DNA of 64,000 nucleotides, taken from assembly GCF_030581075.1 (NCBI RefSeq), contig NZ_JAUQSW010000004.1, positions 310,001 to 374,000 on the forward strand, given 5' to 3'. Under the pieces are notes generated by a model that saw only the letters and a program-made list of their open reading frames with translations, was not told the origin of the DNA and did no database searches. Below are positions 1 to 64,000 of the stretch, piece after piece. Positions within the stretch are counted from its first letter, which is position 1; each line of letters opens with the position of its first letter. The translations under genes were made by a program, and so were the position numbers. The stretch comes from Hymenobacter cheonanensis. GTDB lineage: Bacteria > Bacteroidota > Bacteroidia > Cytophagales > Hymenobacteraceae.

Positions 1-1
1 A

Positions 2-547
2 CTTGTTCTTGCCCTGCTGAGCGCGTTGCCGGCAGCTTCCGGCGCGGTAGCGGGTCGGCCTTTTCCCCGAATTTCCTTTATGTCGCCTCTTCAGCCGGCC
101 GCCCTGCGCCGCCACTACGAGCAAGCCGCCGCCGATAAGCAGGCCGGCGAAAAATTCTATAACCTGCTGCGCGACTACGCCGGCCAGGACGCCCTGGTGC
201 TAGGGTATAAGGCTGCCTCCGAGGCTATTAAGGCCCGCGATGCGTCGATGCTCAACAAGCTCACCTACGTGCAGCAGGCCGCCAAAACCTTCGACCAGGC
301 CGTGGGCCTGGACAGCAACAACGCCGAAATCCGCTTCCTGCGCTTCTCGGTAGAGAGCAACCTGCCGCCCTTCCTGGGTTTGAGCAAGCACGTAGACGAA
401 GACAAAGCCTTTTTGCTACAGGCCGCGCTCCAGCACCCCGGGTCGGGCATGGATGCGGAAGCCTTTCAGACCGTGCGCGGTTTCCTGGTAGACCGCAAGC
501 ACGTGAGCGACGACGAGGCCCAGCGCCTGGCCCGGGTGAAAAGCTAG
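2..547 (+). CDS. Secreted protein of unknown function, 5' end cut by window edge
   Basis: The frame is open from the first bases of the window and starts with LVLALLSALPAASG, which looks like the hydrophobic core and cleavage region of a signal peptide, so the true start lies upstream of the window. The mature part (about 150 residues) is rich in helix-forming residues and contains RFLRFSVESNLPPFLGLSKH followed by a Lys/Asp-rich stretch. I recognise no catalytic motif. It ends 79 bp before ispH on the same strand; co-transcription is possible but not shown. Internal ATG codons (e.g. at residue 27 of the visible part) could be read as starts, but the leader-like N-terminus argues against that. 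Export is inferred; function is unknown. Confidence 0.7.
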   Translation, partial: LVLALLSALPAASGAVAGRPFPRISFMSPLQPAALRRHYEQAAADKQAGEKFYNLLRDYAGQDALVLGYKAASEAIKARDASMLNKLTYVQQAAKTFDQAVGLDSNNAEIRFLRFSVESNLPPFLGLSKHVDEDKAFLLQAALQHPGSGMDAEAFQTVRGFLVDRKHVSDDEAQRLARVKS

Positions 548-626
548 GCGAAATTTTGTGCGTAACGTTCAGAATTTGGGTCGTTCCCGATAACCTTGTG
601 CGGCAGTTCGGAGTTAGCTTCGCGGT

Positions 627-1481
627 ATGCAGTCCGGTTTGCACCTCAGCGTTCGTATAGACCCCAACTCCGGCTTTTGCTTTGGGGTCATTTACGCTAT
701 TCAGATGGCCGAAGACCTGCTCGAAGAGCAGGGGTATCTGTACTGCCTGGGCGATATCGTGCACAATGATGAAGAAGTGCAGCGCCTCGAAAACAAGGGC
801 TTACGCATCATTGGCCACGAGCAGTTTGCGGGGCTGCGCAACGAGGCGGTGCTCATCAGGGCGCACGGCGAGCCGCCGAGCACTTATCAGCAGGCGATGG
901 AAAACAACCTGACCCTCATTGATGCCAGCTGCCCGGTGGTGCTCAAGCTCCAAAACCGCATCAAGGCCAGCTTCGACCGGCGCGAAAAAATCTTCATCTA
1001 CGGCAAGCACGGCCATGCCGAAGTGGTAGGCCTGCTGGGCCAAACCAGCGGCGAGGCCGTAGTATTTGAAAACCTGGACGAGCTACTGCGCCACGAGCTT
1101 CCCTCTGCTATTACGCTCTACAGCCAGACTACCAAGAGTACCGATTCTTTTTATCGCATTAAGAATGAGCTGCTTGAGCGCGGGTTTAGTGTAAATGCCA
1201 ACGATACCATCTGCCGGCAGGTGAGCAACCGCGACGAGGCCCTGCGACGCTTCGCGGCGCAGTTCGACCAGATTGTGTTCGTGTCAGGCACCAAAAGCTC
1301 GAACGGCAAGGTGCTCTACCAGGTGTGCAAAGACACCAACCCGCAAACGCATTTCGTGTCCAACGTCGAGCAGCTGTGCCCTAGCTGGTTTTTGCCGGGC
1401 CAATCGGTGGGTATTTGTGGCGCTACCAGCACCCCCATGTGGCTGATGGAACAGGTGCGCGACGCCTTGGAGCGCCTGTAG
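627..1481 (+). CDS. ispH: 4-hydroxy-3-methylbut-2-enyl diphosphate reductase (IspH/LytB)
   Basis: This is the last enzyme of the MEP pathway. It reduces HMBPP to IPP and DMAPP in the cytoplasm with an iron-sulfur cluster. The three cluster cysteines are visible at C18 (GFCFGV), C102 (DASCPVV) and C196 (DTICRQVSNR). Active-site elements IRAHGEPP (H80), KHGHAEV (H130) and SQTTKS are also present. The length of 284 residues matches the short bacterial form. The ATG at 627 gives a normal IspH N-terminus. The gene lies just upstream of crtW on the same strand, so isoprenoid precursor supply sits next to carotenoid modification. A short GGATT-repeat element separates the two. Identification is firm. 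Confidence 0.96.
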   Translation: MQSGLHLSVRIDPNSGFCFGVIYAIQMAEDLLEEQGYLYCLGDIVHNDEEVQRLENKGLRIIGHEQFAGLRNEAVLIRAHGEPPSTYQQAMENNLTLIDASCPVVLKLQNRIKASFDRREKIFIYGKHGHAEVVGLLGQTSGEAVVFENLDELLRHELPSAITLYSQTTKSTDSFYRIKNELLERGFSVNANDTICRQVSNRDEALRRFAAQFDQIVFVSGTKSSNGKVLYQVCKDTNPQTHFVSNVEQLCPSWFLPGQSVGICGATSTPMWLMEQVRDALERL

Positions 1482-1484
1482 TCT

Positions 1485-1531
1485 GAACCACGGATTCGAC
1501 GGATTTTCAGATTAATCGGATTTCTGGGACG
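1485..1531. repeat. GGATT-unit interspersed repeat, copy A
   Basis: The 3' flank of ispH holds short GGATT/ACGG units at roughly 11-bp spacing (ACCACGGATTCGACGGATTT, then further GATT/CGGATT units). The reverse complement of 36353-36396 has the same layout (ACC-C-G-TT--ACGGATTT--C-GATT). Similarity is by eye and moderate. It appears non-coding. Confidence 0.4.
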
Positions 1532-1621
1532 ACTTTTTGGCCTACTTTGGGGTTAAGAACTCAGCAAGGCTGCTTACTGCAAACTTGTCGCTGCCTCATT
1601 AGCGAATCGCCCACAATATCC

Positions 1622-2353
1622 GTGATAGCCGAAAAATCCGTCGAAGCCGTAATTCAACGAGTAGCGCCCGCGCCGATTGGCCGCAAGGGCGTGGTTTCGG
1701 CCGCACTGATTATGGGGAGCTGGGCGGGGCTGCTCACCTTTTTGCTGGGCTTCTACCGGCCCGACTGGCACTCGCCGGCGCCTTACCTGCTGGTGCTGCT
1801 GCAAACGCACTTATACACCGGGCTTTACATCACGGCGCACGATGCCATGCACGGCGTAGTAAGCTTAAATAAGCGGCTTAACAACGCCATTGGCACGGTG
1901 TGCGCGCTGCTGTTTGCCTACAACTGGTTTCCGCGCCAGCTGCCCAAGCACCACGACCACCATCGCCACGTAGGCACCCAGGCCGACCCCGATTTTCACC
2001 CCGAAGACCACGCCGGCTTCCTGCCCTGGCTAGCCCGCTTCGCCTGGAACTACGTGACCTGGTGGCAGGTGCTGCTGATGGCCGCGACCTACAACGTGCT
2101 GAAAGTCTGGTTTCCGCAGGCCAATGTTATCGCTTTCTGGATGGTGCCGGCGGTGCTGGCCACGTTGCAATTGTTTTTCTTCGGCACCTACCTGCCGCAC
2201 CGCGGCGAGCACGAGGCTGATAATAAGCACAAGTCGCGCAGCCAGCTGCGGCACCACGTATGGGCGTTTGTGAGCTGCTATTTTTTTGGCTACCACTACG
2301 AGCACCACGACCAGCCCTACCTGCCGTGGTGGCGCCTGTGGCGCACTAAGTAG
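1622..2353 (+). CDS. crtW: Beta-carotene ketolase, CrtW type
   Basis: This is a membrane di-iron oxygenase of the fatty-acid-desaturase fold that adds keto groups to the beta-ionone rings of carotenoids. Counting from the GTG at 1622 (243 aa), the His-box motifs are HDAMH at 73-77, HHDHHRH at 110-116 and HYEHH at 225-229. The family signature FFFGTYLPHR lies at 185-194. There are about four hydrophobic segments. An upstream TTG at 1547 would add 25 residues with no CrtW similarity, overlapping the repeat flank, so I prefer 1622 (usual CrtW length is about 240-260). The stop codon lies inside an inverted repeat. A related hydroxylase is possible, but the LPHR signature favours ketolase. Confidence 0.88.
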   Translation: MIAEKSVEAVIQRVAPAPIGRKGVVSAALIMGSWAGLLTFLLGFYRPDWHSPAPYLLVLLQTHLYTGLYITAHDAMHGVVSLNKRLNNAIGTVCALLFAYNWFPRQLPKHHDHHRHVGTQADPDFHPEDHAGFLPWLARFAWNYVTWWQVLLMAATYNVLKVWFPQANVIAFWMVPAVLATLQLFFFGTYLPHRGEHEADNKHKSRSQLRHHVWAFVSCYFFGYHYEHHDQPYLPWWRLWRTK

Positions 2354-2423
2354 CGCGGACTTATAGTCCGCGAGCGAAACCGTTGCTGCTCGGCTACTCG
2401 CGGACTGAAAGTCCGCGCTACTT
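2348..2423. repeat. AGTAGCGCGGACT palindromic repeat, copy A
   Basis: The inverted arms AAGTAGCGCGGACT and AGTCCGCGCTACTT flank a spacer with a second, inner AGTCCGCGAG/CTCGCGGACT pairing. The element sits between the convergent crtW and rlmF genes, and its two ends contain the TAG stop codons of both (2351-2353 and the complement of 2418-2420). A second copy is at 6938-7023. As RNA it would fold into a long hairpin from either direction and may act as a terminator or 3'-end stabiliser. Confidence 0.85.
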
Positions 2424-3377
2424 CTTAGCCAGCCGGGCGGCGATTTCCTCCTTGGTGAGGAAGGACCAGGCCACGAAGCGGCTTTTCTTTTGACCCTGCG
2501 CCATCTCAATGGTTTTTACCTGCAAGGCCTCGGCCTGCTTGAGAAAATAGTGCGCGCTAATCAGGCTGGCCTTTTTGGAGACGAGCGAGGTGTACCAGGT
2601 GCTGGCTCGTGGCAGCTGCTTGCTTTCGGCGATGAGCTGGCGCAGAAAGGCTTCTTCGCCGCCAGGATACCACAGCTCGTTGCTTTGGCCGCCAAAATTA
2701 CGGTCGGGGGCCGCGCGACGGTTACCGCTGAGGTTGGCCGTTTTGCGCTGGGTAGCGGCATCAGCCTCGGCTGCCGAGGCGTGGAAGGGCGGGTTGCAGA
2801 TGGTGGCGTCGAAGACTTCGCCGGACTTCATAACGCCCACCAGCATGTGCTTGGGGTCGGCCTGCAGGCGGCAGTCGATAGCGCCGGTCAGGCCGGGGTT
2901 GGCGGCCACCAGTTGTTTGGCGGCGTTTAAGGCCACCGGGTCGGTATCGGCCCCGGCAAAGCGCCAGCCGTACTCGCGGTGCCCCAGAATGGGGTAAATG
3001 CAGTTGGCGCCCACGCCAATGTCGAGCACGCGCACGGTGCGGCCGGTGGGCACCACGCCGCCGTTGCTCTCAGCCAGCAAATCGGCCAGGTAGTGGAGGT
3101 AATCGGCCCGGCCGGGGATGGGCGGGCACAGGTAGCCAGCCGGAATATCCCAGGTATCGACGCCGTAAAATTGTCGCAGCAGCGCTTGGTTGAGCGCCTT
3201 CACAGCAGCTGGGTCGGCAAAGTCAATGGACGCATCGCCGAACTCATTGGTGCGCACAAAGGGGGCTAGCGCGGGGCTGCTTTGCACAAGCTGCGCAAAA
3301 TCGTAGCGACCCCGGTGGCGATTGCGCGGGTGCAGCTGGTCTTTGTCGGCGGGCGAGGCGGGGAGGGATTTTTTCAT
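2418..3377 (-). CDS. rlmF: 23S rRNA (adenine(1618)-N6)-methyltransferase RlmF
   Basis: This SAM-dependent methyltransferase modifies A1618 of 23S rRNA. The 319-residue protein has a basic N-terminus ([16 protein letters not shown]) typical of RlmF, the SAM-binding motif [12 protein letters not shown] at 118-129, an acidic AGADTDP motif near 142-147, and the catalytic NPPF at 195-198. The ATG at 3377 follows directly after the intrinsic terminator of the preceding operon. It is convergent with crtW, and the stop codon is formed inside the palindromic repeat, so the protein ends in KK. No partner gene is apparent; this is probably a single-gene housekeeping unit. Confidence 0.93.
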
Positions 3378-3385
3378 GAGATAAG

Positions 3386-3425
3386 CAAAAAAGCAAGCAG
3401 GCCGCCTGGGTGGGCGGCCTGCTTG
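3386..3425 (-). terminator. Intrinsic terminator after the HMA gene
   Basis: On the minus strand a perfect 13-bp GC-rich stem (arms 3413-3425 and 3394-3406, arm CAAGCAGGCCGCC) with a 6-nt loop is followed after three bases by six T residues (complement of 3387-3392). It lies 60 bp beyond the HMA gene stop and just ahead of the rlmF start, so it should end the TonB-receptor/HMA transcript and insulate rlmF. Confidence 0.85.
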
Positions 3426-3484
3426 GGGTGGCCACTGGCGGCTGGGCCAGCAGCAAAAGTCGGTACGAAAAGGCTAGCCGGGCG

Positions 3485-3862
3485 CTAGTGGGTGCTGGCC
3501 GTTTTTTTGCAGCACTCGGGCAGGCGGTCGTAGGCGCGGGCGTCGGCCGTTACGTTATCGGCGTCGTAGCCTGTTTTTTGCACGGCGGTGCGCAGCACTT
3601 CGGGGCTAGTTTTGGCCGGGTTGTAGGTCACAGTAAGGACTTTGCTGGGCACATCGAGGTTAGCGGCCTGCACGCCCTTTTCGTAGGCCAGGCTTTTTTC
3701 GAGGCGCGCCTTGCACATGTCACACACGGCCGAGGTCTTGAACTGCACCATTTCGGTGCCTTTTTTAGCAGAGCTAGCGACGGCTACAGGAGCGGTCTGG
3801 GCCTGGGCGGCAGTGCCGGCGAAGCTCAGCAGCGCGAGCAGAGAAAATGCGGAAGCTTTCAT
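3485..3862 (-). CDS. Exported heavy-metal-associated (HMA) domain protein
   Basis: This is a 125-residue protein with a signal peptide (MKASAFSLLALLSFAGTAAQ) followed by one HMA ferredoxin-like domain with the metal-binding pair C47-D-M-C50. The C-terminus holds a second Cys pair, ECCKK, near residue 117. HMA domains bind soft cations, usually Cu(I), sometimes Zn or Hg. The ATG at 3862 gives the signal peptide; an upstream in-frame extension has no leader character. It lies 114 bp downstream of a TonB-dependent receptor on the same strand and ends at an intrinsic terminator, so it is probably the last gene of a metal-uptake unit. A periplasmic carrier for the metal imported by the receptor is an inference. 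Confidence 0.85.
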   Translation of the reverse strand: MKASAFSLLALLSFAGTAAQAQTAPVAVASSAKKGTEMVQFKTSAVCDMCKARLEKSLAYEKGVQAANLDVPSKVLTVTYNPAKTSPEVLRTAVQKTGYDADNVTADARAYDRLPECCKKTASTH

Positions 3863-3976
3863 AAAAACGAAACAGTTAAAAAGAAATAATAAGTGCCTTT
3901 GGTAAGCAAACCACAAGCCAGCCTACCCAAAATCAGTCAGCTTGCGCAGCAAGCGTATCCACGAAATCCGTTGGTC

Positions 3977-6298
3977 CTAGTCGATGCGATACCTGAGCCC
4001 GGCGTAGGTGAGGCGGCCGTAGACCGGGCCCCACACCATAGCCGCATCAAAACCCGAGCTGAAGGGCGTGGCCGCGTTCTGGATGGGGTCGGGCTGGCGG
4101 TAGTTGGTGAGGTTTTCGACGCCCACGTACACCTCCAGGCGCTTGAAGGCGCGGGTGAGCTGGGCGTTGAGCGCCGCGTAGCGGGGGGCGTATTCGAGGC
4201 CGGCGGTGCCGGTGCCGTGGGCGTGGCCGCCACCCACGCCATCGGCGGGCAGGTGGGCTAGCGGGCGCTCGCCGTACCACTGCACAGTGAGGTCGGCGCG
4301 CCACTTATCGAAGGCCGAGGCGTAGCCCAGGTTCAGGAAGGCGCGGTTTTGGGGCGTGAGGGGCTTGGGCAGGAGCTGGCCGGCGTAAGTGCTCTGCACA
4401 TCGAGCCACTTGTAGGCGGCTTTCACTTGCAGGCCTTTGAGGGGCTCGGCTTGCACCTCGGCCTGGGCGCTGCGGGCGAAGGAGCGGGCGCCCGGCGTGA
4501 GGTTATCCAGAATAATGTACTGCGGCGTGGTGTACATATCGGCCACCAGCTGGTTCTGGAAGATGGTGTTGTAGTAATCGACCACCAGCGTAGCGGGCCG
4601 GCCCAGCACCTGGAAATACTGCGTGAGCGAGCCGCCCAGGTTCCAGGCTTTCTCAGGCTGGAGATTCGGCACGAGGTAGTACTGCCGGGCGCTGGCCAGC
4701 ATGGCCGCGTTGTCGGCAATGGGGTTGGGCACCCGGAAGCCGCGGCCGGCCGAGAGGCGCAGCGCCGTGGCCGGCCGCACGTCGTACTTAAGGTTGAAGC
4801 GCGGCGTGACTTGCCAGCCGTAGAGGTTGTGGTAGTCGGTGCGCAGGCCGGCCACCACGGTCAGGTTGCGGGTGTTGGCGTAGGTGTACTCGGCGAAGGC
4901 ACCGGGCACGCGCTCGGTGCGTTGCAGCCGGATGGGGCTAGCCAGTAGCGCGGGCGTGTCGCCGTTGGTGAGCTGCTCTTTGTAATCGTCGTAGAGAAAG
5001 CTCAGGCCCGTGCGGTACGTGTGGCGCGTGTCGCCAATCACGCTCTGGAACAGCAGCGTAGCTTGGCCGGTATTCTGGTGGCCGTCGTAGCGGCGCGGGC
5101 CGCTGTCTTGCCGGAAGGAGTAGGCCGAAGTGAAATCGTGGCTCGTGCCATTCACCAGCAAGCCCAGGCTTTGGAAGGGCCGGCCGGGCCAGGTGTAGGA
5201 GGTGCGCGCCTGGGCCGTGTAGCGGTCGGTAGTCTGGGTGGTGCCGTAGGCCGTGCGGTAGGCGTCGGCTCCGTTTTCGCGGAAGCCGAGCTGGCCGCCC
5301 TGGCGCGTTTCGCGGATGGCGCCCACGCCCAGCTCGGCCACCAGGCCGGTGCCCGACTTGTACTTCACCTTGTCGTAGCCGTTGAATTGCGTGGCTAGGG
5401 GCAGGTCGAGAAAGCCATCGCCGTTGCGGTCCACGCGGTTGCTGAGGTGGTCGGTGTGCAGCAGCAGCACGTTGCTCCACTTCTTGTTGAAGCGTTGCGA
5501 GGCCACGGCGTTGAGGTCAAATTTGCCGAGGTCGTTCACGTAGGCATTCAGCAAAAGCTGGTCGGTGAGGTCGGGCTCCTTGAGCTGCACGTTCACCTGG
5601 CCCGAAATGCCTTCGTAGCCATTCACCACCGAGCCGGTGCCCTTGATGATGTCGATGCTGCCAATCCAGGGGCCCGCCAGGTACCCGAGCCGGTAGGGGG
5701 CCGAGAGGCCGCGCAGGGCCGGCTGGTTGTCGATGGTGAGCAGCGAATACGCCCCGTCGAGGCCTAGCAGCTGTATTTGCTTGGCGCCGCTCACGGCATC
5801 GGCGGTGCTCACCTCCACGGCGGCGTTGGTTTCGAAGCTCTCGGCCAGGTTGCAGCAGGCTGATTTGGTGAGGTCGCGGGCGCTGATGGTTTGCATACTG
5901 CCCACCGACTTGGCCGAGTAGGCGAGGGCTTTGGCCGTCACGGTTACTTCGCCCAGCGCCGCGCCGCCGCGCAGGCTCACGCGCAAATACGGCGTGCCGC
6001 TGGTGGGCACGGCCAGGGTATCGGCCGCGTAGCCCACGGCGCTCACGATGAGGCGGGGCTTGGCCTGGGCCGGAAAGGGCAGCGTGAACACGCCTGCGCC
6101 GTCGGTGGTAGTGGTGGGGCCGCTAGCCCCGCCCGGCAGCAGCCAGCGCACTACAGCGCCGGGTACGGGGCTAGCCGCGCCGCCGGTTTCGCGCACCTCG
6201 CCGCGCACGGCGACACCACTCTGGGCGCGGGCCAGCAGCGGCAGGCTGCCAAAAAGTAGAAATAAGAAGCGCGGACTAATTCCGCTGGATAGACTCAT
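3977..6298 (-). CDS. TonB-dependent outer-membrane receptor, probable metal uptake
   Basis: The 773-residue protein has a signal peptide ending at ARAQ (residue 26), a carboxypeptidase-regulatory-like domain at about 30-110, a plug domain at about 115-230 and a beta-barrel that ends in an aromatic-rich strand. The plug starts with TKSACCNLAESFETN, where C148 and C149 form an unusual vicinal pair, and contains the usual plug elements LLTIDNQPA and IDIIKGTGSVVNGYEGISG. It lies between a small Cys/His protein upstream and an HMA protein downstream, which suggests import of a soft metal (copper is the first guess) rather than a sugar; no SusD partner is present. The barrel contains a His-rich loop, GVGGGHAHGTG, near residue 695. 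Substrate is inferred. Confidence 0.88.
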   Translation of the reverse strand: MSLSSGISPRFLFLLFGSLPLLARAQSGVAVRGEVRETGGAASPVPGAVVRWLLPGGASGPTTTTDGAGVFTLPFPAQAKPRLIVSAVGYAADTLAVPTSGTPYLRVSLRGGAALGEVTVTAKALAYSAKSVGSMQTISARDLTKSACCNLAESFETNAAVEVSTADAVSGAKQIQLLGLDGAYSLLTIDNQPALRGLSAPYRLGYLAGPWIGSIDIIKGTGSVVNGYEGISGQVNVQLKEPDLTDQLLLNAYVNDLGKFDLNAVASQRFNKKWSNVLLLHTDHLSNRVDRNGDGFLDLPLATQFNGYDKVKYKSGTGLVAELGVGAIRETRQGGQLGFRENGADAYRTAYGTTQTTDRYTAQARTSYTWPGRPFQSLGLLVNGTSHDFTSAYSFRQDSGPRRYDGHQNTGQATLLFQSVIGDTRHTYRTGLSFLYDDYKEQLTNGDTPALLASPIRLQRTERVPGAFAEYTYANTRNLTVVAGLRTDYHNLYGWQVTPRFNLKYDVRPATALRLSAGRGFRVPNPIADNAAMLASARQYYLVPNLQPEKAWNLGGSLTQYFQVLGRPATLVVDYYNTIFQNQLVADMYTTPQYIILDNLTPGARSFARSAQAEVQAEPLKGLQVKAAYKWLDVQSTYAGQLLPKPLTPQNRAFLNLGYASAFDKWRADLTVQWYGERPLAHLPADGVGGGHAHGTGTAGLEYAPRYAALNAQLTRAFKRLEVYVGVENLTNYRQPDPIQNAATPFSSGFDAAMVWGPVYGRLTYAGLRYRID

Positions 6299-6374
6299 TT
6301 GGGCTGAAAGTTAGCAATTTCGGAAAAACATACGGCCAGGCTTCGCCGCCCGGACTTGCGGTTTTCAGAAAAAG

Positions 6375-6863
6375 CTACACTACCAGCGTGCAGTGCCGCG
6401 CCAGCAGCACGCGCCCCGCCCGCGGCACGCCGGGCGGCGACGAATTGGCGGCCGTGCCCACGGCCACGCCGGCCGCCAGCGGCACGCTGAGGCCGGGGCT
6501 AGCCCATACTGGCGTAGGCAGCAGCGCCGGGGGCAGCTGCTGGGGCGGTTTGGGCAGCCACTTGGCTAGCCCCGCGTCGGCACTTTGGGCGCTGAGCTTG
6601 TGGTGCAGATGGCTGACGTCGCAGCAGCCATCGGCGCGGCGCTTGGCTGACGCCGACCGTTGGTTGCCGCAGGGGCGGCCGGGCTTGGGTGGGCTGGTAT
6701 CCTCTTCGTGGCTAGCCAGCCCGGGCAGGCTGAGGGCCACCGTGCTGCGCCCGCTGATGCGGCAGCGGTGCCGCTCGGCCGTGAGGCCCACCGACGTAGC
6801 CAGCACCAGCAGGGCCAGCAAGGCACTCAGCAAACGGTGACGGTAGGGGAGGGGACGCGGCAT
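6375..6863 (-). CDS. Small Cys/His protein, HYC_CC_PP-like
   Basis: This 162-residue protein has an N-terminal hydrophobic segment (LLSALLALLVLATSVGL, about 11-27), then HRC at 32-34, a Cys-Cys pair at 80-81 (GCCDVSHLHHKL) followed by three His, and a Pro-rich tail with PPQQLPPALLPTP. This order (HxC, CC, PP) resembles the small HYC_CC_PP family that Bacteroidota encode beside TonB-dependent receptors; I assign it by pattern only. The ATG at 6863 starts right before the hydrophobic segment. It is 76 bp upstream of the receptor gene on the same strand, so the two are probably co-transcribed. A role in metal handling is an inference from the Cys/His content and the neighbours. Confidence 0.65.
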   Translation of the reverse strand: MPRPLPYRHRLLSALLALLVLATSVGLTAERHRCRISGRSTVALSLPGLASHEEDTSPPKPGRPCGNQRSASAKRRADGCCDVSHLHHKLSAQSADAGLAKWLPKPPQQLPPALLPTPVWASPGLSVPLAAGVAVGTAANSSPPGVPRAGRVLLARHCTLVV

Positions 6864-6937
6864 AGCCCCGCAAAGATACGGCCCGCCAACTTGCTGCTTG
6901 CGTGCAAATCGGCGGGCCGCAGGGTGCAGAATTGCGC

Positions 6938-7023
6938 AGTAGCGCGGACTTTCAGTCCGCGAGTTCATGCCGTTCGGAAATCGGGCTAGCGGCGCACTTG
7001 CGGACTACAAAGTCCGCGCTACT
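6938..7023. repeat. AGTAGCGCGGACT palindromic repeat, copy B
   Basis: The arms AGTAGCGCGGACTTT (start) and AAAGTCCGCGCTACT (end) match those of 2348-2423, and the inner arms CAGTCCGCGAG/TTGCGGACT also correspond. The stop codon of the downstream-lying minus-strand gene (complement of 7019-7021) is provided by the right arm, as in copy A. Confidence 0.85.
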
Positions 7024-7966
7024 TCTTGGCGGCTTTTACCTGTTCGTAGGCTATTTTTTGGAGCTGCACGGCTACCTCCGGCGCGATGCCGAGGCTAGCG
7101 GCGGCTTGCTCCTGGGCGCCCAGCTTGCGCGGGTCGTAGCCGGTTACTTCGGCCAGCACCACGCAGGCATTGAGGTAGGCACCGTAGATGCTGGGGTGGT
7201 AGTGGTCGCGGCCCCAGAGGTCGACCTTGCCGGGCTCGGCGGTGTCGTAGGGGTTGGGGTCGGCCACGCCCTGGCGCACGGCCCGCAGCCAGGCATCGCC
7301 GGCGGGGGCCACGCCCGCAAAGTTTTTATCCTGCGCCGCTTCCTGGTAGTAGGCGCGGTGCAGGTCGGTGGTCATCGAGTCGAGGGGCAGGCCGGTGTAG
7401 CCTTTGCCGGCGGGATAGGTCTGGTCGGCGCGGGCCCAGGTCTGGTAGAGGTACACTTTGGCGCGGGGGCTAGCCGCGTGCACGGCCTGCTCCAGCTTGG
7501 TGGCGTACTCGTAGAAGCGCGCCGGCTGGCCGCCGTGGCGCGCCGGCACCGGGCCGGTGCTGTAGTCGTGCATAATGACTTTATCCCACTTCGGCTGCCG
7601 AATAACGGCCAGCGCGCTGTCGTAGTGAAACTTGAGCGTTTGCCCGCTGATGGCCTCCAGGTGCACCTCGTAGTTGAGGCCCGCCTCGTCGGTAAACTTC
7701 TTAAAAATGCCGGGAATGCCGCCCCAGGGCCCCTGCTCGTGCTCGTACTGGCGGCGGCGCTGGCCGGTGCGGTTGGGCCTGTAATTCTCGTCGGTGATGG
7801 CGGCGGCATTGTAGTTCAGCACCGGCTCGAAGGCCCCGTGAAAAAAGCTGTTGCCCACGAAAAGAATAACAGTCGGTTTTTTAATCGGGTCGGGCTTGGG
7901 TGCGGCGGTGTGGCCGGCGGCAGCAGTGGCTAGCAGCAGGCCCAGCAATGGCAGGCGAAAAGGCAT
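7019..7966 (-). CDS. Secreted SGNH/GDSL-like hydrolase
   Basis: This 315-residue protein has a signal peptide (PLLGLLLATAAAGHTAA). Block I of the SGNH fold reads ILFVGNSFFHG (S40), with GNS instead of GDS. The C-terminal block reads DHYHPSIYGAYLNA near residue 264, supplying the catalytic Asp/His pair. Such enzymes deacylate esters on carbohydrates or act as sulfatase-like accessory proteins. The ATG at 7966 gives the leader; in-frame sequence upstream overlaps the preceding gene region and lacks leader character. It is the last gene of the long minus-strand run that contains the polysaccharide utilisation locus, so a role in removing ester groups from glycans is plausible but not proven. The protein ends in KK at a repeat-supplied stop. 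Confidence 0.75.
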   Translation of the reverse strand: MPFRLPLLGLLLATAAAGHTAAPKPDPIKKPTVILFVGNSFFHGAFEPVLNYNAAAITDENYRPNRTGQRRRQYEHEQGPWGGIPGIFKKFTDEAGLNYEVHLEAISGQTLKFHYDSALAVIRQPKWDKVIMHDYSTGPVPARHGGQPARFYEYATKLEQAVHAASPRAKVYLYQTWARADQTYPAGKGYTGLPLDSMTTDLHRAYYQEAAQDKNFAGVAPAGDAWLRAVRQGVADPNPYDTAEPGKVDLWGRDHYHPSIYGAYLNACVVLAEVTGYDPRKLGAQEQAAASLGIAPEVAVQLQKIAYEQVKAAKK

Positions 7967-8009
7967 AGCAGAAGGTAAGTAAAAAGTGGAAAGGCTGAGC
8001 AGGAGTGCT

Positions 8010-8879
8010 TCAGGAGGGCTTAGGCTTTTTAGGTGGCTTGGCGGCGGCGGCAGTTTCCCAAGGAGCCGGCGCCGTGCGGCCCAGCCACAGCACCAGAAAC
8101 TGCCACTGCCGGCGGTGCTTTTTTGCATTGAAAGGCGCTTCGTACACAAAGCCCTTTATCGGCCCATTGTGGTGCTCCCAGCACTGCCTGGAATGGGCGG
8201 CCCATTCCTTTTGCCAAGCCGCCAGCTGAGGTAGCAATTCGGGTAGCCAGTGGTCGGCCTCCTTCATGGCGGCCTTCAGAATGAGGTGCGCCGGCTTGTA
8301 AAGCGAGCGCTTAATGGTCTGGTAGCTAGGCCACAGCAGCTCTAGCTCGTGCCCAATGCGCTGGGCCTCCAGCTTGGGTTCGGCCAGGGTACGGTAGTTG
8401 CGGTAGTGCTGCATCACCGTCGTAGCCCATTGCTGGCGCAATAGCTGGTCGCATTCCTGCCACACAAACTGCTCACGGTCAACGAGGCGTATCCGGCTCA
8501 GATTTATAAGCTGCGCCAGCTGCGGGTCGGCATAGAGCGTGGGCAGCACCGTTTCGCGGTAAAATTGCAGCACCTCCCGGTTGTAAGCCAGCTCGTTGGC
8601 GGCCAGTTTAGTGAGGCTCTCCACCTGGGCGCCGTATTGAGCCACGGCTGTGGCATGGTCGGGCAGGTAGCGCGCCAGCTGCTCGGCCGACAGGATGCGC
8701 TGCATGGTCGCCAGCTCAAAATCCAGGCGTTCCCAATCGGTAAGGTACTTGCCGCGCGGCAAGTCCTTGGTTTGCTGCTCCATCAAATACAGCTGCTCGG
8801 CCTGCTCAAACGTCAGCTTCAGGTCAGGATAAACCTGTTTCAGAACGTTGACTTGCCAGCGGTACTCTTTTTTGTCCAT
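8010..8879 (-). CDS. Conserved-looking cytoplasmic protein, unknown function
   Basis: This 289-residue protein has no signal peptide or membrane segment. It is strongly helical, rich in Leu, Gln, Glu and Trp (KKEYRWQVNVLKQVYPDLKL at the start, QLAAWQKEWAAHSRQCWEHH near 230), and ends in a Lys/Pro tail (AAKPPKKPKPS). I do not recognise a family and see no catalytic motif. The ATG at 8879 is followed by the acidic-basic start MDKKEYR. It lies between an esterase gene (50 bp away) and an SGNH hydrolase (43 bp away), all on the minus strand, so it is probably co-transcribed. The composition is normal for the window, with no sign of recent transfer. Confidence 0.7.
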   Translation of the reverse strand: MDKKEYRWQVNVLKQVYPDLKLTFEQAEQLYLMEQQTKDLPRGKYLTDWERLDFELATMQRILSAEQLARYLPDHATAVAQYGAQVESLTKLAANELAYNREVLQFYRETVLPTLYADPQLAQLINLSRIRLVDREQFVWQECDQLLRQQWATTVMQHYRNYRTLAEPKLEAQRIGHELELLWPSYQTIKRSLYKPAHLILKAAMKEADHWLPELLPQLAAWQKEWAAHSRQCWEHHNGPIKGFVYEAPFNAKKHRRQWQFLVLWLGRTAPAPWETAAAAKPPKKPKPS

Positions 8880-8929
8880 GCAGAAAGGGGGCGCTAGGGA
8901 GAGGTGAGGCGAAGGTCAGCCGCCGGCTT

Positions 8930-9976
8930 CTACTCAAAATCGAGGTGCTTATTGAAAAACGGCAGCACCTGCTGGTACATGCGCCCGGTGGGCCCCATGA
9001 TACGGCTGCCGTGGGTGCCCTCATACTCCTCGGCCGTGTGCCGGATGCCGTACACCGTGAGCAGGTTGCTGAACTGGCGGCAAGTGGGCGGAATGTGCTT
9101 CACCTCGTCCTGCGCGCCCCAGTCGAACGCAAACGCTCGCAATTGGCGCAGGGCGGCCGGGTGTATCGGCAGGGTATAGAGGGGCGAGGCCAGCACCCAG
9201 CGCGCCAGCACGGCATCGCGCCGGGCCAGGCTGTCAGCCCCCAGCGAGCCGGGGAAATTAGCCCCAAATGGCGCAGCCTTGGGGTTGGGCGAAAAGGCCC
9301 GGGCCAGCGACACCGCCGCTAGGGTGGTGTGGCTGCGCTGCGCCTCGGCGGCGCTGGTGGCCCGCAGCGCCGGGCCCACGCCGGGGCCGGGCAGGTAGCT
9401 GGGGTGCGGCCCCAGAAAAGCCGGGCTCAGGGCGTAGGCGGCGGCCCAGGTGCCGGAGTAGGCCAGGGCTAGCCGCACGGTGCCGCCCCCGCCCATCGAG
9501 TGGCCGGCCAGCCCCCGGCTGCCGGGCCGGGCCAGGGTGCGAAACTGCTTGTCGATGAAGGCAATAAGCTCGCGGGCCGTAAAGTCGGCCCAGGGGCCGT
9601 TGGTGGCCGAGTTGGCGTACCAGCTGCCGCCAAAGCGCGTTTGCTCGTCGGGCACCACTACGATAAGCGGGCGGATTTGCCCGGCCGCAATGGCCTGGTC
9701 GAGCAGCGCCTTCATGCCATCCTGGTTGAAAATCAGGCTGTCATTCCAGGTGAAGCCGTGCAGGTAGTACAGTACCGGATAGCGCTGGCCGGGGCTGGCC
9801 TCGTAGCCGGCGGGCAGGTACACGCTCACGCGGCGGCGCGGGTTTTCGCCGCCCGGGTTGCCGTGCAGCAGCTTCGAGTCGAGGTGCGTGACAACCACGC
9901 GGCCGGCGGGGGGCGCGGTTTGGGCAGCTAGCCGGAGAGAGGCTAGTAGTAGGAGCAGTATGTATAAATTTTTCAT
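8930..9976 (-). CDS. Secreted esterase of the alpha/beta-hydrolase (esterase D-like) family
   Basis: This 348-residue protein has a signal peptide (MKNLYILLLLLASLRLAAQ). The fold is that of the Esterase_phd/feruloyl-esterase group. The oxyanion region is YYLHGFTWND, the nucleophile elbow is GHSMGG (S160), and the catalytic His lies in YEGTHGSR near the C-terminus. Family members remove acyl or feruloyl groups from polysaccharides or hydrolyse S-formylglutathione; export here favours a polysaccharide or siderophore substrate. It follows a GH5 gene on the same strand but is separated from it by a 34-bp-arm palindrome. The start is an ATG at 9976, directly at the leader. Confidence 0.82.
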   Translation of the reverse strand: MKNLYILLLLLASLRLAAQTAPPAGRVVVTHLDSKLLHGNPGGENPRRRVSVYLPAGYEASPGQRYPVLYYLHGFTWNDSLIFNQDGMKALLDQAIAAGQIRPLIVVVPDEQTRFGGSWYANSATNGPWADFTARELIAFIDKQFRTLARPGSRGLAGHSMGGGGTVRLALAYSGTWAAAYALSPAFLGPHPSYLPGPGVGPALRATSAAEAQRSHTTLAAVSLARAFSPNPKAAPFGANFPGSLGADSLARRDAVLARWVLASPLYTLPIHPAALRQLRAFAFDWGAQDEVKHIPPTCRQFSNLLTVYGIRHTAEEYEGTHGSRIMGPTGRMYQQVLPFFNKHLDFE

Positions 9977-10006
9977 AACATATTGTCAGTTGGTGTTCTA
10001 GTGCCA

Positions 10007-10125
10007 AGCCCCACCCCCGGCCCCTCCCCTGCGGGGGAGGGGACCTGACGATTTTATGACTGCGCCTTTATGACTGCGCCGCCGTGGCCCCCCTCCCCCG
10101 CAGGGGAGGGGCCGGGGGTGGGGCT
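10007..10125. repeat. GC-rich palindrome with perfect 34-bp arms
   Basis: The arms 10007-10040 (beginning AGCCCCACCCCCGGCCCC) and 10092-10125 are perfect reverse complements. The spacer contains a direct repeat TTTATGACTGCGCC in two adjacent copies. The element fills the gap between the esterase and GH5 genes. There is no T run, so a classical terminator is not supported; an mRNA stabiliser or a mobile miniature repeat is possible. Confidence 0.9.
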
Positions 10126-10126
10126 G

Positions 10127-11455
10127 CTATTTCTTCAGCTCCGCCCGCAGCGCGCCGATAACCTCCGGGTTCGGCACGCAGTTCTTGAACTTGATATTCT
10201 CCAGGATAACCGGCAGGTCGGCGGCGCTCTTCACATCGACCGGATACGGCGGCTTGATGCGCAGGAGCGCGGCAATGGGCTTGTCGTTGAAGCGCTTATA
10301 CGTCCAGTTGCACCAGCCGATGCCCATGCTGTTGAGGTTGCGGGCGGCCTCGCCCATCCACTGGGCCGAGTTTTCGCCGGTTTCGCCCACCCACACCGGC
10401 ACCTGCTGCGCCTGGCGAAACTGCACGAGGTTGGCAATGGCCCCGAGCTGGTTGGCGTCGGGGTTGCTGGCATCCACGGCGTTGCTAAGCGGATACTTGG
10501 GCAAGATGCTGTAACGGTGCGAGTTATATACCAAATTCTCCTGATGGGTAAAAGTCTTTTTCTCAATACCGTTGTAGTTATTGCCAAAGCCATTGCCTTC
10601 GAGCAGCAGCAGGTGCTGGTCGCCCTCGGCGCGCACCGTGTTGATGAGCTTCTCAAACATGGCCTGGATGGGCGGGTTGCCGCCGGGCACGTTATTAGGC
10701 TCATTGATAAGGTCATACATGGCAATGCGGCCGTCGTGCTTGTAGCGTCGCGCCAGGGTCGCCCACAGGCCGTTGGTCATCTCCTGGTACACCGGCTCCT
10801 GCCAGAAGTCGTTGGCTTTCAGCGCGTCGGCAATATTGGTATCGGTGCCCTGGGCGCCGGGGGCGGCGTGCAGGTCGAGCACCACGTAGAGCTTGTTGGC
10901 CGCGCACCAGGCTAGGGTCTTGTCAATCAGCCGGATGGCTTCGAGCTTAGCGGGCTCTCTGAACAGCTCGCCCTTTTGCTGCCACTCCTGCAGCTTGGCC
11001 ACGTAGTCAGCGTAGGGCACGGTGCCCCGAATGACGCCGTTGCGCACGGCGCGCTGGCTAGGGGTCAGAAACAGGTCGTAGTGCAGCGGCAGCCGGATGC
11101 AGTTAAAGCCCTGCTGGGCAATGAAGTCGATGTCTTCTTTCGTGATAAAATTGTCGCGATACTGCTGGTAGAATTTCTCCACCTGCGCGTCGCTCAGGCC
11201 CGCGCCATACAGCACTTTTTTCACCGAGCCCTGGGTGCCGCCGTAGCCGGGCTTCATCATGTAGCCTTCCTGCAACAGCCAGCCGCCCAGGTTCATGCCT
11301 TGCAGCAGCACCTCATGGTGCTGGGCATCCACTAGTTTGGGGCCTTCGGCGCGGAGCAGGGGGCTGGTAGTGGTTTGGCTGGCGCCGACCTGCGGTTGGG
11401 CCAGAGTGGATAGACCAGCCAGCAGGATAAGGGAGAGCGGAGAGTAAAAACGCAT
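10127..11455 (-). CDS. Secreted glycoside hydrolase family 5 (beta-glucanase)
   Basis: This 442-residue protein has a signal peptide (MRFYSPLSLILLAGLSTLAQ) and a single (beta/alpha)8 GH5 domain. GH5 elements are visible: GMNLGGWLLQEGY near 53-65, NCIRLPLHYD, the acid/base E252 in YDLINEPNN, and the nucleophile E358 in VPVWVGETGENS. GMNLGGW resembles the GH5_9 exo-beta-1,3-glucanase type, but other subfamilies are possible. It is the last of four secreted glycosidases in the locus. The ATG at 11455 is preceded within 20 nt by a TTTTCCCACCC block shared with other genes of the locus. It probably acts on beta-glucan fragments in the periplasm or on the cell surface. Confidence 0.88.
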   Translation of the reverse strand: MRFYSPLSLILLAGLSTLAQPQVGASQTTTSPLLRAEGPKLVDAQHHEVLLQGMNLGGWLLQEGYMMKPGYGGTQGSVKKVLYGAGLSDAQVEKFYQQYRDNFITKEDIDFIAQQGFNCIRLPLHYDLFLTPSQRAVRNGVIRGTVPYADYVAKLQEWQQKGELFREPAKLEAIRLIDKTLAWCAANKLYVVLDLHAAPGAQGTDTNIADALKANDFWQEPVYQEMTNGLWATLARRYKHDGRIAMYDLINEPNNVPGGNPPIQAMFEKLINTVRAEGDQHLLLLEGNGFGNNYNGIEKKTFTHQENLVYNSHRYSILPKYPLSNAVDASNPDANQLGAIANLVQFRQAQQVPVWVGETGENSAQWMGEAARNLNSMGIGWCNWTYKRFNDKPIAALLRIKPPYPVDVKSAADLPVILENIKFKNCVPNPEVIGALRAELKK

Positions 11456-11508
11456 GAAAGCAGGGTGGGAAAAAACGGTGTTGGAAAGGTGGCAATTGCA
11501 AGCCTAGC

Positions 11509-11630
11509 AAGCACAAAACGGCTGTCATGCTGAACGCAGTGAAGCATTTCGCTCGCATCGTGAGGGTAGTGACCCAGGCGGCGCGAGCGAGATGCTTCAC
11601 TGCGTTCAGCATGACAGCCGTTTTGTGCTT
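11509..11630. repeat. TCATGCTGAACGCAGTGAAGCAT palindrome, copy 1
   Basis: The arms begin AAGCACAAAACGGCTGTC and end with its exact reverse complement; the core is the CATGCTGAACGCAGTGAAGC / GCTTCACTGCGTTCAGCATG pairing. It lies between the GH30 and GH5 genes. Related copies are at 50420, 55225, 59552 and 62999. Confidence 0.92.
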
Positions 11631-11646
11631 AAATGCTTATTTACAA

Positions 11647-13098
11647 CTAGTTGATAACGTAGGTCGCCATCGAGTGGGGGGCGGCGGTGGTGCTGGCGGC
11701 CTGGCCCTTTATCCAGAGCAGAAACTCCTGGGGCTTGTCGCCGCTATTCATCACCACCACGGCCACTTTGCCGTCGGGGTTGCGGAAGGCGGTGGCTTGC
11801 AGCCAGTCGCGGGTGGTGGTGGTGGCCACGCGCCGGGCGCCGGGGCGGATGAACTTCGAGAAGTGCCCGATGTAGTAGTAGGCGTTGGTATAAAGCAGCT
11901 TACCGGCCTTGGTATCGGCAATGATGGGCGCGAAGCAGAAGTTGCCCACGTGGTTGGGGCCGCCGGTTTCGTCGAGCAGGATGTTCCAGTCGGTCCAGCC
12001 CACGGTGCCGGCGTTGAAGTCGTTTATCATCGAGTGGCCGTAGCGCTCGCCCAGGCGCCACTCGTTTAGCTGGTCAAACTTGAAGCTCTCCACGCACGCC
12101 TCCGTCAGCATGAGGTTGGTGGCGGGGTAGGTTTCGTGCACGCGGCGCACGTTGTCGAAGAGCATACCGCTGCCGGTCCAGGTTTCGTACCAATGGTAGC
12201 CGATGCCCCACACGTACTTGGCGGCGGCCGGGTCGTCGAGCACCGTGCTGGCGCGCTGGTACACGAGGTCGCGGTTGTGGTCCCAGGCAATGAGCTTTTT
12301 GCCGCCCAGCCCGTTCTTGGCCAGCGTCGGCCCGAGGTATTCCTTGATAAAGTCGCGCTCTTCCTCGGCCGTGTAAAGGCACGATTCCCACTTCTGGGTG
12401 GCCATTTCCTCGTTTTGCACCGTGAGGCCCCAGATGGGCATGCCCATCTTCTCGTAGGTCTGGATAAACTTCACGAAGTAGTCGGCCCAGGGCTGCCGAA
12501 ACTGGGGCAGCAGCTTGCCGCCGTGCAGCAGGTCGTGGTTGGTTTTCATGAACGCCGGCGGGCTCCAGGGGCTCACAAAGAGCGGCAGCTTGCCGCCCGC
12601 CGCCGCCGTAGCCTGCTTGATGAGCGGAATCTTGTACTGCTCATCGTGCCTGACGCTGAACGACTTGAGGCTGGCGTCGTTGTCGGCGATGTAGGTGTAG
12701 CTGTCGCTCGAAAAGTCGCAGCTCCCGATGTTGGTGCGGGCCAGCGAGTAGCCAATGCCCTGGCTAGGGCTGTAGTACGCTTGCAGCAGTTCCTGCTGCT
12801 GGGCCTTGGGCAGCTTGGCAAAAGTTTCGGCCGCGGCATCGGTAAGCGCCCCGCCGATGCCGAGCAGCGTCTGAAACTGGTGGCTAGGGTCGACAAACAC
12901 GCACACCTGCGTTTCGACGGGCTGGGCGGCCGGCGCGAAGCTGAGGGCCGCGCCGGGGGCTAGCCGCTGCGTAGTGCCCTGGGCGGTGGTAAATACCTGC
13001 GCCTTTTTGCCGGCGGCCGAGTATGAGGTAGTTTGGGCAGCGGCCGGGCCGAGGCCGAGCGCCGCAGCCAGCAGCGTCGGCAAAAGCTTAGTAGTCAT
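11647..13098 (-). CDS. Secreted glycoside hydrolase family 30 (glucosylceramidase-like)
   Basis: This 483-residue protein has a signal peptide ending near PAAAQ (residue 22). GH30 signatures follow: FQTLLGIGGALTDAAAE (75-91), LARTNIGSCDFSSDSY (119-134), SPWSPPAFMK (176-185), the acid/base E230 in LTVQNEE, and the nucleophile E333 in LTEACVES. The C-terminal beta-sandwich ends in SMATYVIN. The TEA-C motif and GIGGA start fit the GH30_1/glucosylceramidase-type branch, different from the two paralogues upstream. I chose the ATG at 13098; one codon before it a TTG is also in frame. Substrates in the family are beta-glucosides, including beta-1,6-glucan oligomers. It is third in the tandem GH30 series. 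Confidence 0.9.
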   Translation of the reverse strand: MTTKLLPTLLAAALGLGPAAAQTTSYSAAGKKAQVFTTAQGTTQRLAPGAALSFAPAAQPVETQVCVFVDPSHQFQTLLGIGGALTDAAAETFAKLPKAQQQELLQAYYSPSQGIGYSLARTNIGSCDFSSDSYTYIADNDASLKSFSVRHDEQYKIPLIKQATAAAGGKLPLFVSPWSPPAFMKTNHDLLHGGKLLPQFRQPWADYFVKFIQTYEKMGMPIWGLTVQNEEMATQKWESCLYTAEEERDFIKEYLGPTLAKNGLGGKKLIAWDHNRDLVYQRASTVLDDPAAAKYVWGIGYHWYETWTGSGMLFDNVRRVHETYPATNLMLTEACVESFKFDQLNEWRLGERYGHSMINDFNAGTVGWTDWNILLDETGGPNHVGNFCFAPIIADTKAGKLLYTNAYYYIGHFSKFIRPGARRVATTTTRDWLQATAFRNPDGKVAVVVMNSGDKPQEFLLWIKGQAASTTAAPHSMATYVIN

Positions 13099-13144
13099 CA
13101 AAAAGAAAACGGGTGGGAAAAGAAGGAAACCAGCGCCCAGGCGC

Positions 13145-14629
13145 CTACCAAATATAGGTGGCTACCGCGCCGCCGTAGAGCGCGGTGCTCACCGACTTGC
13201 CTTTGTACTGAATGTTGAAGCTTTGCAGCGTATTGCCCGTGTTCACCACCATCAGCACGCGCTTGCCGCCAGGGGTTTTGTAGGCCACGTTGGGCAGGTT
13301 GGTGGGCACGTTGGTGGCCACGCGCACCGAGCCGGGGCGCACAAACTTGGCGGCGTGGCCCACGCTGTAGTAGGCCGGGTTGCGGGCCACGGCATCGCCG
13401 CTGATGGTAACGGCCCCCAGGCACTGGGTGCAGCCGCCGGGCGTGTGCGGGCCAAAGTTGGCGTCGTTGCCCAGGTTCCACTCCAGCACGTTGCGGCTCC
13501 AGTTGCGCGGGGCCGCAATCACGAGGTTGGCGGCGTGCCAGGGCACGTCGGCGGCAAAGTTGCCGGGCGCCTGGGTCCACTGCTCGGTAAAGTACACATT
13601 CTTATTGGGGTAGGCATTGTGTACCGTGGTCAGCGCGTCCATCGTGCCCCCGTAGAGGTGGAAGGCCGAGCCATCGACAAAGGGGCTAGCCCCGGCATCG
13701 GCAAATACCGTCATGGGGTACTGCGGGTTGTCGGCGTTGTGGTCCCAGGCAATAATCTTGGTCGTAATACCCGCCGAGCGGAAAGCCGGCCCCACGTAGT
13801 TGGCGATAAAAGATGCCTGCTCGGTGGCCTGCATCACCATGCTCGGGTTGTTGCCACCGTAGAGCGGCTCATTTTGCAGGGTCACGGCGTCGATGGTGAT
13901 ACCGGCGGCCCGCATGCCCTGAATGTATTTCACAAAGTATTGGGCATACGCCCCGTAGTACTGCGATTGAAGCGAGCCGCCCTTGTACGGGTTGCTGGCA
14001 TCGGCCTGCTGCTTCATCCAGGGCGGCGCCGTCCAGGGCGAGCCCAGAATCTTGATGCTGGGATTCACGGCCAGGATTTCCTTCAGCACCGGAATCATGT
14101 AGGCCTGGTCGGGCGCCAGGTTGAAGTTGGCCAGGGTGGGGTCGGCCGGGCCATCGTCGTAGGTATACACGTACTCGTTGAGGTCGGAGGCGCCGATGCT
14201 CACGCGCAGGTAGCTGATGCCCAGCGAGGTACTGTCGGTGGCAAACAGCTCCTTGATGAGGGCCGCCCGCGCCGGGGCCGACATCCGGCTCATCACCTGC
14301 GCGCTGCCCCCGGTGAGGCAGTAGCCAAAGCCATCCATCGTCTGGTAGGTCTGGGTGGTATCGACCACGATGGTGGGGTCGGCACTGGTGCCGGCGGCAA
14401 ACTGCAGGTTCACCTTCTGGCGGGCAAACAGGGCCGACTTGTCGGGCATCGTCAGCCACATGGCCACCTGCGAGGGGCCGGTGGGCGTGGGGGCAGGAGT
14501 GGGCGTCGGCGTGGGCGCGGGGGCCGCCGCCGAGCCGCCATCGTCTTTTTTGCAGCCGGTGGCCAGCACAGCAAGCAGGGCCAGCGCGGGCGCGGCCCGC
14601 TGCCAGCGCGAAGAAAGAGAAACGAACAT
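13145..14629 (-). CDS. Surface lipoprotein glycoside hydrolase family 30
   Basis: This 494-residue protein starts with a lipoprotein signal with lipobox LATG-C26, followed by KKDDGGS and a Pro/Thr linker (TPTPTPAPTPT, about 40-50), as in surface-exposed Bacteroidota lipoproteins. The GH30 domain shows YQTMDGFGYCLTGGSA (95-110), LRVSIGASDL, SPWTAPPWMK, the acid/base E254 in LQNEPLYGGN and the nucleophile E349 in YFTEQW. The best fit by eye is GH30_3 (endo-beta-1,6-glucanase type). The ATG at 14629 was chosen because it starts the lipoprotein leader. It is clearly paralogous to the next gene upstream, 44 bp away, consistent with tandem duplication and then different localisation. Confidence 0.9.
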   Translation of the reverse strand: MFVSLSSRWQRAAPALALLAVLATGCKKDDGGSAAAPAPTPTPTPAPTPTGPSQVAMWLTMPDKSALFARQKVNLQFAAGTSADPTIVVDTTQTYQTMDGFGYCLTGGSAQVMSRMSAPARAALIKELFATDSTSLGISYLRVSIGASDLNEYVYTYDDGPADPTLANFNLAPDQAYMIPVLKEILAVNPSIKILGSPWTAPPWMKQQADASNPYKGGSLQSQYYGAYAQYFVKYIQGMRAAGITIDAVTLQNEPLYGGNNPSMVMQATEQASFIANYVGPAFRSAGITTKIIAWDHNADNPQYPMTVFADAGASPFVDGSAFHLYGGTMDALTTVHNAYPNKNVYFTEQWTQAPGNFAADVPWHAANLVIAAPRNWSRNVLEWNLGNDANFGPHTPGGCTQCLGAVTISGDAVARNPAYYSVGHAAKFVRPGSVRVATNVPTNLPNVAYKTPGGKRVLMVVNTGNTLQSFNIQYKGKSVSTALYGGAVATYIW

Positions 14630-14673
14630 GAACCGGGTGGGATTAAAAAGAAAAGCGAAGTGAAAGCCGGGCG

Positions 14674-16113
14674 CTACCACACGTAGGTGGCCACGGCGCC
14701 GGCCGGCAGCGTGGCCGCCGCCGTCTGGCCCTGGTAGCGCAGGCCAAAGGTTTGGGGGCTAGCCTGGTCGTTCACCACCAGCAGCACGTGGCCGCCGCTA
14801 GGGGTGCGGTAAGCCACATTGGGCAGCACCCCGGCGCTCGTCGAGCCGATGCGCACGGCGCCAGTGGGCACAAACTTGCTGGCGTGGGCCACCGTGTAGT
14901 AGGCCACGTTGCGCGTCACCTGGTCGCCGGGGGCTAGCGTGAGGGCGCCCAGGCACTGGTTGCAGCCGCCGGGCGTGTGCGGGTTCTGGTCGGGGTCGGC
15001 GGCCAGGTTCCACTCCAGCACGGCCTTGGCCCAGTTGCGCGGCGCCCCTATTTCGAGGTTTTTCACGTGCCAGTCGAGGTTGCTGGCGAAGGTCGTTTTG
15101 GAGCCCGTCCACTGCTCAGTAAAGTACACGTTCTTAGTCGGGTAGGCGTCGTGCACTTTGCTCAGCGCCTCAATGGGGCCGGCGTAGAGGTGAAAGGCCG
15201 CGCCATCCACAAAGGGGCTAGCCGCCGCATTGCCCAGCACTGTAAGCGGATACTCGGGCTTGTCGGCGTTGTGGTCGTAACAGATAATCTTGGTTTTCAG
15301 GCCCGCCTTCTGGAAAGCCGGCCCCAGGTGCAGGCCGATAAACTCGGCCTGTTGCTCGGCCAGCATTAGCAGGCTGGGGTTATTGCCGGGGTGCAGCGGC
15401 TCGTTCTGCACCGTAATGGCATCGAGCGGAATGCCGGCCGCCTGCATGCCCTGGATGTACTGCACAAAGTACTGGGCATAAGCCCCGTAAAACTCCGGCT
15501 TGAGCGAGCCGCCCTTGGTGGCCTCGTTGGTTTTCATCCAGGCCGGCGGGCTCCAGGGCGAGCCCAGCAGCTTGATTTTAGGGTTGATGGCCAGAATTTC
15601 TTTCAGCACCGGAATAAGGTGCTTTTCGTCGGGCGCCAGGCTGAAGTGGGCTAGCGTGGGGTCGGTCTGGCCGGCCGGCAGGTCGTCGTAGCTGAACACC
15701 GCCGCGTCGAGGTCCGAGGCCCCGATGCTGATACGCAGGTAGCTCACCCCAATATCTTGGGGCCCAGTGCCAAACAGCTCGCGCAGCAGCTTGGCCCTGG
15801 CGGGCGCGCTCATGGCGTGCAGAAGCTCGGCGCTGCCCCCGGTGAGGCAGTAGCCAAAGCCATCCATGGTTTGAAAGCGCTGGCTGTCATCAACTTCAAT
15901 AACGGGGCCGGCCGGCGCAGCGGCCTTGCCGAAGGCGAGTGGGCCGGGCTGCTGGCGCAGTTGCTGGCTCTGGTCGGGGGTGGTGACCCAGGCCGTAATG
16001 CCACCTTTGGGGCTGGCCGGGCGGCGCTGGGCGTGGGCCGGCAGCAGCACAAAGGCCGAGCACGTAGCCAGGCCCAGGACAACAAGATGCGTAGTAATGC
16101 GGGTGGTTTTCAA
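14674..16113 (-). CDS. Secreted glycoside hydrolase family 30, paralogue of the neighbouring lipoprotein enzyme
   Basis: This 479-residue protein has a normal signal peptide ending at PAHAQ (residue 29) and no lipobox. The GH30 motifs are RFQTMDGFGYCLTGGSAEL, LRISIGASDL, SPWSPPAWMK, the acid/base E238 in VQNEPLHPGNN and the nucleophile E333 in YFTEQW. The C-terminal sandwich ends in GAVATYVW, as in the paralogue. The reading frame starts with TTG at 16113, since no ATG lies between it and the leader; this start is less certain than the frame. It is the first glycosidase after SusD, separated by about 240 bp with a stem-loop. Being secreted rather than lipidated, it may act on imported oligosaccharides in the periplasm. 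Confidence 0.9.
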   Translation of the reverse strand: MKTTRITTHLVVLGLATCSAFVLLPAHAQRRPASPKGGITAWVTTPDQSQQLRQQPGPLAFGKAAAPAGPVIEVDDSQRFQTMDGFGYCLTGGSAELLHAMSAPARAKLLRELFGTGPQDIGVSYLRISIGASDLDAAVFSYDDLPAGQTDPTLAHFSLAPDEKHLIPVLKEILAINPKIKLLGSPWSPPAWMKTNEATKGGSLKPEFYGAYAQYFVQYIQGMQAAGIPLDAITVQNEPLHPGNNPSLLMLAEQQAEFIGLHLGPAFQKAGLKTKIICYDHNADKPEYPLTVLGNAAASPFVDGAAFHLYAGPIEALSKVHDAYPTKNVYFTEQWTGSKTTFASNLDWHVKNLEIGAPRNWAKAVLEWNLAADPDQNPHTPGGCNQCLGALTLAPGDQVTRNVAYYTVAHASKFVPTGAVRIGSTSAGVLPNVAYRTPSGGHVLLVVNDQASPQTFGLRYQGQTAAATLPAGAVATYVW

Positions 16114-16312
16114 GGGAAAAGGAGACTAGAATATAGCTAAAAGTACGCGTGCCCGGGCGGTGCGCGCCGCCGGGCGCTAAAAGGCCCGCCGGGCCGGGCC
16201 TGAGCCGGCACGACGGGCCACACGTGCAGCAGGAAGCCAAAGGCCGTTCCGGGGCAAAAGAGCCAGACTATTTCACTTTTCCCACCCCGCCCCGAAACGG
16301 CCACTACCAAGG

Positions 16313-16344
16313 GGCCTAGCGCGCTGGCAGCGGCGCGCTAGGCC
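16313..16344. other. Perfect 12-bp stem-loop between susD and the GH30 genes
   Basis: The arms GGCCTAGCGCGC (16313-16324) and GCGCGCTAGGCC (16333-16344) surround an 8-nt loop. It lies 10 bp after the susD stop on the minus strand. No T run follows in that direction, so it is more likely an mRNA processing or stabilising hairpin, or a partial terminator that lowers glycosidase expression relative to SusCD. The rest of the gap (16114-16312) holds nothing else I can identify. Confidence 0.7.
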
Positions 16345-16353
16345 TTGAGAATA

Positions 16354-17841
16354 TTAGTAGCCAGGGTTTTGCTGGCTCTGGGGGTTGCTGTTCAGCTCGG
16401 CCTGCGGAATGGGGAAGAGCAGGTAGTTGACATCGCGGGCACCGCCGCGGCGCTGGGCAATAATGTCGAGCGCCGTGATGGTGTGCACGGCCGAGGCATC
16501 GGCGATGGTGTGGCGGGCGTAGCGCACCAGGTCCCACCAGCGCTCGCCTTCAAAGGCAAACTCCAGGCGGCGCTGGCGCTCTATTTCGGCCCGCATGGCC
16601 TGCTTGGTGAGGGCCTGCGGCGAGGCCAGCGTGAGGGCCGCGAGGCCAGCGCGCTGGCGCACCAGGTTGAGCTTGGCCAGCACATCGGCCGAGGGGCCGG
16701 TTTGCTCGTTCACGGCCTCGGCGTAGCTCAGCAGCACCTCGGCGTAGCGCAGCACGTAGCAGTTATCCACCGAGTTGAAGCCATTGCCGATGCTCGTCCA
16801 CTTGTACACAAACGGGCCGCGGTCGTTGGCGTTGGCGCCGTTGGTTTTGGGGTTTTTGGCGTCGAGGTAGCTCACGTGGTCGCGGCCCACGAGGTTGCCG
16901 CTGCTGCCCAGAATGTTGCCGTTGTAGGCCCAGCGCTTGTCGTTTACGGTGTCGGCAAAGGCAATCAGCTCGGTTGTGGGTATATTGAACTTGGCGTAGG
17001 AATACGTGGCGATGGGCAGCGGCAGCACCTCGTCGGCAATGAGGTTATTGCCGTCGGCCGAGCCGGCAAACTGAATTTCGAAGAGCGACTCAGCACCTTT
17101 GTTCTCGGCCGGAAACAGCGACTTGAAAGTCGAGTTGAGCGGAACGTTGTTGGCAATAACCTTGGCCGCCGCGGCCTGCGCGCCGGCCCAGTTGCGCTGG
17201 GTCAGCAGCACGCGGGCTAGCAGGGCATTGGCGGCGTTGCGGCCGGCGCGGTTGGGGTTGGAAAGCGGCATCTGGATGGCCGCGCGCTGCAAGTCGGCCA
17301 CCACCTGGGCATACACCTGGTCGGCGGCCGTGCGGGGCAGGTTAATCTCGCTGGCCGCGCTGGTTTCGGTGGGTTGCAGGCGCAGCGGCACGGCCCCGTA
17401 GGCCCGCACCAGCTGGAAGTAGCACAGGCCCCGGATGAAGCGCGCCTCGCCCTGAATCTGGCTGCGGCGGGCAGTGTCCATCGTAATAGTAGGCACGTAC
17501 TTGAGCACCGTATTGGCCCGGTTGATGCCCAGGTAACACTGCCGGTACAGGTTGCCCACCTGGCTGGTAGTGGGCGTCCAGTTGATGGTGCGCAGCGCGT
17601 TCACGTCGTTGTTGGCGCTGGTGCAGTTGTCGGTCGGCATCTCGCCGATGGTGTAGTAGTCCTGGCCGTAGAGGCCGGGGCCCTGCAAGGCATCGTAGGT
17701 GGCCGTGATGCTGGCCTCCGCGTCGTCGCCCGAGGTAAAGAAGTTGCTGGGGGTGATATTCGTCAGCGGCTCCTTCTGCAAGAAATTGCAGCCAGCCAGC
17801 AGCGTCAGCCCGCAAACGGGAATAAATAAGAGCTTTTTCAT
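16354..17841 (-). CDS. SusD/RagB-family glycan-binding lipoprotein
   Basis: This 495-residue protein starts with MKKLLFIPVCGLTLLAGC, a lipoprotein signal with lipid-acceptor C18. SusD-family features are the N-terminal NFLQKEPLTNITPSNFF segment, the helical TPR-like core with FIRGLCYFQLVRAYGAVPL, and the C-terminal FEGERWWDLVRYARH and NPGY end. SusD proteins cap the SusC barrel and bind the oligosaccharide before import. It lies 26 bp downstream of the SusC gene, an invariable pairing. The RRLEFAFEGERWWDLVRY block near the C-terminus is diagnostic. The length is typical for the family. The ligand is inferred from the neighbouring GH30/GH5 genes as beta-glucan. Confidence 0.95.
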   Translation of the reverse strand: MKKLLFIPVCGLTLLAGCNFLQKEPLTNITPSNFFTSGDDAEASITATYDALQGPGLYGQDYYTIGEMPTDNCTSANNDVNALRTINWTPTTSQVGNLYRQCYLGINRANTVLKYVPTITMDTARRSQIQGEARFIRGLCYFQLVRAYGAVPLRLQPTETSAASEINLPRTAADQVYAQVVADLQRAAIQMPLSNPNRAGRNAANALLARVLLTQRNWAGAQAAAAKVIANNVPLNSTFKSLFPAENKGAESLFEIQFAGSADGNNLIADEVLPLPIATYSYAKFNIPTTELIAFADTVNDKRWAYNGNILGSSGNLVGRDHVSYLDAKNPKTNGANANDRGPFVYKWTSIGNGFNSVDNCYVLRYAEVLLSYAEAVNEQTGPSADVLAKLNLVRQRAGLAALTLASPQALTKQAMRAEIERQRRLEFAFEGERWWDLVRYARHTIADASAVHTITALDIIAQRRGGARDVNYLLFPIPQAELNSNPQSQQNPGY

Positions 17842-17867
17842 GGGAATTCTGGGCTAGAAGGTCGGGC

Positions 17868-20800
17868 TTAAAAAGTGGCGTTGAGGCCCACGGTATAGGT
17901 GCGCGCCTGCGGGTACACGCCAAAGTCGCGGCCCACGCTGATGGTCGAGGTGGGGTCGGCGGCCACCTCCGGGTCGTAGCCCGAGTACTTGGTCCAGGTC
18001 ACCAGGTTTTGGGCCGTGGCATACACGCGCATACTCTTAATGGCGGCGCGCTTCGAGAGGCCCACCGGCACGGTGTAGCCCAGCGTCACGTTTTTGAGGC
18101 GCACGTAGGAGCCGTCCTCCATGAAGCGGGTCGATTCGCGGTTGTTGCTGTTGGGGTCGCCAAACACGGGGCGCGGAATCACGGTGTTGGTGTTGCTCGG
18201 CGTCCAGTGGTTGAGCACGGCCGTGCTCTGGTTGAGGGCCGTAGTCTGGCCCTCGGTCACGGTGCGGGTCTGGTTGTAGATATCGTTGCCGAAGCTGCCT
18301 TGGAAGAACACACTCACATCCACACCCTTAAATGAGAAGGTGTTGGTGACGCCGGCAAACAGCCTGGGGTTGGGGTTGCCAATCACCACGCGGTCGTTGG
18401 CGTCGATTTTGCCGTCGCCGTTGATGTCCTTAAACTTCACGTCGCCGGGGGCCGTGGCGGCCACCTGGTAGTAGCCCGTACTCGAGCCGCGGTTCAGGCG
18501 GGCCAGCTCATCGGCACTCTGGATGAGGCCATCGGTGGCGTAGCCGTAGAAGGCCCCTAGCGGCACGCCCACCTGCGTAATGGTGTAGGTGTTGATGATG
18601 CTGCGCGGCACCGCCACGCCGGCGTCGTTAATCTGGGTGCCCAGGTCGAGCACCTTGTTGCGGTTGCCGCTCACGTTGAAGTTGGTGCTCCAGCTAAAGC
18701 CGCCGTTCTGGCCCTGCACGTTGGCCGTCACGAGGCCAATCTCAATGCCCCGGTTCTCAATCTTGCCGATGTTATCAACCACCGTGAGGCTGCCCGCGCC
18801 GGTGCTCTGCGGAATGGGCACCTGCGTCAGCACATCCACCGTGCGCTTGTTGTAGATGTCGAAGGTGAAGGTGAGGCGGTTGCTGAACATGGCCAGGTCG
18901 AGGCCGCCGTTGTACTGGTAAGTGGTTTCCCACTTCACGTCGTTGCCGATGCTGCTGGTCGAGATGCCGCCCAGTATGGCCGAGCCCGAGCCCTGGTAGT
19001 TGTAGCCCGTGGCGTAGGTCGAGTAGCGGGCGTAGGGCCCGATTACCGACTCGTTGCCGTTGGCCCCGAAGCTAGCCCGCACCTTCAGGTCCGATACCAC
19101 GCTGTTCTGGGGGAAGAAGCTCTCCTTCGACACGCGCCAGCCCAGGGCCACGGCCGGGAAGTAGCCAAAGCGGTGCGCCGCGCTGAAGCGGCTGCTGGCA
19201 TCGGCCCGGAAGCTCACCGTGGCCAGGTAGCGCTCATCGTAGTTGTAGATGGCGCGGCCAAAGAAGCTCAGAATAGCCCACTGGTCCTCAAAGCTGTACG
19301 GGATGCCGTTGGCCGTGGCGCCCGCGCTGAGGTAGGGCACCGCGTTGGAGGGGAACCCCTTGGTGCCCGCCCCCGAGGTAACGCGGTCGGAGGACTGCAT
19401 CGACTGGCCGGCGAGCAGCGTCAGGTTATGCTTGTCGCCGAAAGTCTTATTGAACGTCAGCGTGTTTTCCAGTAGCCAGATTACCTGCTGGTTGAGGGCC
19501 GTATTGGCCGAGCCGCGCGTGGAAGGGTCGGCGGCCGACGTGCCGGGGTAGTTGCGGCTGTAAAAAGCGTTCTCGTTCTGGGTGCGGAAATCGATGCCCA
19601 CCGACGAGCGCAGCTTCAGGCTTTTCAGAATATCCAGCTCGCCGTAGAGGTTGCCGATGGCCTGGTACACCACGGCCTGGTTGCTGGTTTCGAGCAGGTT
19701 GCCCACCGGGTTGTCGCTCAGCGTGAAGGGGTTGGTGCCGTAGGTGCCATCGGCCTTGCGCACCGGAATGGTCGGAATCTGCGTCAGGGCCCCCAGCACC
19801 GTGCCCGAGTTGCCGAGCGCCGCCTCCGAGCGCACCGAGCCGTTGGTGTGGCTGCGGCTCAGGTTGAGGTTGGTGCCCAGGCGGAAGCGGCTGCCCACCT
19901 GCTGGTCGAGGTTAATCTTGAAATTGTAGCGGTCGAAGCCCGAGTTGATGTTGATGCCATCCTGGCTGAAATAGCCGCCGGCCACGTAGTAGCGCGTTTT
20001 TTCGGTGCCGCCGCTCACGTTCAGCTGGTAGCTCTGCTGGTTGGCCGGGCGGAAAATAGCGTCCTGCCAGTCCGTATTGTAGGGCCCGGGGTTGGCCGGG
20101 TCGGAGTTGACGGGGTTGCCAGGGTCGGCGAAAGCCGGCGGCCGGCCGGCATTCGTCAGAATCTCGTTGTATTCCTGGGCAAACTGCTGCGAGTTAAGCA
20201 CCCCGAGCTTGTTGCGCAGGTACTGGCGGCCGTAGTACACGTTCAGGCCCACTTGCGCCTGGCCCACCTTGCCCCGCTTGGTGGTGATAACCACTACGCC
20301 GTTCGAAGCCCGGATGCCGTAGATAGCCGCCGCCGCGCCATCCTTCAGCACGTCGATGCTCTCGATATCGGCCGGGTTGATGGTATTGAGCGGGTTGAGG
20401 CGCTGGCTGTTGCTCGTGATTTCCTGCTCGTAGGTCGGCAGCACGGGCACCCCGTCAATCACGTACAGCGGCGAAGCGTTGCCGGTAATAGTGGCGCTGC
20501 CGCGAATCCGCACGTTGATGCCCGCGCCGGGCGCGCCGCTAGGGGCCGTTACCTGCACACCCGGTGCCTGGCCCTGCAAGGCCTGGTCGAAGCCGGCCAC
20601 CGGCTGGCGCTCGATGGCCGCCGCGCCCACCGAGGTTACGGCCGTGGTCAGCTCCTGGCGGGTCTGGGTGCCGTAGCCCACCACCACCACTTCGTTCAGG
20701 CTCTGCTGGTCGTCTTGCAGCTGAATGTTGAAGGTCGTGGTATTACCCACGGCCACTTCCTGGCGCACATACCCTACCGAGCTGAATACCAAGGTGCTAT

Positions 20801-21350
20801 TCTCCGGTACGCTCAGCGAAAAGCGGCCGTCGGGCCCGGTGGCGGTGCCCGTACTGGTGCCCTTCACGAGCACCGTTACGCCGGGCAGGGGCTCGCCCTT
20901 GGCGTCGGTTACGCGGCCGGCCACCGCCACGGCCTGCGGCGCGGCGGCGGCCGCGGCGGCGCCAGCGGGGCTAGTCGTGGCCGGGCGGCCGGTTACCACA
21001 AAGTAGTTGGCCCGCAGCTCTTTAAACTGCAGGTTGGCCGCGGGCAGCACCGTGGCCAGGCGCGCGGCCAGCGAGGGGGCCAGCTCGGCGGGCACCGGCA
21101 CGCGCTTGTTGTCTACCACGTTGCTTTCGTAGAAAATGGTGGCGTGGTACTCGCTCTCCCACTGCTTGAGCAGCGCTTTGAGCGAAACCGAGCTGGCGCG
21201 CGTGGCGGGTGGCGCGCTCTGCACGGGCAGGTTGGCGGCCAGCAGCTGGGCCGAAGCCGGCGTGGCTAGCGCATGGAGCAGCAAGACGCCCGCCGCCAGC
21301 GAGGCCGGACGGCGGTAGTGCTTACCCACAGGAGTAAGGAGTGGTAGCAT
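17868..21350 (-). CDS. SusC/RagA-family TonB-linked transporter with STN signalling domain
   Basis: This 1160-residue protein has a signal peptide ending at TPASAQ (about residue 35). An STN domain at about 50-121 (LKALLKQWESEYHATIFYES) is followed by a carboxypeptidase-regulatory-like domain at about 142-222, the SusC linker LNEVVVVGYGTQTRQELT, a plug domain, and a barrel ending in an aromatic strand. SusC imports oligosaccharides with TonB energy. The STN domain is the hallmark of transporters that signal to a FecR anti-sigma factor, and the gene just upstream is a fecR homologue (27 bp away). The pair therefore probably senses the glycan it transports. The length agrees with STN-bearing SusC proteins. 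Confidence 0.96.
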   Translation of the reverse strand: MLPLLTPVGKHYRRPASLAAGVLLLHALATPASAQLLAANLPVQSAPPATRASSVSLKALLKQWESEYHATIFYESNVVDNKRVPVPAELAPSLAARLATVLPAANLQFKELRANYFVVTGRPATTSPAGAAAAAAAPQAVAVAGRVTDAKGEPLPGVTVLVKGTSTGTATGPDGRFSLSVPENSTLVFSSVGYVRQEVAVGNTTTFNIQLQDDQQSLNEVVVVGYGTQTRQELTTAVTSVGAAAIERQPVAGFDQALQGQAPGVQVTAPSGAPGAGINVRIRGSATITGNASPLYVIDGVPVLPTYEQEITSNSQRLNPLNTINPADIESIDVLKDGAAAAIYGIRASNGVVVITTKRGKVGQAQVGLNVYYGRQYLRNKLGVLNSQQFAQEYNEILTNAGRPPAFADPGNPVNSDPANPGPYNTDWQDAIFRPANQQSYQLNVSGGTEKTRYYVAGGYFSQDGININSGFDRYNFKINLDQQVGSRFRLGTNLNLSRSHTNGSVRSEAALGNSGTVLGALTQIPTIPVRKADGTYGTNPFTLSDNPVGNLLETSNQAVVYQAIGNLYGELDILKSLKLRSSVGIDFRTQNENAFYSRNYPGTSAADPSTRGSANTALNQQVIWLLENTLTFNKTFGDKHNLTLLAGQSMQSSDRVTSGAGTKGFPSNAVPYLSAGATANGIPYSFEDQWAILSFFGRAIYNYDERYLATVSFRADASSRFSAAHRFGYFPAVALGWRVSKESFFPQNSVVSDLKVRASFGANGNESVIGPYARYSTYATGYNYQGSGSAILGGISTSSIGNDVKWETTYQYNGGLDLAMFSNRLTFTFDIYNKRTVDVLTQVPIPQSTGAGSLTVVDNIGKIENRGIEIGLVTANVQGQNGGFSWSTNFNVSGNRNKVLDLGTQINDAGVAVPRSIINTYTITQVGVPLGAFYGYATDGLIQSADELARLNRGSSTGYYQVAATAPGDVKFKDINGDGKIDANDRVVIGNPNPRLFAGVTNTFSFKGVDVSVFFQGSFGNDIYNQTRTVTEGQTTALNQSTAVLNHWTPSNTNTVIPRPVFGDPNSNNRESTRFMEDGSYVRLKNVTLGYTVPVGLSKRAAIKSMRVYATAQNLVTWTKYSGYDPEVAADPTSTISVGRDFGVYPQARTYTVGLNATF

Positions 21351-21377
21351 AAGCGGGTGGGGGAAAGAGTGAAAAAA

Positions 21378-22385
21378 CTAAGGCTTTTCGGCCAGCGTCA
21401 GGCGGTTGCCCTGGCGGGTGGCCCGGAGCTGGAAGGTTTCTTCCAGGGCTTGCAGCAGCGTGGCGAGGTCGCTCACGGGCACGGTGCCCGTCACGCGGCG
21501 GCGGTTGAGTTCGGGGGTGGTCACGGCCACGTCGAGGCCGTAGGTATCGTGCAGGCGGGTGGCCAGCTCGGCAATGGTGGTTTCGTCGAGCACAAGCTGG
21601 GCATCTTTCCAGGCGGCGTAGGGGGCAGTGTGCACCTTCTTGTGCGTTACGAGGGCCGGCTGGTCGTCGTGGGTTTCCACAAGCTCGCCGGGGCGCAGCA
21701 GCACATCGGGCTGCTGGTGGTCGTCAAACTCGACCCGCACCTTGCCTTGCAGCAGCACCACGCGCGTTTGGTCGCGGCGGCGGGCCACCACAAACTTGGT
21801 GCCCAGCACCTCCACCTGCAGCCCGGCCGTGGTGTGCACCAGAAAGCGCTGATTGTTAGCCAGGTGCTGCACCGAGAAAAAGCCCTCGCCATCGAGCCAC
21901 ACCTCGCGGGGCTGGTCGGGGAGCCAGGTGGCGGCGTAGCGCAGGGTCGAGTGGCCGTTCAGGGTCACCTGCGAGCCGTCGGGCAGCGTCAGGGCGCGGG
22001 TCTGGCCAAAGCCGGTAGCCACGGCCAGCGGGGCCGGGGCGCGGGGCACGTGGTAGAATATCCAGCTGCCCCCGGCTAGGGCCGCCGCCAGCCCGGCCGC
22101 CGCGGCCCAGCGCCGCCACACCGGCGCCGGCTGGTGGCGCGGCGCGGCGGGGGCCAGGTGCAGGCGGGTGCGCCGCAGCAGGGCCTCGTAATCGGGCTCG
22201 TCGGGCGGCGGCTGGGCCAGGGCCGGTGCGGCGGCCAGGGCTTCCCAGTGCAGCTGCATCCAGTGCTGGGCCAGCAGCTGGTTGGCGGGCTGCGCCAGCC
22301 AGGCGCGCACGGCGGCGGCTTCGGCGGCGGTGGCCGTGCCGGCGGCGTAGGCCGCTACGAGGGCTTGGGTAATGGGAGGAGGCAT
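21378..22385 (-). CDS. FecR-family anti-sigma factor
   Basis: This 335-residue single-pass inner-membrane protein has a cytoplasmic N-terminal region of about 88 residues that would hold the sigma factor, a membrane segment near 91-108 (AAAAGLAAALAGGSWIF), a periplasmic FecR domain at about 115-220 (LTLPDGSQVTLNGHSTLRY), and a C-terminal DUF4974-like domain (LATRLHDTYGLDVAV) that contacts the STN domain of SusC. The ATG at 22385 is preferred over an upstream in-frame ATG that only adds Cys/Ser-rich residues. It is directly upstream of the STN-bearing SusC, but the matching sigma factor is not adjacent: a hydrolase and helD lie between them. Confidence 0.92.
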   Translation of the reverse strand: MPPPITQALVAAYAAGTATAAEAAAVRAWLAQPANQLLAQHWMQLHWEALAAAPALAQPPPDEPDYEALLRRTRLHLAPAAPRHQPAPVWRRWAAAAGLAAALAGGSWIFYHVPRAPAPLAVATGFGQTRALTLPDGSQVTLNGHSTLRYAATWLPDQPREVWLDGEGFFSVQHLANNQRFLVHTTAGLQVEVLGTKFVVARRRDQTRVVLLQGKVRVEFDDHQQPDVLLRPGELVETHDDQPALVTHKKVHTAPYAAWKDAQLVLDETTIAELATRLHDTYGLDVAVTTPELNRRRVTGTVPVSDLATLLQALEETFQLRATRQGNRLTLAEKP

Positions 22386-22510
22386 AGAAGAAGCGCCGCG
22401 ACTACTGCAAAAAAGCGCGCCTGGCAACTGGCGGCGGGGGCCGGGTGCCCCCTCATTTGCAGTAATACACCGTGCTGGCGGCCTCCCCCTTAGTCACCCC
22501 TCAAAAAAAA

Positions 22511-23896
22511 TTAGCGCGGCGCGGCCCCGGCGCGTTTGGGGCGGCCTAGCAGCGGCGCGGCGTGGCTGGGCTGCGCCAGGCGCAGCAGGCCATTGGTGCT
22601 CTGGGCCAGGTTGCGAAGCGAGTCGGGCTGGTGGGGGCGGCGGCCACCGAGCGGGGCATACAGCTCCAGGCTCGATTTGAGGAGCGAATCGGCCGCCAGG
22701 GCGCGGGCCTCGTCGGCATTCATGCCGGCCCGGTAAAAAAGCCAGTTGCGGTACTGCACCCGCCGGGGCGCCCGGCTGCCCCCGAGGCTGAGCTGCCGGG
22801 TCAGCAGCCGTTCGGGCAGGCGGCCCACCTCGGCCCCGTCGAGGTACAGCGCGGTGTACCCCGCGGCGTAGTAGTGGGCAAGGGCCAGCTGGTGCCAGCG
22901 GTTGTCATTCACGCGCTGCGGGGTGGCTAGCCGCCCGCCCCGGGCCGAGGTGTAGGCCAGCCCCCCGCCGGGCGCAATGCTTAGGCTGCCGCTCGCCGTG
23001 CTGTCTTGCAAGCCTACCAGCTGCCCCGTGCCGGCCGTGCGAAAGCTGACGACCTGCGTGAACGGGTGCAGCAAGGCTTCGGGCCGCAGCACCAGGCTAG
23101 CTGCGCCGGGCCCGCCGCTGCCCAGCCGCACGCCGGCCGTGGGCTGCCGGCGCGGCAGGGCCTTGCCCGCCCGCAGCGCATCGAACAGGGAGGGCACAAT
23201 GGCATGGGCCAGCTCGGCGTGGCCGGCGTCGTTGGGGTGCAGGGCATCGTCCCAGTAGCCGGGCGCCCAGTGGCCGGCGCCGTCGTCCACGGCCCCCAGC
23301 AGGTTGATGCTGGGCACGGCCCAGGCGTGCAGCAGCAGGTTCATCTGCTTGATGAAGGCATAATCTTCGGGCGTGTAGTCGTTGCGGGTGTAGCAGTTGG
23401 CCACCACCGGCACCAGCCCCTGGGCCCGCGCCCGCTGCACCAGCTGCGCGAGGTTGGTTTTAAACTGCTCGAAAATGGGCTGGCCGCCGCCGTGAATGCC
23501 TTCGTTGCCCAGCGACAGCGCCAGCACCACGTAGCGCCCGCGCTGGGGCGCCAGGTCGCGCGGCCAGCGGGCAGCCACTTTGGTCGTGTTATCGCCGGGC
23601 ACCGAGATGTTGGCTACCGTCCAGGCCGCACCCTGGCCGGCGGTGGCGCGCCGGCCCAGCAGCGCGGCGTAGCGCGCTACGTAGCCATACTTGTTGGTAG
23701 CGCCCTGCCCAAAAGGTACCGACGAGCCGAAGAACACAATTTTCAGCGGGTTCAGCGTATCGGCGGGCTGCTGGGCCAGGGGCGGGCGGGCGGGGGCTAG
23801 CGGGGCGGCGCCCGCGCCCAACTGCGGAGGAAGTGCCAAGCCAGCTGCGCCGAGCAGCCCGGCCAGGGTTAGATTGAGGAAAAGGGAAGTCGACAT
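22511..23896 (-). CDS. Secreted SGNH hydrolase with C-terminal LamG-like domain
   Basis: This 461-residue protein has a signal peptide (MSTSLFLNLTLAGLLGAAGLA). The SGNH domain covers about 50-245: block I IVFFGSSVPFGQG (S58/S59), block III SLGNEGIHGGG with the Asn, and block V WDDALHPNDAGHAEL with Asp/His. The rest resembles a concanavalin/LamG-like fold: QVVSFRTAGTGQLVG, then NRWHQLALAHYYAAGYTALY with LDGAEVG close behind. Such enzymes are usually carbohydrate esterases with a binding module. It lies between helD and fecR on the minus strand, inside the span that links the sigma factor to its anti-sigma factor, so it probably belongs to the glucan locus. The exact substrate is unknown. Confidence 0.82.
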   Translation of the reverse strand: MSTSLFLNLTLAGLLGAAGLALPPQLGAGAAPLAPARPPLAQQPADTLNPLKIVFFGSSVPFGQGATNKYGYVARYAALLGRRATAGQGAAWTVANISVPGDNTTKVAARWPRDLAPQRGRYVVLALSLGNEGIHGGGQPIFEQFKTNLAQLVQRARAQGLVPVVANCYTRNDYTPEDYAFIKQMNLLLHAWAVPSINLLGAVDDGAGHWAPGYWDDALHPNDAGHAELAHAIVPSLFDALRAGKALPRRQPTAGVRLGSGGPGAASLVLRPEALLHPFTQVVSFRTAGTGQLVGLQDSTASGSLSIAPGGGLAYTSARGGRLATPQRVNDNRWHQLALAHYYAAGYTALYLDGAEVGRLPERLLTRQLSLGGSRAPRRVQYRNWLFYRAGMNADEARALAADSLLKSSLELYAPLGGRRPHQPDSLRNLAQSTNGLLRLAQPSHAAPLLGRPKRAGAAPR

Positions 23897-24008
23897 AAAT
23901 AGTCATAAATAGTAAGGAGTAGAAGTGCCAGGCAATGAAGCGCGGCTAGGGGGGCTAGGGGGTGAGGTTGACGTCCGAAGTACCAAAATCAAACCGCGCC
24001 CCGCGCCG

Positions 24009-26054
24009 CTAGCCCGCCAAAAAACCAGTAGGCTCCCCCGTATGCGTCAGCGTGAGCCGGTGCATGGCGCGGGTGCACGCCACGTAGAGCATGCCCTTAT
24101 CCACGGCCGTGTGGTAGGTGCGAGCCGTGGCGAAGGGCACAACGACCTCGTCAAATTCGAGGCCCTTGGCCAAATGCGCCGTGGTGATGATGATGCCCTC
24201 CTTGAAGGTCGCCGACTCGGCCGTAAGCAGCTGCCCGCCATCGGCTTGCAGGGCCTCATAAACCGCCCGGGCCTGCCCCAGCGTTTTGCAGATAATGCCC
24301 AGCGACTGCTGGCCGGCGCCCTGAAAGGCCGCCGCCAGCTCCCGAATGGCCTGCAACTCCTGAGCTGGGCTAGCAAAGCGCAGCACGGCGGGCGCCTGCC
24401 CGTGGCGCTGCAGCGGCACCAGCCGCGGGTTGGGCACAATGCGCTGGGCAAAGGTTGTGATTTCGACGGTCGAGCGGTAGCTGCGGTGCAGCTCCACCAC
24501 CTCGGCCTGCGGAAAAACCCGCTCGATGGTTTCGGCCGGGGAAGCGCTGTAGGGATTCACCGTCTGGCTCACATCACCCAGGATGGTTTTGCGGCACCCA
24601 AACACGCGGGCCAGCACCGCGTACTGCACGGGGGTATAGTCCTGCATCTCGTCTATTACCAGGTGCTTCACGTGCTCGTAGGCCGTGCCGCCTTCCAGCC
24701 GCAGGCGTAGGTAAATGAGGGCAAACACATCGGCGTATTCCAGGCGCTGGCCCGGCTCGTAGCGCAGCAGCTCGGGCCGGCCCAGCCAGCGAAAAAAATC
24801 GCGGTACAGGTCCGGCACCTGCGTAAACTTGAACATGTGCGCCACGGCCTCGCCAATGGTGCCTTTCTCCTGCCCCGTGAGCTTGCGGCCAACGGCGTCG
24901 CGCACGTAGTTGCGCACATCCTGGGCCACCAGCGGGAAGCGCTTCAGGAGCGGCACCCGGTGGTAGGCTTTAAACTTGGCCAGAATAAACGGCAGCGGTA
25001 CCACGGTCTTGCCCACCCGCAGTTCCTTGCTAGCGAAGTAGTTATTCTCAATATACAGCAGGTACTGGTTCAGCTGCCCCAGAAATTCCACCGACGACTT
25101 GACCCGGATGCGCTCGATAAACGCCGGGTCGGGGTTTTCGAGCAGCGCCGAAACCTGTTCGAAAAACGTCTGGAAGGTGTAGCCGCCGCCCAGCAAATCG
25201 GCGGCCAGCTCCTCCATGCCCAACTCCGGAATATGGTCCTCGCCCAGCTCGGGCAGCACGTTCGAGATGTAGTCGGCAAACACCTTGTTGGGCGAGATGA
25301 TGAGCACGTCGCGCGCCGTAATCGTGTCGCGGAAGCGGTACAGCAAAAACGCAATGCGGTGCAGGGCAATCGAGGTTTTGCCCGAGCCCGCCACGCCCTG
25401 AATGACCATTACCGACGCCGTTTCATTGCGAATCACGGCGTTCTGGTCGCGCTGAATGGTGGCCACGATGGTCTTCAGCTTGTCGTCCGAAGACTTGGCT
25501 AGCTCGCGCTGCAGCACGTCGTCGTGGATGTTTACGTCGTTTTCGAGCATAAACTCCAGGCGCCCGTCGCGGATTTTGTACTGCCGCTTGCGCTCGATAA
25601 CGCCCGGCACCGTGCCCGAAGGCGTGGGGTAGGAGGCCTCCCCTAGCTCGTAATCGTAGAACAGCGATGAGATGGGCGCCCGCCAGTCGTAGATGAGGCT
25701 CTGCCGCTGCTGCTCGTCCAGAAACGAGTACATGCCAATGTAGACCGGCACGGCGGGCTTGCCCAACGGGGCAAAATCGACCCGCCCAAAATAAGGCGAC
25801 TGGCTCAGCTTGAGCAGCTTGCGCTTGCGCGCCACGGCGGCTTCGCCCGTAAAAGCCATGCGGTTGATGGACTGGTCGGCGGCTACCATATCCGCGTCGT
25901 CCATGCCCGACTGGTTTTCGTGGATGTACTGCTTCTTCTCCCGCAGCTCGGCCGAAAACTGCCGCACGGCCTCGTCGCCGCGCCGGATGGCCAGCGCCAG
26001 CTTCTCCTTTATCTCTTCCAGGTAGTCTCGTTCGGCTTGCTCGGTGGCGTTCAT
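24009..26054 (-). CDS. helD: HelD-like superfamily 1 ATPase, RNA-polymerase recycling factor
   Basis: This 681-residue protein starts with an N-terminal coiled-coil arm (about 1-85, with EIKEKLALAIRRGDEAVRQF), then the 1A region with FAPLGKPAVPVYIGMYSF and YDWRAPISSLFYDYE, the Walker A motif GVAGSGKTS (220-228), and the Walker B/motif II LVIDEMQDYTPVQY near 465. Later helicase motifs VVELHRSYRST and ITTAHLAKGLEFDEV are present. The N-terminal arm and YDWRAPI are characteristic of HelD, which releases stalled RNA polymerase from DNA, rather than of UvrD/Rep/PcrA. The ATG at 26054 begins the arm. It lies 150 bp from the ECF sigma gene on the same strand; whether this adjacency is functional is open. 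Confidence 0.88.
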   Translation of the reverse strand: MNATEQAERDYLEEIKEKLALAIRRGDEAVRQFSAELREKKQYIHENQSGMDDADMVAADQSINRMAFTGEAAVARKRKLLKLSQSPYFGRVDFAPLGKPAVPVYIGMYSFLDEQQRQSLIYDWRAPISSLFYDYELGEASYPTPSGTVPGVIERKRQYKIRDGRLEFMLENDVNIHDDVLQRELAKSSDDKLKTIVATIQRDQNAVIRNETASVMVIQGVAGSGKTSIALHRIAFLLYRFRDTITARDVLIISPNKVFADYISNVLPELGEDHIPELGMEELAADLLGGGYTFQTFFEQVSALLENPDPAFIERIRVKSSVEFLGQLNQYLLYIENNYFASKELRVGKTVVPLPFILAKFKAYHRVPLLKRFPLVAQDVRNYVRDAVGRKLTGQEKGTIGEAVAHMFKFTQVPDLYRDFFRWLGRPELLRYEPGQRLEYADVFALIYLRLRLEGGTAYEHVKHLVIDEMQDYTPVQYAVLARVFGCRKTILGDVSQTVNPYSASPAETIERVFPQAEVVELHRSYRSTVEITTFAQRIVPNPRLVPLQRHGQAPAVLRFASPAQELQAIRELAAAFQGAGQQSLGIICKTLGQARAVYEALQADGGQLLTAESATFKEGIIITTAHLAKGLEFDEVVVPFATARTYHTAVDKGMLYVACTRAMHRLTLTHTGEPTGFLAG

Positions 26055-26204
26055 CCTGGCTCAGGGTAATAGGCTAACAAACCGCAAAGGTGCCAGAAAA
26101 TTCAGGGCTAGCGCAGCTGGCAGCTGGTTTTGGCCCCCCCCCGCGCCGGCCGGTAGCTGGCTCTAAAGCTCTTGCGCTTGGGCTACCCTAGCCAGCCACA
26201 GCCC

Positions 26205-26795
26205 TCAGCGCTTGCCGAGCGCCAGGGCCAGCAGCAGCCCCAGCACGCCGCCCCCGTGCAGGTTAAAATACTTGCGCAACGTCTTCAGCGCCTGCATAAT
26301 GTGGGCCTCCACTGTCTTCACCGATACGCCCTGGCGCTCGGCAATTTCGGGGTAGGAGAGTCCCTGCTGCCGGCTCAGCACAAACACCTCGCGCTGCTTG
26401 GGCGGCAGGCGGTCGAGGGCGGCCAGGTACAGCGCCTCCATTTCCTGGTACTCGGCCTCGTTGGCCACGCTGGCGGGGCTGGTGGCCGCCACCTGGCCGT
26501 GCAGGCGCAGGTGGTGCTGGTCGCGCCGCAGCTCATTCAGCACCGCGTGGTGGGCCGTGGTAAAGAGGTAACCTTTCAGCGGAATATCGTCGCGCAGCTG
26601 CCCGCGCTTCTCCCAAATCTTGATAAAGCACTCCTGCACAATCTCTTCAGCCGCCGGCCGCGACTTGAGGTAGCTATACGCAAAGCGATACACCAGCGCG
26701 CTGTAGTGCCGGAACAGGGCATCAAACGCCCGCTCGTCGTCCTGTTTCAGGCGGCGCAGGCAGTCCGGTTCCGAAAAGGCGGGTGGGGCGGGCAA
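26205..26795 (-). CDS. ECF sigma-70 factor, FecI-like
   Basis: This protein of about 196 residues has sigma region 2 (ERAFDALFRHYSALVYRFAY and IVQECFIKIWEKRGQL, about 22-70) and region 4 (LDRLPPKQREVFVLSRQQGL, then SYPEIAERQGVSVKTVEAHI, about 128-170). The C-terminal tail GGGVLGLLLALALGKR is unusually hydrophobic. No ATG lies between an upstream in-frame stop and region 2, so the start is probably the TTG at 26795; the N-terminus is uncertain by a few codons. Bacteroidota factors of this type are held by FecR and released when the STN-bearing SusC is loaded. The only FecR here is 3.8 kb away at 21378-22385, with the same orientation. Confidence 0.9.
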   Translation of the reverse strand: MPAPPAFSEPDCLRRLKQDDERAFDALFRHYSALVYRFAYSYLKSRPAAEEIVQECFIKIWEKRGQLRDDIPLKGYLFTTAHHAVLNELRRDQHHLRLHGQVAATSPASVANEAEYQEMEALYLAALDRLPPKQREVFVLSRQQGLSYPEIAERQGVSVKTVEAHIMQALKTLRKYFNLHGGGVLGLLLALALGKR

Positions 26796-27130
26796 GGGGC
26801 TAAAAAGCTGAGATGATGCCGAAAATTAACAGGAAAATGATAGACCTTGTCACTGATTGCCTCGCCGGTCGGCGCCGGGGCTAGCGAAAGGCCTTTGCTA
26901 GTGCTAAAGGAAGGTTGCCGGTGCCAAATCCGGAAGCGGTTAAGGATTGGGAGGCAAGAGTAAATGCCGTTTTTGCAACATTGTTTCGCTAAAAATAAAA
27001 TTTGCGACCGCCACATTTTAGTTTCGATTTTGCCCCGAAACCGCTGCTGAATAGGCTTTTCCGGCTATGCAACAAAGATGCATTAGTAAGTAAAGGTGCG
27101 TCTGTAGCTCGTAGAGGCACTTTCGGGGCT

Positions 27131-27160
27131 GTGGTAGAAAGTGGTAGAAAGTGGCGGGTT
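27131..27160 (+). promoter_or_regulatory. Predicted MraZ operator: three GTGG boxes at 10-bp period
   Basis: GTGGTAGAAA occurs at 27131 and 27141 and GTGGCGGG at 27151, so the GTGG cores are spaced exactly one helical turn apart. The AAAGTGG-N3-AAAGTGG reading matches MraZ sites described in Mollicutes, and the periodic GTGG/TGGG layout matches those in E. coli. The array ends 64 bp before the mraZ ATG, overlapping the expected -33 region of a promoter with its -7 box at 27176. Autorepression by MraZ is inferred. Confidence 0.75.
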
Positions 27161-27175
27161 TTTTGAAAGCACGCG

Positions 27176-27183
27176 TACTTTTG
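27176..27183 (+). promoter_or_regulatory. Candidate -7 box of the dcw promoter
   Basis: TACTTTTG fits the Bacteroidota -7 consensus TAnnTTTG exactly. No good TTG lies about 20 bp upstream because that position is filled by the GTGG boxes, so either the -33 element is weak or MraZ competes directly with sigma there. Confidence 0.5.
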
Positions 27184-27224
27184 TTATCCTAGCCTAGGCC
27201 GCTGCCGGGCAGGCCTTTTCTCTC

Positions 27225-27707
27225 ATGCACCAGCTCCTGTCCGGCGAATACGACTGCAAGCTCGACCCCAAAGGTCGGCTGGTGCTGCCTGCCAAGGTGA
27301 AGGCCAGCTTGCCCGAGGCCTACGCCAGCCAGCTGGTGCTGGTGCGCGGCTTCGAGCCCTGCCTGGTGCTGTACCCGCGCTCGGCCTGGGAGCTGATTCA
27401 CGCCAAAGTGATGGCCCTGGATGAGTTTAACGAGGAGTACCGGCAGTTTCAGCGCAATTTTTTTCGGGGTATGACCGAAGTGGAGCTTGACAGCATTGGC
27501 CGCTTTGGCCTGCCGGGCTCCATGCGCCGCTACGCCGGCCTCGAAAAAGAAGCGGTGATAGTGGGCCTCGGCAACCGCTGCGAAGTGTGGGACCCCGCCC
27601 GCTACGACGAACATTTAATCAAAGACCAGCAAGCCTTCTCCAAACTCGCGCAGAAGTTCTTGTCGGCCACCCCCGAAACGCCGGCCCTGCCCGGCCTGGC
27701 CGCATGA
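27225..27707 (+). CDS. mraZ: Transcriptional regulator MraZ
   Basis: This 160-residue protein has two SpoVT-AbrB-like MraZ domains. The first starts SGEYDCKLDPKGRLVLPAKV (about 6-25); the second holds ELDSIGRFGLPGSMRRYAGL (about 87-106). Each carries the conserved (D/S)xxGR(F/L) turn that contacts DNA, here DPKGR and DSIGR. MraZ forms ring-shaped oligomers that bind tandem boxes ahead of its own gene and repress the dcw cluster; three such boxes are seen 65-95 bp upstream. The ATG at 27225 gives the standard N-terminus. It overlaps rsmH by 4 bp (ATGA), indicating translational coupling. The C-terminal TPETPALPGLAA tail is low-complexity. Confidence 0.96.
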   Translation: MHQLLSGEYDCKLDPKGRLVLPAKVKASLPEAYASQLVLVRGFEPCLVLYPRSAWELIHAKVMALDEFNEEYRQFQRNFFRGMTEVELDSIGRFGLPGSMRRYAGLEKEAVIVGLGNRCEVWDPARYDEHLIKDQQAFSKLAQKFLSATPETPALPGLAA

Positions 27708-28645
27708 GCACCCGCCCCAACGATACCGCCTACCACCGCCCCGTGATGCTGGCCGAATGCCTGGCCGGCCTCGACCTCGTGCCCGGTGGCCGCTACGTCG
27801 ACGTCACCTTCGGCGGCGGCGGCCACTCGGCGCGCATTCTGGATAAGCTAACTGAGGGCCACCTCTATAGCTTCGACCAGGATGAGGCCGCCGAGCGCCA
27901 GGCCGCCGAGCTGGCCCGGCCGCAGTTCACCTTCATCCGGGCCAATTTTCGACACCTCACCGCCGAGCTAGCCCAGCGCGGTGCGCTGCCCGTGGATGGC
28001 CTGCTGGCCGACCTGGGCGTGTCGTCGCACCAGTTCGACACCGCCGAGCGGGGCTTCAGCACGCGCTTCGACGGGCCGCTCGATATGCGCATGGACCCGC
28101 ACGACAGTAGCGTAGCCACCGCCGCCGACGTGCTAAATGACTACGACGAGGCCGCGCTGCACCGCATTTTTGGCATGTATGGCGAGGTAACCAACGCGCG
28201 CACCCTGGCCACCACCGTGGTGCAGGCCCGTCGCCAGCGCCCGCTGCGCACCATTCAGGAGCTTAAGCAAGCCATTCAGCCCGTAGTGGCCCGCGGCAAA
28301 GAGAATAAATACCTGGCTCAAGTGTTTCAGGCCCTGCGCATTGAGGTCAACGACGAGCTGACGGCCCTGCAGGAAATGCTGACCCAGACCGCCCAGGTGC
28401 TGCGCCCGGGCGGCCGGCTCGTCGTGATGAGCTACCACTCGCTCGAAGACCGGCTGGTAAAGAATTTCCTGAGTCAGGGCAAGTTTTTCGGGCAGGCCGA
28501 AAAGGATTTATACGGCCGCGTGGCGCTGCCTTTCGAGTCGCTCACGCGCAAGCCCACCGAGGCCTCGGCCGACGAAGTAGCCGAAAATAGCCGCGCCCGC
28601 AGCGCCAAGCTGCGCATCGGCGTGCGAACCTCTATTCCTGCGTAA
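27704..28645 (+). CDS. rsmH: 16S rRNA (cytosine(1402)-N4)-methyltransferase RsmH
   Basis: This 313-residue SAM-dependent enzyme methylates N4 of C1402 in the ribosomal P site. Motifs include YHRPVMLAECLAGL, the SAM-binding VDVTFGGGGHSARIL (about 30-44), DGLLADLGVSSHQFD, and the family block GPLDMRMD (about 120-135). YHSLEDRLVKNFL lies near the C-terminus. The start is the ATG at 27704, inside the mraZ stop (ATGA); a longer frame upstream lies over mraZ and lacks RsmH similarity. Second gene of the cluster, as in most bacteria. Confidence 0.96.
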   Translation: MSTRPNDTAYHRPVMLAECLAGLDLVPGGRYVDVTFGGGGHSARILDKLTEGHLYSFDQDEAAERQAAELARPQFTFIRANFRHLTAELAQRGALPVDGLLADLGVSSHQFDTAERGFSTRFDGPLDMRMDPHDSSVATAADVLNDYDEAALHRIFGMYGEVTNARTLATTVVQARRQRPLRTIQELKQAIQPVVARGKENKYLAQVFQALRIEVNDELTALQEMLTQTAQVLRPGGRLVVMSYHSLEDRLVKNFLSQGKFFGQAEKDLYGRVALPFESLTRKPTEASADEVAENSRARSAKLRIGVRTSIPA

Positions 28646-28649
28646 GAGC

Positions 28650-29627
28650 ATGGCCGGTAATACAATACGTCCCGCCGCGGCTGGTCCGCCCCGCGCCAAC
28701 ACCGTGCGCCCCCCCCGGGTACCGGAGCCTGTAAACGAGGTTCCGGTTGAGCCAGCAGGGCCGCCCGTAGTTGCGCCGGTTCCGCTCGCTAGGGCCGCTG
28801 CTGCGCCCGCGCCCGCCGAACCCAAAGCTGCCGCGCCGCTGCCGACCGAACCCAAAAAAATGCGCAAGCCCGCGCCGGCTCCCGTCGAGTTTACGGCCCC
28901 GGCCTGGGACCGCAACGAGGGCGTGACGGCCACCGGCTGGAGCTTGTTTTCGCTGCTCGACCGCTTTACCGGCCTCGACGGGCTGTTTCGCGAAGGCTTG
29001 CCGGTGCGCTTTCTGCCCAAGTTGTTGTTCGTGATGCTGCTCATCCTGCTCTACATCGGCAACACGCACTATGGCAACCGCATGAACCGTAACATCCAGC
29101 GGCTCAAGCAGGAAACCGAAGACTTGCGCGCCGACTACACCACCCTGAAGTCGGACTACATGGAGGCCAGCAAGCAGAGCGAAGTGGCCCGCAAGGTGGC
29201 GGCCATCGGGCTGGTCGAGAGTTCGTCGCCGCCCTTCCGCATTGCCGTGCCCGCCGGCCGCCTCGACGAGGCCCAGCTCGAAACCATGCCCGTGCTCACC
29301 GCCGATACCCTGGCCGCCCGCGCCGCCCGCGACTCGGTAGCGTCCGTCCGGGCCGATTCTATCCAGGGCCGGGCGCGCCGCCAGCAGCTAGGCCTGCCCG
29401 CCGATGACACGCCCGAGCTTGGCGCCCCACCGCCCGGCCTGGCCCCCGAAGACTCGGCCAGTGGGCCTGCTACAAATGCTAATCGATTGGCTACTAGAAT
29501 AGAAAGAAAATCAGCAGCAGCTAAAAAGCAGCCTGATAGTACAAAAAAGCACAAGACAGTTCAAACGGTTCCTGGCCGCTCGGCCAAAGCTGATTTTAAA
29601 AAGTCGTCCCATGAAAGGCAGCGTTAA
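28650..29627 (+). CDS. ftsL: FtsL-like cell-division protein with long N- and C-terminal extensions
   Basis: The protein has 325 residues, about twice to three times the usual FtsL length. Residues 1-80 are Pro/Ala-rich and probably disordered; a hydrophobic segment at 121-137 (FLPKLLFVMLLILLYIG) is followed by NTHYGNRMNRNIQRLKQETE and a coiled coil to about 175, which is the FtsL-like core of Bacteroidota. The tail from about 200 to 325 is Ser/Ala/Lys-rich. FtsL links FtsB/FtsQ to FtsW-FtsI at the septum. It starts 5 bp after rsmH and overlaps ftsI by 17 bp. The last 50 codons are AT-richer than the surroundings. Identification rests on position, membrane topology and the NTHYGN motif. Confidence 0.82.
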   Translation: MAGNTIRPAAAGPPRANTVRPPRVPEPVNEVPVEPAGPPVVAPVPLARAAAAPAPAEPKAAAPLPTEPKKMRKPAPAPVEFTAPAWDRNEGVTATGWSLFSLLDRFTGLDGLFREGLPVRFLPKLLFVMLLILLYIGNTHYGNRMNRNIQRLKQETEDLRADYTTLKSDYMEASKQSEVARKVAAIGLVESSSPPFRIAVPAGRLDEAQLETMPVLTADTLAARAARDSVASVRADSIQGRARRQQLGLPADDTPELGAPPPGLAPEDSASGPATNANRLATRIERKSAAAKKQPDSTKKHKTVQTVPGRSAKADFKKSSHERQR

Positions 29628-32193
29628 GAAATCCATTGTCACGCGGGTGCGGCTCGCGTTTCTGGGGGTGACGCTGTTTTCCGGCGCCGTGGCCTGGAAA
29701 ATCTCGCACATCCAGTACCAGGAAGGCGCCAAGTGGCGCGCCCTGGAACAGGAGCGCCGCATCAGCTACCAGCCGGTGCCGGCTACCAGGGGCAATATTT
29801 ACTCTGATAATGAGAGTATTATGGCTACGTCGCTACCTTTTTACCGGGTGGCCTGGGACCCCGGCGTGGTAGACGATGCCACGTTTAGCGCTAAAGTAGA
29901 TTCGCTGGCCGGCTGCCTGGCGCACTTCTTTCAGGACCGCAGCAAGGAGGAATACAAGCACAAGCTGATGGCTGCCCACGGCGACCATGATGTGCGCTAC
30001 ATCCGGCTGAACTCGCGGCAGATTAACTTTCAGGAAAAGAAGGAGTTGGCGAGCTGGCCCATCTTCCGGGCCAAGCGCCGGGGCGGGGTCATTTTTGAAA
30101 AAGTTGATAAGCGCTTCCGGCCCTTTGGCGGGCTAGCCCAGCGCACGGTGGGCTTCGTGAATGAAGACAAAAACGGCGCGGGCCTAGAGTTTACGTTCCA
30201 GCAGAAGCTGGCGGGCCGGCCGGGCGAGGCGCTGTTTGAGCGCGTGCCGGGCGGCTTCAAACCCGTGTACGACGGCACCGAAATCAAGCCCCAGCCGGGC
30301 TACGATGTAAAGACAACCCTCGACATCAACCTGCAGGATGGGGCCGAGGATGCGCTTTACAAGGCTTTGGTGGCCAACGACGCCAAGTACGGCTGCGTGA
30401 TTTTGATGGAGGTGAAAACCGGCGAAATCAAGGCCGTGGCCAACCTCGGCAAGGCCGAAGACGGCACCTACAAGGAAGACTACAACTACGCCTTTGCCGA
30501 CCAGGGCCGCACCGAGCCGGGCTCGACCTTCAAGCTGGCGTCGATGACGGCGGTGTTCGAGGCTGACCCTGGCCTGCAGCTCGACGATATGGTGGACACC
30601 GGCCCTGGCCGGATGCTCATTGGCGGGGCCGTGAAAACCGATTCGCACGCCAACGGCCGCATCACGGTGCAGCAGGTGTTTGAGAAATCGAGCAACATTG
30701 GGGTGGCGCGGCTGGTGCAGGAGCACTTTGCCGGCAACCCCACGCGCTACACCGACTACCTCAAGAAATTTGGGCTGGATAAACCGCTAGGCTTCCAGAT
30801 GAACGGCGAGGCCCTGCCCTACGTGAAAGACCCCCGCGACCGCAGCTGGAGCCGCACTTCGCTTTCCACGATGGCCATCGGCTACGAGCTGAAGCTGGCG
30901 CCCCTCCAAACGCTGGCTTTCTACAACGCCGTGGCCAACGGCGGCGTGAAAGTGGCGCCCATGATAGTGCGCGAAATCAAGCAGGCCGACCAGGTAGTGG
31001 AGCACTTCGAGACGCAGGTGCTGAACCCCAAAATCTGTTCCGATGCCACCCTGCGCAAGCTGCACGCTATGCTGGAAGGCGTGGTGCTGGAAGGCACGGC
31101 CAAGGCCATCCGGCCCAAGGACTACAGCATTGCCGGCAAAACGGGCACGGCCTGGAAGTTCAAGAACGGCCGCTACACCAAAACGTACTCGACCAGCTTC
31201 TGCGGTTTTTTCCCGGCCGATAAGCCCAAGTACAGCTGCATCGTAGTGATTGACTCGCCGAGCAAGGGCCGCATCTACGGCGGCGACGTGGCCGCCCCGG
31301 TGTTCCGCGACGTGGCCGACAAGTGCATGGCCCGCGACCAGGCCAGCCAGCGGCCCATGCTGGCTAGGGTGCCCGCCCGCCGCACGCCCGTGCCGCTGGT
31401 GCGCGCCGGCTTGCAACAGGAAATTGCGTTGGTGTGCGACCGCATCGGCCTGCCCGGCCAAACCCACGCCACCGGCGGCGAGGAGTGGGTGCGCGCCACG
31501 GCGGCCGTCGATACGGCATTCGTGGCGCGTACCGTGTCGCTGCGCCCCGATGCCAGCGTGGCGCACCCCGGCCGGATGCCCGACGTGCGCGGCCTTACCC
31601 TACGCGACGCCCTGTTTTTACTTGAAAACCGGGGCCTGAAAGTACAGGCCAGCGGCACTGGCCGCGTGCGCGAGCAGTCGCTAGCCCCCGGCGAGTTTGC
31701 CAAGCGCGGCCTCGTGGTAGGGCTTATTCTCACGCCCACCGCCGCGCCCACCGCCGCGCCGCTAGCCCTGCCCGCGCCGGTGCACACCGAAGTAGAGGAG
31801 AATACGCTGCTCATTCCGGCCGAGTCGGGCACCCGGGCCAAGGCGCTGAAGCCTGCCGCACTTGCGGCCAAGACTGCCGCGAAGCCGACTGCTGCCAAGG
31901 CCAAAGCCTCGACCACTAAACCCGCGAGCGCCCTAGCTGAAACCACCAGCAAGCCAGACGCTAAGGTGACCAGAAAGCCAGCCAGCTCACCATCGAAAGA
32001 CAAGCCAGCCAAGGAAAAGCCAGCTATCGCTACACCCAAAGAAAAGCCGGCCAAGGCTAAAAAGTCAGCCCCTAATACTAAGGCGGATATCCGCACGACT
32101 CAGCGAAGCGCGGCGCCCGCTTCGGCACCTTCGGCGGGAACTTCGCCGGTCAAAAAAGGAGCTTCTGCTGCCAAAAACCGAAAAACTGCATGA
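29611..32193 (+). CDS. ftsI: Penicillin-binding protein FtsI (PBP3-type transpeptidase) with PASTA domain and basic tail
   Basis: This 860-residue protein has a membrane anchor at about 14-30, a dimerisation/pedestal domain (ATRGNIYSDNESIMATS near 58-74), and a transpeptidase domain with S305-T-F-K308, S360-S-N362 and K510-T-G512. One PASTA domain at about 656-710 starts MPDVRGLTLRDALFLLENRG. After it comes a tail of about 115 residues made almost only of Lys, Ala, Pro, Ser and Thr (AKTAAKPTAAKAKASTTKP). FtsI crosslinks septal peptidoglycan with FtsW. The start lies inside ftsL (17-bp overlap) and the stop overlaps murE (ATGA). The length is about 150 residues more than is usual for Bacteroidota FtsI because of the tail. 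Confidence 0.95.
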   Translation: MKGSVKKSIVTRVRLAFLGVTLFSGAVAWKISHIQYQEGAKWRALEQERRISYQPVPATRGNIYSDNESIMATSLPFYRVAWDPGVVDDATFSAKVDSLAGCLAHFFQDRSKEEYKHKLMAAHGDHDVRYIRLNSRQINFQEKKELASWPIFRAKRRGGVIFEKVDKRFRPFGGLAQRTVGFVNEDKNGAGLEFTFQQKLAGRPGEALFERVPGGFKPVYDGTEIKPQPGYDVKTTLDINLQDGAEDALYKALVANDAKYGCVILMEVKTGEIKAVANLGKAEDGTYKEDYNYAFADQGRTEPGSTFKLASMTAVFEADPGLQLDDMVDTGPGRMLIGGAVKTDSHANGRITVQQVFEKSSNIGVARLVQEHFAGNPTRYTDYLKKFGLDKPLGFQMNGEALPYVKDPRDRSWSRTSLSTMAIGYELKLAPLQTLAFYNAVANGGVKVAPMIVREIKQADQVVEHFETQVLNPKICSDATLRKLHAMLEGVVLEGTAKAIRPKDYSIAGKTGTAWKFKNGRYTKTYSTSFCGFFPADKPKYSCIVVIDSPSKGRIYGGDVAAPVFRDVADKCMARDQASQRPMLARVPARRTPVPLVRAGLQQEIALVCDRIGLPGQTHATGGEEWVRATAAVDTAFVARTVSLRPDASVAHPGRMPDVRGLTLRDALFLLENRGLKVQASGTGRVREQSLAPGEFAKRGLVVGLILTPTAAPTAAPLALPAPVHTEVEENTLLIPAESGTRAKALKPAALAAKTAAKPTAAKAKASTTKPASALAETTSKPDAKVTRKPASSPSKDKPAKEKPAIATPKEKPAKAKKSAPNTKADIRTTQRSAAPASAPSAGTSPVKKGASAAKNRKTA

Positions 32194-33662
32194 GTACGCT
32201 GCCCCTTTTTGCTTTGCTCACCGAGGTTGACGTGCTAGCCCAGCATGGTAGCCCCGACGTGCCCGTGGCCGGCCTCACCCTCGACTCGCGTCAGGCGGGG
32301 CTGGGCATGCTGTTTTGCGCCCTGCGCGGCACGGCCACCGATGGGCACAGGTTCATCGGCAAGGCGGTGGCGCAGGGCGCGGCTGTAATTGTCTGCGAGG
32401 AGCTGCCGGCCGAGCTTAGTCCCGCCACCACCTACGTGCAGGTGGCCGACAGCGCCGCCGCATTAGGGCCGATTGCCAGCGCCTTCTACGGCCACCCCTC
32501 GCGCCAGCTGACCCTGGTGGGCGTGACCGGCACCAACGGCAAAACGACCTGCGCTACGCTCTTGCACAAGCTGTTGCGCGAGCTGGGCTACCACGCCGGC
32601 CTGCTGAGCACGGTGCAGAACCAGATTGACGAAACCGTAATCCCGAGCACCCACACCACGCCCGATGCCATTCGGCTCAACGAGCTGCTGGCCCAGATGG
32701 TGGCCGCCGGCTGCACCCACGCCTGCATGGAAGTGAGCAGCCACGCCGTGGCCCAGCACCGGGTGGGCGGGCTGCGCTTCGCGGGCGGGGTTTTTACTAA
32801 CCTCACCCACGACCACCTCGACTACCACGGCACCTTCGATAATTACCTGAAAGCCAAGAAGGGCTTTTTCGACGCGCTGCCCAAAACCGCGTTCGCCCTC
32901 ACCAATGCCGACGACAAGCGCGGCCCAGTGATGCTGCAGAACACGGCCGCCCGCCGTGCCAGCTATTCGCTGCGCTCGGCCGCCGATTTTCGGGCCCGGC
33001 TGGTCGATAACAGCCTGGCGGGTCTGCTGCTCGATATCGACGGCCGCGAGGTGCATTTCCGCCTCATCGGAGTTTTCAACGCCTATAACCTGCTGGCCGT
33101 GTATGGCGCGGCCGTGCTGCTGGGTGAAGACCCCACCGAGGTACTCACCATTTTGTCGGGCCTGACCACGGCGCCCGGCCGCTTCGAGCCCGTAACGGTG
33201 CCCGGCCAAGCTATTTCGGGGCTGGTGGACTATGCCCACACGCCCGACGCCCTCGAAAACGTGCTCCAAACGTTGCTTCAAACGCGCCGGCCCGAGCAGC
33301 GCATCATCACGGTGGTGGGCTGCGGCGGCAACCGCGATGCTACCAAGCGCCCCATTATGGCCCGGCTCGCCGCCCAGCTCTCGGATGCCGTGATTTTGAC
33401 TTCTGACAACCCGCGCGACGAGGACCCCCTGGCCATCCTCGACCAGATGCAGGCCGGCATTCTGCCGCCCGCCGATGCGCACACTCAAACCATCGCCGAC
33501 CGCCGCCAGGCTATTCGGGCCGCCGTGGCCCTGGCCCGCCCCGGCGACCTTGTACTGGTGGCCGGCAAAGGCCACGAAACCTACCAGGAAATCAAGGGCG
33601 TGAAAACCCACTTCGACGACCGCGAAGAGCTGCGCGCCGCTTTGCTCGAACGTAAAAAGTAA
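32190..33662 (+). CDS. murE: UDP-MurNAc-L-Ala-D-Glu--meso-diaminopimelate ligase MurE
   Basis: This 490-residue cytoplasmic ligase adds the third residue of the stem peptide with ATP. The P-loop is GVTGTNGKTT (111-120), the Mur-ligase motif is NLTHDHLDYHGT (204-215), and the substrate-specifying DNPR is at 406-409, the sequence found in meso-DAP-adding enzymes, so the peptidoglycan is predicted to be mDAP type. The C-terminal GKGHETYQEIKG is also typical. The start overlaps the ftsI stop (ATGA), so it is translationally coupled. An AT-rich inverted repeat of about 80 bp separates it from mraY. lysA, which uses the same mDAP as substrate, is found 20 kb away. Confidence 0.97.
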   Translation: MSTLPLFALLTEVDVLAQHGSPDVPVAGLTLDSRQAGLGMLFCALRGTATDGHRFIGKAVAQGAAVIVCEELPAELSPATTYVQVADSAAALGPIASAFYGHPSRQLTLVGVTGTNGKTTCATLLHKLLRELGYHAGLLSTVQNQIDETVIPSTHTTPDAIRLNELLAQMVAAGCTHACMEVSSHAVAQHRVGGLRFAGGVFTNLTHDHLDYHGTFDNYLKAKKGFFDALPKTAFALTNADDKRGPVMLQNTAARRASYSLRSAADFRARLVDNSLAGLLLDIDGREVHFRLIGVFNAYNLLAVYGAAVLLGEDPTEVLTILSGLTTAPGRFEPVTVPGQAISGLVDYAHTPDALENVLQTLLQTRRPEQRIITVVGCGGNRDATKRPIMARLAAQLSDAVILTSDNPRDEDPLAILDQMQAGILPPADAHTQTIADRRQAIRAAVALARPGDLVLVAGKGHETYQEIKGVKTHFDDREELRAALLERKK

Positions 33663-33742
33663 AAATTATGAAGTAGAAAATTAGGAGTTTTTTGCCACCC
33701 TGGCGCCCAATTCCTAATTCATACCTCATAATTCATAATTCC
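33663..33742. repeat. AT-rich inverted repeat between murE and mraY
   Basis: Segments such as AAAATTATGAAGTAGAAAAT and AATTCATACCTCATAATTCATAATT form imperfect inverted repeats around a GC-rich spacer (GCCACCCTGGCGCC). It is strikingly AT-rich against the GC-rich genes on both sides and resembles 42565-42665 and 49485-49590. Confidence 0.7.
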
Positions 33743-33747
33743 AAAAG

Positions 33748-34968
33748 ATGCTCTACTATCTCTTTCGCTACCTGCACGAACACTTTCACTTGCCCGGCGC
33801 GGGCGTGTTTCAGTACACGACCTTTCGGGCGGGGCTTTCCGTGATTGTGTCGCTGCTTATTGCCCAGCTTTTTGGCGCGCGCCTCATTCGGGTGCTCCAG
33901 CGCAAGCAGGTGGGCGAAACCATCCGCGACCTTGGCCTGCAGGGCCAGAGCGAGAAAAAGGGCACGCCCACCATGGGCGGTCTCATTATTCTGCTGGCCA
34001 TTCTGGTGCCGGTGCTGCTGTTTGCCCGGCTGCGCAATATATACATTATCCTCATGCTGCTGAGCACGGTGTGGCTAGGGCTCATCGGCTTCCTCGACGA
34101 CTACATCAAGGTCTTTCGCAAGAACAAAGAAGGCCTGAGCGGGCGCTTTAAAGTACTGGGCCAGATTGGCTTAGGCCTCACCGTGGGCTGGGTGCTCTAC
34201 TACAGCAACGAGGTAACTGTGCGCGAATACCTGCTGCCCAACGGCCAGTACTCGGCCATCGACGCCACCAAAGTGTGGAAAGACGTGCACCTGACCCTGA
34301 CCACGGTGCCGTTCATGAAAAACAACGAGCTGAACTACGGCGACTTTTTCTCGAATGCGCAACTGGTTTTCAAGGACTTCTACGGCCTGCTCTACATTCC
34401 GCTGGTTATCGTCATCATCACGGCCGTGAGCAATGGCGCCAATATTACCGACGGCCTCGATGGGCTGGCGGCCGGCACCTCGGCCATTATCGGCCTCACG
34501 CTGGCCATTTTCGCTTTCGTGAGTGGCAATGCCTTGCTGGCTGACTACCTGGATGTTATGTTCATTCCGGATTCGGGCGAGCTGGTTATTTTCTGTACCG
34601 CTTTCGTCGGCGCCTGCATCGGCTTTCTCTGGTATAACTCGTACCCGGCGCAGGTATTTATGGGCGATACGGGCTCGCTGGCGCTGGGCGGCATCATTGC
34701 GGTGCTAGCCCTCATCGTGCGCAAAGAGCTGCTGATTCCGGTGCTGTGCGGCGTGTTTTTGATTGAGAACCTGTCGGTTATCGTGCAGGTAAGCTGGTTT
34801 AAATACACCAAGCGCAAGTATGGCGAGGGCCGCCGCCTGCTGCGCATGTCGCCGCTGCACCACCACTACCAGAAGCTGGGCTACCACGAATCCAAGATTG
34901 TGTCGCGCTTCTGGATTGTGGGTATTATGCTGGCCGTCATTACCTTGGTTACTTTAAAGCTGCGTTAA
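33748..34968 (+). CDS. mraY: Phospho-MurNAc-pentapeptide transferase MraY
   Basis: This 406-residue polytopic membrane enzyme forms lipid I from UDP-MurNAc-pentapeptide and undecaprenyl phosphate. Visible motifs are KKGTPTMGG (70-78), the Asp pair FLDDYIKV (D117/D118), [12 protein letters not shown], and the HHH block [15 protein letters not shown] near the C-terminus. About ten hydrophobic segments alternate with polar loops. An insertion between the second and third conserved regions (about 150-200, with [20 protein letters not shown]) is typical of the longer Bacteroidota form. The ATG at 33748 follows the AT-rich repeat; murD starts 5 bp after the stop. Confidence 0.97.
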
Positions 34969-34972
34969 CATC

Positions 34973-36343
34973 ATGGCTGAAAACGCGAAATATATCGTCA
35001 TTCTCGGCGCCGCCGAAAGCGGAGTGGGCGCGGCCTTGCTAGCCCAGGCTAAGGGCTTCGGCGTGTTCGTGTCGGACCGGGGCGCTATTCAGCCCCAGTA
35101 CAAGGAAAAGCTGGCCAAAGCGGGTATCGAATTTGAGGAAAACCAGCACACCCTCGACCGCATTTTGCAGGCTAGCGAGGTAATTAAAAGCCCCGGTATT
35201 CCGGAAAAAGCGCCCGTCATTAAAGCTTTGCGGGAAAAGAAAATCCCGATTCATTCCGAGATTGAGTTTGCCAGCCGCTACACCAAGGCGCGCTTCGTGG
35301 CCATTACCGGCACCAACGGCAAAACCACCACCACGCTGCTTACCTACCACCTATTAAAGGAATCTGGCTTCAAGGTGGGGCTGGCCGGCAACATCGGCTA
35401 CTCGCTGGCCGAGCAGGTAATCGACGACAAGCACCAGTATTACGTGCTGGAATTGAGCAGCTTCCAGCTCGATGATATCACCGATTTCCATCCCTGGATT
35501 GCGCTGCTGCTCAACATCACCCCCGACCACCTCGACCGCTACGACTACTCGCTGGAGAAATACGCTCGGGCCAAGCTGCGCATTGCCGAAAATCTGGTTA
35601 CCGATGACTACCTGATTTACAACGCCGACGATGAGAATACGGGCCGTTTCCTGACCACGGCTTTTATGACGGCCTTCACGCTGCCCTTCAGCCTGCACCA
35701 CCGGCCCGACTACCACCTGGCCGGCTACTACGAGGACGAATGCACCCTGCGCGTGCACCTGCCCATCGAGGACCGCCACCCCGATAAGGTGAGTATCAAA
35801 AACTCGCCGCTCATCGGCCAGCACAACCAGCAGAATATGGCCGCCGCCATTTTGGCGGCCCGCGTGGCCGGCGCCTCGCCCGCCCAGATTGAGGCCGCGC
35901 TGCGCACCTTCCAGAATGCCGACCATCGCCTGCAACTCGTGCGCGAGCTGAACGACGTGCAGTTTATCGACGACAGCAAGGCCACCAACGTGGAGGCCGC
36001 CTGGTACGCCCTCGACGGCATTAAGCGGCCCATTGTGTGGATTGCCGGCGGCACCGACAAAGGCAACGACTACGCCAGCATTGAGCCGCTGGCCGAGCAA
36101 AAAGTAAAAGCGCTCGTGTGCCTCGGCGTGGATAATGCCAAGCTGCGCGCCGCGTTTGAAGCCAAAGTGCCGCACCTCGAAGAAACCCAAAGCATGGCCG
36201 ATGCCGTGCGCCGCGCCGCCGCCCTGGCTAGCCCCGGCGACGTGGTGCTGCTCTCGCCCTGCTGCGCCAGCTTCGATTTATTTAAAAACTACGAAGACCG
36301 GGGCCGGCAGTTTGCCGCCACCGTGCAGGCCCTAACTACTTAG
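34973..36343 (+). CDS. murD: UDP-MurNAc-L-alanine--D-glutamate ligase MurD
   Basis: This 456-residue cytoplasmic Mur ligase adds D-Glu to UDP-MurNAc-L-Ala. The N-terminal Rossmann-like part reads IVILGAAESGVGAALLAQ, the P-loop is ITGTNGKTTTTLL, and further motifs are LLNITPDHLDRYD, the linker NDVQFIDDSKATNVEA and LLSPCCASFDLFKNYEDRG close to the C-terminus. Length and motif order match MurD. It starts 5 bp after mraY and is followed by a 53-bp gap with a short GGATT-type repeat before ftsW. Nothing in the sequence suggests loss of function. Confidence 0.96.
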   Translation: MAENAKYIVILGAAESGVGAALLAQAKGFGVFVSDRGAIQPQYKEKLAKAGIEFEENQHTLDRILQASEVIKSPGIPEKAPVIKALREKKIPIHSEIEFASRYTKARFVAITGTNGKTTTTLLTYHLLKESGFKVGLAGNIGYSLAEQVIDDKHQYYVLELSSFQLDDITDFHPWIALLLNITPDHLDRYDYSLEKYARAKLRIAENLVTDDYLIYNADDENTGRFLTTAFMTAFTLPFSLHHRPDYHLAGYYEDECTLRVHLPIEDRHPDKVSIKNSPLIGQHNQQNMAAAILAARVAGASPAQIEAALRTFQNADHRLQLVRELNDVQFIDDSKATNVEAAWYALDGIKRPIVWIAGGTDKGNDYASIEPLAEQKVKALVCLGVDNAKLRAAFEAKVPHLEETQSMADAVRRAAALASPGDVVLLSPCCASFDLFKNYEDRGRQFAATVQALTT

Positions 36344-36352
36344 TAAGTAGGC

Positions 36353-36396
36353 GCCTGAATCTGCGAAATCAGTTAAATCCGTTAAACCTGCGGTCT
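36353..36396. repeat. GGATT-unit interspersed repeat, copy B
   Basis: The sequence AATCTGCGAAATCAGTTAAA followed by TCCGTTAAACCTGCGGT reads, on the minus strand, as the same ACC-GG-TT-ACGGATTT-GATT series seen after ispH at 1485-1531. It fills almost the whole murD-ftsW gap. Similarity is approximate. Confidence 0.4.
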
Positions 36397-37593
36397 ATGG
36401 AAACCACCCGGCACACCTGGTTGCAGCGCAACCTCAAAGGCGACCCCATTCTGTGGGCCATCGTTATCCTGTTTTCGCTCATCAGCATCGCGGTTGTGTA
36501 CTCGGCCACCGGCACGCTGGCCTACCGCAACGAGCTGCACGGCCGCACCGGCTCGGTCGAGCTTATTGTGCTTAAGCATACAAGCCTGATATTCATCGGG
36601 CTGGGCCTGATGTGGCTGGCGCACCGCATCGACTACCGTCACTATTCGCGGCTGTCGCTGTACGCGCTGCTTATTTCGGTGCCGCTGCTGCTGTTCACTT
36701 ATTTTATGGGTGGCGAAATGAATGGCGCCTCGCGCTGGCTCACCATTCCGGTAATTAACCAGACGTTCCAGCCGTCCGACCTGGCCAAGCTGGCGTTGAT
36801 TTCGCACCTCGCCAGCATGCTCAGCCGCCGCCAGCAGCACCTGCACGATTTCTGGAGCACGCTCTTCCCGGTAATGCTTTGGGTAGGGGTTATCTGCGGG
36901 CTGATTGTGCTGTCGAATGCGTCTACCGCGCTTTTACTATTTCTGACCTGCCTGCTGCTCATGTTCATCGGCCGCGTGCCCATCAAGCAGATGCTGGTGA
37001 TGGTGGCCATTGGCGTAGTACTGGGCGGGGCGGGGCTAGCGGCCGGCCAGCGCCTGGGCACCGTAATGTCGCGCGTTACCAATTTCACCGACAAAACCAA
37101 AAAGCCGCAGTTTCAGCTTGAGCACTCGTTTATCGCCATTGCCACGGGCGGCCTCACCGGCAAAGGCCCCGGCAAAAGCACCGAGCGCAACATTATGCCG
37201 CATCCGTATTCCGACTTTATCTACGCCATTATTATCGAGGAATATGGCATGATTGGCGGCTTGTTCGTGCTCTTTCTTTACCTGGCTTTTTTATATCGAG
37301 GATTAAAAACCGTGATGAATAGCCAGGGCGCCTTCGGCGGCCTGCTCTCGGCGGGCCTGAGCTTCAGTTTGGTGTTGCAGGCAATGGTAAATATGGGCGT
37401 GGCCGTAGGGCTAGGGCCCGTTACGGGCCTGCCGCTGCCCATGCTAAGTATGGGTGGCACCTCGCTCATTTTCACCGGATTAAGCGTAGGGGTTATTCTG
37501 GCCGTAAGCCGCGGCGAGCGCGAAACCCGCCCCATGAAAGGCGAGCCCGCCGACACGGTGCGCATTCCGAGCCAGCGGGCGCAGTACGCTTGA
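36397..37593 (+). CDS. ftsW: Septal peptidoglycan polymerase FtsW (SEDS family)
   Basis: This 398-residue protein has about ten membrane segments. SEDS features are visible: MGGEMNGASRWLTIPVINQT (the catalytic loop region follows), FQPSDLAKLALI, the long extracytoplasmic loop with HSFIAIATGGLTGKGPGKST, IIIEEYGMIGGLFVLFLYL and GLPLPMLSMGGTSLIF. FtsW polymerises lipid II with FtsI at the septum. Its place between murD and murG is the usual one. The ATG at 36397 begins a short cytoplasmic N-terminus before the first membrane segment. The C-terminal tail is hydrophilic (RGERETRPMKGEPAD). RodA is excluded by gene context. Confidence 0.95.
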   Translation: METTRHTWLQRNLKGDPILWAIVILFSLISIAVVYSATGTLAYRNELHGRTGSVELIVLKHTSLIFIGLGLMWLAHRIDYRHYSRLSLYALLISVPLLLFTYFMGGEMNGASRWLTIPVINQTFQPSDLAKLALISHLASMLSRRQQHLHDFWSTLFPVMLWVGVICGLIVLSNASTALLLFLTCLLLMFIGRVPIKQMLVMVAIGVVLGGAGLAAGQRLGTVMSRVTNFTDKTKKPQFQLEHSFIAIATGGLTGKGPGKSTERNIMPHPYSDFIYAIIIEEYGMIGGLFVLFLYLAFLYRGLKTVMNSQGAFGGLLSAGLSFSLVLQAMVNMGVAVGLGPVTGLPLPMLSMGGTSLIFTGLSVGVILAVSRGERETRPMKGEPADTVRIPSQRAQYA

Positions 37594-37690
37594 TGATTGT
37601 GAATAGTCGAGTAGCGCTTGTTATGTTTATTCTAAAATTAATTAACGCCGGGCTGCCAACAATTACCAATCAATAATTACCAATAATCAG

Positions 37691-38779
37691 ATGAAATTTA
37701 TTATTTCCGGCGGCGGCACGGGCGGCCACATTTTTCCGGCGGTAGCTATCGCGAATGAAATTCGGCGGCGACAGCCCGATGCTGATATTTTATTTGTGGG
37801 CGCCAATGGCCGCATGGAAATGACGCGCGTGCCCGAAGCCGGCTACCCCATTGTGGGCCTCGATATTACCGGCTTGCAGCGCCGCCTCACGCCGCAGAAT
37901 ATTTTATTTCCGGTGCGGGTATTTCGCTCGGTGCGCAAGGCCGGAAAATTAATTCAGGAGTTTCGGCCCGATGCCGTGGTGGGCGTGGGTGGTTACGCTT
38001 CGGCGCCGGTGTTATTAGCCGCCACTTCGCGTGGCATTCCGAGTTTGATTCAGGAGCAGAATTCCTATGCTGGCCTGGTTAATAAACTGCTGGGCCGCCG
38101 CGTGAGCAAAATATGTGTGGCCTACGACGGGATGGATAAATTCTTCCCGGCCGAGAAAATTGTGCTCACCGGCAACCCCGTGCGCACCGAAATTGCCTAC
38201 AGCAGCCGCGCCGAGGCGCAGCAATTCTTCAACCTCGACCCAAGCAAGAAAACCTTGCTCGTAATTGGCGGCAGCCTGGGTGCGCGCACCCTCAACCTGG
38301 CCACGGCCGCCGCCCTGCCGCGCCTCCAGGAAGCCGGCGTGCAATTGCTCTGGCAAACCGGCAAGGTATACTTCCCCGAAGCCCAGCAGCAGGCCGCACC
38401 CTACGCCGCCAGCCACCTGCAGGCGCTGGAGTTTATCGGGCGCATGGACCTGGCTTACGCCGCCGCCGATGTAGTTATCAGCCGGGCCGGTGCGCTCTCA
38501 ATATCAGAGCTTTGTCTTACGGGTAAGGCCAGCGTGCTGGTGCCCTCGCCCAACGTGGCCGAAGACCACCAAACCAAAAATGCCCTGGCCCTGGTGGGCA
38601 AATGCGCGGCCGTGCTCATCACCGACGAGCACGCGCTCACCCGCCTCTACGATGAGGCCCTGCGCCTGCTCGCCGACCCCGGCCGCCAGCAGCAGCTAGG
38701 CCAGCGCGTGCACGAGCTGGCGCGCCCCCAGGCCACTACCGCCATTGTGGACGAATTATTTAAGTTGCTAGCTAAATAA
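37691..38779 (+). CDS. murG: UDP-GlcNAc--undecaprenyl-PP-MurNAc-pentapeptide GlcNAc-transferase MurG
   Basis: This 362-residue GT28 enzyme makes lipid II at the inner face of the membrane. The N-terminal glycine loop is GGGTGGHIFPAVAIANE (8-24); the second loop VVGVGGYASAPVLLAA and the C-domain loop VIGGSLGARTLN follow, then the UDP-GlcNAc site SRAGALSISELCLTGKASVL. The upstream 97-bp gap contains AT-rich CAATTACCAATCAATAATTACC repeats but no terminator. Codons near the 5' end use more A/T than the neighbours (ATT TTA TTT), a mild compositional oddity. murC follows 48 bp later. Confidence 0.96.
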   Translation: MKFIISGGGTGGHIFPAVAIANEIRRRQPDADILFVGANGRMEMTRVPEAGYPIVGLDITGLQRRLTPQNILFPVRVFRSVRKAGKLIQEFRPDAVVGVGGYASAPVLLAATSRGIPSLIQEQNSYAGLVNKLLGRRVSKICVAYDGMDKFFPAEKIVLTGNPVRTEIAYSSRAEAQQFFNLDPSKKTLLVIGGSLGARTLNLATAAALPRLQEAGVQLLWQTGKVYFPEAQQQAAPYAASHLQALEFIGRMDLAYAAADVVISRAGALSISELCLTGKASVLVPSPNVAEDHQTKNALALVGKCAAVLITDEHALTRLYDEALRLLADPGRQQQLGQRVHELARPQATTAIVDELFKLLAK

Positions 38780-38827
38780 AGTGGCTGTTATACCAAACGT
38801 AGTGAAGCACGGCATTTTGAATTACTA

Positions 38828-40222
38828 ATGCAGCAATTTCCGTACATATTTTTTCTGGGTATTGGGGGCATTGGCATGTCGGCGCTGGCGCGCTGGTTTA
38901 AGGCTAACGGCCACCAGGTGAGCGGCTACGATAAAACCGAAACGCCCCTTACGCTCGCCCTGCAGGCCGAAGGCATTGCCGTGCACTACGCCGATGCGGT
39001 CGAAAATATTCCGCTGGAAATTCGGGAAAACAAAGCGCAGACTTTAGTCGTGCTCACGCCTGCTATTCCGGCCACGAGCCTCGAATGGGCGTGGCTGCGG
39101 GCGCAGGGCTACGATATTCGCAAGCGCAGCCAGGTGCTAGGGGTGCTCACGCAGGGCCGGCCCACCATTGCGGTGGCCGGCACCCACGGCAAAACCACCA
39201 CCAGCAGCATGGTAGCGCATTTACTGCACCATGCCGGCCTCGACGCGGGCGCGTTTCTGGGTGGCATTGCCGTCAATCTGGGCTCAAATTTATTGCTGCC
39301 CAAAAGTCCCGCTGCCCCGGTGGTAGTGGAGGCCGATGAGTACGACCGCAGCTTCCTGACCCTGCACCCCGACGTGGCTATTGTCACGAGCACCGACGCC
39401 GACCACCTCGACATTTACGGCGAGCAAAGCGCGCTTATCGACTCATTTTGCCAGTTTGTGAGCCAGCTAAAGCCCGGCGGCACGCTGCTGCTCAATCATA
39501 CGGCCGATGCGCGCGTGGCCGCCGCCGTGCCGCCCGGCACGCGGGTGCTGCGCTACGGCCTCACCGCCGCGCAGGGCCCCGATTTATTTGCTGCCAATAT
39601 CACCGCCGAAGGCCACGAGTTTCACTTCGATTTACACGGCCCGCTAGGGATAATAGCCGGGCTGAAGCTGGCCGTGCCGGGTTTCCACAACGTAGAAAAT
39701 ATGCTGGCTGCCGCCGCTGCGGCGCAATTATTTGGCGTAGCCGAAACGCAACTGCCTGAGGCCGTGGCGGCCTACCGGGGTGTAAAAAGACGCTTCGAAT
39801 TTATCGTAACCGGCCCCGCCAAGGTGTACGTAGACGATTACGCCCACCACCCCCGCGAGATTGAAGCCTTCCTGCGTTCGCTGCGGGCGCTGTACCCGGA
39901 GAAGAAATTGCGCGTCGTTTTTCAGCCCCATTTATTTACCCGCACCCGCGATTTTGCCGAGGGCTTTTCGCAAAGCCTGAGCCTGGCCGATGAGGTAGTG
40001 CTGCTGGATATTTATCCGGCCCGCGAGCTGCCGCTGCCGGGCGTCACGGCGGCCATGCTGCTCGATGCCATTACGGCGCCAGCTAAATCGCTGCAAACCA
40101 AGGCGCAAGTATTGGAAAATGCTGAAAATAATTCTACATTTGACATCTTAGCCACCGTAGGGGCCGGCGATATAGACACACTAGTGCCGCAGCTGAAAAA
40201 GATAGTGGAAAAGAGGGCCTAG
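38828..40222 (+). CDS. murC: UDP-N-acetylmuramate--L-alanine ligase MurC
   Basis: This 464-residue ligase adds L-Ala to UDP-MurNAc. Motifs are FLGIGGIGMSALARWF (10-25), the P-loop GTHGKTTTSSMVAHLLH, EADEYDRSFLTLHPD, TSTDADHLDIYG and YVDDYAHHPREIEAFL, followed by VVFQPHLFTRTRDF. All fit MurC rather than Mpl. The length is normal. It begins 48 bp after murG and is followed by ftsQ after 72 bp. As in other Bacteroidota, murB, murF and ddl are not inside this cluster. Confidence 0.96.
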   Translation: MQQFPYIFFLGIGGIGMSALARWFKANGHQVSGYDKTETPLTLALQAEGIAVHYADAVENIPLEIRENKAQTLVVLTPAIPATSLEWAWLRAQGYDIRKRSQVLGVLTQGRPTIAVAGTHGKTTTSSMVAHLLHHAGLDAGAFLGGIAVNLGSNLLLPKSPAAPVVVEADEYDRSFLTLHPDVAIVTSTDADHLDIYGEQSALIDSFCQFVSQLKPGGTLLLNHTADARVAAAVPPGTRVLRYGLTAAQGPDLFAANITAEGHEFHFDLHGPLGIIAGLKLAVPGFHNVENMLAAAAAAQLFGVAETQLPEAVAAYRGVKRRFEFIVTGPAKVYVDDYAHHPREIEAFLRSLRALYPEKKLRVVFQPHLFTRTRDFAEGFSQSLSLADEVVLLDIYPARELPLPGVTAAMLLDAITAPAKSLQTKAQVLENAENNSTFDILATVGAGDIDTLVPQLKKIVEKRA

Positions 40223-40294
40223 TGCTTATAGATGCTTGTAGCCGAATGGGTTGAGTTTGTTTTTTCGATACCGTGTTAGTTTGCCAATTAAAAA

Positions 40295-41053
40295 ATGGAT
40301 AAGTCAGTCCGCAATTTGCTTGTCGCGCTTGCCTGCCTGCTGGGGCTGGGGGGCATGGCCGCGTTTGCGGCGCTGCGGCAGGCCCACCGCCCGGTGCAAA
40401 ATATCGTGGTGAATGTGGCCAACGAGTTTGATAATTATTTTATCAGTGAGCGTGGCGTTACGGCCTTGCTCACCAATGGCGGCAAGGAGCCCGTGCTCGG
40501 CACCGTGCCCGAAGGCCCGCGCCTGCGCGAACTCGAAAACCGCCTCAAGGCGCATCCCTTCGTGCGCAGCGCGCAGGTGTACCGCGACCTGGCCGGTAAC
40601 CTGCACGCCGATGTGCACCAGAACCGCCCCATTGCCCGCCTGGTGCACCCCGACGACCGCCTCGACAGCTACGTCGATGCCGATGGCCAGCGCCTGCCGC
40701 TTTCGCCGCTCTACACGGCTAGGGTGGCCACGGTGAGCCGGGCCGGTGGGGGCACGCTGCCTACCACCTTTTTCCGGGACAGCACCAGCCGCGGCTACCT
40801 CGAATTTTTGCGCTACGTAGATGAGCACCCCTTCTGGAAAGCCCAGGTGGCCGAAGTTTTTGTGGAGCCCGGCGGCAAGCTCAGCTTTACGCAGCAGGTA
40901 GGCGACCAGCGCATTGAGTTTGGCGCGCCGGAGAATATTTCAGAAAAATTCGCGAAATTGATGGTATTTTACCGGCAGATTCCTTCGGTCTTGGGCTGGG
41001 ATACGTACCATCGCGTCAACGTAGAATACCAAAACCAAATAATTTGCGAGTAG
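40295..41053 (+). CDS. ftsQ: Cell-division protein FtsQ
   Basis: This 252-residue bitopic protein has a short cytoplasmic N-terminus, one membrane segment (LLVALACLLGLGGMAAFAAL, about 8-27), and a periplasmic part with a divergent POTRA-like region (NIVVNVANEFDNYFISERGV). RLRELENRLKAHPFVRSAQV follows, then a beta domain ending in the divisome-facing GWDTYHRVNVEYQNQIICE. The position between murC and ftsA and the topology identify FtsQ; sequence conservation alone would be weak, as usual for this family. It bridges early and late divisome proteins through FtsL/FtsB. Confidence 0.9.
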   Translation: MDKSVRNLLVALACLLGLGGMAAFAALRQAHRPVQNIVVNVANEFDNYFISERGVTALLTNGGKEPVLGTVPEGPRLRELENRLKAHPFVRSAQVYRDLAGNLHADVHQNRPIARLVHPDDRLDSYVDADGQRLPLSPLYTARVATVSRAGGGTLPTTFFRDSTSRGYLEFLRYVDEHPFWKAQVAEVFVEPGGKLSFTQQVGDQRIEFGAPENISEKFAKLMVFYRQIPSVLGWDTYHRVNVEYQNQIICE

Positions 41054-41137
41054 TAACTACTTGGCAATCAAAATCCTGATTTTTATACACTTTGCTAACT
41101 AGTTTAGCTGCTGCTCTTTCACTGCCACTCCGTCCTT

Positions 41138-42562
41138 ATGCAACAAGATAAAATAGTCGTCGGTCTCGACATTGGCACCACGAAAATTTGCGCCTTGGTG
41201 GGCCGTAAAAACGAGTACGGCAAGCTCGAAATTCTGGGCATGGGCAAGGCCGTGTCGGAAGGCGTGCAGCGCGGCGTCGTGCTCAATATCGACAAAACCG
41301 TGGACGCCATCAAGCGGGCCATCCGGCAGGCTGAGGAGCAGTCGGGCATCGATATCGGCGTGGTAAACGTGGGCATTGCCGGGCAGCACATTAAATCGCT
41401 GCAACACAATGGCTCGATTACGCGCCCCAGCGGCGACAACGAGATAACCCAGGACGATGTGAACCGCCTCACGGCCGACATGTACCGCCTGGTGACGCCG
41501 CCCGGCTCGCAGATTATCCACGTGATGCCCCAGGATTACAAAGTTGACTTTGAAGGTGGCGTAACGGACCCCATCGGCATGGCCGGCGTGCGCCTGGAAG
41601 GCAACTTCCACATTATCACGGCCCAAAGCGCCGCCATCAATAACATCAATAAGTGCGTGACCAAGGCGGGGCTAGCCATTGCCGACCTGATTCTGGAGCC
41701 GCTGGCGTCGAGCGTATCGGTGCTGAGCGACGAAGAAAAGGAAGCCGGCGTGGCCCTGATTGATATTGGCGGTGGCACCACTGACCTCGCCGTGTTCAAG
41801 GACGGCATTATCCGCCACGCGGCGGTGCTGCCGTTTGGGGGCAACATTATTACCCAGGATATCAAGCAGGGCTGCAACGTGACGCCCAACCAGGCCGAGC
41901 AATTGAAGGTAAAGTTTGGCAAAGCCATTGCCGAGGAGGCTAGCGACTACGAAATCGTGAGCATTCCGGGCCTGCCCAACCGCCCACCCAAGGAGGTATC
42001 GCTCAAGAACCTGGCTTATATTATCGAAGCCCGCATGTCGGAGATTATCGAGCTGGTATACGCCGAAATCTACCGCATGGGCCTGCAGGACCACCTGTCG
42101 GCCGGTATTGTGCTGACGGGTGGCGGCTCGCAGCTCCAAAACCTGGAGCAGCTCACCGAGTACCTCACCGGCCTCGACACGCGCATCGGCTACCCTAACC
42201 AGCACCTGGGCAAGGGTAAAATCGAAGCCGTAAAATCGCCGATGCACGCTACCGGCGTGGGCCTCGTGCTAGCCGGCTACCAGGCACAGGACGAGCGCAT
42301 TGCCCGCCCCGGCTATGCCGAAGAAGAGCTGGCTTCGGCCTCGCCCTATAGCTACCAGCCCGCCGCGCCCGCCCCGGCGCCGGTGGTGCCCAGCTTTACT
42401 ACGCCGGCGCCCACCGCTGCGCCCGCCCCGGCGGCGCCCGCCGCCAGCACCCCCGAGGCACCCAAGCCCCCGAAAGAGCAGAAGGGCCTCAAGTTTTTGG
42501 GTGACATCACCCGTAAGCTAAAGGGAATTCTGATTGATGATTTTGATGATAAGCAATACTAG
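41138..42562 (+). CDS. ftsA: Cell-division ATPase FtsA
   Basis: This 474-residue actin-like protein has phosphate-1 VVGLDIGTTKICALVG (8-23), the 1C insertion (GVVNVGIAGQHIKSL), phosphate-2 GVALIDIGGGTTDLAVF (near 206) and the adenosine motif GIVLTGGGSQLQNL. A Pro/Ala-rich linker of about 50 residues (from about 405) contains PVVPSFTTPA at 415-424, after which the C-terminal amphipathic membrane helix FLGDITRKLKGIL is seen. FtsA tethers FtsZ to the membrane. The 84-bp upstream gap has a TTG and a TATACACTTTG about 22 bp apart, a possible internal promoter of low certainty. Confidence 0.97.
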   Translation: MQQDKIVVGLDIGTTKICALVGRKNEYGKLEILGMGKAVSEGVQRGVVLNIDKTVDAIKRAIRQAEEQSGIDIGVVNVGIAGQHIKSLQHNGSITRPSGDNEITQDDVNRLTADMYRLVTPPGSQIIHVMPQDYKVDFEGGVTDPIGMAGVRLEGNFHIITAQSAAINNINKCVTKAGLAIADLILEPLASSVSVLSDEEKEAGVALIDIGGGTTDLAVFKDGIIRHAAVLPFGGNIITQDIKQGCNVTPNQAEQLKVKFGKAIAEEASDYEIVSIPGLPNRPPKEVSLKNLAYIIEARMSEIIELVYAEIYRMGLQDHLSAGIVLTGGGSQLQNLEQLTEYLTGLDTRIGYPNQHLGKGKIEAVKSPMHATGVGLVLAGYQAQDERIARPGYAEEELASASPYSYQPAAPAPAPVVPSFTTPAPTAAPAPAAPAASTPEAPKPPKEQKGLKFLGDITRKLKGILIDDFDDKQY

Positions 42563-42564
42563 GT

Positions 42565-42665
42565 TGAGCTATGAGTTATGAGTTATAAGTTATGAATTGG
42601 CTGGCTAACTGCCTGATGGACAATTTATAACTCATAACTCATAACTTGTAACTCATAACTCAACA
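42565..42665. repeat. AT-rich inverted/direct repeats between ftsA and ftsZ
   Basis: The left part repeats GAGTTATGAGTTATAAGTTA and the right part repeats ATAACTCATAACTCATAACT, so each half is a direct repeat of about 9-bp units and the halves pair with each other. The element ends just before the ftsZ ATG, so the hairpin would lie in the ftsZ leader and could influence the FtsA:FtsZ ratio. Confidence 0.85.
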
Positions 42666-42669
42666 AGTT

Positions 42670-44196
42670 ATGAATTTTACCTTCGACATTCCTGCCCAGA
42701 GCCGCTCCATCATCAAGGTGATTGGGGTAGGGGGCGGGGGCTCCAACGCCGTGAAGCACATGCACAAGCAGGGCATCAAGGACGTGGAGTTTATTATTTG
42801 CAACACCGACCGGCAGGCGCTCGAAAGCTCCACTGTGCCCAACAAGCTTCAGATTGGGGTTGACCTGACCGAAGGGCTAGGGGCCGGCGCCAAGCCCGAG
42901 CGCGGCCGCCAGGCGGCGCTGGAAAGCCGCGAGCAGATTCGCGAGCTGCTCAGCAACGGCACCAAGATGCTGTTTATCACGGCGGGTATGGGCGGCGGCA
43001 CGGGCACGGGCGCGGCGCCCGTAATCGCGCAGGTGGCCCAGGAGCTGAACATCCTGACGGTGGGCATCGTGACGGCGCCTTTCCTTTTTGAGGGCAAGAA
43101 AAAGCGTGACCAGGCCGAGCAGGGCATCAAGGAGCTGAGTGAGCACTGCGATACGGTGCTCGTGATTCTCAACGATAAGCTGCGCCAGCTTTACGGCAAT
43201 CTTACAATGGGCCAGGCTTTTGCAAAAGCCGATACCGTGTTAACGACGGCCGCCAAGTCGATTGCCGAGATTATCACGGTGACCAGCGACGTGAACGTGG
43301 ACTTCGAAGACGTGAAAACGGTGATGAAGGACTCGGGCGCCGCCGTGATGGGCTCGTCTATTACGGAAGGCGAAAACCGCGCCCGCCGCGCCGCCGAGGA
43401 GGCGTTGAACTCGCCGCTGCTCAACAACACGGATATTAAAGGCGCGCAGCGCATTCTGCTCAGCATTATGTCGGGCGACCAGGCCGAGCTGGAAATGGAT
43501 GAGCTGTCGGAAATCACCGAGTACATCCAGGACAAAGCCGGTGAGGATGCCGAAATGATTTTCGGCCACGGCACCGACGATACGCTGGGCCAGAGCATTC
43601 GGGTGACGGTAATTGCCACGGGCTTTGCCCGCGAGGCCCACACCATCTCGACTAACAGCCGCCCCGAAGCCGCGCCCGAGCCCGTAGCCGCCGCCCCGGC
43701 TACCGAGGTGCAGGCCCCAAGCTTTATGCAGGACCGGCCCAGCCAGCCGGCACCGGCTGCACCCGTGGTGCCCACTTTTACCACGCCCGCCGCCCCCGAG
43801 CCCGCTCGCGTAACCTACGAACTGAACGGCCCCAGCGTGCCCGTGGCCCAAACGGGCCTAGCCGGCGCGCCCATTACCGCGCCCGGCGACCCGGTGCTGG
43901 TGACCGGCCAAAATCAGCCGCAGGGGGCTGGCCAGCCGGTGCCCGCGCCGCGCCCGCGCCCGGCCATGCTGGAGGCCCAGGCCGAGGAGCGCCGCCGCCG
44001 CTTGCAGCAGCTAAGCCAGAACCAGGGGCTTTCGCCCGAGGCCACGACCCACCTCGACACGCCGGCTTACCTGCGCCGGGGCCAGAAGCTGGAGCCGGTA
44101 ACGCCAAGCAGCGCCCAGAATATTTCGCGTTTCAACCTGAGCGACGACAATGAGCTGCTGGGCGATAACCGGTTTTTGCACGACAACGTGGACTAG
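42670..44196 (+). CDS. ftsZ: Cell-division GTPase FtsZ with extended C-terminal linker
   Basis: This 508-residue tubulin homologue forms the Z ring. The N-terminal VIGVGGGGSNAVKHM (17-31), the tubulin signature GGGTGTG (108-114), and the T7 loop NVDFEDVKTVMKDSG (209-223) are intact. After the globular domain (about 325) comes a Pro/Ala-rich linker of about 135 residues that contains PVVPTFTTPA at 365-374. The Bacteroidota-type conserved peptide TPAYLRRG is at about 464-471, followed by an acidic C-terminal extension. The full length exceeds that of E. coli FtsZ by about 125 residues because of the linker and tail. It is the last gene of the cluster. Confidence 0.97.
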   Translation: MNFTFDIPAQSRSIIKVIGVGGGGSNAVKHMHKQGIKDVEFIICNTDRQALESSTVPNKLQIGVDLTEGLGAGAKPERGRQAALESREQIRELLSNGTKMLFITAGMGGGTGTGAAPVIAQVAQELNILTVGIVTAPFLFEGKKKRDQAEQGIKELSEHCDTVLVILNDKLRQLYGNLTMGQAFAKADTVLTTAAKSIAEIITVTSDVNVDFEDVKTVMKDSGAAVMGSSITEGENRARRAAEEALNSPLLNNTDIKGAQRILLSIMSGDQAELEMDELSEITEYIQDKAGEDAEMIFGHGTDDTLGQSIRVTVIATGFAREAHTISTNSRPEAAPEPVAAAPATEVQAPSFMQDRPSQPAPAAPVVPTFTTPAAPEPARVTYELNGPSVPVAQTGLAGAPITAPGDPVLVTGQNQPQGAGQPVPAPRPRPAMLEAQAEERRRRLQQLSQNQGLSPEATTHLDTPAYLRRGQKLEPVTPSSAQNISRFNLSDDNELLGDNRFLHDNVD

Positions 44197-44220
44197 GTGC
44201 ACTACCTTATAAGCGACGAA

Positions 44221-44257
44221 AAAGCGCCCCGCTGGCTAGCCCAGCGGGGCGCTTTTT
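44221..44257. terminator. Bidirectional intrinsic terminator after ftsZ
   Basis: A perfect 15-bp stem (44221-44235 AAAGCGCCCCGCTGG with 44241-44255) around the 5-nt loop CTAGC is flanked by A residues on the left and a T run on the right, so it works in both directions. It ends the dcw transcript and that of the convergent acyltransferase gene. Confidence 0.95.
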
Positions 44258-44270
44258 GTGGTAGCTAGGG

Positions 44271-45407
44271 TCAGTCAGCAATGGCCACGGGTTGCTCTGC
44301 CACGGGGCGCGAGTAGGCAAACTGGCGCCGAAGCCGGTCGAGCGGGGCTTCCAGCCAATACCACGAAGCGGCGCTCAGGCCAACTAAGATGGGCGCCAGG
44401 AGCACTACGGTCGGCAAGGGGCTCAGCCAGAAGTGCCGCAGGCTGGCTGCATTGGGCAGGCTGGCCGGCAGCAGATGGTACACCAGCCGCTGATAAAACA
44501 CGGGCAGCAGCAGGTGGTAGAGATACAGCCCGTAGCTGCGTTCACCCAGCCATTGGGCCAGCGGGTGGCGCAGCCAGCGGGCAGCGCGCGGGGCCGTGAG
44601 CAGCCAGCGCAGCGTGCAGTACGAGGCCAGCGCCCCCAGGCTGTGTCCGATAACTACCCAGTACAGCTGGCCCGTCGGGCCTAGCTGCGAAAAGTACCAG
44701 CCCGCCGCCCAGGCTAGCCAGGCGGCCGCCACCAGCTTGCCCGAAAAGTTATCGGCCACAGTGCGTAGGCGCGGGGCCTGCAAGCGCAGCAAAGCGCCGG
44801 CCGCAAACAAGTCGAGGCAGGCGGGCAAGAGCACCGTTACGAAGCCCGGCCCCACGGCCCACACCCAGCCGGCGCGAAACAAAAAGGCAAAACCAATGAC
44901 GGCCCATAAGCCGGCTTGCGTGGTGCGCAGCCGCCGCAACAGCGTGAGCAGCAGCGGCCACAGCAGGTAAAACTGCTCTTCTAAGGCCATCGTCCAGAAG
45001 TGGCCCAGGCCCTCGGGCCAGCTTTGCAGCCGGTAGCACAGCAGGTTGGTGGCGGGCAAAATAAACCAGAGCGGGTATTGGTGCAGCGTAACCAGCGGCA
45101 GTGCCGCCGATAGTGCCAGCACTACGTAATAAGCAGGCGTAAGGCGTAGCGCCCGCCGTAGGTAAAACACGCCCAGGCGCCGCCCCCAGGCGCCGGCGCC
45201 ACCCCAGTAAATATCGTTCTTCCAAATCAGGCCCGAAATAAGGTAGCCACTGAGCGTGATGAACAGCATGCGGCCCGGCGAGCCAAAGGGCCAGGGCGAC
45301 AGCGTCCAGTGCACCAGGATGACCAGGCCCACGGCCACCGCCCGAACGCCCATTAGCTCGGGCTGATAAGTAGGGGTGATGGGGCTAGTGGCGGGTAGGG
45401 CAGGCAT
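44271..45407 (-). CDS. Acyltransferase 3 family membrane protein (OafA/YrhL-like)
   Basis: This 378-residue polytopic protein starts with ITPTYQPELMGVRAVAVGLV and VILVHW, the usual first helix with the catalytic-type His. FITLSGYLISGLIWKNDIYW and FYLRRALRLTPAYYVVLAL (the R-x10-R region) follow, then FWTMALEEQFYLLWPLLL. About ten hydrophobic segments are seen. Family members O-acylate cell-surface glycans or peptidoglycan. It is convergent with ftsZ across a shared terminator and lies 35 bp downstream of a di-heme peroxidase gene on the same strand, so it may be the last gene of that unit. The acceptor is unknown. Confidence 0.9.
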   Translation of the reverse strand: MPALPATSPITPTYQPELMGVRAVAVGLVILVHWTLSPWPFGSPGRMLFITLSGYLISGLIWKNDIYWGGAGAWGRRLGVFYLRRALRLTPAYYVVLALSAALPLVTLHQYPLWFILPATNLLCYRLQSWPEGLGHFWTMALEEQFYLLWPLLLTLLRRLRTTQAGLWAVIGFAFLFRAGWVWAVGPGFVTVLLPACLDLFAAGALLRLQAPRLRTVADNFSGKLVAAAWLAWAAGWYFSQLGPTGQLYWVVIGHSLGALASYCTLRWLLTAPRAARWLRHPLAQWLGERSYGLYLYHLLLPVFYQRLVYHLLPASLPNAASLRHFWLSPLPTVVLLAPILVGLSAASWYWLEAPLDRLRRQFAYSRPVAEQPVAIAD

Positions 45408-45442
45408 TGAGCGCGCAAATTACGCGGGCGCGGCCCGTGGCC

Positions 45443-46573
45443 CTAGTGCGGGTCGGCAAACCGCGGGTCGCTGATGAACGTCGAGTCGGTGAGGGTTTTT
45501 AAAAAGGCAATAACCTGCTTCTTTTCGGTGGCCGTGAGGTCCATGTGGGTGCCGAAAGGCGGGTCGTTGATGCCCAATATGAGGTTGTTGTCGAGGCCAG
45601 GGCTAGCCATCTGCACGTGGTCGGAGTAGTGGTCGAGCACTTCCTCCAGCGTTTTGAAGCGTCCGTCGTGCATGTAGGGCGCGGTGAGGGCAATGTTGCG
45701 CAGCGTGGGCGCGATAAACTTGCCCTGGTCCACGGCCAGCTTGGTAACGCCCGCCCGCCCGGGGTCGGCAAACGTGAGGTCGAGGCCGTTATTGAAAAAA
45801 GTACCCTCAAAATTCGACGACATCAGCGGCTGGGAGTGGCAGTGAAAGCACTCGGCCCCGCGCACCGAGCCCGGCGCAATGTGGGTGGTATAAAGCTGCA
45901 GGCCCTTCACCTCATCGGCCGTGAAGCCGGTGCGGGTGGCCATGTAGGTGTCGTAGCGCGAGGAGCCCGAAATAAGCGTGCGCTCGAACTGCGCCAGTGC
46001 CTTCAGGGTCAGCTCGGGCGTGATGGTTTGCGTGCCGAAGGCCGCCAGAAACAGCGGGGGGTACAGCGAAGTGGCTTGGAGCCTGGCCACGCTGGTAGCC
46101 AGGGGCTGGTGCAGCTCAATAGTGTTTTCGAGGGGCTTCTGGGCCTGGGTTTCGAGCGTAGTAAAGGCGCCATCCCAGGTTAATTGCTTGCTCCAAAGCA
46201 CGTTGGTGAGCGACATAGTGCCGCGCGGGTTGGGCACGCCATCTACGCCCACGGCTAGGGGCAGGCCGTCGGTGAAGGCCTTGCTTTGCTGGTGGCACGA
46301 GCCGCAGCTCATGGTGCCGGTGCTCGACAAGGCTTTTTCGTAGAACAGCCGGCGGCCCAGCGCCACGCCTTCATTGGTAAGCGGGTTATCGGCCGGAATA
46401 ACGGGCGTGGGAAAGCCCGCCGGCAGCGTGAGCGAGTAGGCTGTGGGCTTGGCCGGCGTGGGGGCGGGGTTGTCGGTGCCCGGGGTATCCTTGCCGCAGC
46501 TGGCCGCCGCCAGCAGCACGGCCGTGCTCAGCAGCATTCCTACCCAAGAAGCAAACGACGCGCGAAAGGCCAT
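45443..46573 (-). CDS. Di-heme cytochrome c peroxidase-like lipoprotein (MauG/MbnH family)
   Basis: This 376-residue protein starts with a lipoprotein signal with lipobox AAAS-C26. Two c-type heme motifs are C90-GSCH and C242-FHCH; GRRLFYEKALSSTGTMSCGSC and TLRNIALTAPYMHDGRFKTL are family blocks. The group includes bacterial cytochrome c peroxidases, MauG and MbnH, which oxidise H2O2 or protein tryptophans. It lies 105 bp downstream of a second such gene and 1.2 kb downstream of an MbnP-like gene, all on the minus strand. That order suggests it modifies the MbnP partner or receives electrons with it; true H2O2 detoxification remains an alternative. Confidence 0.9.
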   Translation of the reverse strand: MAFRASFASWVGMLLSTAVLLAAASCGKDTPGTDNPAPTPAKPTAYSLTLPAGFPTPVIPADNPLTNEGVALGRRLFYEKALSSTGTMSCGSCHQQSKAFTDGLPLAVGVDGVPNPRGTMSLTNVLWSKQLTWDGAFTTLETQAQKPLENTIELHQPLATSVARLQATSLYPPLFLAAFGTQTITPELTLKALAQFERTLISGSSRYDTYMATRTGFTADEVKGLQLYTTHIAPGSVRGAECFHCHSQPLMSSNFEGTFFNNGLDLTFADPGRAGVTKLAVDQGKFIAPTLRNIALTAPYMHDGRFKTLEEVLDHYSDHVQMASPGLDNNLILGINDPPFGTHMDLTATEKKQVIAFLKTLTDSTFISDPRFADPH

Positions 46574-46678
46574 AAGAGCAAAAAAATGAGCACCGTAAAG
46601 GCGGCGCGTTGCGCCGACAACGACGAAGGTAAGGCGGTTAGTTTCGGGCGGTGGGGCTGGCTGCGCTGGCCCGGCAGC

Positions 46679-47779
46679 TTAGGGCTGCGGCGGGGGCGCC
46701 AGCCGGTGGTCGGTCAGGAAATCATTATCGGTCAACGTAGCCAGAAAGGCCAGTAAATCAGCTTGTTCCTTAGCAGAAAGCGCAATGCCGAGCCGGCTGC
46801 CGGGTGGGCGTAGCAGCGGGTCGAGGGTGGCCGAGGGCTGCACGCCGTGGTCGTAGTGGGCCAGCACCTGGGGTAGGGTGGCAAAGCGGCCATCGTGCAT
46901 GTAGGGCGCGGTGCGGGCCACATTGCGCAGGCTCGGCACCTTAAAAAGGCCCCGGTCGGTGGGCCGGGCGGTGATGTGCGCCCGGCCCGAATCGGCCGGA
47001 AACGTGCGGTCGAGGCCGTTGTTGTGGAAGCGCTCGTCGGTAAACAAGTCGGTGGCGTGGCAGCTGCCGCACTTGGCTTTAAAAGTCACTAGGCCGTTCA
47101 CTTCCTGCGGGGTAAGCTCGCCGCCCGCCTCGTGGCGCACGTACTTGTCGTAGCGCGAGTTGGCCGAGGTGAGGCTAGCCACAAACTGCGCCAGTGCCCG
47201 CAGAAACTGCGGCGTATCAATCTTCCCCGGCCCGTAGATGGCCGCAAACTGCCGGCGGTAGTCCGCATCGGCATTGAGGCGGGCCAGGGCGCGGGCCAGA
47301 GGCATGTTCATCTCGGCCGGGCTGGTGAGCGGGGCCAGCGCCTGCAGCTCCAGGCCCAGCACGCCGCCATCGGCCATGAAGCCCTGGCGCCAGCGCAGGT
47401 TTTGCAGGGCGGGTGCGTTGCGCGGGGCTAGCCGCCCCGCAACGCCGGGGCTGAGGCGGTGGCCCGCGTGCGAGAACGCCGCCTCGGCCCGGTGGCACGA
47501 CCCGCAAGAGACGGTGCCATCGCTGGACAGCCGGGGGTCGTAAAACAGCCGGCGCCCCAGCGCGAAGGTGGCCGCGTCGGGCGCGTTCCTGGCTAGCCCA
47601 TACACCATCGCCGGGAAGTTGGCGGGCTGCCCGGTGCCCGGCACGGCCCGCGCTACAGCGGCCACCCGGCCGCCGCCCGCGCTGGCCGCCACCCCCCCGG
47701 CCAGCACAAGCAGGGCCGCCGGCCGCCAGTGGGCCCGCAGCCGGCGCAGGGCCCGCAAAGGGTGAGGTAAGCGCCGCAT
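46679..47779 (-). CDS. Di-heme cytochrome c peroxidase-like protein, adjacent to MbnP (MbnH candidate)
   Basis: This 366-residue protein has a basic N-terminus and a hydrophobic export segment (PAALLVLAGGVAASAGGG, about 20-37). The heme sites are C92-GSCH and C237-GSCH. Family blocks GRRLFYDPRLSSDGTVSCGSC and SLRNVARTAPYMHDGRFATL match the neighbouring paralogue. MbnH proteins are di-heme enzymes that use H2O2 to convert a Trp of MbnP to kynurenine, creating a copper site. This copy starts 13 bp after the stop of the MbnP-like gene, so it is the stronger MbnH candidate of the two. The assignment as MbnH rather than peroxidase is inferred from this adjacency. Confidence 0.88.
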   Translation of the reverse strand: MRRLPHPLRALRRLRAHWRPAALLVLAGGVAASAGGGRVAAVARAVPGTGQPANFPAMVYGLARNAPDAATFALGRRLFYDPRLSSDGTVSCGSCHRAEAAFSHAGHRLSPGVAGRLAPRNAPALQNLRWRQGFMADGGVLGLELQALAPLTSPAEMNMPLARALARLNADADYRRQFAAIYGPGKIDTPQFLRALAQFVASLTSANSRYDKYVRHEAGGELTPQEVNGLVTFKAKCGSCHATDLFTDERFHNNGLDRTFPADSGRAHITARPTDRGLFKVPSLRNVARTAPYMHDGRFATLPQVLAHYDHGVQPSATLDPLLRPPGSRLGIALSAKEQADLLAFLATLTDNDFLTDHRLAPPPQP

Positions 47780-47792
47780 GGCCGCTAGCTAG

Positions 47793-48584
47793 TTAGTTAG
47801 CCTGCAAAGACTTGACCGTGAACATGCCGGCCGCGTAGTTCTGGGCAATCTGCACGGCGCGGGTGCCCGGCATCATTATCTCCTGGAAGGAGCCCAGCGC
47901 CACGTGGCTGCCGGGGCTAGCGCCGTCAAACATCTTCAGCACATCGGCCGCAAAGAGAATTTTGGGCGACTGGCCGGCCCGCACCAGCAGGGTGCTGCCA
48001 TTGAGCGAAGGGCTGGCCGTGACGATGGCGCTGTAGGGCTGGCGGTAGCCCCCCACGTGGCAGGTAATGGGGTTGGGCGCGCTGCCCGACGTGGCGGTGC
48101 CCTCCAGCTTCAGGAAAATATGGCCCGAGGACCAGGCCCAGTACATGTTGTTGGCCGGGTTGAGGTCGCCGGTGAGGGCGAGCGGGTCGCCCTTGGTAGT
48201 GGTCGAGTCTACGCCCACCACAAAGCTCACCCCGGTGTAGTCGCCGCTAGGCACATTGCTGATGGTGAAGCTGGTAGAGCTGGCCTTGGCGGCGTCTACC
48301 AAGTGATACTCGCCCGGCGCGGCGTAGGTGCTACCGTCGGTCTTGGTAAACTTGACGTTGGAGAGGTAATATTTGAACGTGCTCACCGTGAAGGTTTCGC
48401 CGCTGGCGGTGGTGTACACGGTGCCATCGAGGGCGAGGGCCTTAGTACCCACCATGTTCGCCAGCTCAAACGCGACGGTGCCTGTTGTGGGCTGGCTATC
48501 AGCATCTTTCTTGCAGCTAAGAAGCCAGGAAGCGGCAGCGGCCAGCACAACAAAAACGGGAAGAAGAAGACGGCGGTTTGTCAT
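47793..48584 (-). CDS. MbnP-like copper-binding lipoprotein
   Basis: This 263-residue protein starts with a lipoprotein leader (lipobox WLLS-C24). The beta-rich body contains FKYYLSNVKFT, GEYHLVDA, FVVGVDS and the MbnP/CorA-family block MYWAWSSGHIFLKLEG with W149 and W151. In characterised homologues a Trp is oxidised to kynurenine by the partner di-heme enzyme and then helps bind copper. CHVGGY (C175, H176) may add ligands. The ATG at 48584 starts the leader; an in-frame extension upstream is unsupported. Two di-heme peroxidase genes follow. No methanobactin precursor gene is visible nearby, so this is the stand-alone form of the system. Confidence 0.83.
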   Translation of the reverse strand: MTNRRLLLPVFVVLAAAASWLLSCKKDADSQPTTGTVAFELANMVGTKALALDGTVYTTASGETFTVSTFKYYLSNVKFTKTDGSTYAAPGEYHLVDAAKASSTSFTISNVPSGDYTGVSFVVGVDSTTTKGDPLALTGDLNPANNMYWAWSSGHIFLKLEGTATSGSAPNPITCHVGGYRQPYSAIVTASPSLNGSTLLVRAGQSPKILFAADVLKMFDGASPGSHVALGSFQEIMMPGTRAVQIAQNYAAGMFTVKSLQAN

Positions 48585-48954
48585 CGGAAAAATGCTTGGC
48601 AACGTAAAACTGGATAGACGCCCCAGAGGGACTACTTGCCCCACGGCAGGGCCCGCAACAGCCTGCTACTCACGCGGTGCCGGATAGCGTATCCTCACAC
48701 GTAGTAAGCGCGGAAAGTTCAGCCGGGCCGCACCAGCTGCCGGGTTGAGCATAAAAGCTGGCGCCGGCATATCGCGCGTCGGCACCTGGCGCAGGGGCAG
48801 CGCGGGGCGCAAACAAACCGGTGGGTGCGTCATGGGCAGCGGGTAAAACAGCTCTCTTCCAAAGATAACAGTGTCTGGGTTAGCACTTGATGAGCAAAAC
48901 GCCCGTTGGCCCACTGCGCTCGGCGGCCGCCCGGGCTGGCCCGGCCAGCGGCCG
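48585..48954. other. Intergenic region upstream of the MbnP gene
   Basis: This 370-bp stretch holds no gene I can support. A 111-codon minus-strand frame across it (48666-49001) has an Arg/Pro/Trp/Cys-rich, shadow-like composition and overlaps the next gene. No clear -33/-7 promoter, repeat or terminator was found. Confidence 0.6.
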
Positions 48955-49482
48955 CTAGGCCGCCAGCAGCGCCAGGGCCTGCTCGCGCAGCAGCTGCGCA
49001 AAGAGCGGGCTGGCCAGCGTGCCCTCGGCCGAGAGGTGCTGGCTGATGCCGGGCAGGCGCACGCGCTGCGGCAGCACGGTAGTGCCCAGGTAAAACAGGA
49101 TGTCGGTTAAGTGGCTCAGGGCCAGCGCGCCGCCCATGCCGCCGCTGCTCAGGCTGATGAGGGCGGCTTTTTTGCCCCGGATGCCGCCGGGGTAGGGCAG
49201 GGCGTCGATAAACGACTTGAGCGCGCCGGGAATGGAGCAGTTGTACTCGGGCGCAATAATGACAAGCTTATCCGAGTGGTCGAGCGGGGCGATGAAGGCG
49301 TTGAAATCGGGGTGCTGGCCGGCGTTGTGGTAGAGGGCCACGTTCAGAAAGTCGGCCGGCAGCTCCGTTAAGTCCAGCAGTTGGTGCGGGGCGCCCAGCT
49401 CGGTGAGCAGCTCGGCGTAGAAGTCGGCCACGATACGCGCGCGCGACTGGGGGCGGTTGGTGCCGACAAGAATGGTAATCAA
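48955..49482 (-). CDS. NAD(P)H-dependent FMN reductase family protein
   Basis: This 175-residue flavodoxin-fold protein has the FMN phosphate loop VGTNRPQSRARIV near the N-terminus. The second flavin-binding region VIIAPEYNCSIPGALKSFID (PEYN motif) and LISLSSGGMGGALAL follow. Members reduce FMN, quinones, azo dyes or chromate with NAD(P)H. No ATG is available; the TTG at 49482 gives the standard MITILVGTNR start. It lies upstream of the copper-related genes but separated by 370 bp, and downstream of an SDR gene with an AT-rich repeat between, so it is probably a separate unit. Confidence 0.85.
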   Translation of the reverse strand: MITILVGTNRPQSRARIVADFYAELLTELGAPHQLLDLTELPADFLNVALYHNAGQHPDFNAFIAPLDHSDKLVIIAPEYNCSIPGALKSFIDALPYPGGIRGKKAALISLSSGGMGGALALSHLTDILFYLGTTVLPQRVRLPGISQHLSAEGTLASPLFAQLLREQALALLAA

Positions 49483-49484
49483 GT

Positions 49485-49590
49485 TGTTAAGTATTAATTA
49501 TTAGTGGTTAATTGAAAAATGGTTAAGTAGCACTGGCCGGATAGTAGTCAGAAATCATTCACCACTAACAATTAACCATTAACAATTAAA
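49485..49590. repeat. AT-rich inverted repeat between flavin reductase and SDR genes
   Basis: Segments ATTAGTGGTTAATTG and ACCACTAACAATTAACCATT pair around a central GC-richer part. The right end (CAATTAA) provides the TAA stop of the minus-strand SDR gene. It belongs to the same AT-rich class as 33663-33742 and 42565-42665. Confidence 0.75.
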
Positions 49591-50377
49591 AAAGTCCTTT
49601 TATCCAGCCGCCATCCACGGCGGTGGAGGTGCCGGTGATGTAGCTAGCCCGCTCGGAGCACAGGAAGGCCGCCAGCGCGGCAAACTCGCGGGGCTCGCCG
49701 AGGCGGCGCATGGGTATCTCGCTGGTCCAGCGTTCGCTGGCCTGCTCGGGCGTGATGCCCTCGCGGGTGGCGGCGGCCTGGGCCAGGCTCTCGACGCGCC
49801 CGGTGCGGGTGTAGCCGGGCAAGATGCAGTTGACCGTGATGCCATCGGTGGCTACTTCGGTGGCCAGGGTGCGCGCTAGCCCGGTTACGGCCGCCCGCAG
49901 GCTGTTCGAGAGCAGCAGGCCGCCCACCGGCTGCTTCACGCTGATGGATGTGATGTTGAGAATCCGACCCCAGCCCCGGGCCTTCATGCCGGGCAACACG
50001 GCGCGCGTCAGCTCCACTACGCTCGTGAGCAGCAGGCGGGTCGCGGCCTCCCAGGCGGCGGCATCGTGCTGCGCGAAGGTGCCAGCGGGCGGCCCGCCCG
50101 CATTGGTAACCAGGATGTCAATCTGGCCAAACTCGGCTAGGCCGGCCTGCACCAGCCGGGCCACGTCGGCGGGGTTGGCTACGTCGGCGGCCACGCCCAG
50201 CACCCGCGCGCCGGTACTGGCCCGGATTTCGGCGCAGGTTTGCTGCAAGGTTTCGTCGGTGCGGGCGCACAGGATGAGGCTGGCGCCTTCGGCGGCCAAT
50301 TCTTCGGCGGTGGCGCGGCCCAGGCCCTTGCTAGCGGCGGCCACCAGGGCTACTTTTCCTTTGAGTCCGAGGTCCAT
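49586..50377 (-). CDS. SDR-family oxidoreductase
   Basis: This 263-residue Rossmann-fold protein has the cofactor loop ALVAAASKGLGRATAEELA (about 9-27), with AxxxGxG-type spacing. Further motifs are NAGGPP, the catalytic Ser in ITSISVKQPVG and GVxxLARTLATEVA. In place of YxxxK the segment reads LLLSNSLRAAV, so the usual catalytic Tyr is replaced by Ser-Asn, a known variation in a subgroup of SDRs annotated as 3-oxoacyl-ACP-reductase-like. The ATG at 50377 was chosen because the sequence further upstream is repeat-derived. The end GGWIKGLF is typical. The substrate is unknown. Confidence 0.88.
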   Translation of the reverse strand: MDLGLKGKVALVAAASKGLGRATAEELAAEGASLILCARTDETLQQTCAEIRASTGARVLGVAADVANPADVARLVQAGLAEFGQIDILVTNAGGPPAGTFAQHDAAAWEAATRLLLTSVVELTRAVLPGMKARGWGRILNITSISVKQPVGGLLLSNSLRAAVTGLARTLATEVATDGITVNCILPGYTRTGRVESLAQAAATREGITPEQASERWTSEIPMRRLGEPREFAALAAFLCSERASYITGTSTAVDGGWIKGLF

Positions 50378-50419
50378 ATTTTGGGTGAGAAAGTGAAGCT
50401 GATTGAAAAGTATACGCTT

Positions 50420-50513
50420 CGTCATGCTGAGCGCAGCCGAAGCATCTTGATAGGGTGCTGCCAAACGGGTGGCCAAGATGCTTCGACTCCGCTCCGCTAC
50501 GTTCAGCATGACG
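50420..50513. repeat. TCATGCTGAGCGCAG palindrome, copy 2
   Basis: The left arm CGTCATGCTGAGCGCAGCCG and AAGCATCTTG pairs with the right arm CAAGATGCTTCG...GTTCAGCATGACG. The right arm has extra bases (ACTCCGCTCCGCTAC), so the hairpin is asymmetrical. It lies between the SDR and cupin genes. Confidence 0.85.
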
Positions 50514-50551
50514 AGAGGATTAATACCTAAGCGTCTTTATTTTAACCATAA

Positions 50552-50941
50552 TCACTTTTTTGCCTCCTCGCCTCGCAAATAGCTGTCGCTGCCATCGAGC
50601 CAATCCTGGCGCGGGGGGCTGAACACGTCTACGTCGAGGGTGTCTTCCAGGGCCTCGGCGGTGTGGGGCAGCCACGACGGGATGGTGAGCACCTCGCCGG
50701 CCCGCACGATAACTTCCTGGCTGCCATCCTCACCCAGGTGAAAGCGCAGGGCGCCTTCCAGGATGTAGGTAATCTGCTCATTATGGTGCGAGTGCTTGGG
50801 CACTATCGCGCCTTTCTTGAGGTACACGTGGGCCAGCATCATCTGGTCGCCGGTGATGAGGCGGCGCCCGATGGTGTCGGACAGCTCTTCCTTGGGTATA
50901 TCGGCCCAGCGGTAGAGGGTGGCGGGAGGGATGGCGGACAT
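50552..50941 (-). CDS. Small cupin-domain protein
   Basis: This 129-residue single-domain cupin has motif 1 GAIVPKHSHHNEQITYILEG (metal-ligand His residues and Glu) and motif 2 with VLTIPSWLPHTAEALEDT (PxxxPH). It has no signal peptide. The sequence between, LRFHLGEDGSQEVIV, is a typical beta-hairpin. Such proteins bind a metal and may be dioxygenases, isomerases or ligand sensors, but the sequence alone does not tell which. The ATG at 50941 follows a non-coding gap of about 65 bp after the pentapeptide gene. A palindromic repeat separates it from the SDR gene downstream. Confidence 0.86.
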   Translation of the reverse strand: MSAIPPATLYRWADIPKEELSDTIGRRLITGDQMMLAHVYLKKGAIVPKHSHHNEQITYILEGALRFHLGEDGSQEVIVRAGEVLTIPSWLPHTAEALEDTLDVDVFSPPRQDWLDGSDSYLRGEEAKK

Positions 50942-51007
50942 GAGTGGAAATGAGGGGTGGGTGGTGGTACAACGGTCTAAGAACGGCCAGCCGCTGCGCG
51001 GGCTGCT

Positions 51008-51616
51008 TTACGGCTCCACCACTAGCCCGTATTTGGCGAGCAGGCCCGGTAGGCCGGCCAGCGCAAAGCGAGCGCCGGTGAGGTCGTTGGCCTCGGGGTC
51101 GAGGGTGAAGCCGGTGGCGTTGGTGAAATCGGCCCCGGCCAGGCGGGTAGCGTGAAACACCGTGCGGGTGAGGTCGCAGCCGGGAAAAGCGGCGTTGGTG
51201 AGGTCGGCGTTGGTGAAATCGGTTTCGTCGAGGGTGCAGCGCTCGAAGCGCGTGCCGGCCAGCTTCTTGCCGCCAAAGGAGGCGTAGCGCAGCTGGCAGT
51301 CGGCGAAATGCACGCCGAACAGCATGTCCTGGCACGCCGAAAAAGCCACGCCCAACAGCTTGCAATCGGCAAAGGCCACGTTTTGCAGCGCCGTGCCCGC
51401 TAGCCTGGCCGTGGTGAGGTTGCAGCGCTCGAAGAGGCAGTCCTCGAAGCGCAGGCCGGCCAGGCCAGCCCCGCTCAGTTCGCAATTGACGAAGCGAAAC
51501 TGCTCAAAGTCAGGGCCCAGCGCCAGCAGGCGCGGCGCGTCGAGGCCGGTGAGCACGTTTTCGGCCGGGAAAGAATCGGGCTTGCGCAGGGCGGTGGGTT
51601 TGCGGCGGGGCTTCAT
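51008..51616 (-). CDS. Pentapeptide-repeat protein
   Basis: This 202-residue protein consists mainly of A(D/N/F)Lxx-type pentapeptide repeats: FRFVNCELSGAGLAGLRFED, RCNLTTARLAGTALQNVAFA and FTNADLTNAAFPGCDLTRTV. These predict a right-handed quadrilateral beta-helix of about 8 coils. The N-terminus is basic (MKPRRKPTALRKPD). Some family members mimic DNA and protect gyrase; most have no known role, and no neighbouring toxin or efflux gene is seen here. Many repeats carry Cys in the loop. The ATG at 51616 is preferred over an upstream start that adds MVRRAVISPR. Probably cytoplasmic. Confidence 0.85.
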   Translation of the reverse strand: MKPRRKPTALRKPDSFPAENVLTGLDAPRLLALGPDFEQFRFVNCELSGAGLAGLRFEDCLFERCNLTTARLAGTALQNVAFADCKLLGVAFSACQDMLFGVHFADCQLRYASFGGKKLAGTRFERCTLDETDFTNADLTNAAFPGCDLTRTVFHATRLAGADFTNATGFTLDPEANDLTGARFALAGLPGLLAKYGLVVEP

Positions 51617-51731
51617 GCGGGGCGAAATAACGGCACGCCGTACCAACCTCCGGCGGCACTTGGTAGTTTAAGGCGGGTTATGCCTAGCCCGGGCGGCCCG
51701 TCTGGGCCGGGCCGGGGCTAGCTCGTGTTAT

Positions 51732-52145
51732 ATGCCTGTTGCCTCCCGCACTATTTATTTTAAGAACAACGTTGGCTGCCTGTGGGAAGAACCAGAGGCC
51801 TACCTGCACCTCGAATATTATTCCGGCCCGCGCGAAGATGTGCAGTTTCGGGCCTTGCTCACGCACGTGCGCCAGGCCATGCAGCGCCGGGGCTGGGGCC
51901 GCCTGCTCATCAACCAGCAGCAGATGAGCCCCTTTACCCCTAGTGAAGAAAGCTGGATGGTGAACGAGTGGCTGCCGCAGGCCGTACTCGAAAATGGCTA
52001 CCGCCACGGCGCCGTAGTAGTGGCGCACGACGTATTTGCCCGGCTGGCCATGGCGGGCCTCGTAATGACCAGCCGCAAGCTGGGCCATACTTACCGCAAC
52101 TTCGAGCACGAGCCGGAGGCGGTGGCCTGGCTGCTGGCTCAGTAA
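51732..52145 (+). CDS. STAS/SpoIIAA-like protein of unknown function
   Basis: This 137-residue protein has no leader. It contains YLHLEYYSGPREDVQFRALL and LLINQQQMSPFTPSEESWMV, a pattern found in the SpoIIAA-like group of Bacteroidota proteins with a STAS-type fold. Its end is HEPEAVAWLLAQ, which resembles the DEAIAWL end of SpoIIAA-like proteins. The assignment is by pattern and moderate. The ATG at 51732 is clear. It is transcribed away from the pentapeptide gene and converges with lysA across an inverted repeat. No partner gene that would indicate a signalling pathway is adjacent. Confidence 0.7.
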   Translation: MPVASRTIYFKNNVGCLWEEPEAYLHLEYYSGPREDVQFRALLTHVRQAMQRRGWGRLLINQQQMSPFTPSEESWMVNEWLPQAVLENGYRHGAVVVAHDVFARLAMAGLVMTSRKLGHTYRNFEHEPEAVAWLLAQ

Positions 52146-52146
52146 A

Positions 52147-52257
52147 AACCGTTTACCAAGGCGAGCGCCGCGCAGCCATCTCTTCTTTTTGCTGGGTTAA
52201 TGCCCTTGGCGTGGAGGAAAGATGACCGCGCTGCGCTCGCCTTGGCAAACAGCGGTT
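52147..52257. repeat. Imperfect long inverted repeat between convergent genes
   Basis: The arms, beginning AACCGTTTACCAAGGCGAGC and ending GCTCGCCTTGGCAAACAGCG GTT, pair with a few mismatches around a T-rich loop (TCTTCTTTTTGCTGGG). The position between two convergent genes suggests a bidirectional transcription end. It is unrelated in sequence to the other repeat families here. Confidence 0.75.
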
Positions 52258-52262
52258 GTGGG

Positions 52263-53471
52263 CTAGCCTTCCTGCCCGGCCAGCAAATCTTCAAACGTTT
52301 GGCGGCGGCGGATGAGGCGCGGGGCCGCATCGCCATCGAGCAGCACCTCGGCGGGGCGCAGGCGCGAGTTGAACGAGCTGCTCATCTCGAAGCCGTAGGC
52401 GCCGGCGTTGTGAAAGGCCAGCACGTCGCCCTCGCGCACCTCGGGCAGCAGGCGGTCCCAGGCAAAGGTGTCGGTTTCGCAGATGTTGCCCACTACCGTG
52501 TACAGCCGCTCGGGACCGCTGGGGTGGCTCAGGTTGGAGATATGGTGGTACGCATCGTACATCATGGGCCTAATCAGGTGGTTAAAGCCCGAATTGACCC
52601 CCGCAAACACGGTGGCGGTAGTCTGTTTCACGGTTGAAACCTCGACCAGTAAGTAGCCGCTTTCGCTCACCAGGTACTTGCCGGGCTCAAACCAGGCTTC
52701 GAGGGGCCGGCCGTATTCCTGCTCAAACTCGGCAAAGGCCGCCGCTACCTGCCGGCCCAGGCTAGCCACGTCGGTTTCGGGGTCGCCGGGCTTGTAGGGC
52801 ACTTTGAAGCCCGAGCCCAGGTCCAGAAACTCCAGCTGCGGGAAGCGCCGGGCGGCGTCGAACAGAATATCCAGCGCCCGCAAAAACACGGCAATATCCT
52901 TGATTTCGGAGCCCGTGTGCATGTGCAGGCCGCGCACGTGCAGGCCGGTGCCCTTCACCACGCGCTCGAGGTGGCGCATCTGGTGAATGCTGATGCCAAA
53001 CTTGCTGTCGATGTGGCCGGTCGAGATTTTGTAGTTGCCGCCCGCCTCAATGTGCGGGTTCAGGCGCACGCACACCGGGTAGCTGCCGCCGTAGGTGGCG
53101 CCAAACTGCTCGAGCAGCGACAGGTTGTCGATGTTGAGGTTCACGCCCAGCTCCTTTGCCTCCACCAATTCGCTGAAAGCTACGCTGTTGGGCGTGAAGA
53201 GAATGTTCTCGGGCTGAAAGCCCACGTGCAGCCCTAGCCGCACTTCGTTGAGGCTCACGCAGTCGAGGCCCGCGCCTTCGGCCAGCAGTATTTTCAGAAT
53301 AGCGACGTTGGTGAGCGCCTTGCAGGCGTAAAAAAACCGCGTGGGGTGGCCGCTGAACGCGGCAGTAAGCTTGTGATACTGCGCCCGAATGGTATCGGCC
53401 TGGTACACGTAGAGCGGGGTGCCAAACTGCTGAGCGGCAGCCAGCAGGGCAGAAGCAGGGAGTGCGGACAT
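52263..53471 (-). CDS. lysA: Diaminopimelate decarboxylase LysA
   Basis: This 402-residue PLP enzyme makes L-lysine from meso-DAP. Fold type III features: the PLP lysine in TRFFYACKALTN, the HTGSEIKDI block, the glycine-rich DLGSGFKVPY, and the substrate/PLP-binding EPGKYLVSESG. CETDTFAWDRLLPEVREGDV holds the C-terminal active-site Cys, and HNAGAYGFEMSSSFNSR carries the final Tyr. The ATG at 53471 is preferred over an in-frame TTG four codons upstream. It shares its substrate with MurE. I see no lysine riboswitch in the 97-bp upstream gap shared with the divergent DinB gene. Confidence 0.95.
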   Translation of the reverse strand: MSALPASALLAAAQQFGTPLYVYQADTIRAQYHKLTAAFSGHPTRFFYACKALTNVAILKILLAEGAGLDCVSLNEVRLGLHVGFQPENILFTPNSVAFSELVEAKELGVNLNIDNLSLLEQFGATYGGSYPVCVRLNPHIEAGGNYKISTGHIDSKFGISIHQMRHLERVVKGTGLHVRGLHMHTGSEIKDIAVFLRALDILFDAARRFPQLEFLDLGSGFKVPYKPGDPETDVASLGRQVAAAFAEFEQEYGRPLEAWFEPGKYLVSESGYLLVEVSTVKQTTATVFAGVNSGFNHLIRPMMYDAYHHISNLSHPSGPERLYTVVGNICETDTFAWDRLLPEVREGDVLAFHNAGAYGFEMSSSFNSRLRPAEVLLDGDAAPRLIRRRQTFEDLLAGQEG

Positions 53472-53568
53472 AAGTACCCGCAAAAATACGCCCGCTGGCC
53501 CCGCCCGCGCACCCGGCCCCGGCGAGCAAGTATGCGTAAGGCGGTTATTTAAGTTAAAACGGCGCCTT

Positions 53569-54081
53569 ATGTCCCAATCCCTGCCCGAAGTTTGGCTGCG
53601 CGGCCCGCTGCCCGCCGTGCCGCCGCTGCTGCAGCCCGTGGCCCACGCCCTGCTGCAAGCCCGCGAAGAAGTAGCCGAAATGATGCACGACTTTCCGCCC
53701 GCCCGGCTGGCCGAGCGCCCGCTGGGGCTGGCCTCGGTGGGCTTTCACCTGCGCCACCTCACGGGCGTGCTCGACCGCACCTTTACCTACGCTCGGGGCG
53801 AGGCGCTGCGCGAAGCCCAGCTAGCCTACCTGGCCGCCGAAGGCCAGCCGCCCACCCACGCCGGCGCGGTGGCCGAGCTGGTGCAGGCCTTCAGCCAGCA
53901 AGTCGATAAGGCCCTGGCGCAGCTGCAAGCCACGCCCGAAAATACCCTGCCCGAGTGGCGCGGCGTGGGCCGGGCGCAACTGCCGAGCACCGTAATGGGC
54001 CTGCTGGTGCACGCCGCCGAGCATACCACCCGGCACGTGGGCCAGCTGCTGGTAACGGCCAGGGTGGTGCGCCAGACATAA
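53569..54081 (+). CDS. DinB-family protein
   Basis: This 170-residue four-helix-bundle protein fits the DinB/YfiT metalloenzyme-like group. The conserved His positions appear in VGFHLRHLTGVLDRTFTYAR and LLVHAAEHTTRHVGQLLVTA, which would form the metal site (three His). Family members include mycothiol/bacillithiol-dependent transferases and proteins of unknown function; Bacteroidota often carry many paralogues. It is transcribed divergently from lysA. The ATG at 53569 is the only reasonable start. No thiol-biosynthesis gene is nearby to support a specific role. Confidence 0.87.
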   Translation: MSQSLPEVWLRGPLPAVPPLLQPVAHALLQAREEVAEMMHDFPPARLAERPLGLASVGFHLRHLTGVLDRTFTYARGEALREAQLAYLAAEGQPPTHAGAVAELVQAFSQQVDKALAQLQATPENTLPEWRGVGRAQLPSTVMGLLVHAAEHTTRHVGQLLVTARVVRQT

Positions 54082-54166
54082 GGCAGTGAGGGTAATTATT
54101 TGAACCCAGGCCTTAGATTTGGCTGGGCCCCGGTAGGGCTCGCGGCGCGGCTTGCGCGTAAAAACT

Positions 54167-55189
54167 GTGGCTACTCGTAGAAAATTTCTCGCCTCCTCGG
54201 CCGCCAGCCTGACGCTGCTGGCCGCCCGCCCGGCCGCCGCCGTGCCGCTGGCCCCGCGCCCCGGCGTGCGCGGCAAAGCGCTCGTTATCTCAACCTGGAA
54301 CGATGGCATTGCGGCCAACCAGGCGGCCTGGGAAATTCTGAAAAAAGGCGGCCCCGCCCTCGACGCCGCCGAGGCTGGCGTGATGGTGACCGAGGCCTCG
54401 CAAAACTGCTGCGTGGGCCTGGGCGGCAACCCCGACCGCGACGGCATCGTGACGCTCGACGCCTGCATCATGGACCATAAATTCAACTGCGGCAGCGTGG
54501 CGGCGCTGGAGCGCATCAAGCACCCCATCCAGGTGGCGCGGCGCGTGATGGAAAAAACGCCCCACGTGATGCTGGTGGGCGAGGGCGCCCAGCAGTTTGC
54601 CGTGGCCCAGGGCTTTCCGCTGGAGCCCGCCCAACTCAGCCCCGATGCTGAGAAGAACTACCGCGAGTGGCTGAAAACCAGCCAGTACAAGCCCGTTATC
54701 AATATTGAAAACAGCGGCAATCTTCAACCCGGCCCCGTGGGCGGCCCCCAAAACCACGACACCATTGCCCTGCTAGCCCTAGATGCGACCGGCAACCTCA
54801 GCGGCAGCTGCACCACCAGCGGCATGGGCTTCAAGATGCGCGGCCGGGTGGGCGACTCGCCGCTCATCGGCTCGGGCTTATACGTTGATAATGAGGTGGG
54901 GGCCGCCGCCGCCACCGGCCAGGGTGAAGACGTGATTCGCATGGCCGGCGCCCACACCGTGGTCGAGCTGATGCGCCAGGGCTTGTCGCCCACGGCGGCG
55001 TGCCGCGCGGCCATCGAGCGCGTGGCGCGCATCAAAGGCGCCCAGGCCAAGGACATTCAGGTGTGCTTTATCGCCGTGAACAACCAGGGCATAACGGGCG
55101 CTTTCGCCCTGCAAAAAGGCTTCAGCTACGCGTTGTGCAACGCCGCCGACCAGCGCCAACTGCTTAAGAGCGAGTATTTGCTGAAGTAG
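54167..55189 (+). CDS. N4-(beta-N-acetylglucosaminyl)-L-asparaginase, Tat-exported
   Basis: This protein of about 340 residues belongs to the Ntn-hydrolase family 2. The autoprocessing site is GPQNHDT with catalytic T199 at the new N-terminus of the beta subunit. The preceding alpha part has STWNDGIAANQAAWEIL and LGGNPDRDGIVTLDACIMDH, and the beta part has GDSPLIGSGLYVDNEVGAAA. Such enzymes split the GlcNAc-Asn bond of N-glycans. The GTG at 54167 gives ATRRKFLASSAASLTLLAA, a twin-arginine leader; the TTG at 54152 adds only five residues. Export suggests that host or fungal glycoprotein fragments are processed in the periplasm. A perfect palindromic repeat follows. Confidence 0.9.
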   Translation: MATRRKFLASSAASLTLLAARPAAAVPLAPRPGVRGKALVISTWNDGIAANQAAWEILKKGGPALDAAEAGVMVTEASQNCCVGLGGNPDRDGIVTLDACIMDHKFNCGSVAALERIKHPIQVARRVMEKTPHVMLVGEGAQQFAVAQGFPLEPAQLSPDAEKNYREWLKTSQYKPVINIENSGNLQPGPVGGPQNHDTIALLALDATGNLSGSCTTSGMGFKMRGRVGDSPLIGSGLYVDNEVGAAAATGQGEDVIRMAGAHTVVELMRQGLSPTAACRAAIERVARIKGAQAKDIQVCFIAVNNQGITGAFALQKGFSYALCNAADQRQLLKSEYLLK

Positions 55190-55224
55190 GCGGCGCTAAT
55201 TAGGTATTAAGTAGCAAGGAAAAA

Positions 55225-55330
55225 ACGACCGTCATGCTGAGCTTGCCGAAGCATCTTGCTCGCACCGCTAGGAGGTGCTAATCCTAAAAGTGTAAGCAAG
55301 ATGCTTCGGCAAGCTCAGCATGACGGTCGT
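55225..55330. repeat. TCATGCTGAGCTTGCCGAAGCAT palindrome, copy 3
   Basis: Perfect 36-bp arms (55225-55260 and 55295-55330, core CATGCTGAGCTTGCCGAAGC) surround a 34-nt loop. It separates the convergent asparaginase and Gfo/Idh/MocA genes. It shares the CGTCATGCTGA start and GAAGCATCT block with the other copies but differs in the middle (GCTTGCC instead of ACGCAGT). Confidence 0.95.
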
Positions 55331-55346
55331 GTTCAGTTGTTGCCGC

Positions 55347-56798
55347 TTACGCTAACTTGAAGCCCGGGCGGTATTCGCGCTTCACGAACTGGTTGACCTC
55401 GTCGAGGTTGGTGATGCGCATCTGCGCATTGTCCCAGAGCAGCTTGCGGCCGCGGCCGGGGTAGTTGAAGCCCTGGCCGGTGGCCTTGGGCTGCTGCAAA
55501 TCGTAGCCCCGGATGGCCAAGTTGGCCATCAGCAGGGCTTCGGTGAGCGGGCCGGCCAGCTCGAAGGGCGAGCTGACGGGCATTTTGCCGGCGCCGGCCA
55601 GGCAGGCTTCTACCCACTGGCCGTAGTGGCCGTTGGCCTGGCCGGGCACGCGGGTCAGGGTCTGGGGCACGTGCACCTCCTGGTTGCGCGAGAGGGGCAG
55701 CAGGCGCGGGTCGGCGCCGTAGGTGCTGGCCATCATCTTGCCCTTGGTGCCGATGAAAAGCGTGCCGTTGCCGCCATCGCCAAACAGCTCGTTGGGGCCT
55801 AGCTCGTCGGGGCGCTCGGGCTGAATGCCGCCGTCCATCCAGTGCACCGTAATGTCGCCCTTGGTTTTGGCCGTTTTCGGGAACGTAAGCGTGACGTGGC
55901 TGCTAGGGGGGCAGCTGTCGGGGAAATACCCGCGCTTAAACTCGTCCACGTACACGCTGCCCACGCTGGCCTGCACCGAGTTGGCATACTGCAAATCGAG
56001 CACCCGGAAGGGCGCCTCCAGCAGGTGGCAGCCCATGTCGCCGAGGGCGCCGGTGCCGTAGTCCCACCAGCCGCGCCAGTTGAAGGGAATGAGGTGGTCG
56101 ACGTACTCGCGCTGCGGCGCCGTGCCCAGCCACAGGTCCCAATCCAGCTCGGGCGGCACGCTGGCCTTGGTGGTGGGCCAGGCAATGCCCTGGGGCCACA
56201 CGGGCCGGTCGGTCCAGCAATAAATAGTGTGCACATCGCCGATGGTGCCGGCGTCGTACCACTCGCGCAGCTGGCGCACGCCGTCGTTGGAGGCGCCCTG
56301 GTTGCCCATCTGGGTCACCACCTTGGGGTAGCGCCGGGCCGCGTCGGTGAGGGCGCGGGCCTCGTAAATGTCGTGGGTCAGCGGCTTTTGCACGTACACG
56401 TGCTTGCCGAGCTGCATGGCCGCCAGGGTCGTTACGGCGTGGTTGTGGTCGGGCGTCGATACCGATACGGCGTCGAAATGCTTGTGCTCCTTGTCGAAAA
56501 GCTGCCGCCAGTCCTTCACGTACTTGGCCTGCGGAAAGGCCTTGCGCGAGTTGGCAGCGCGGCGGTCGTCCACGTCGCAGAGGTAGGCGATGCGGGCCTT
56601 GCCGGTTTTGGCAAAGGCGTCGATGTCGCTCTGGCCCTTGCCGCCCACGCCCACGCTGGCAATCACGAGCTGGTCGCTAGGGGCCGTGTAGCCCTTGCCG
56701 CCCAGCACAAAGCGCGGCACAATAAGGATGCCGCTCGTGGCTAGGGCGCCTTGTTTTAAGAATGAGCGCCGCGAAGGCACTTCCGGAAGCTGGCTCAT
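55347..56798 (-). CDS. Tat-exported Gfo/Idh/MocA-family oxidoreductase
   Basis: This 483-residue protein starts MSQLPEVPSRRSFLKQGALA, a twin-arginine leader. The NAD(P)-binding domain has VIASVGVGGKGQSDIDAF, and the catalytic-site motif reads VYVQKPLTHDIYEA, where the usual EKP is QKP. The C-terminal domain contains WWDYGTGALGDMGCHLLEAP. Members oxidise or isomerise sugars and inositols; exported versions are common in Bacteroidota and usually act on glycan-derived sugars with a tightly bound cofactor. The ATG at 56798 is preferred because the sequence upstream lacks leader character. It is followed on the same strand, upstream, by an old-yellow-enzyme gene 98 bp away. Confidence 0.9.
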   Translation of the reverse strand: MSQLPEVPSRRSFLKQGALATSGILIVPRFVLGGKGYTAPSDQLVIASVGVGGKGQSDIDAFAKTGKARIAYLCDVDDRRAANSRKAFPQAKYVKDWRQLFDKEHKHFDAVSVSTPDHNHAVTTLAAMQLGKHVYVQKPLTHDIYEARALTDAARRYPKVVTQMGNQGASNDGVRQLREWYDAGTIGDVHTIYCWTDRPVWPQGIAWPTTKASVPPELDWDLWLGTAPQREYVDHLIPFNWRGWWDYGTGALGDMGCHLLEAPFRVLDLQYANSVQASVGSVYVDEFKRGYFPDSCPPSSHVTLTFPKTAKTKGDITVHWMDGGIQPERPDELGPNELFGDGGNGTLFIGTKGKMMASTYGADPRLLPLSRNQEVHVPQTLTRVPGQANGHYGQWVEACLAGAGKMPVSSPFELAGPLTEALLMANLAIRGYDLQQPKATGQGFNYPGRGRKLLWDNAQMRITNLDEVNQFVKREYRPGFKLA

Positions 56799-56896
56799 AG
56801 AGAACGCATTGGATGGGAAAAGGTGGGCAAAAGGTACGCCAGCCCGCGCACTTTTCGCCCACCTTTCCTGCGCACGCACGCTCAAAAACCAGCCCG

Positions 56897-57973
56897 CTAC
56901 TTGCGCGGCCTGGCGCGCTCGTACTGCACGGGCCACGCCACCTCGGCGCCCAGCGCGTGGGCGGCGTGCAGCGGGAAGTAGGGGTCGCGCAGCTCTTCGC
57001 GGGCTAGCAGCACGAGGTCGGCCTGGCCGCTGGCCACGATTTGCTCGGCTTCCTCGGGCGTGGTGATGAGGCCTACCGCGCCGGTGGCTAGCCCCGTTTC
57101 GCGCTTGATGCGCTCAGCAAACCCGACCTGATAGCCGGGGCCGACCGGAATCCGGGCTTTCTCCACGTTGCCGCCGCTGGAGGCATCCACGAGGTCCACG
57201 CCGCGGTCGCGCAGCCAAGTGGCGAGCTGCACCGAGTCGTCGGCCGTCCAGCCGCCTTCGGTCCAGTCGGTGGCCGAGATGCGCACGAACAGTGGGAAAT
57301 CGTCGGGCAATACCTGGCGCACGGCGGCCACCACCTCCAGCAGCAGCCGGATGCGGTTTTCAAACGAGCCGCCGTAGGTGTCGGTGCGCTGGTTGCTGAG
57401 CGGCGATAAAAACTCGTGCAGCAGGTAGCCGTGCGCCGCGTGCAGCTCAATCACCTTAAAGCCAGCGGCCAGCGAGCGCTCGGTGGCGCTGCGAAAGTCG
57501 GCGATTACCTTCTTAATACCGGCCGCTTCGAGCGCCACCGGCAGCGGGTAGTTGTCGGAGAATTTGAGCGCGCTGGGCGCTACTACCTGCCAGCCGCCTT
57601 CAGCTTCGGGCACCGCGCCGTGGCCGGGGGCTAGCCAGCTGGTGTAGGTGCTGGCCTTGCGGCCGGCGTGGGCCAGCTGCACGCCCGGCACGCAGCCTTG
57701 CGCTTCGATAAACTGATTGATACGCTTCTGAAACTCAATGTGCTCATCTTTCCAGATGCCCAGGTCCTCGGGCGTGATGCGGCCCTCGGGCGATATGGCG
57801 GTGGCTTCCTGAATAAGCAGGCTGGCCCCGCCCACGGCGCGGCTGCCCAGGTGCACCAGGTGCCAGTCGTTGGCAAAGCCATCGTGGGCACTGTATTGGC
57901 ACATGGGCGACACCACAAGGCGATTTTTCAGCGTGAGGCCGCGCAGGGTCAGCGGCTCGAACAAGGTAGACAT
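56897..57973 (-). CDS. NADH:flavin oxidoreductase, old-yellow-enzyme family (YqjM-like)
   Basis: This 358-residue TIM-barrel flavoenzyme starts MSTLFEPLTLRGLTLKNRLV and has VSPMCQYSAHDGFANDWHLV, with the Cys of the YqjM (thermophilic-like) class. AHAGRKAST, the FMN/substrate His motif IELHAAHGYLLHEFLSP, and SATDWTEGGWT follow. The arginine-containing end WPVQYERA also fits the YqjM class, which reduces activated C=C bonds with NADPH. The ATG at 57973 gives the canonical start. It is divergent from the second Gfo/Idh/MocA gene. No pathway is indicated by the neighbours beyond general redox chemistry. Confidence 0.92.
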   Translation of the reverse strand: MSTLFEPLTLRGLTLKNRLVVSPMCQYSAHDGFANDWHLVHLGSRAVGGASLLIQEATAISPEGRITPEDLGIWKDEHIEFQKRINQFIEAQGCVPGVQLAHAGRKASTYTSWLAPGHGAVPEAEGGWQVVAPSALKFSDNYPLPVALEAAGIKKVIADFRSATERSLAAGFKVIELHAAHGYLLHEFLSPLSNQRTDTYGGSFENRIRLLLEVVAAVRQVLPDDFPLFVRISATDWTEGGWTADDSVQLATWLRDRGVDLVDASSGGNVEKARIPVGPGYQVGFAERIKRETGLATGAVGLITTPEEAEQIVASGQADLVLLAREELRDPYFPLHAAHALGAEVAWPVQYERARPRK

Positions 57974-58156
57974 AAGCAAAAAAATAAGGCGGCGCCCGCC
58001 AGGGTGGGGCGCCGCAAGTAGCATTCCAAGCTGTCTAAACCGGCCCGGCGGGGAGAGGTTGCCACGGCCGCGCTTATTCCTGGCGCCGGCAACTCTTTGC
58101 CGCCTTCGGCACGTACAGGCAGGCTAGCAACCTCTTTTCCACACGTATTATTCTCT

Positions 58157-59521
58157 ATGTTTCAGGAAGCCTCCACTGCCGAAGCCCTCGACCGTACTGC
58201 GGCCGAAACCATGCCCGATGCCGCCTGCGACGCCTCGCGCCGCCACTTCATCAACCACGCCGGGCGCGGCCTGCTCGCCGCCGGGCTGGCCAGCGCCCTG
58301 CCGCTAGCCTCGGCCGAAGCCGCCGACCTTAGCGGCTTCGGCACGCCCGCGCCGCCCACCGGCCCGCTCGACATCAAGCTGCCGCCCCTCGAAGCGCCTA
58401 CCGACCCCAAGGCCGGCCCTTTTCCCAACCCCGATGCGCCCGAGCAGCGCGTGGGCTTTGCCATCGTTGGGCTGGGCCACCTCACGCTGGCCGAGATTCT
58501 GCCCGCTTTCGGCCAGGCCAAGCACTGCAAGCCGGTGGCCTTGGTGAGCGGCGACGCCGATAAAATGGCTAAAGCTGCCAAGCAATACGGCATTAAGCCC
58601 AGCAGCTGCTACTCGTATGCCAACTACGATAAGCTCAAGGATAACCCAGAAGTGGAGGTGATTTACATTGTGTTGCCCAATTCCATGCACCACGAGTTCA
58701 CCATTCGCGGGGCCAAGGCCGGCAAGCACATTCTCTGCGAAAAGCCGATGGCCAACTCGGTGAAGGAGTGCGAGGAGATGATTGCGGCCTGCAACAAGGC
58801 CGGCAAAAAGCTGATGATTGCCTACCGCATTCAGTACGAGCCGCTTAACCGCGCGGCCCAAAAAATGGTGCGCGACAAAACCTATGGCCAGACCAAGCTC
58901 ATCCAGATGATGAACTGCCAAAACCAGGCCCACGACCAGCAGTGGCGCCACAAAAAAGCCCTGGCCGGCGGCGGTTCGCTGCCCGATGTGGGCCTGTACT
59001 GCCTCAACACCACCCGTTTTCTGCTAGGGGAGGAGCCGACCGAAGTTTCGGCCCAAATCTACACCACGCCCGGCGACGACCGCTTCAAAGAAATCGAAGA
59101 GAACGTGAGCTTTACGCTGCGTTTCCCGAGCGGCGTCATCTCGCAGTGCATGACGGGCTACGGCTCGTTCAACGCCAAAAGCTACGCCGTGCACGCCGAA
59201 ACCGGCACCATCAAAATGGACCCGGCATTTCCCTACAAAGGCCTCAAGCAAGAGCTGGTGCACGCCCCCAACGGCAAGCAATTGATAGAGCAGCCCAGCA
59301 ACCCCGACAAACAGCAGTTTGCCCTTGAAATGGACCACATGGCCGAGTGCGTGCGCGGCAACAAAACGCCCTACACGCCCGGCGAGGAAGGCTTGCAGGA
59401 CCAGCGCATTATGGAGGCTATCTATCAGTCGGCCAAGGAGAACCGGCCCGTAAAGCTGGCCGGCAGCGGCGGCAAGCTGGACGCCTTCCGGGGCACGCCG
59501 CCCACCGAGGAGCAAGCGTAG
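58157..59521 (+). CDS. Exported Gfo/Idh/MocA-family oxidoreductase, GFOR-like
   Basis: This 454-residue protein has a long N-terminal region with CDASRRHFINHAGRGLLAAG, an RR-containing Tat-like leader whose second hydrophobic part is short. The NAD(P) domain reads VGFAIVGLGHLTLAEILPAF; the catalytic motif is ILCEKPMANSVKECEEM with the EKP Lys, and the C-terminal domain holds GGGSLPDVGLYCLNTTRFLL. The GLGHLTLAEILPAF start resembles glucose-fructose oxidoreductases, in which NADP stays bound in the periplasm. The ATG at 58157 was chosen; an in-frame start 20 codons upstream is less likely. It is followed by a palindromic repeat and a secreted glycosidase. Confidence 0.9.
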   Translation: MFQEASTAEALDRTAAETMPDAACDASRRHFINHAGRGLLAAGLASALPLASAEAADLSGFGTPAPPTGPLDIKLPPLEAPTDPKAGPFPNPDAPEQRVGFAIVGLGHLTLAEILPAFGQAKHCKPVALVSGDADKMAKAAKQYGIKPSSCYSYANYDKLKDNPEVEVIYIVLPNSMHHEFTIRGAKAGKHILCEKPMANSVKECEEMIAACNKAGKKLMIAYRIQYEPLNRAAQKMVRDKTYGQTKLIQMMNCQNQAHDQQWRHKKALAGGGSLPDVGLYCLNTTRFLLGEEPTEVSAQIYTTPGDDRFKEIEENVSFTLRFPSGVISQCMTGYGSFNAKSYAVHAETGTIKMDPAFPYKGLKQELVHAPNGKQLIEQPSNPDKQQFALEMDHMAECVRGNKTPYTPGEEGLQDQRIMEAIYQSAKENRPVKLAGSGGKLDAFRGTPPTEEQA

Positions 59522-59551
59522 GCCATCTAAGTAAATACAGTTGACTTGCAT

Positions 59552-59654
59552 ACGCCTGTCATGCTGAACGCAGTGAAGCATCTCGCTCACATCGCTAGGG
59601 TAGTAATCCAACGATGCGGGCGAGATGCTTCACTGCGTTCAGCGTGACAGGCGT
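59552..59654. repeat. TCATGCTGAACGCAGTGAAGCAT palindrome, copy 4
   Basis: Arms of 35 bp (59552-59586 and 59620-59654) begin ACGCCTGTCATGCTGAACGC and contain a single mismatch (CATG against CGTG in the right arm). The inner part CAGTGAAGCATCTCGC matches copy 1. It lies between the GFOR-like and glycosidase genes. Confidence 0.93.
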
Positions 59655-59716
59655 GTTTAGGGATGCTGCTGTGCGTGATTCTTCTACTTTTACCTATTCT
59701 ACCCTTTTCCCACCCC

Positions 59717-61012
59717 ATGAAAAACCAATTCTTCCGCTCCTACCTGGCGTTGGCTTTGGCGGCGCTTACCAGCACGCTGGCCCTGGCTAGCCCACCCGCC
59801 GGCCCTGTTAAAGTTACTGTGCGCCAGACCAGTGGCCGCTACGAGCTGCTGCGTGGCGGCCAGCCCTATTTTGTGAAGGGCGCGGGCGGCAGTCAGTACC
59901 CCGAGCGCATTGCGGCCTACGGCGGCAACTCTATCCGCACCTGGGGCACCGCCGACGCGCCGAAGGTGCTGGCCGCCGCCAACCAGCACCACCTCACCGT
60001 GATGCTAGGCCTCGACGTGGCCCGCGAGCGCCACGGCTTCGACTACAACGATGCGGCGGCCGTGGCGGCGCAGCTGCAAAAAATTAAGGGTGAAGTTCTT
60101 AAATACAAAGACGACCCGGACGTGCTGGTCTGGGGCATCGGCAATGAGCTGAACCTCGACTACACCAACCCCAAGGTGTGGGACGCCGTGAACGACATCG
60201 CCAAGATGATTCACGAAGTAGACCCCAACCACCCAACCTCGACGGTGCTGGCGGGGGCTAGCAAAAAGGAAATCGAGTTTGTGAAAACGCGCTGCCCGGC
60301 CGTGGACATCTTGAGTATCAATACCTACGCCGGGCTAGCCACGCTGCCCCAGCAGGTAGCCGATGCCGGCTGGACCGGCCCCTACCTTGTGGCCGAATGG
60401 GGCCCCACCGGCCACTGGGAATGCCCGCAAACCCCCTGGAAAGCCCCGGTAGAAGAAACCAGCAGCCAAAAAGCCGCCGTGTACCAAAGCCGCTACGAGG
60501 CCTCGGTGCTGAAGGACCGGGCGCACTGCCTGGGCTCCTACGTGTTCCTGTGGGGCCAGAAGCAGGAGCGCACGCCCACCTGGTATGGTCTCTTCACCGA
60601 AGACGGCCAGGAAACCGAGGTAATGGATGTGCTGCAATACGAGTGGAGCGGCCATTGGCCCAAGAACCGGGCGCCGCATATCGCTGACTATAAGCTGAAT
60701 GGTAAAGCTGCCACCGAAGGCATTTACCTGAAGCCCGGTCAGGCATATCCCGCCACGACCACCGTTACCGACCCCGAGCGCGACGCGCTTACCTACCAGT
60801 GGGAATTGCTGCCCGAAAGCACCGACCTCAAGCAGGGCGGCGACCGCGAGAGCCGCCCTACGCCCGTGGCGGGCGCCCTGCCGACCGGGGCTAAGGCCCA
60901 AACCACCCTTACTGCCCCTAGCCAGCCGGGCGCCTACCGGCTCTTCGTGTACGCCCACGACGGGCACGGCAACGTGGCCACCGGCAATATTCCGTTCTTC
61001 GTGCAGCCATAA
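59717..61012 (+). CDS. Secreted TIM-barrel glycoside hydrolase with C-terminal Ig-like domain
   Basis: This 431-residue protein has a signal peptide (MKNQFFRSYLALALAALTST then LALASPP). The catalytic domain begins YFVKGAGGSQYPERIAAYGG then NSIRTWG, and carries a likely acid/base Glu in VLVWGIGNELNLDY and a nucleophile Glu in YLVAEWGPTGHWE, the layout of clan GH-A enzymes such as GH2 or GH5. The part from about 335 on (YPATTTVTDPERDALTYQWE) looks like an Ig/PKD-type domain. The family cannot be fixed by eye. The ATG at 59717 follows directly after TTTTCCCACCCC, the pyrimidine block seen before other secreted enzymes here. Confidence 0.8.
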   Translation: MKNQFFRSYLALALAALTSTLALASPPAGPVKVTVRQTSGRYELLRGGQPYFVKGAGGSQYPERIAAYGGNSIRTWGTADAPKVLAAANQHHLTVMLGLDVARERHGFDYNDAAAVAAQLQKIKGEVLKYKDDPDVLVWGIGNELNLDYTNPKVWDAVNDIAKMIHEVDPNHPTSTVLAGASKKEIEFVKTRCPAVDILSINTYAGLATLPQQVADAGWTGPYLVAEWGPTGHWECPQTPWKAPVEETSSQKAAVYQSRYEASVLKDRAHCLGSYVFLWGQKQERTPTWYGLFTEDGQETEVMDVLQYEWSGHWPKNRAPHIADYKLNGKAATEGIYLKPGQAYPATTTVTDPERDALTYQWELLPESTDLKQGGDRESRPTPVAGALPTGAKAQTTLTAPSQPGAYRLFVYAHDGHGNVATGNIPFFVQP

Positions 61013-61043
61013 CTGTTTGGCTGCCCGGTGGGTTGATAGGCCT

Positions 61044-61895
61044 ATGCGCACCGTCATTCAAAAGCACCGGGCCGTGAATGCGCCCATTGCTGACCTCGTT
61101 ACGTACCGGGCAATCCCCACGCCCTCAATCGAATACCTCGACCCGTTTCTATTCCTGAACCACCACGGGCCGCAGGTATACCGGGCTAATAACCGGGGCT
61201 TGCCCTTTGGCCCGCACCCGCACCGGGGCTTCGAAACGGTGACGTTTATCCTAGAAGGCGACATTTTACACAAGGACAGCAGCGGCCACGAAAGCGTAAT
61301 CGAGGCCGGCGGCATTCAGTGGATGACGGCCGGCTCGGGCCTCATCCACGCCGAAATTTCCTCGGATAACTTCAAGAAAACGGGCGGCCCGCTCGAAATT
61401 CTTCAGCTCTGGGTCAATCTGCCGGCCAAGTTCAAGATGACCGAGCCGCGCTACATTGGCTTGCAAGCCACTGAAATACCGGCCGTGCCGCTAGCCCCCG
61501 GCGTGGTAGCCCACGCCGTATCGGGCGAGTGGGGCGGGGCCGCCGGCGCCGTGCAGCCGCTGGCCGATGTAGCGCTGGCCTGGCTCGACCTGGCGGCGGG
61601 CGCCCCCGTGGCGGTGCCCATTGCGACTAGCCGCAGCATTTTTTTCTACGTGGTGCGCGGCAGCGTGCGTGTGAATGGCACGCAGGTCTTCGCCCGCGAG
61701 CTGGCCGAGTTCGACCACGAGGGCAGCGAGCTGGGCATCGAAGCGTTGAGCGACAGTGTGTTGCTGCTAGGCCACGCCGAGCCGTTTGGCGAGCCCGTAG
61801 CCTCGGCCGGGCCGTTTGTGATGAACACCGAAGCCGAAATCCGGCAGGCTTACGCCGACTATCAGCAGGGTAAATTCGGCACCTGGCACGGCTAA
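61044..61895 (+). CDS. Pirin-family protein
   Basis: This 283-residue bicupin has the pirin metal motif FGPHPHRGFETVTFILEG with the His residues and Glu in the N-terminal cupin (about 52-70). GGIQWMTAGSGLIHAE and the C-terminal cupin with SRSIFFYVVRGSVRVNG follow. Pirins have quercetin 2,3-dioxygenase or redox-sensor roles. The ATG at 61044 is the natural start; nine codons upstream an alternative exists. It lies 32 bp after the glycosidase gene and 78 bp before the Phe/Tyr leader peptide. No terminator is visible after it, so some read-through into the attenuator is possible. Confidence 0.92.
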   Translation: MRTVIQKHRAVNAPIADLVTYRAIPTPSIEYLDPFLFLNHHGPQVYRANNRGLPFGPHPHRGFETVTFILEGDILHKDSSGHESVIEAGGIQWMTAGSGLIHAEISSDNFKKTGGPLEILQLWVNLPAKFKMTEPRYIGLQATEIPAVPLAPGVVAHAVSGEWGGAAGAVQPLADVALAWLDLAAGAPVAVPIATSRSIFFYVVRGSVRVNGTQVFARELAEFDHEGSELGIEALSDSVLLLGHAEPFGEPVASAGPFVMNTEAEIRQAYADYQQGKFGTWHG

Positions 61896-61923
61896 AACAA
61901 GGGATAAAAAGCAGCCAGGAAAC

Positions 61924-61953
61924 TTGCCAGTTTGAAATTCCTGCCTACCTTGC
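61924..61953 (+). promoter_or_regulatory. Candidate promoter of the pheA attenuator transcript
   Basis: TTG at 61924-61926 and TACCTTGC at 61946-61953 are separated by 19 bp, close to the Bacteroidota TTG-N17-23-TAnnTTTG pattern, with mismatches in the -7 box. Transcription would start about 10-15 nt before the leader-peptide ATG. This is a weak match. Confidence 0.35.
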
Positions 61954-61973
61954 CACCCAATTCGACCAGTATC

Positions 61974-62027
61974 ATGTTCAGCAACCGCTACTTTTTTGGC
62001 TTCTATTATTTTACGCCGCCCGCGTAG
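61974..62027 (+). CDS. Phe/Tyr-rich leader peptide of the pheA attenuator
   Basis: ATG at 61974 to TAG at 62025-62027 encodes MFSNRYFFGFYYFTPPA, 17 residues. Five are Phe and three are Tyr, and seven of these eight are packed between positions 6 and 13. The plan resembles the E. coli PheL leader (a Phe-run peptide ending near Pro). Translation of the run would stall when charged tRNA-Phe or tRNA-Tyr is scarce. The stop codon lies at the start of a segment that pairs with the downstream terminator arm. No Shine-Dalgarno sequence is obvious, which is normal in Bacteroidota. It lies 112 bp before the pheA start. Confidence 0.88.
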   Translation: MFSNRYFFGFYYFTPPA

Positions 62028-62097
62028 AACGAGTCGCCATGTAGCTAAGCCACTGAAATTTAGCAGCGCCACTCGTTCTTCGGGTGGCGCTTTTTTT
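62026..62097 (+). promoter_or_regulatory. Transcription attenuator: antiterminator/terminator pair ahead of pheA
   Basis: Terminator: arms 62065-62075 and 62081-62091 form an 11-bp stem (AGCGCCAC core with GTGGCGCT, one T-G wobble) with loop TTCTT, followed by seven T residues (62091-62097). Antiterminator: AGAACGAGT at 62026-62034, which starts on the leader stop codon, is the exact reverse complement of ACTCGTTCT at 62071-62079, which lies across the terminator arm and loop. The two pairings exclude each other. A ribosome stalled on the Phe/Tyr codons leaves 62026-62034 free (read-through); one at the stop codon covers it (termination). A small helper hairpin GCTAA/TTAGC lies at 62044-62064. 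Confidence 0.87.
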
Positions 62098-62139
62098 ATG
62101 TTTTGCCGCTGGGCCAGCGCCCATCTTTTCCTTATCGCC

Positions 62140-63045
62140 ATGCCGCAGCACGTTGCCATTCAAGGGTTCAAAGGGAGTTTCCACGAAGTAGCTGCCCGCC
62201 AGTATTTCGGCGCGGCGCCTGCCCTGAATTTCTGCGCCACCTTTGGCGAGGTAGTGGCCCAGGTAGCCGATGGCCGCGCCGATGCCGCTCTCATGGCGAT
62301 GGAAAACTCGCTGGCTGGCAGTATTTTACCTAATTATCTGCTGCTGGAGCGCAACGCGCTCACCATCACCGGCGAGATTTACCTGCCCATTCACCAGCAC
62401 CTGCTGGCGCTGCCGGGCACCACGCTGGCCGATATTGAGGCCGTCCATTCGCACCCCATGGCCCTGCGCCAGTGCGGCGATTACCTGAGCCAATACCCTG
62501 GCTGGCAGCTGGTTGAAACCGAGGATACCGGCCTCAGCGCCCAGCTGCTGGCCGAGCGCCAAACTCCTGGCGTGGCCGTAATAGCCGGCGCCCAGGCTGC
62601 CGAGGCCTTCGGCCTGCAGATACTAGCCCTCGCCATCAACGACGACCCAAGCAACTACACCCGCTTTCTGGTGCTGGAGCGGGCCGCCGAGGCCCAGCCG
62701 GTGGCTAGCCCCGATAAGGCGTCGCTGTACTTCTACACCTCGCACGCGCCGGGCATGCTGGCGCGGGTGCTCACGCTGGTGGCTGGCCACGGCCTGAATT
62801 TGAGTAAGTTGCAGTCGTGCCCCCGACCCAGCCAGCCCTGGCACTACGGCTTCCACGCCGATGTAGAATTTGCCACGCCCACCCAGCTAGACGCTCTGCT
62901 GGCCGAGCTGCCCGCCGTGACCGAAGAGCTGCGCGTGCTGGGTACTTACCAACGCGGCAGCATGGTGTTTGGGCAGGATGAGACTGGGGAGAACCACCGC
63001 GGTCGTCATGCTGAACGCAGTGAAGCAGCTCATTTGGTGCAGTAA
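62140..63045 (+). CDS. pheA: Prephenate dehydratase with ACT domain
   Basis: This 301-residue monofunctional enzyme converts prephenate to phenylpyruvate in phenylalanine synthesis. The dehydratase domain covers about 4-180: VAIQGFKGSFHEVAA, ADAALMAMENSLAGSILPNY, and the catalytic T174-R-F in SNYTRFLVLE. The regulatory ACT domain is at about 195-275 with HAPGMLARVLTLVAGHGLNL and the Phe-binding-like LQSCPRP. No chorismate mutase domain is present. The ATG at 62140 follows the attenuator; an upstream TTG-started frame would read through the terminator. The last 14 residues (GRHAERSEAAHLVQ) are encoded by a palindromic repeat. An aminotransferase follows, so the pair makes Phe (and perhaps Tyr). 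Confidence 0.96.
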   Translation: MPQHVAIQGFKGSFHEVAARQYFGAAPALNFCATFGEVVAQVADGRADAALMAMENSLAGSILPNYLLLERNALTITGEIYLPIHQHLLALPGTTLADIEAVHSHPMALRQCGDYLSQYPGWQLVETEDTGLSAQLLAERQTPGVAVIAGAQAAEAFGLQILALAINDDPSNYTRFLVLERAAEAQPVASPDKASLYFYTSHAPGMLARVLTLVAGHGLNLSKLQSCPRPSQPWHYGFHADVEFATPTQLDALLAELPAVTEELRVLGTYQRGSMVFGQDETGENHRGRHAERSEAAHLVQ

Positions 63046-63112
63046 ATCAATCGTTGAGTGCCAACCGAACGGTGCAGGCGAGATGCTTCACTGTGTTCAG
63101 CATGACGACCGC
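62999..63112. repeat. TCATGCTGAACGCAGTGAAGCA palindrome, copy 5, overlapping the pheA 3' end
   Basis: The 29-bp arms 62999-63027 and 63084-63112 (starting GCGGTCGTCATGCTGAACGC) match except for one base (CTGTGTTC against CTGCGTTC). The left arm is inside the pheA reading frame and supplies its C-terminal codons; the stop lies in the loop. The aminotransferase gene starts 17 bp after the right arm. Confidence 0.93.
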
Positions 63113-63129
63113 TTTTAGTGAATAATGTA

Positions 63130-64000
63130 ATGCAAGTTTCCACTGCCAGCCGCCTGGCTCACACCGGCGAATACTACTTCTCGCGCAAGCTGCGCGAGCT
63201 AGCCGCCCTCAACGCGGCGGGGGCCAATATTATCAGCCTGGGCATTGGCAGCCCCGATTTGCCGCCGCACCCAAGCGTGGTGGCCGCGCTGGCCGCCACC
63301 GCCAGCCAGCCGGGCGCCCACGGCTACCAGAGCTACCAGGGCACACCGGCTCTGCGGCAGGCAATGGCTGCTTTTTACCAGAAAAGCTACGGCGTGGCCC
63401 TCGACCCCGCTACCGAGGTGCTGCCCCTGGCCGGCTCTAAAGAAGGCCTGATGCACATCGGCATGGCTTTTTTGGAAGCGGGCGACGCGGTGCTCATTCC
63501 CAACCCCGGCTACCCGACTTACCGGGCGGTGGCTGAAATCTGCGGGGCTGAAGTGCGCGAGTACGACCTGACCGCCGCCACCGGCTGGCTGCCCGATTTA
63601 GATGCGCTGGCCCAGAGCGACTTGCGCCGCGTGAAGCTGATGCTCGTCAACTACCCGCACATGCCCACCGGCACGCCGGCTAGCCCCGAGTTTCTGCAAA
63701 AGCTGGTCGAGTTTGCTGCCACCCACAACATTATGCTGGTGCACGACAACCCGTATGGCTTCGTGCTGAACGAGACGCCGCCCACGAGTTTGCTCAGCAT
63801 TCCGGGCGCTAAGGAAGTAGCGCTGGAGCTTAACTCGCTCAGCAAGAGCCACAACCTGGCGGGCTGGCGCGTAGGAATGCTGGTGGGCCGCGCCGACTGG
63901 CTGACGGAGGTGCTGCGCTTCAAGAGCAACATGGATTCGGGGATGTTTCTGGGAACTCAGCAGGCTGCCGTGGCCGCGCTGGCACTGGGCGAGGAGTGGT
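63130..64000 (+). CDS. Class I/II aminotransferase, 3' end cut by window edge
   Basis: The ATG at 63130 opens a frame that runs to the end of the window (290 codons visible). Fold type I features are GSPDLPPHPSVVAALAATAS, HGYQSYQGTPALRQAMAAFY, PNPGYPTYRAVAEICGAEV, VNYPHMPTGTPASPEFLQKL, HDNPYGFVLN, and the PLP-lysine motif SLSKSHNLAGWRVGML (K239). It resembles aspartate/aromatic and LL-DAP-type aminotransferases. NYPHMPTG in place of the usual NPNNPTG is characteristic of a Bacteroidota subgroup found beside pheA. The likely reaction is phenylpyruvate (or 4-hydroxyphenylpyruvate) to Phe (or Tyr). It is 84 bp after pheA, with the palindromic repeat in between, and would be under the same attenuator. 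Confidence 0.93.
   Translation, partial: MQVSTASRLAHTGEYYFSRKLRELAALNAAGANIISLGIGSPDLPPHPSVVAALAATASQPGAHGYQSYQGTPALRQAMAAFYQKSYGVALDPATEVLPLAGSKEGLMHIGMAFLEAGDAVLIPNPGYPTYRAVAEICGAEVREYDLTAATGWLPDLDALAQSDLRRVKLMLVNYPHMPTGTPASPEFLQKLVEFAATHNIMLVHDNPYGFVLNETPPTSLLSIPGAKEVALELNSLSKSHNLAGWRVGMLVGRADWLTEVLRFKSNMDSGMFLGTQQAAVAALALGEEW

Follow-up and report, generated by a model that had tools for sequence, protein, structure and literature searches.

A putative phenylalanine- and tyrosine-reading attenuator ahead of the pheA operon in Hymenobacter, with a second such leader in many relatives

Leader-peptide attenuation is a textbook mechanism, and in the pheA leader of E. coli it involves an open reading frame (ORF) with runs of regulatory codons, a T-tailed terminator and a competing antiterminator. 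Is pheA of Hymenobacter cheonanensis controlled by the same logic and, if so, does its leader sense phenylalanine alone or tyrosine as well? We addressed this question in a 64,000-nucleotide stretch of the genome (positions 310,001 to 374,000 of contig NZ_JAUQSW010000004.1; hereafter, the window), for which an earlier note had proposed PheL-type control of pheA and the following aminotransferase. The structural claims of that note were borne out: a 17-codon frame with 5 Phe and 3 Tyr codons lies at 61974-62027, a T-tailed terminator with an 11-bp stem at 62065-62091, and the 9-mers at 62026-62034 and 62071-62079 are perfect reverse complements of each other. The end coordinate it gave, 62139, is the base preceding the ATG of pheA (62140). 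The parts of the locus are as follows.

61946..61953, + strand: candidate -7-like promoter box TACCTTGC (TAnnTTGY/TAnnTTTG type), from sequence
61974..62027, + strand: leader peptide ORF MFSNRYFFGFYYFTPPA with stop codon, with counterparts in relatives
61989..62012, + strand: regulatory run, codons 6-13 (TAC TTT TTT GGC TTC TAT TAT TTT), from the codon list and from folding with the A-site on codons 6-11
62009..62029, + strand: tight hairpin TTTTACGC/GCGTAGAA spanning the end of the leader ORF (MFE fold; helix 1 of alignment A2), a candidate pause or competitor hairpin
62026..62034, + strand: predicted antiterminator 5' arm AGAACGAGT, overlapping the stop codon (62025-62027); duplex of -16.1 kcal/mol
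62040..62045, + strand: TGTAGC box, columns at least 90% invariant in alignment A2
62044..62064, + strand: inner hairpin GCTAA/TTAGC within the antiterminator loop, from sequence; similar in several rows of the window's clade in A2
62065..62091, + strand: intrinsic terminator hairpin, 11-bp stem (-20.3 kcal/mol; helix 2 of A2), with a T tail at 62092-62097
62140..63045, + strand: pheA, prephenate dehydratase (PDT, PF00800; ACT match below cut-off)
63130..64000, + strand: class I/II aminotransferase (PF00155), extending past the window end; order kept in relatives

We consider it very likely that these parts make up a ribosome-mediated transcription attenuator of the operon pheA-aminotransferase-tyrA-DAHPS/CM, reading the charging of both tRNA-Phe and tRNA-Tyr. 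The basis of this reading is the sequence parts themselves, their conservation, covariation and spacing, the set of genes in the operon and the disappearance of Phe codons where pheA was lost; from these we infer ribosome stalling, transcription-translation coupling, termination in vivo and a response to starvation. The locus combines a short codon-rich ORF, an intrinsic terminator before pheA and a covarying antiterminator (weak in four frame-shifted loci). The 244-nt intergenic region was dinucleotide-shuffled 2000 times, and no shuffle equalled the aromatic run (ATG frame, 7/10 aromatic) or the terminator score. When the leader tail was shuffled 20000 times, a 9-nt complement to the 5' half of the terminator appeared in 24 cases. 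Three terminator-like sites fell in a 400-nt region, as against 0.5 expected from shuffles. A sigma-70 promoter scan of this region of the window found none; the TACCTTGC box is a candidate whose promoter function is presumed from sequence.

How the switch might operate was explored by folding the leader behind a virtual ribosome, whose edge was placed, by assumption, 12 nt 3' of the first A-site nucleotide. On this assumption, the spacing is such that a stalled ribosome would expose the antiterminator arm and a finishing one would cover it. With the A-site on codons 6-11, the full-length equilibrium fold held 9/9 antiterminator and 0/11 terminator pairs; with the A-site at the stop codon, the antiterminator fell to 0 and the terminator was complete (11/11). 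On codons 12-14, the antiterminator formed only before the 3' arm was made, the full-length fold reverting to the terminator; at this early stage it was partial for codons 15-16 (7 and 4 of 9) and gone for codon 17 or the stop codon. The main switch therefore resembles that of the classic model. When the ribosome was absent or had stalled on codons 1-5, 8-9 of 9 antiterminator pairs formed before the 3' arm was made, whereas the full-length fold was the terminator; because of this conflict, kinetics would be expected to decide the outcome when the leader is not translated, even though the terminator state would be the most stable one for the full-length leader. We thus picture the following sequence of events. 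When Phe and Tyr are plentiful, the leading ribosome would arrive at the stop codon (62025-62027) and cover 62026-62034, upon which the terminator at 62065-62091 would form and transcription would stop. When either amino acid is short, the ribosome would stall in codons 6-13 and leave 62026-62034 free to pair with 62071-62079, the strand inside the terminator that is shared by both states of the switch; this would break the terminator and let the polymerase continue into pheA.

Which genes would such a switch serve? The aminotransferase start at 63130 was set by comparison with relatives (the ORF as called mechanically begins at 63118), and the gene is followed in the window's genome (L001) by tyrA, encoding prephenate dehydrogenase (PF02153, PF20463), and by a DAHP synthase fused to chorismate mutase (DAHPS/CM; PF00793, PF01817 CM_2). 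This order was kept in 74/74 loci with more than 4.5 kb of downstream sequence; of five loci with less, one had all three downstream genes, three had fewer and one had none. Gene content and order therefore indicate one operon that serves both Phe and Tyr, as had been supposed from the mixed codon run alone, and this content suits a mixed sensor.

The leader is widespread. From a locus scan, the best 80 of 393 loci were kept, of which 73 are from Hymenobacter/Hymenobacteraceae and seven from others (three Flavisolibacter, two Chitinophaga, one Ferruginibacter and one uncultured Chitinophagaceae). At least one F/Y-rich leader precedes pheA in all 79 of these best-scoring loci that have upstream sequence (L067 has none). 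The earlier note had suggested aligning relatives in search of conserved aromatic codons and compensatory changes in the stems, and conservation of the run is what these 79 loci display. Of 101 Hymenobacter genomes searched for element 1 (the leader nearest the promoter-like box) and PheA, 90 have PheA, and every one of these gave a strong leader match, which in G364 lies on a different contig. A box of the form [TC]AnnTT[TG]N lies within 60 nt upstream of the first leader in 71/73 Hymenobacter loci (shuffled mean 13), most commonly at -28.

Beyond the genus, we sampled 296 Bacteroidota genomes, 258 of which have PheA at E<=1e-20, and examined the upstream sequence in 89 of these, namely 69 that ranked highest for PheA (two rows being passed over) and 20 from further down. 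Among 65 top-scoring loci, two of them from Hymenobacter, an ATG-initiated leader in which 5/10 or more residues are aromatic is present in 60, with a folded terminator in 59 of these. L123 has an aromatic leader that begins with GTG, L176 has nothing but a GTG frame that lacks a terminator, and in L168-L170, high-scoring loci with pheA, no leader-like frame was found; these last four (L168, L169, L170 and L176) are genomes of the same order (f16), with pheA and without a convincing leader. None of the remaining 24 of the 89 loci has a leader. Judged by kinship codes, the reach of these matches suggests that single attenuators occur well outside Hymenobacter. Every terminator-bearing leader in the pheA-bearing set has at least two Phe and at least two Tyr codons.

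In Hymenobacter itself, 75 loci were compared (the window, 72 from the best 80 of 393 and two from the phylum sample), and 57 of them have, between terminator 1 and pheA, a further F/Y-rich leader followed by a terminator of its own (element 2); L064, whose second element has lost its stop, is left out of the 57. The window has one element only, and the element 2 model finds no match in its genome. Covariance models of elements 1 and 2 matched 95 (strongly, E<=3.3e-8) and 71 (E<=3.4e-7) of the 101 Hymenobacter genomes, respectively, with the models built from loci that overlap the searched set. A promoter-like box precedes element 2 in just 6/55 cases, under the shuffled mean of 10.7, as compared to 71/73 for element 1; element 2 is therefore probably transcribed only via element 1. 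On a tree of three downstream proteins, rooted on Flavisolibacter and with L055 absent, the single-element genomes form two clades among the tandem ones, one of them the window's, and the simplest reading is that the window's clade lost its second element. On a PheA tree, going between one and two leaders takes at least 8 changes, 5 of them forced by starred branches. Terminators of single-element genomes are stronger (median -21.0, n=18, including L064) than the first terminators of tandem genomes (-16.7, n=55), and compensation is offered as a suggestion only, because there are just two loss events. Outside Hymenobacter, five of the seven loci among the best 80 of 393 have one leader and two, both from Chitinophaga (L106, L111), have two F/Y-rich leader frames upstream of pheA. 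L156, from an f21 genome, likewise carries two such frames, with no terminator folded for the second. The doubled leaders in these three may have been inherited or reflect repeated doubling.

Loss of pheA provides a natural experiment on what the codons are for. Fourteen of 120 Hymenobacter genomes have no PDT match; three of the 14 are outside the 101 searched earlier, two of these being only 81% complete. In five (G004, G339, G346, G355, G383), aminotransferase-tyrA-DAHPS/CM still sits behind the leader or leaders, with short ends of pheA remaining in G004; since they occupy four places on the three-protein tree, pheA was lost at least four times. The four tandem genomes without pheA have 2-3 Phe codons from residue 5 on, compared to 5-12 (mean 8.07) in the 57 tandem genomes with pheA, and 8-10 Tyr codons compared to 6-11 (mean 8.16). 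Their Phe share differs at p=0.00045 (Mann-Whitney, uncorrected for kinship). At sites conserved in pheA-bearing relatives, 20/27 Phe but 8/34 Tyr were lost over three lineages (Fisher p=1e-4); with one of two sisters dropped, the losses were 14/20 and 5/25 (p=0.001). In the pheA-bearing rows, changes affected 2/66, 5/21, 9/84 and 5/21 cells at Phe sites and 20/110, 4/28, 11/84 and 4/21 cells at Tyr sites. The loss in G339 falls chiefly in the second leader. G004, the fourth loss, has no reduction in Phe codons (4 Phe and 3 Tyr codons are kept), as would be expected of a recent event. The pheA-less genomes have weaker antiterminator arms (-8.9 to -13.5 kcal/mol, from a different terminator finder than the arm-swap set below and thus only roughly comparable), so some of what changed may reflect general decay rather than an effect specific to Phe. 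Six other near-complete Hymenobacter genomes (G007, G016, G335, G396, G377, G381) have neither PDT nor a match to the window's TyrA; no strong leader match was found in them, two having weak ones (E 0.005-0.008), and these organisms may be auxotrophic for Phe and Tyr or rely on a different route. Seven pheA-less Bacteroidota outside Hymenobacter gave no TyrA match, in a search set without a positive, and the answer for G419, G420 and G424 was empty, likewise from a set without a positive.

These data bear on the best-surviving alternative, namely that the leader senses Phe alone, as a PheL-like attenuator in which the Tyr codons are incidental. That pheA is the first structural gene would fit this, as would the E. 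coli precedent, PheL sensing Phe only. Yet the two or more Tyr codons in all terminator-bearing leaders of the pheA-bearing set, the presence of tyrA in the same operon and the behaviour of pheA-less lineages, where Tyr codons stay in the range of their pheA-bearing relatives while Phe codons drop below the minimum of 5 found there, speak against it, and we regard a Phe-only sensor as improbable. The earlier proposal that Tyr is sensed besides Phe is thereby strengthened. Going further, we lean towards the view that the tandem elements are two independent attenuators in series which read the same two amino acids; that element 2, lacking a promoter-like box of its own, is probably reached only via element 1, so that transcription would pass two ribosome checkpoints; that the terminator remaining after loss of an element tends to be stronger; and that the run is tuned by the products of the operon, three independent pheA-less lineages having shifted from a Phe-plus-Tyr sensor towards a Tyr sensor.

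The pairings were compared across relatives as well. A terminator was folded for 197/203 leaders, and we looked for the best gapless pairing of the sequence 3' of the last aromatic codon with the 5' half of the terminator. Relative to the first base of that codon, this helix starts at a median of 14 nt for both element 1 (n=75) and element 2 (n=57) and at 12 nt in single leaders of other Bacteroidota (n=58), with individual values of 5 to 24 over all groups; the window's arm begins at 16 nt. Individual antiterminator helices are often short, and they beat shuffles at p<=0.05 in 39/75, 21/57 and 52/58 cases, respectively. Arm covariation was tested by in silico swapping, because the antiterminator arm is misaligned between clades in A2, a MAFFT alignment. 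Cognate arm-terminator duplexes were stronger than swapped ones (-16.34 vs -10.4 kcal/mol; 141 unique), and in each of seven tests 0/500 permutations equalled the cognate pairing, kinship being uncorrected. In the 57 tandem genomes, arm 1 favours terminator 1 in 51 and arm 2 favours terminator 2 in 54. For the end-of-ORF hairpin and the terminator together, 97.5% of cells in A2 are paired (slid controls 30-61%) and 28 are changed on both sides, versus 8.6 in shuffles; the hairpin (helix 1) is 95.8% paired, with 3/5 pairs changed on both sides, and the terminator (helix 2) 98.6%. Compensatory change in the stems, the second expectation for the relatives, was thus found for both sets of pairings, and together with the conserved run and the operon content it favours, at the level of sequence, PheL-type logic upstream of pheA and the aminotransferase. 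The TGTAGC box, which lies in element 1 shortly 3' of the leader stop, may mark a pause site for RNA polymerase or pair with GCTAC in the leader. In one clade (L068, L070, L091, L104, L202), the frame of the element 1 leader is altered after the hairpin, which is kept in changed form, and these leaders read through the antiterminator arm up to the TAG of the TGTAG(C/T) box; in L068, L070, L091 and L104, the element 1 helix is 4-5 bp in the ungapped test.

Could the short ORF instead encode a functional small peptide? Its presence in all 79 loci with upstream sequence among the best 80 of 393 would be compatible with this. What recurs, though, are aromatic codons and RNA arms; four leaders (L068, L070, L091, L104) change frame after the hairpin while the hairpin persists, and Phe residues are replaced once pheA is lost, so that we find a peptide function very improbable. 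Recurring peptide tails of relatives, e.g. KSRD or KKPARCC, overlie the antiterminator RNA arm, and this overlap may account for their recurrence.

A metabolite riboswitch or T-box overlapping the leader, with the ORF secondary, might explain the strong overall fold (z -3.87). At the gathering threshold, however, no Rfam family, T-box and riboswitch families included, matched the window or ten relatives, and the conserved columns of A2 are those of the codons, hairpin, arms, terminator and TGTAGC box; we therefore give this explanation hardly any weight. Least credible of all is that the hairpin merely ends transcription of the preceding gene, the aromatic frame having arisen by chance, for common as T-tailed hairpins are between same-strand genes, the run was absent from all 2000 shuffles, frame, spacing and arms recur across the genus and beyond, and a promoter-like box precedes leader 1 in 71/73 loci.

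The attenuator reading also agrees with the best sub-threshold Rfam match to 61900-62160, Phe_leader (RF01859), which covers the whole model at 25.7 bits (E 0.021), below the cut-off of 55. The window's leader works like Phe_leader and is not a member of that family. It shares with the enterobacterial pheA leader an ORF before pheA, a terminator and a competing antiterminator, and differs in combining Phe with Tyr codons, in the presence of tyrA and DAHP synthase in the operon and in that Hymenobacter relatives often have two elements in series.

In our literature search, no paper on leader-peptide attenuation in Hymenobacter was found; a 2010 survey by Lopatovskaya and colleagues may already list Bacteroidota cases. 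Novelty was judged against the accessible parts of PMC9723704, PMC7366714, PMC3641672, PMC2965389, PMC4833913, PMC1183508, PMC2864571 and PMC4974804, and the state of attenuation surveys is represented by two of these (PMC2965389, PMC4833913). According to another survey from 2010, leader-peptide attenuation was then known only in Proteobacteria and Actinobacteria, to which that survey added hisS of Bacilli (PMC2965389). Closest to the present case, clues for leader-peptide attenuation before amino-acid operons were described in Flavobacterium psychrophilum, including an element 5' of pheA that is also present in other Flavobacteriaceae genera and without Rfam hits; that element is from the same phylum, and the accessible portions of the paper name neither its codons and arms nor Tyr sensing, tandem arrangement or Hymenobacter (PMC9723704). 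Small ORFs in Bacteroides leaders are noted in a further paper (PMC7366714). The Bacteroid-trp motif (RF01692) is listed as a candidate cis-regulatory RNA of Bacteroidota (PMC2864571); it has no match in the window at either threshold tried. For tandem arrangements, a paper on Salmonella mgtCBR describes two short leader ORFs in tandem ahead of a single operon, with separate attenuator logic and responding to ATP and proline, and terms this a singular example (PMC3641672). There the two signals differ, whereas both Hymenobacter elements are Phe/Tyr-rich and precede a biosynthetic operon; such a tandem is present in 57/75 Hymenobacter loci and absent from the window, which has one element.

Across much of the Bacteroidota, attenuation with dual Phe/Tyr input seems to be a regular means of controlling aromatic synthesis, which would imply that ribosome and polymerase remain coupled in this phylum. 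A serial double attenuator, if true, would need this coupling to be tight, and it raises the quantitative question of whether two like checkpoints multiply the dynamic range. The pheA losses, in turn, may be viewed as rare natural mutagenesis of regulatory codons, in which the sensor code follows operon content.

Separately from the leader, palindromic units of 91-102 nt whose arms are GTCATGCTGAACnnAGTGAAGC occur at three scattered places in the window (11524-11615, 59558-59648 and 63005-63106), and a single such arm lies at 50491-50512. The arm has 7 matches with up to 3 mismatches in the window, versus a mean of 0.00 in shuffles. The unit at 63005-63106 lies at the junction of pheA and the aminotransferase gene, where its first arm encodes part of the C-terminal tail of PheA.
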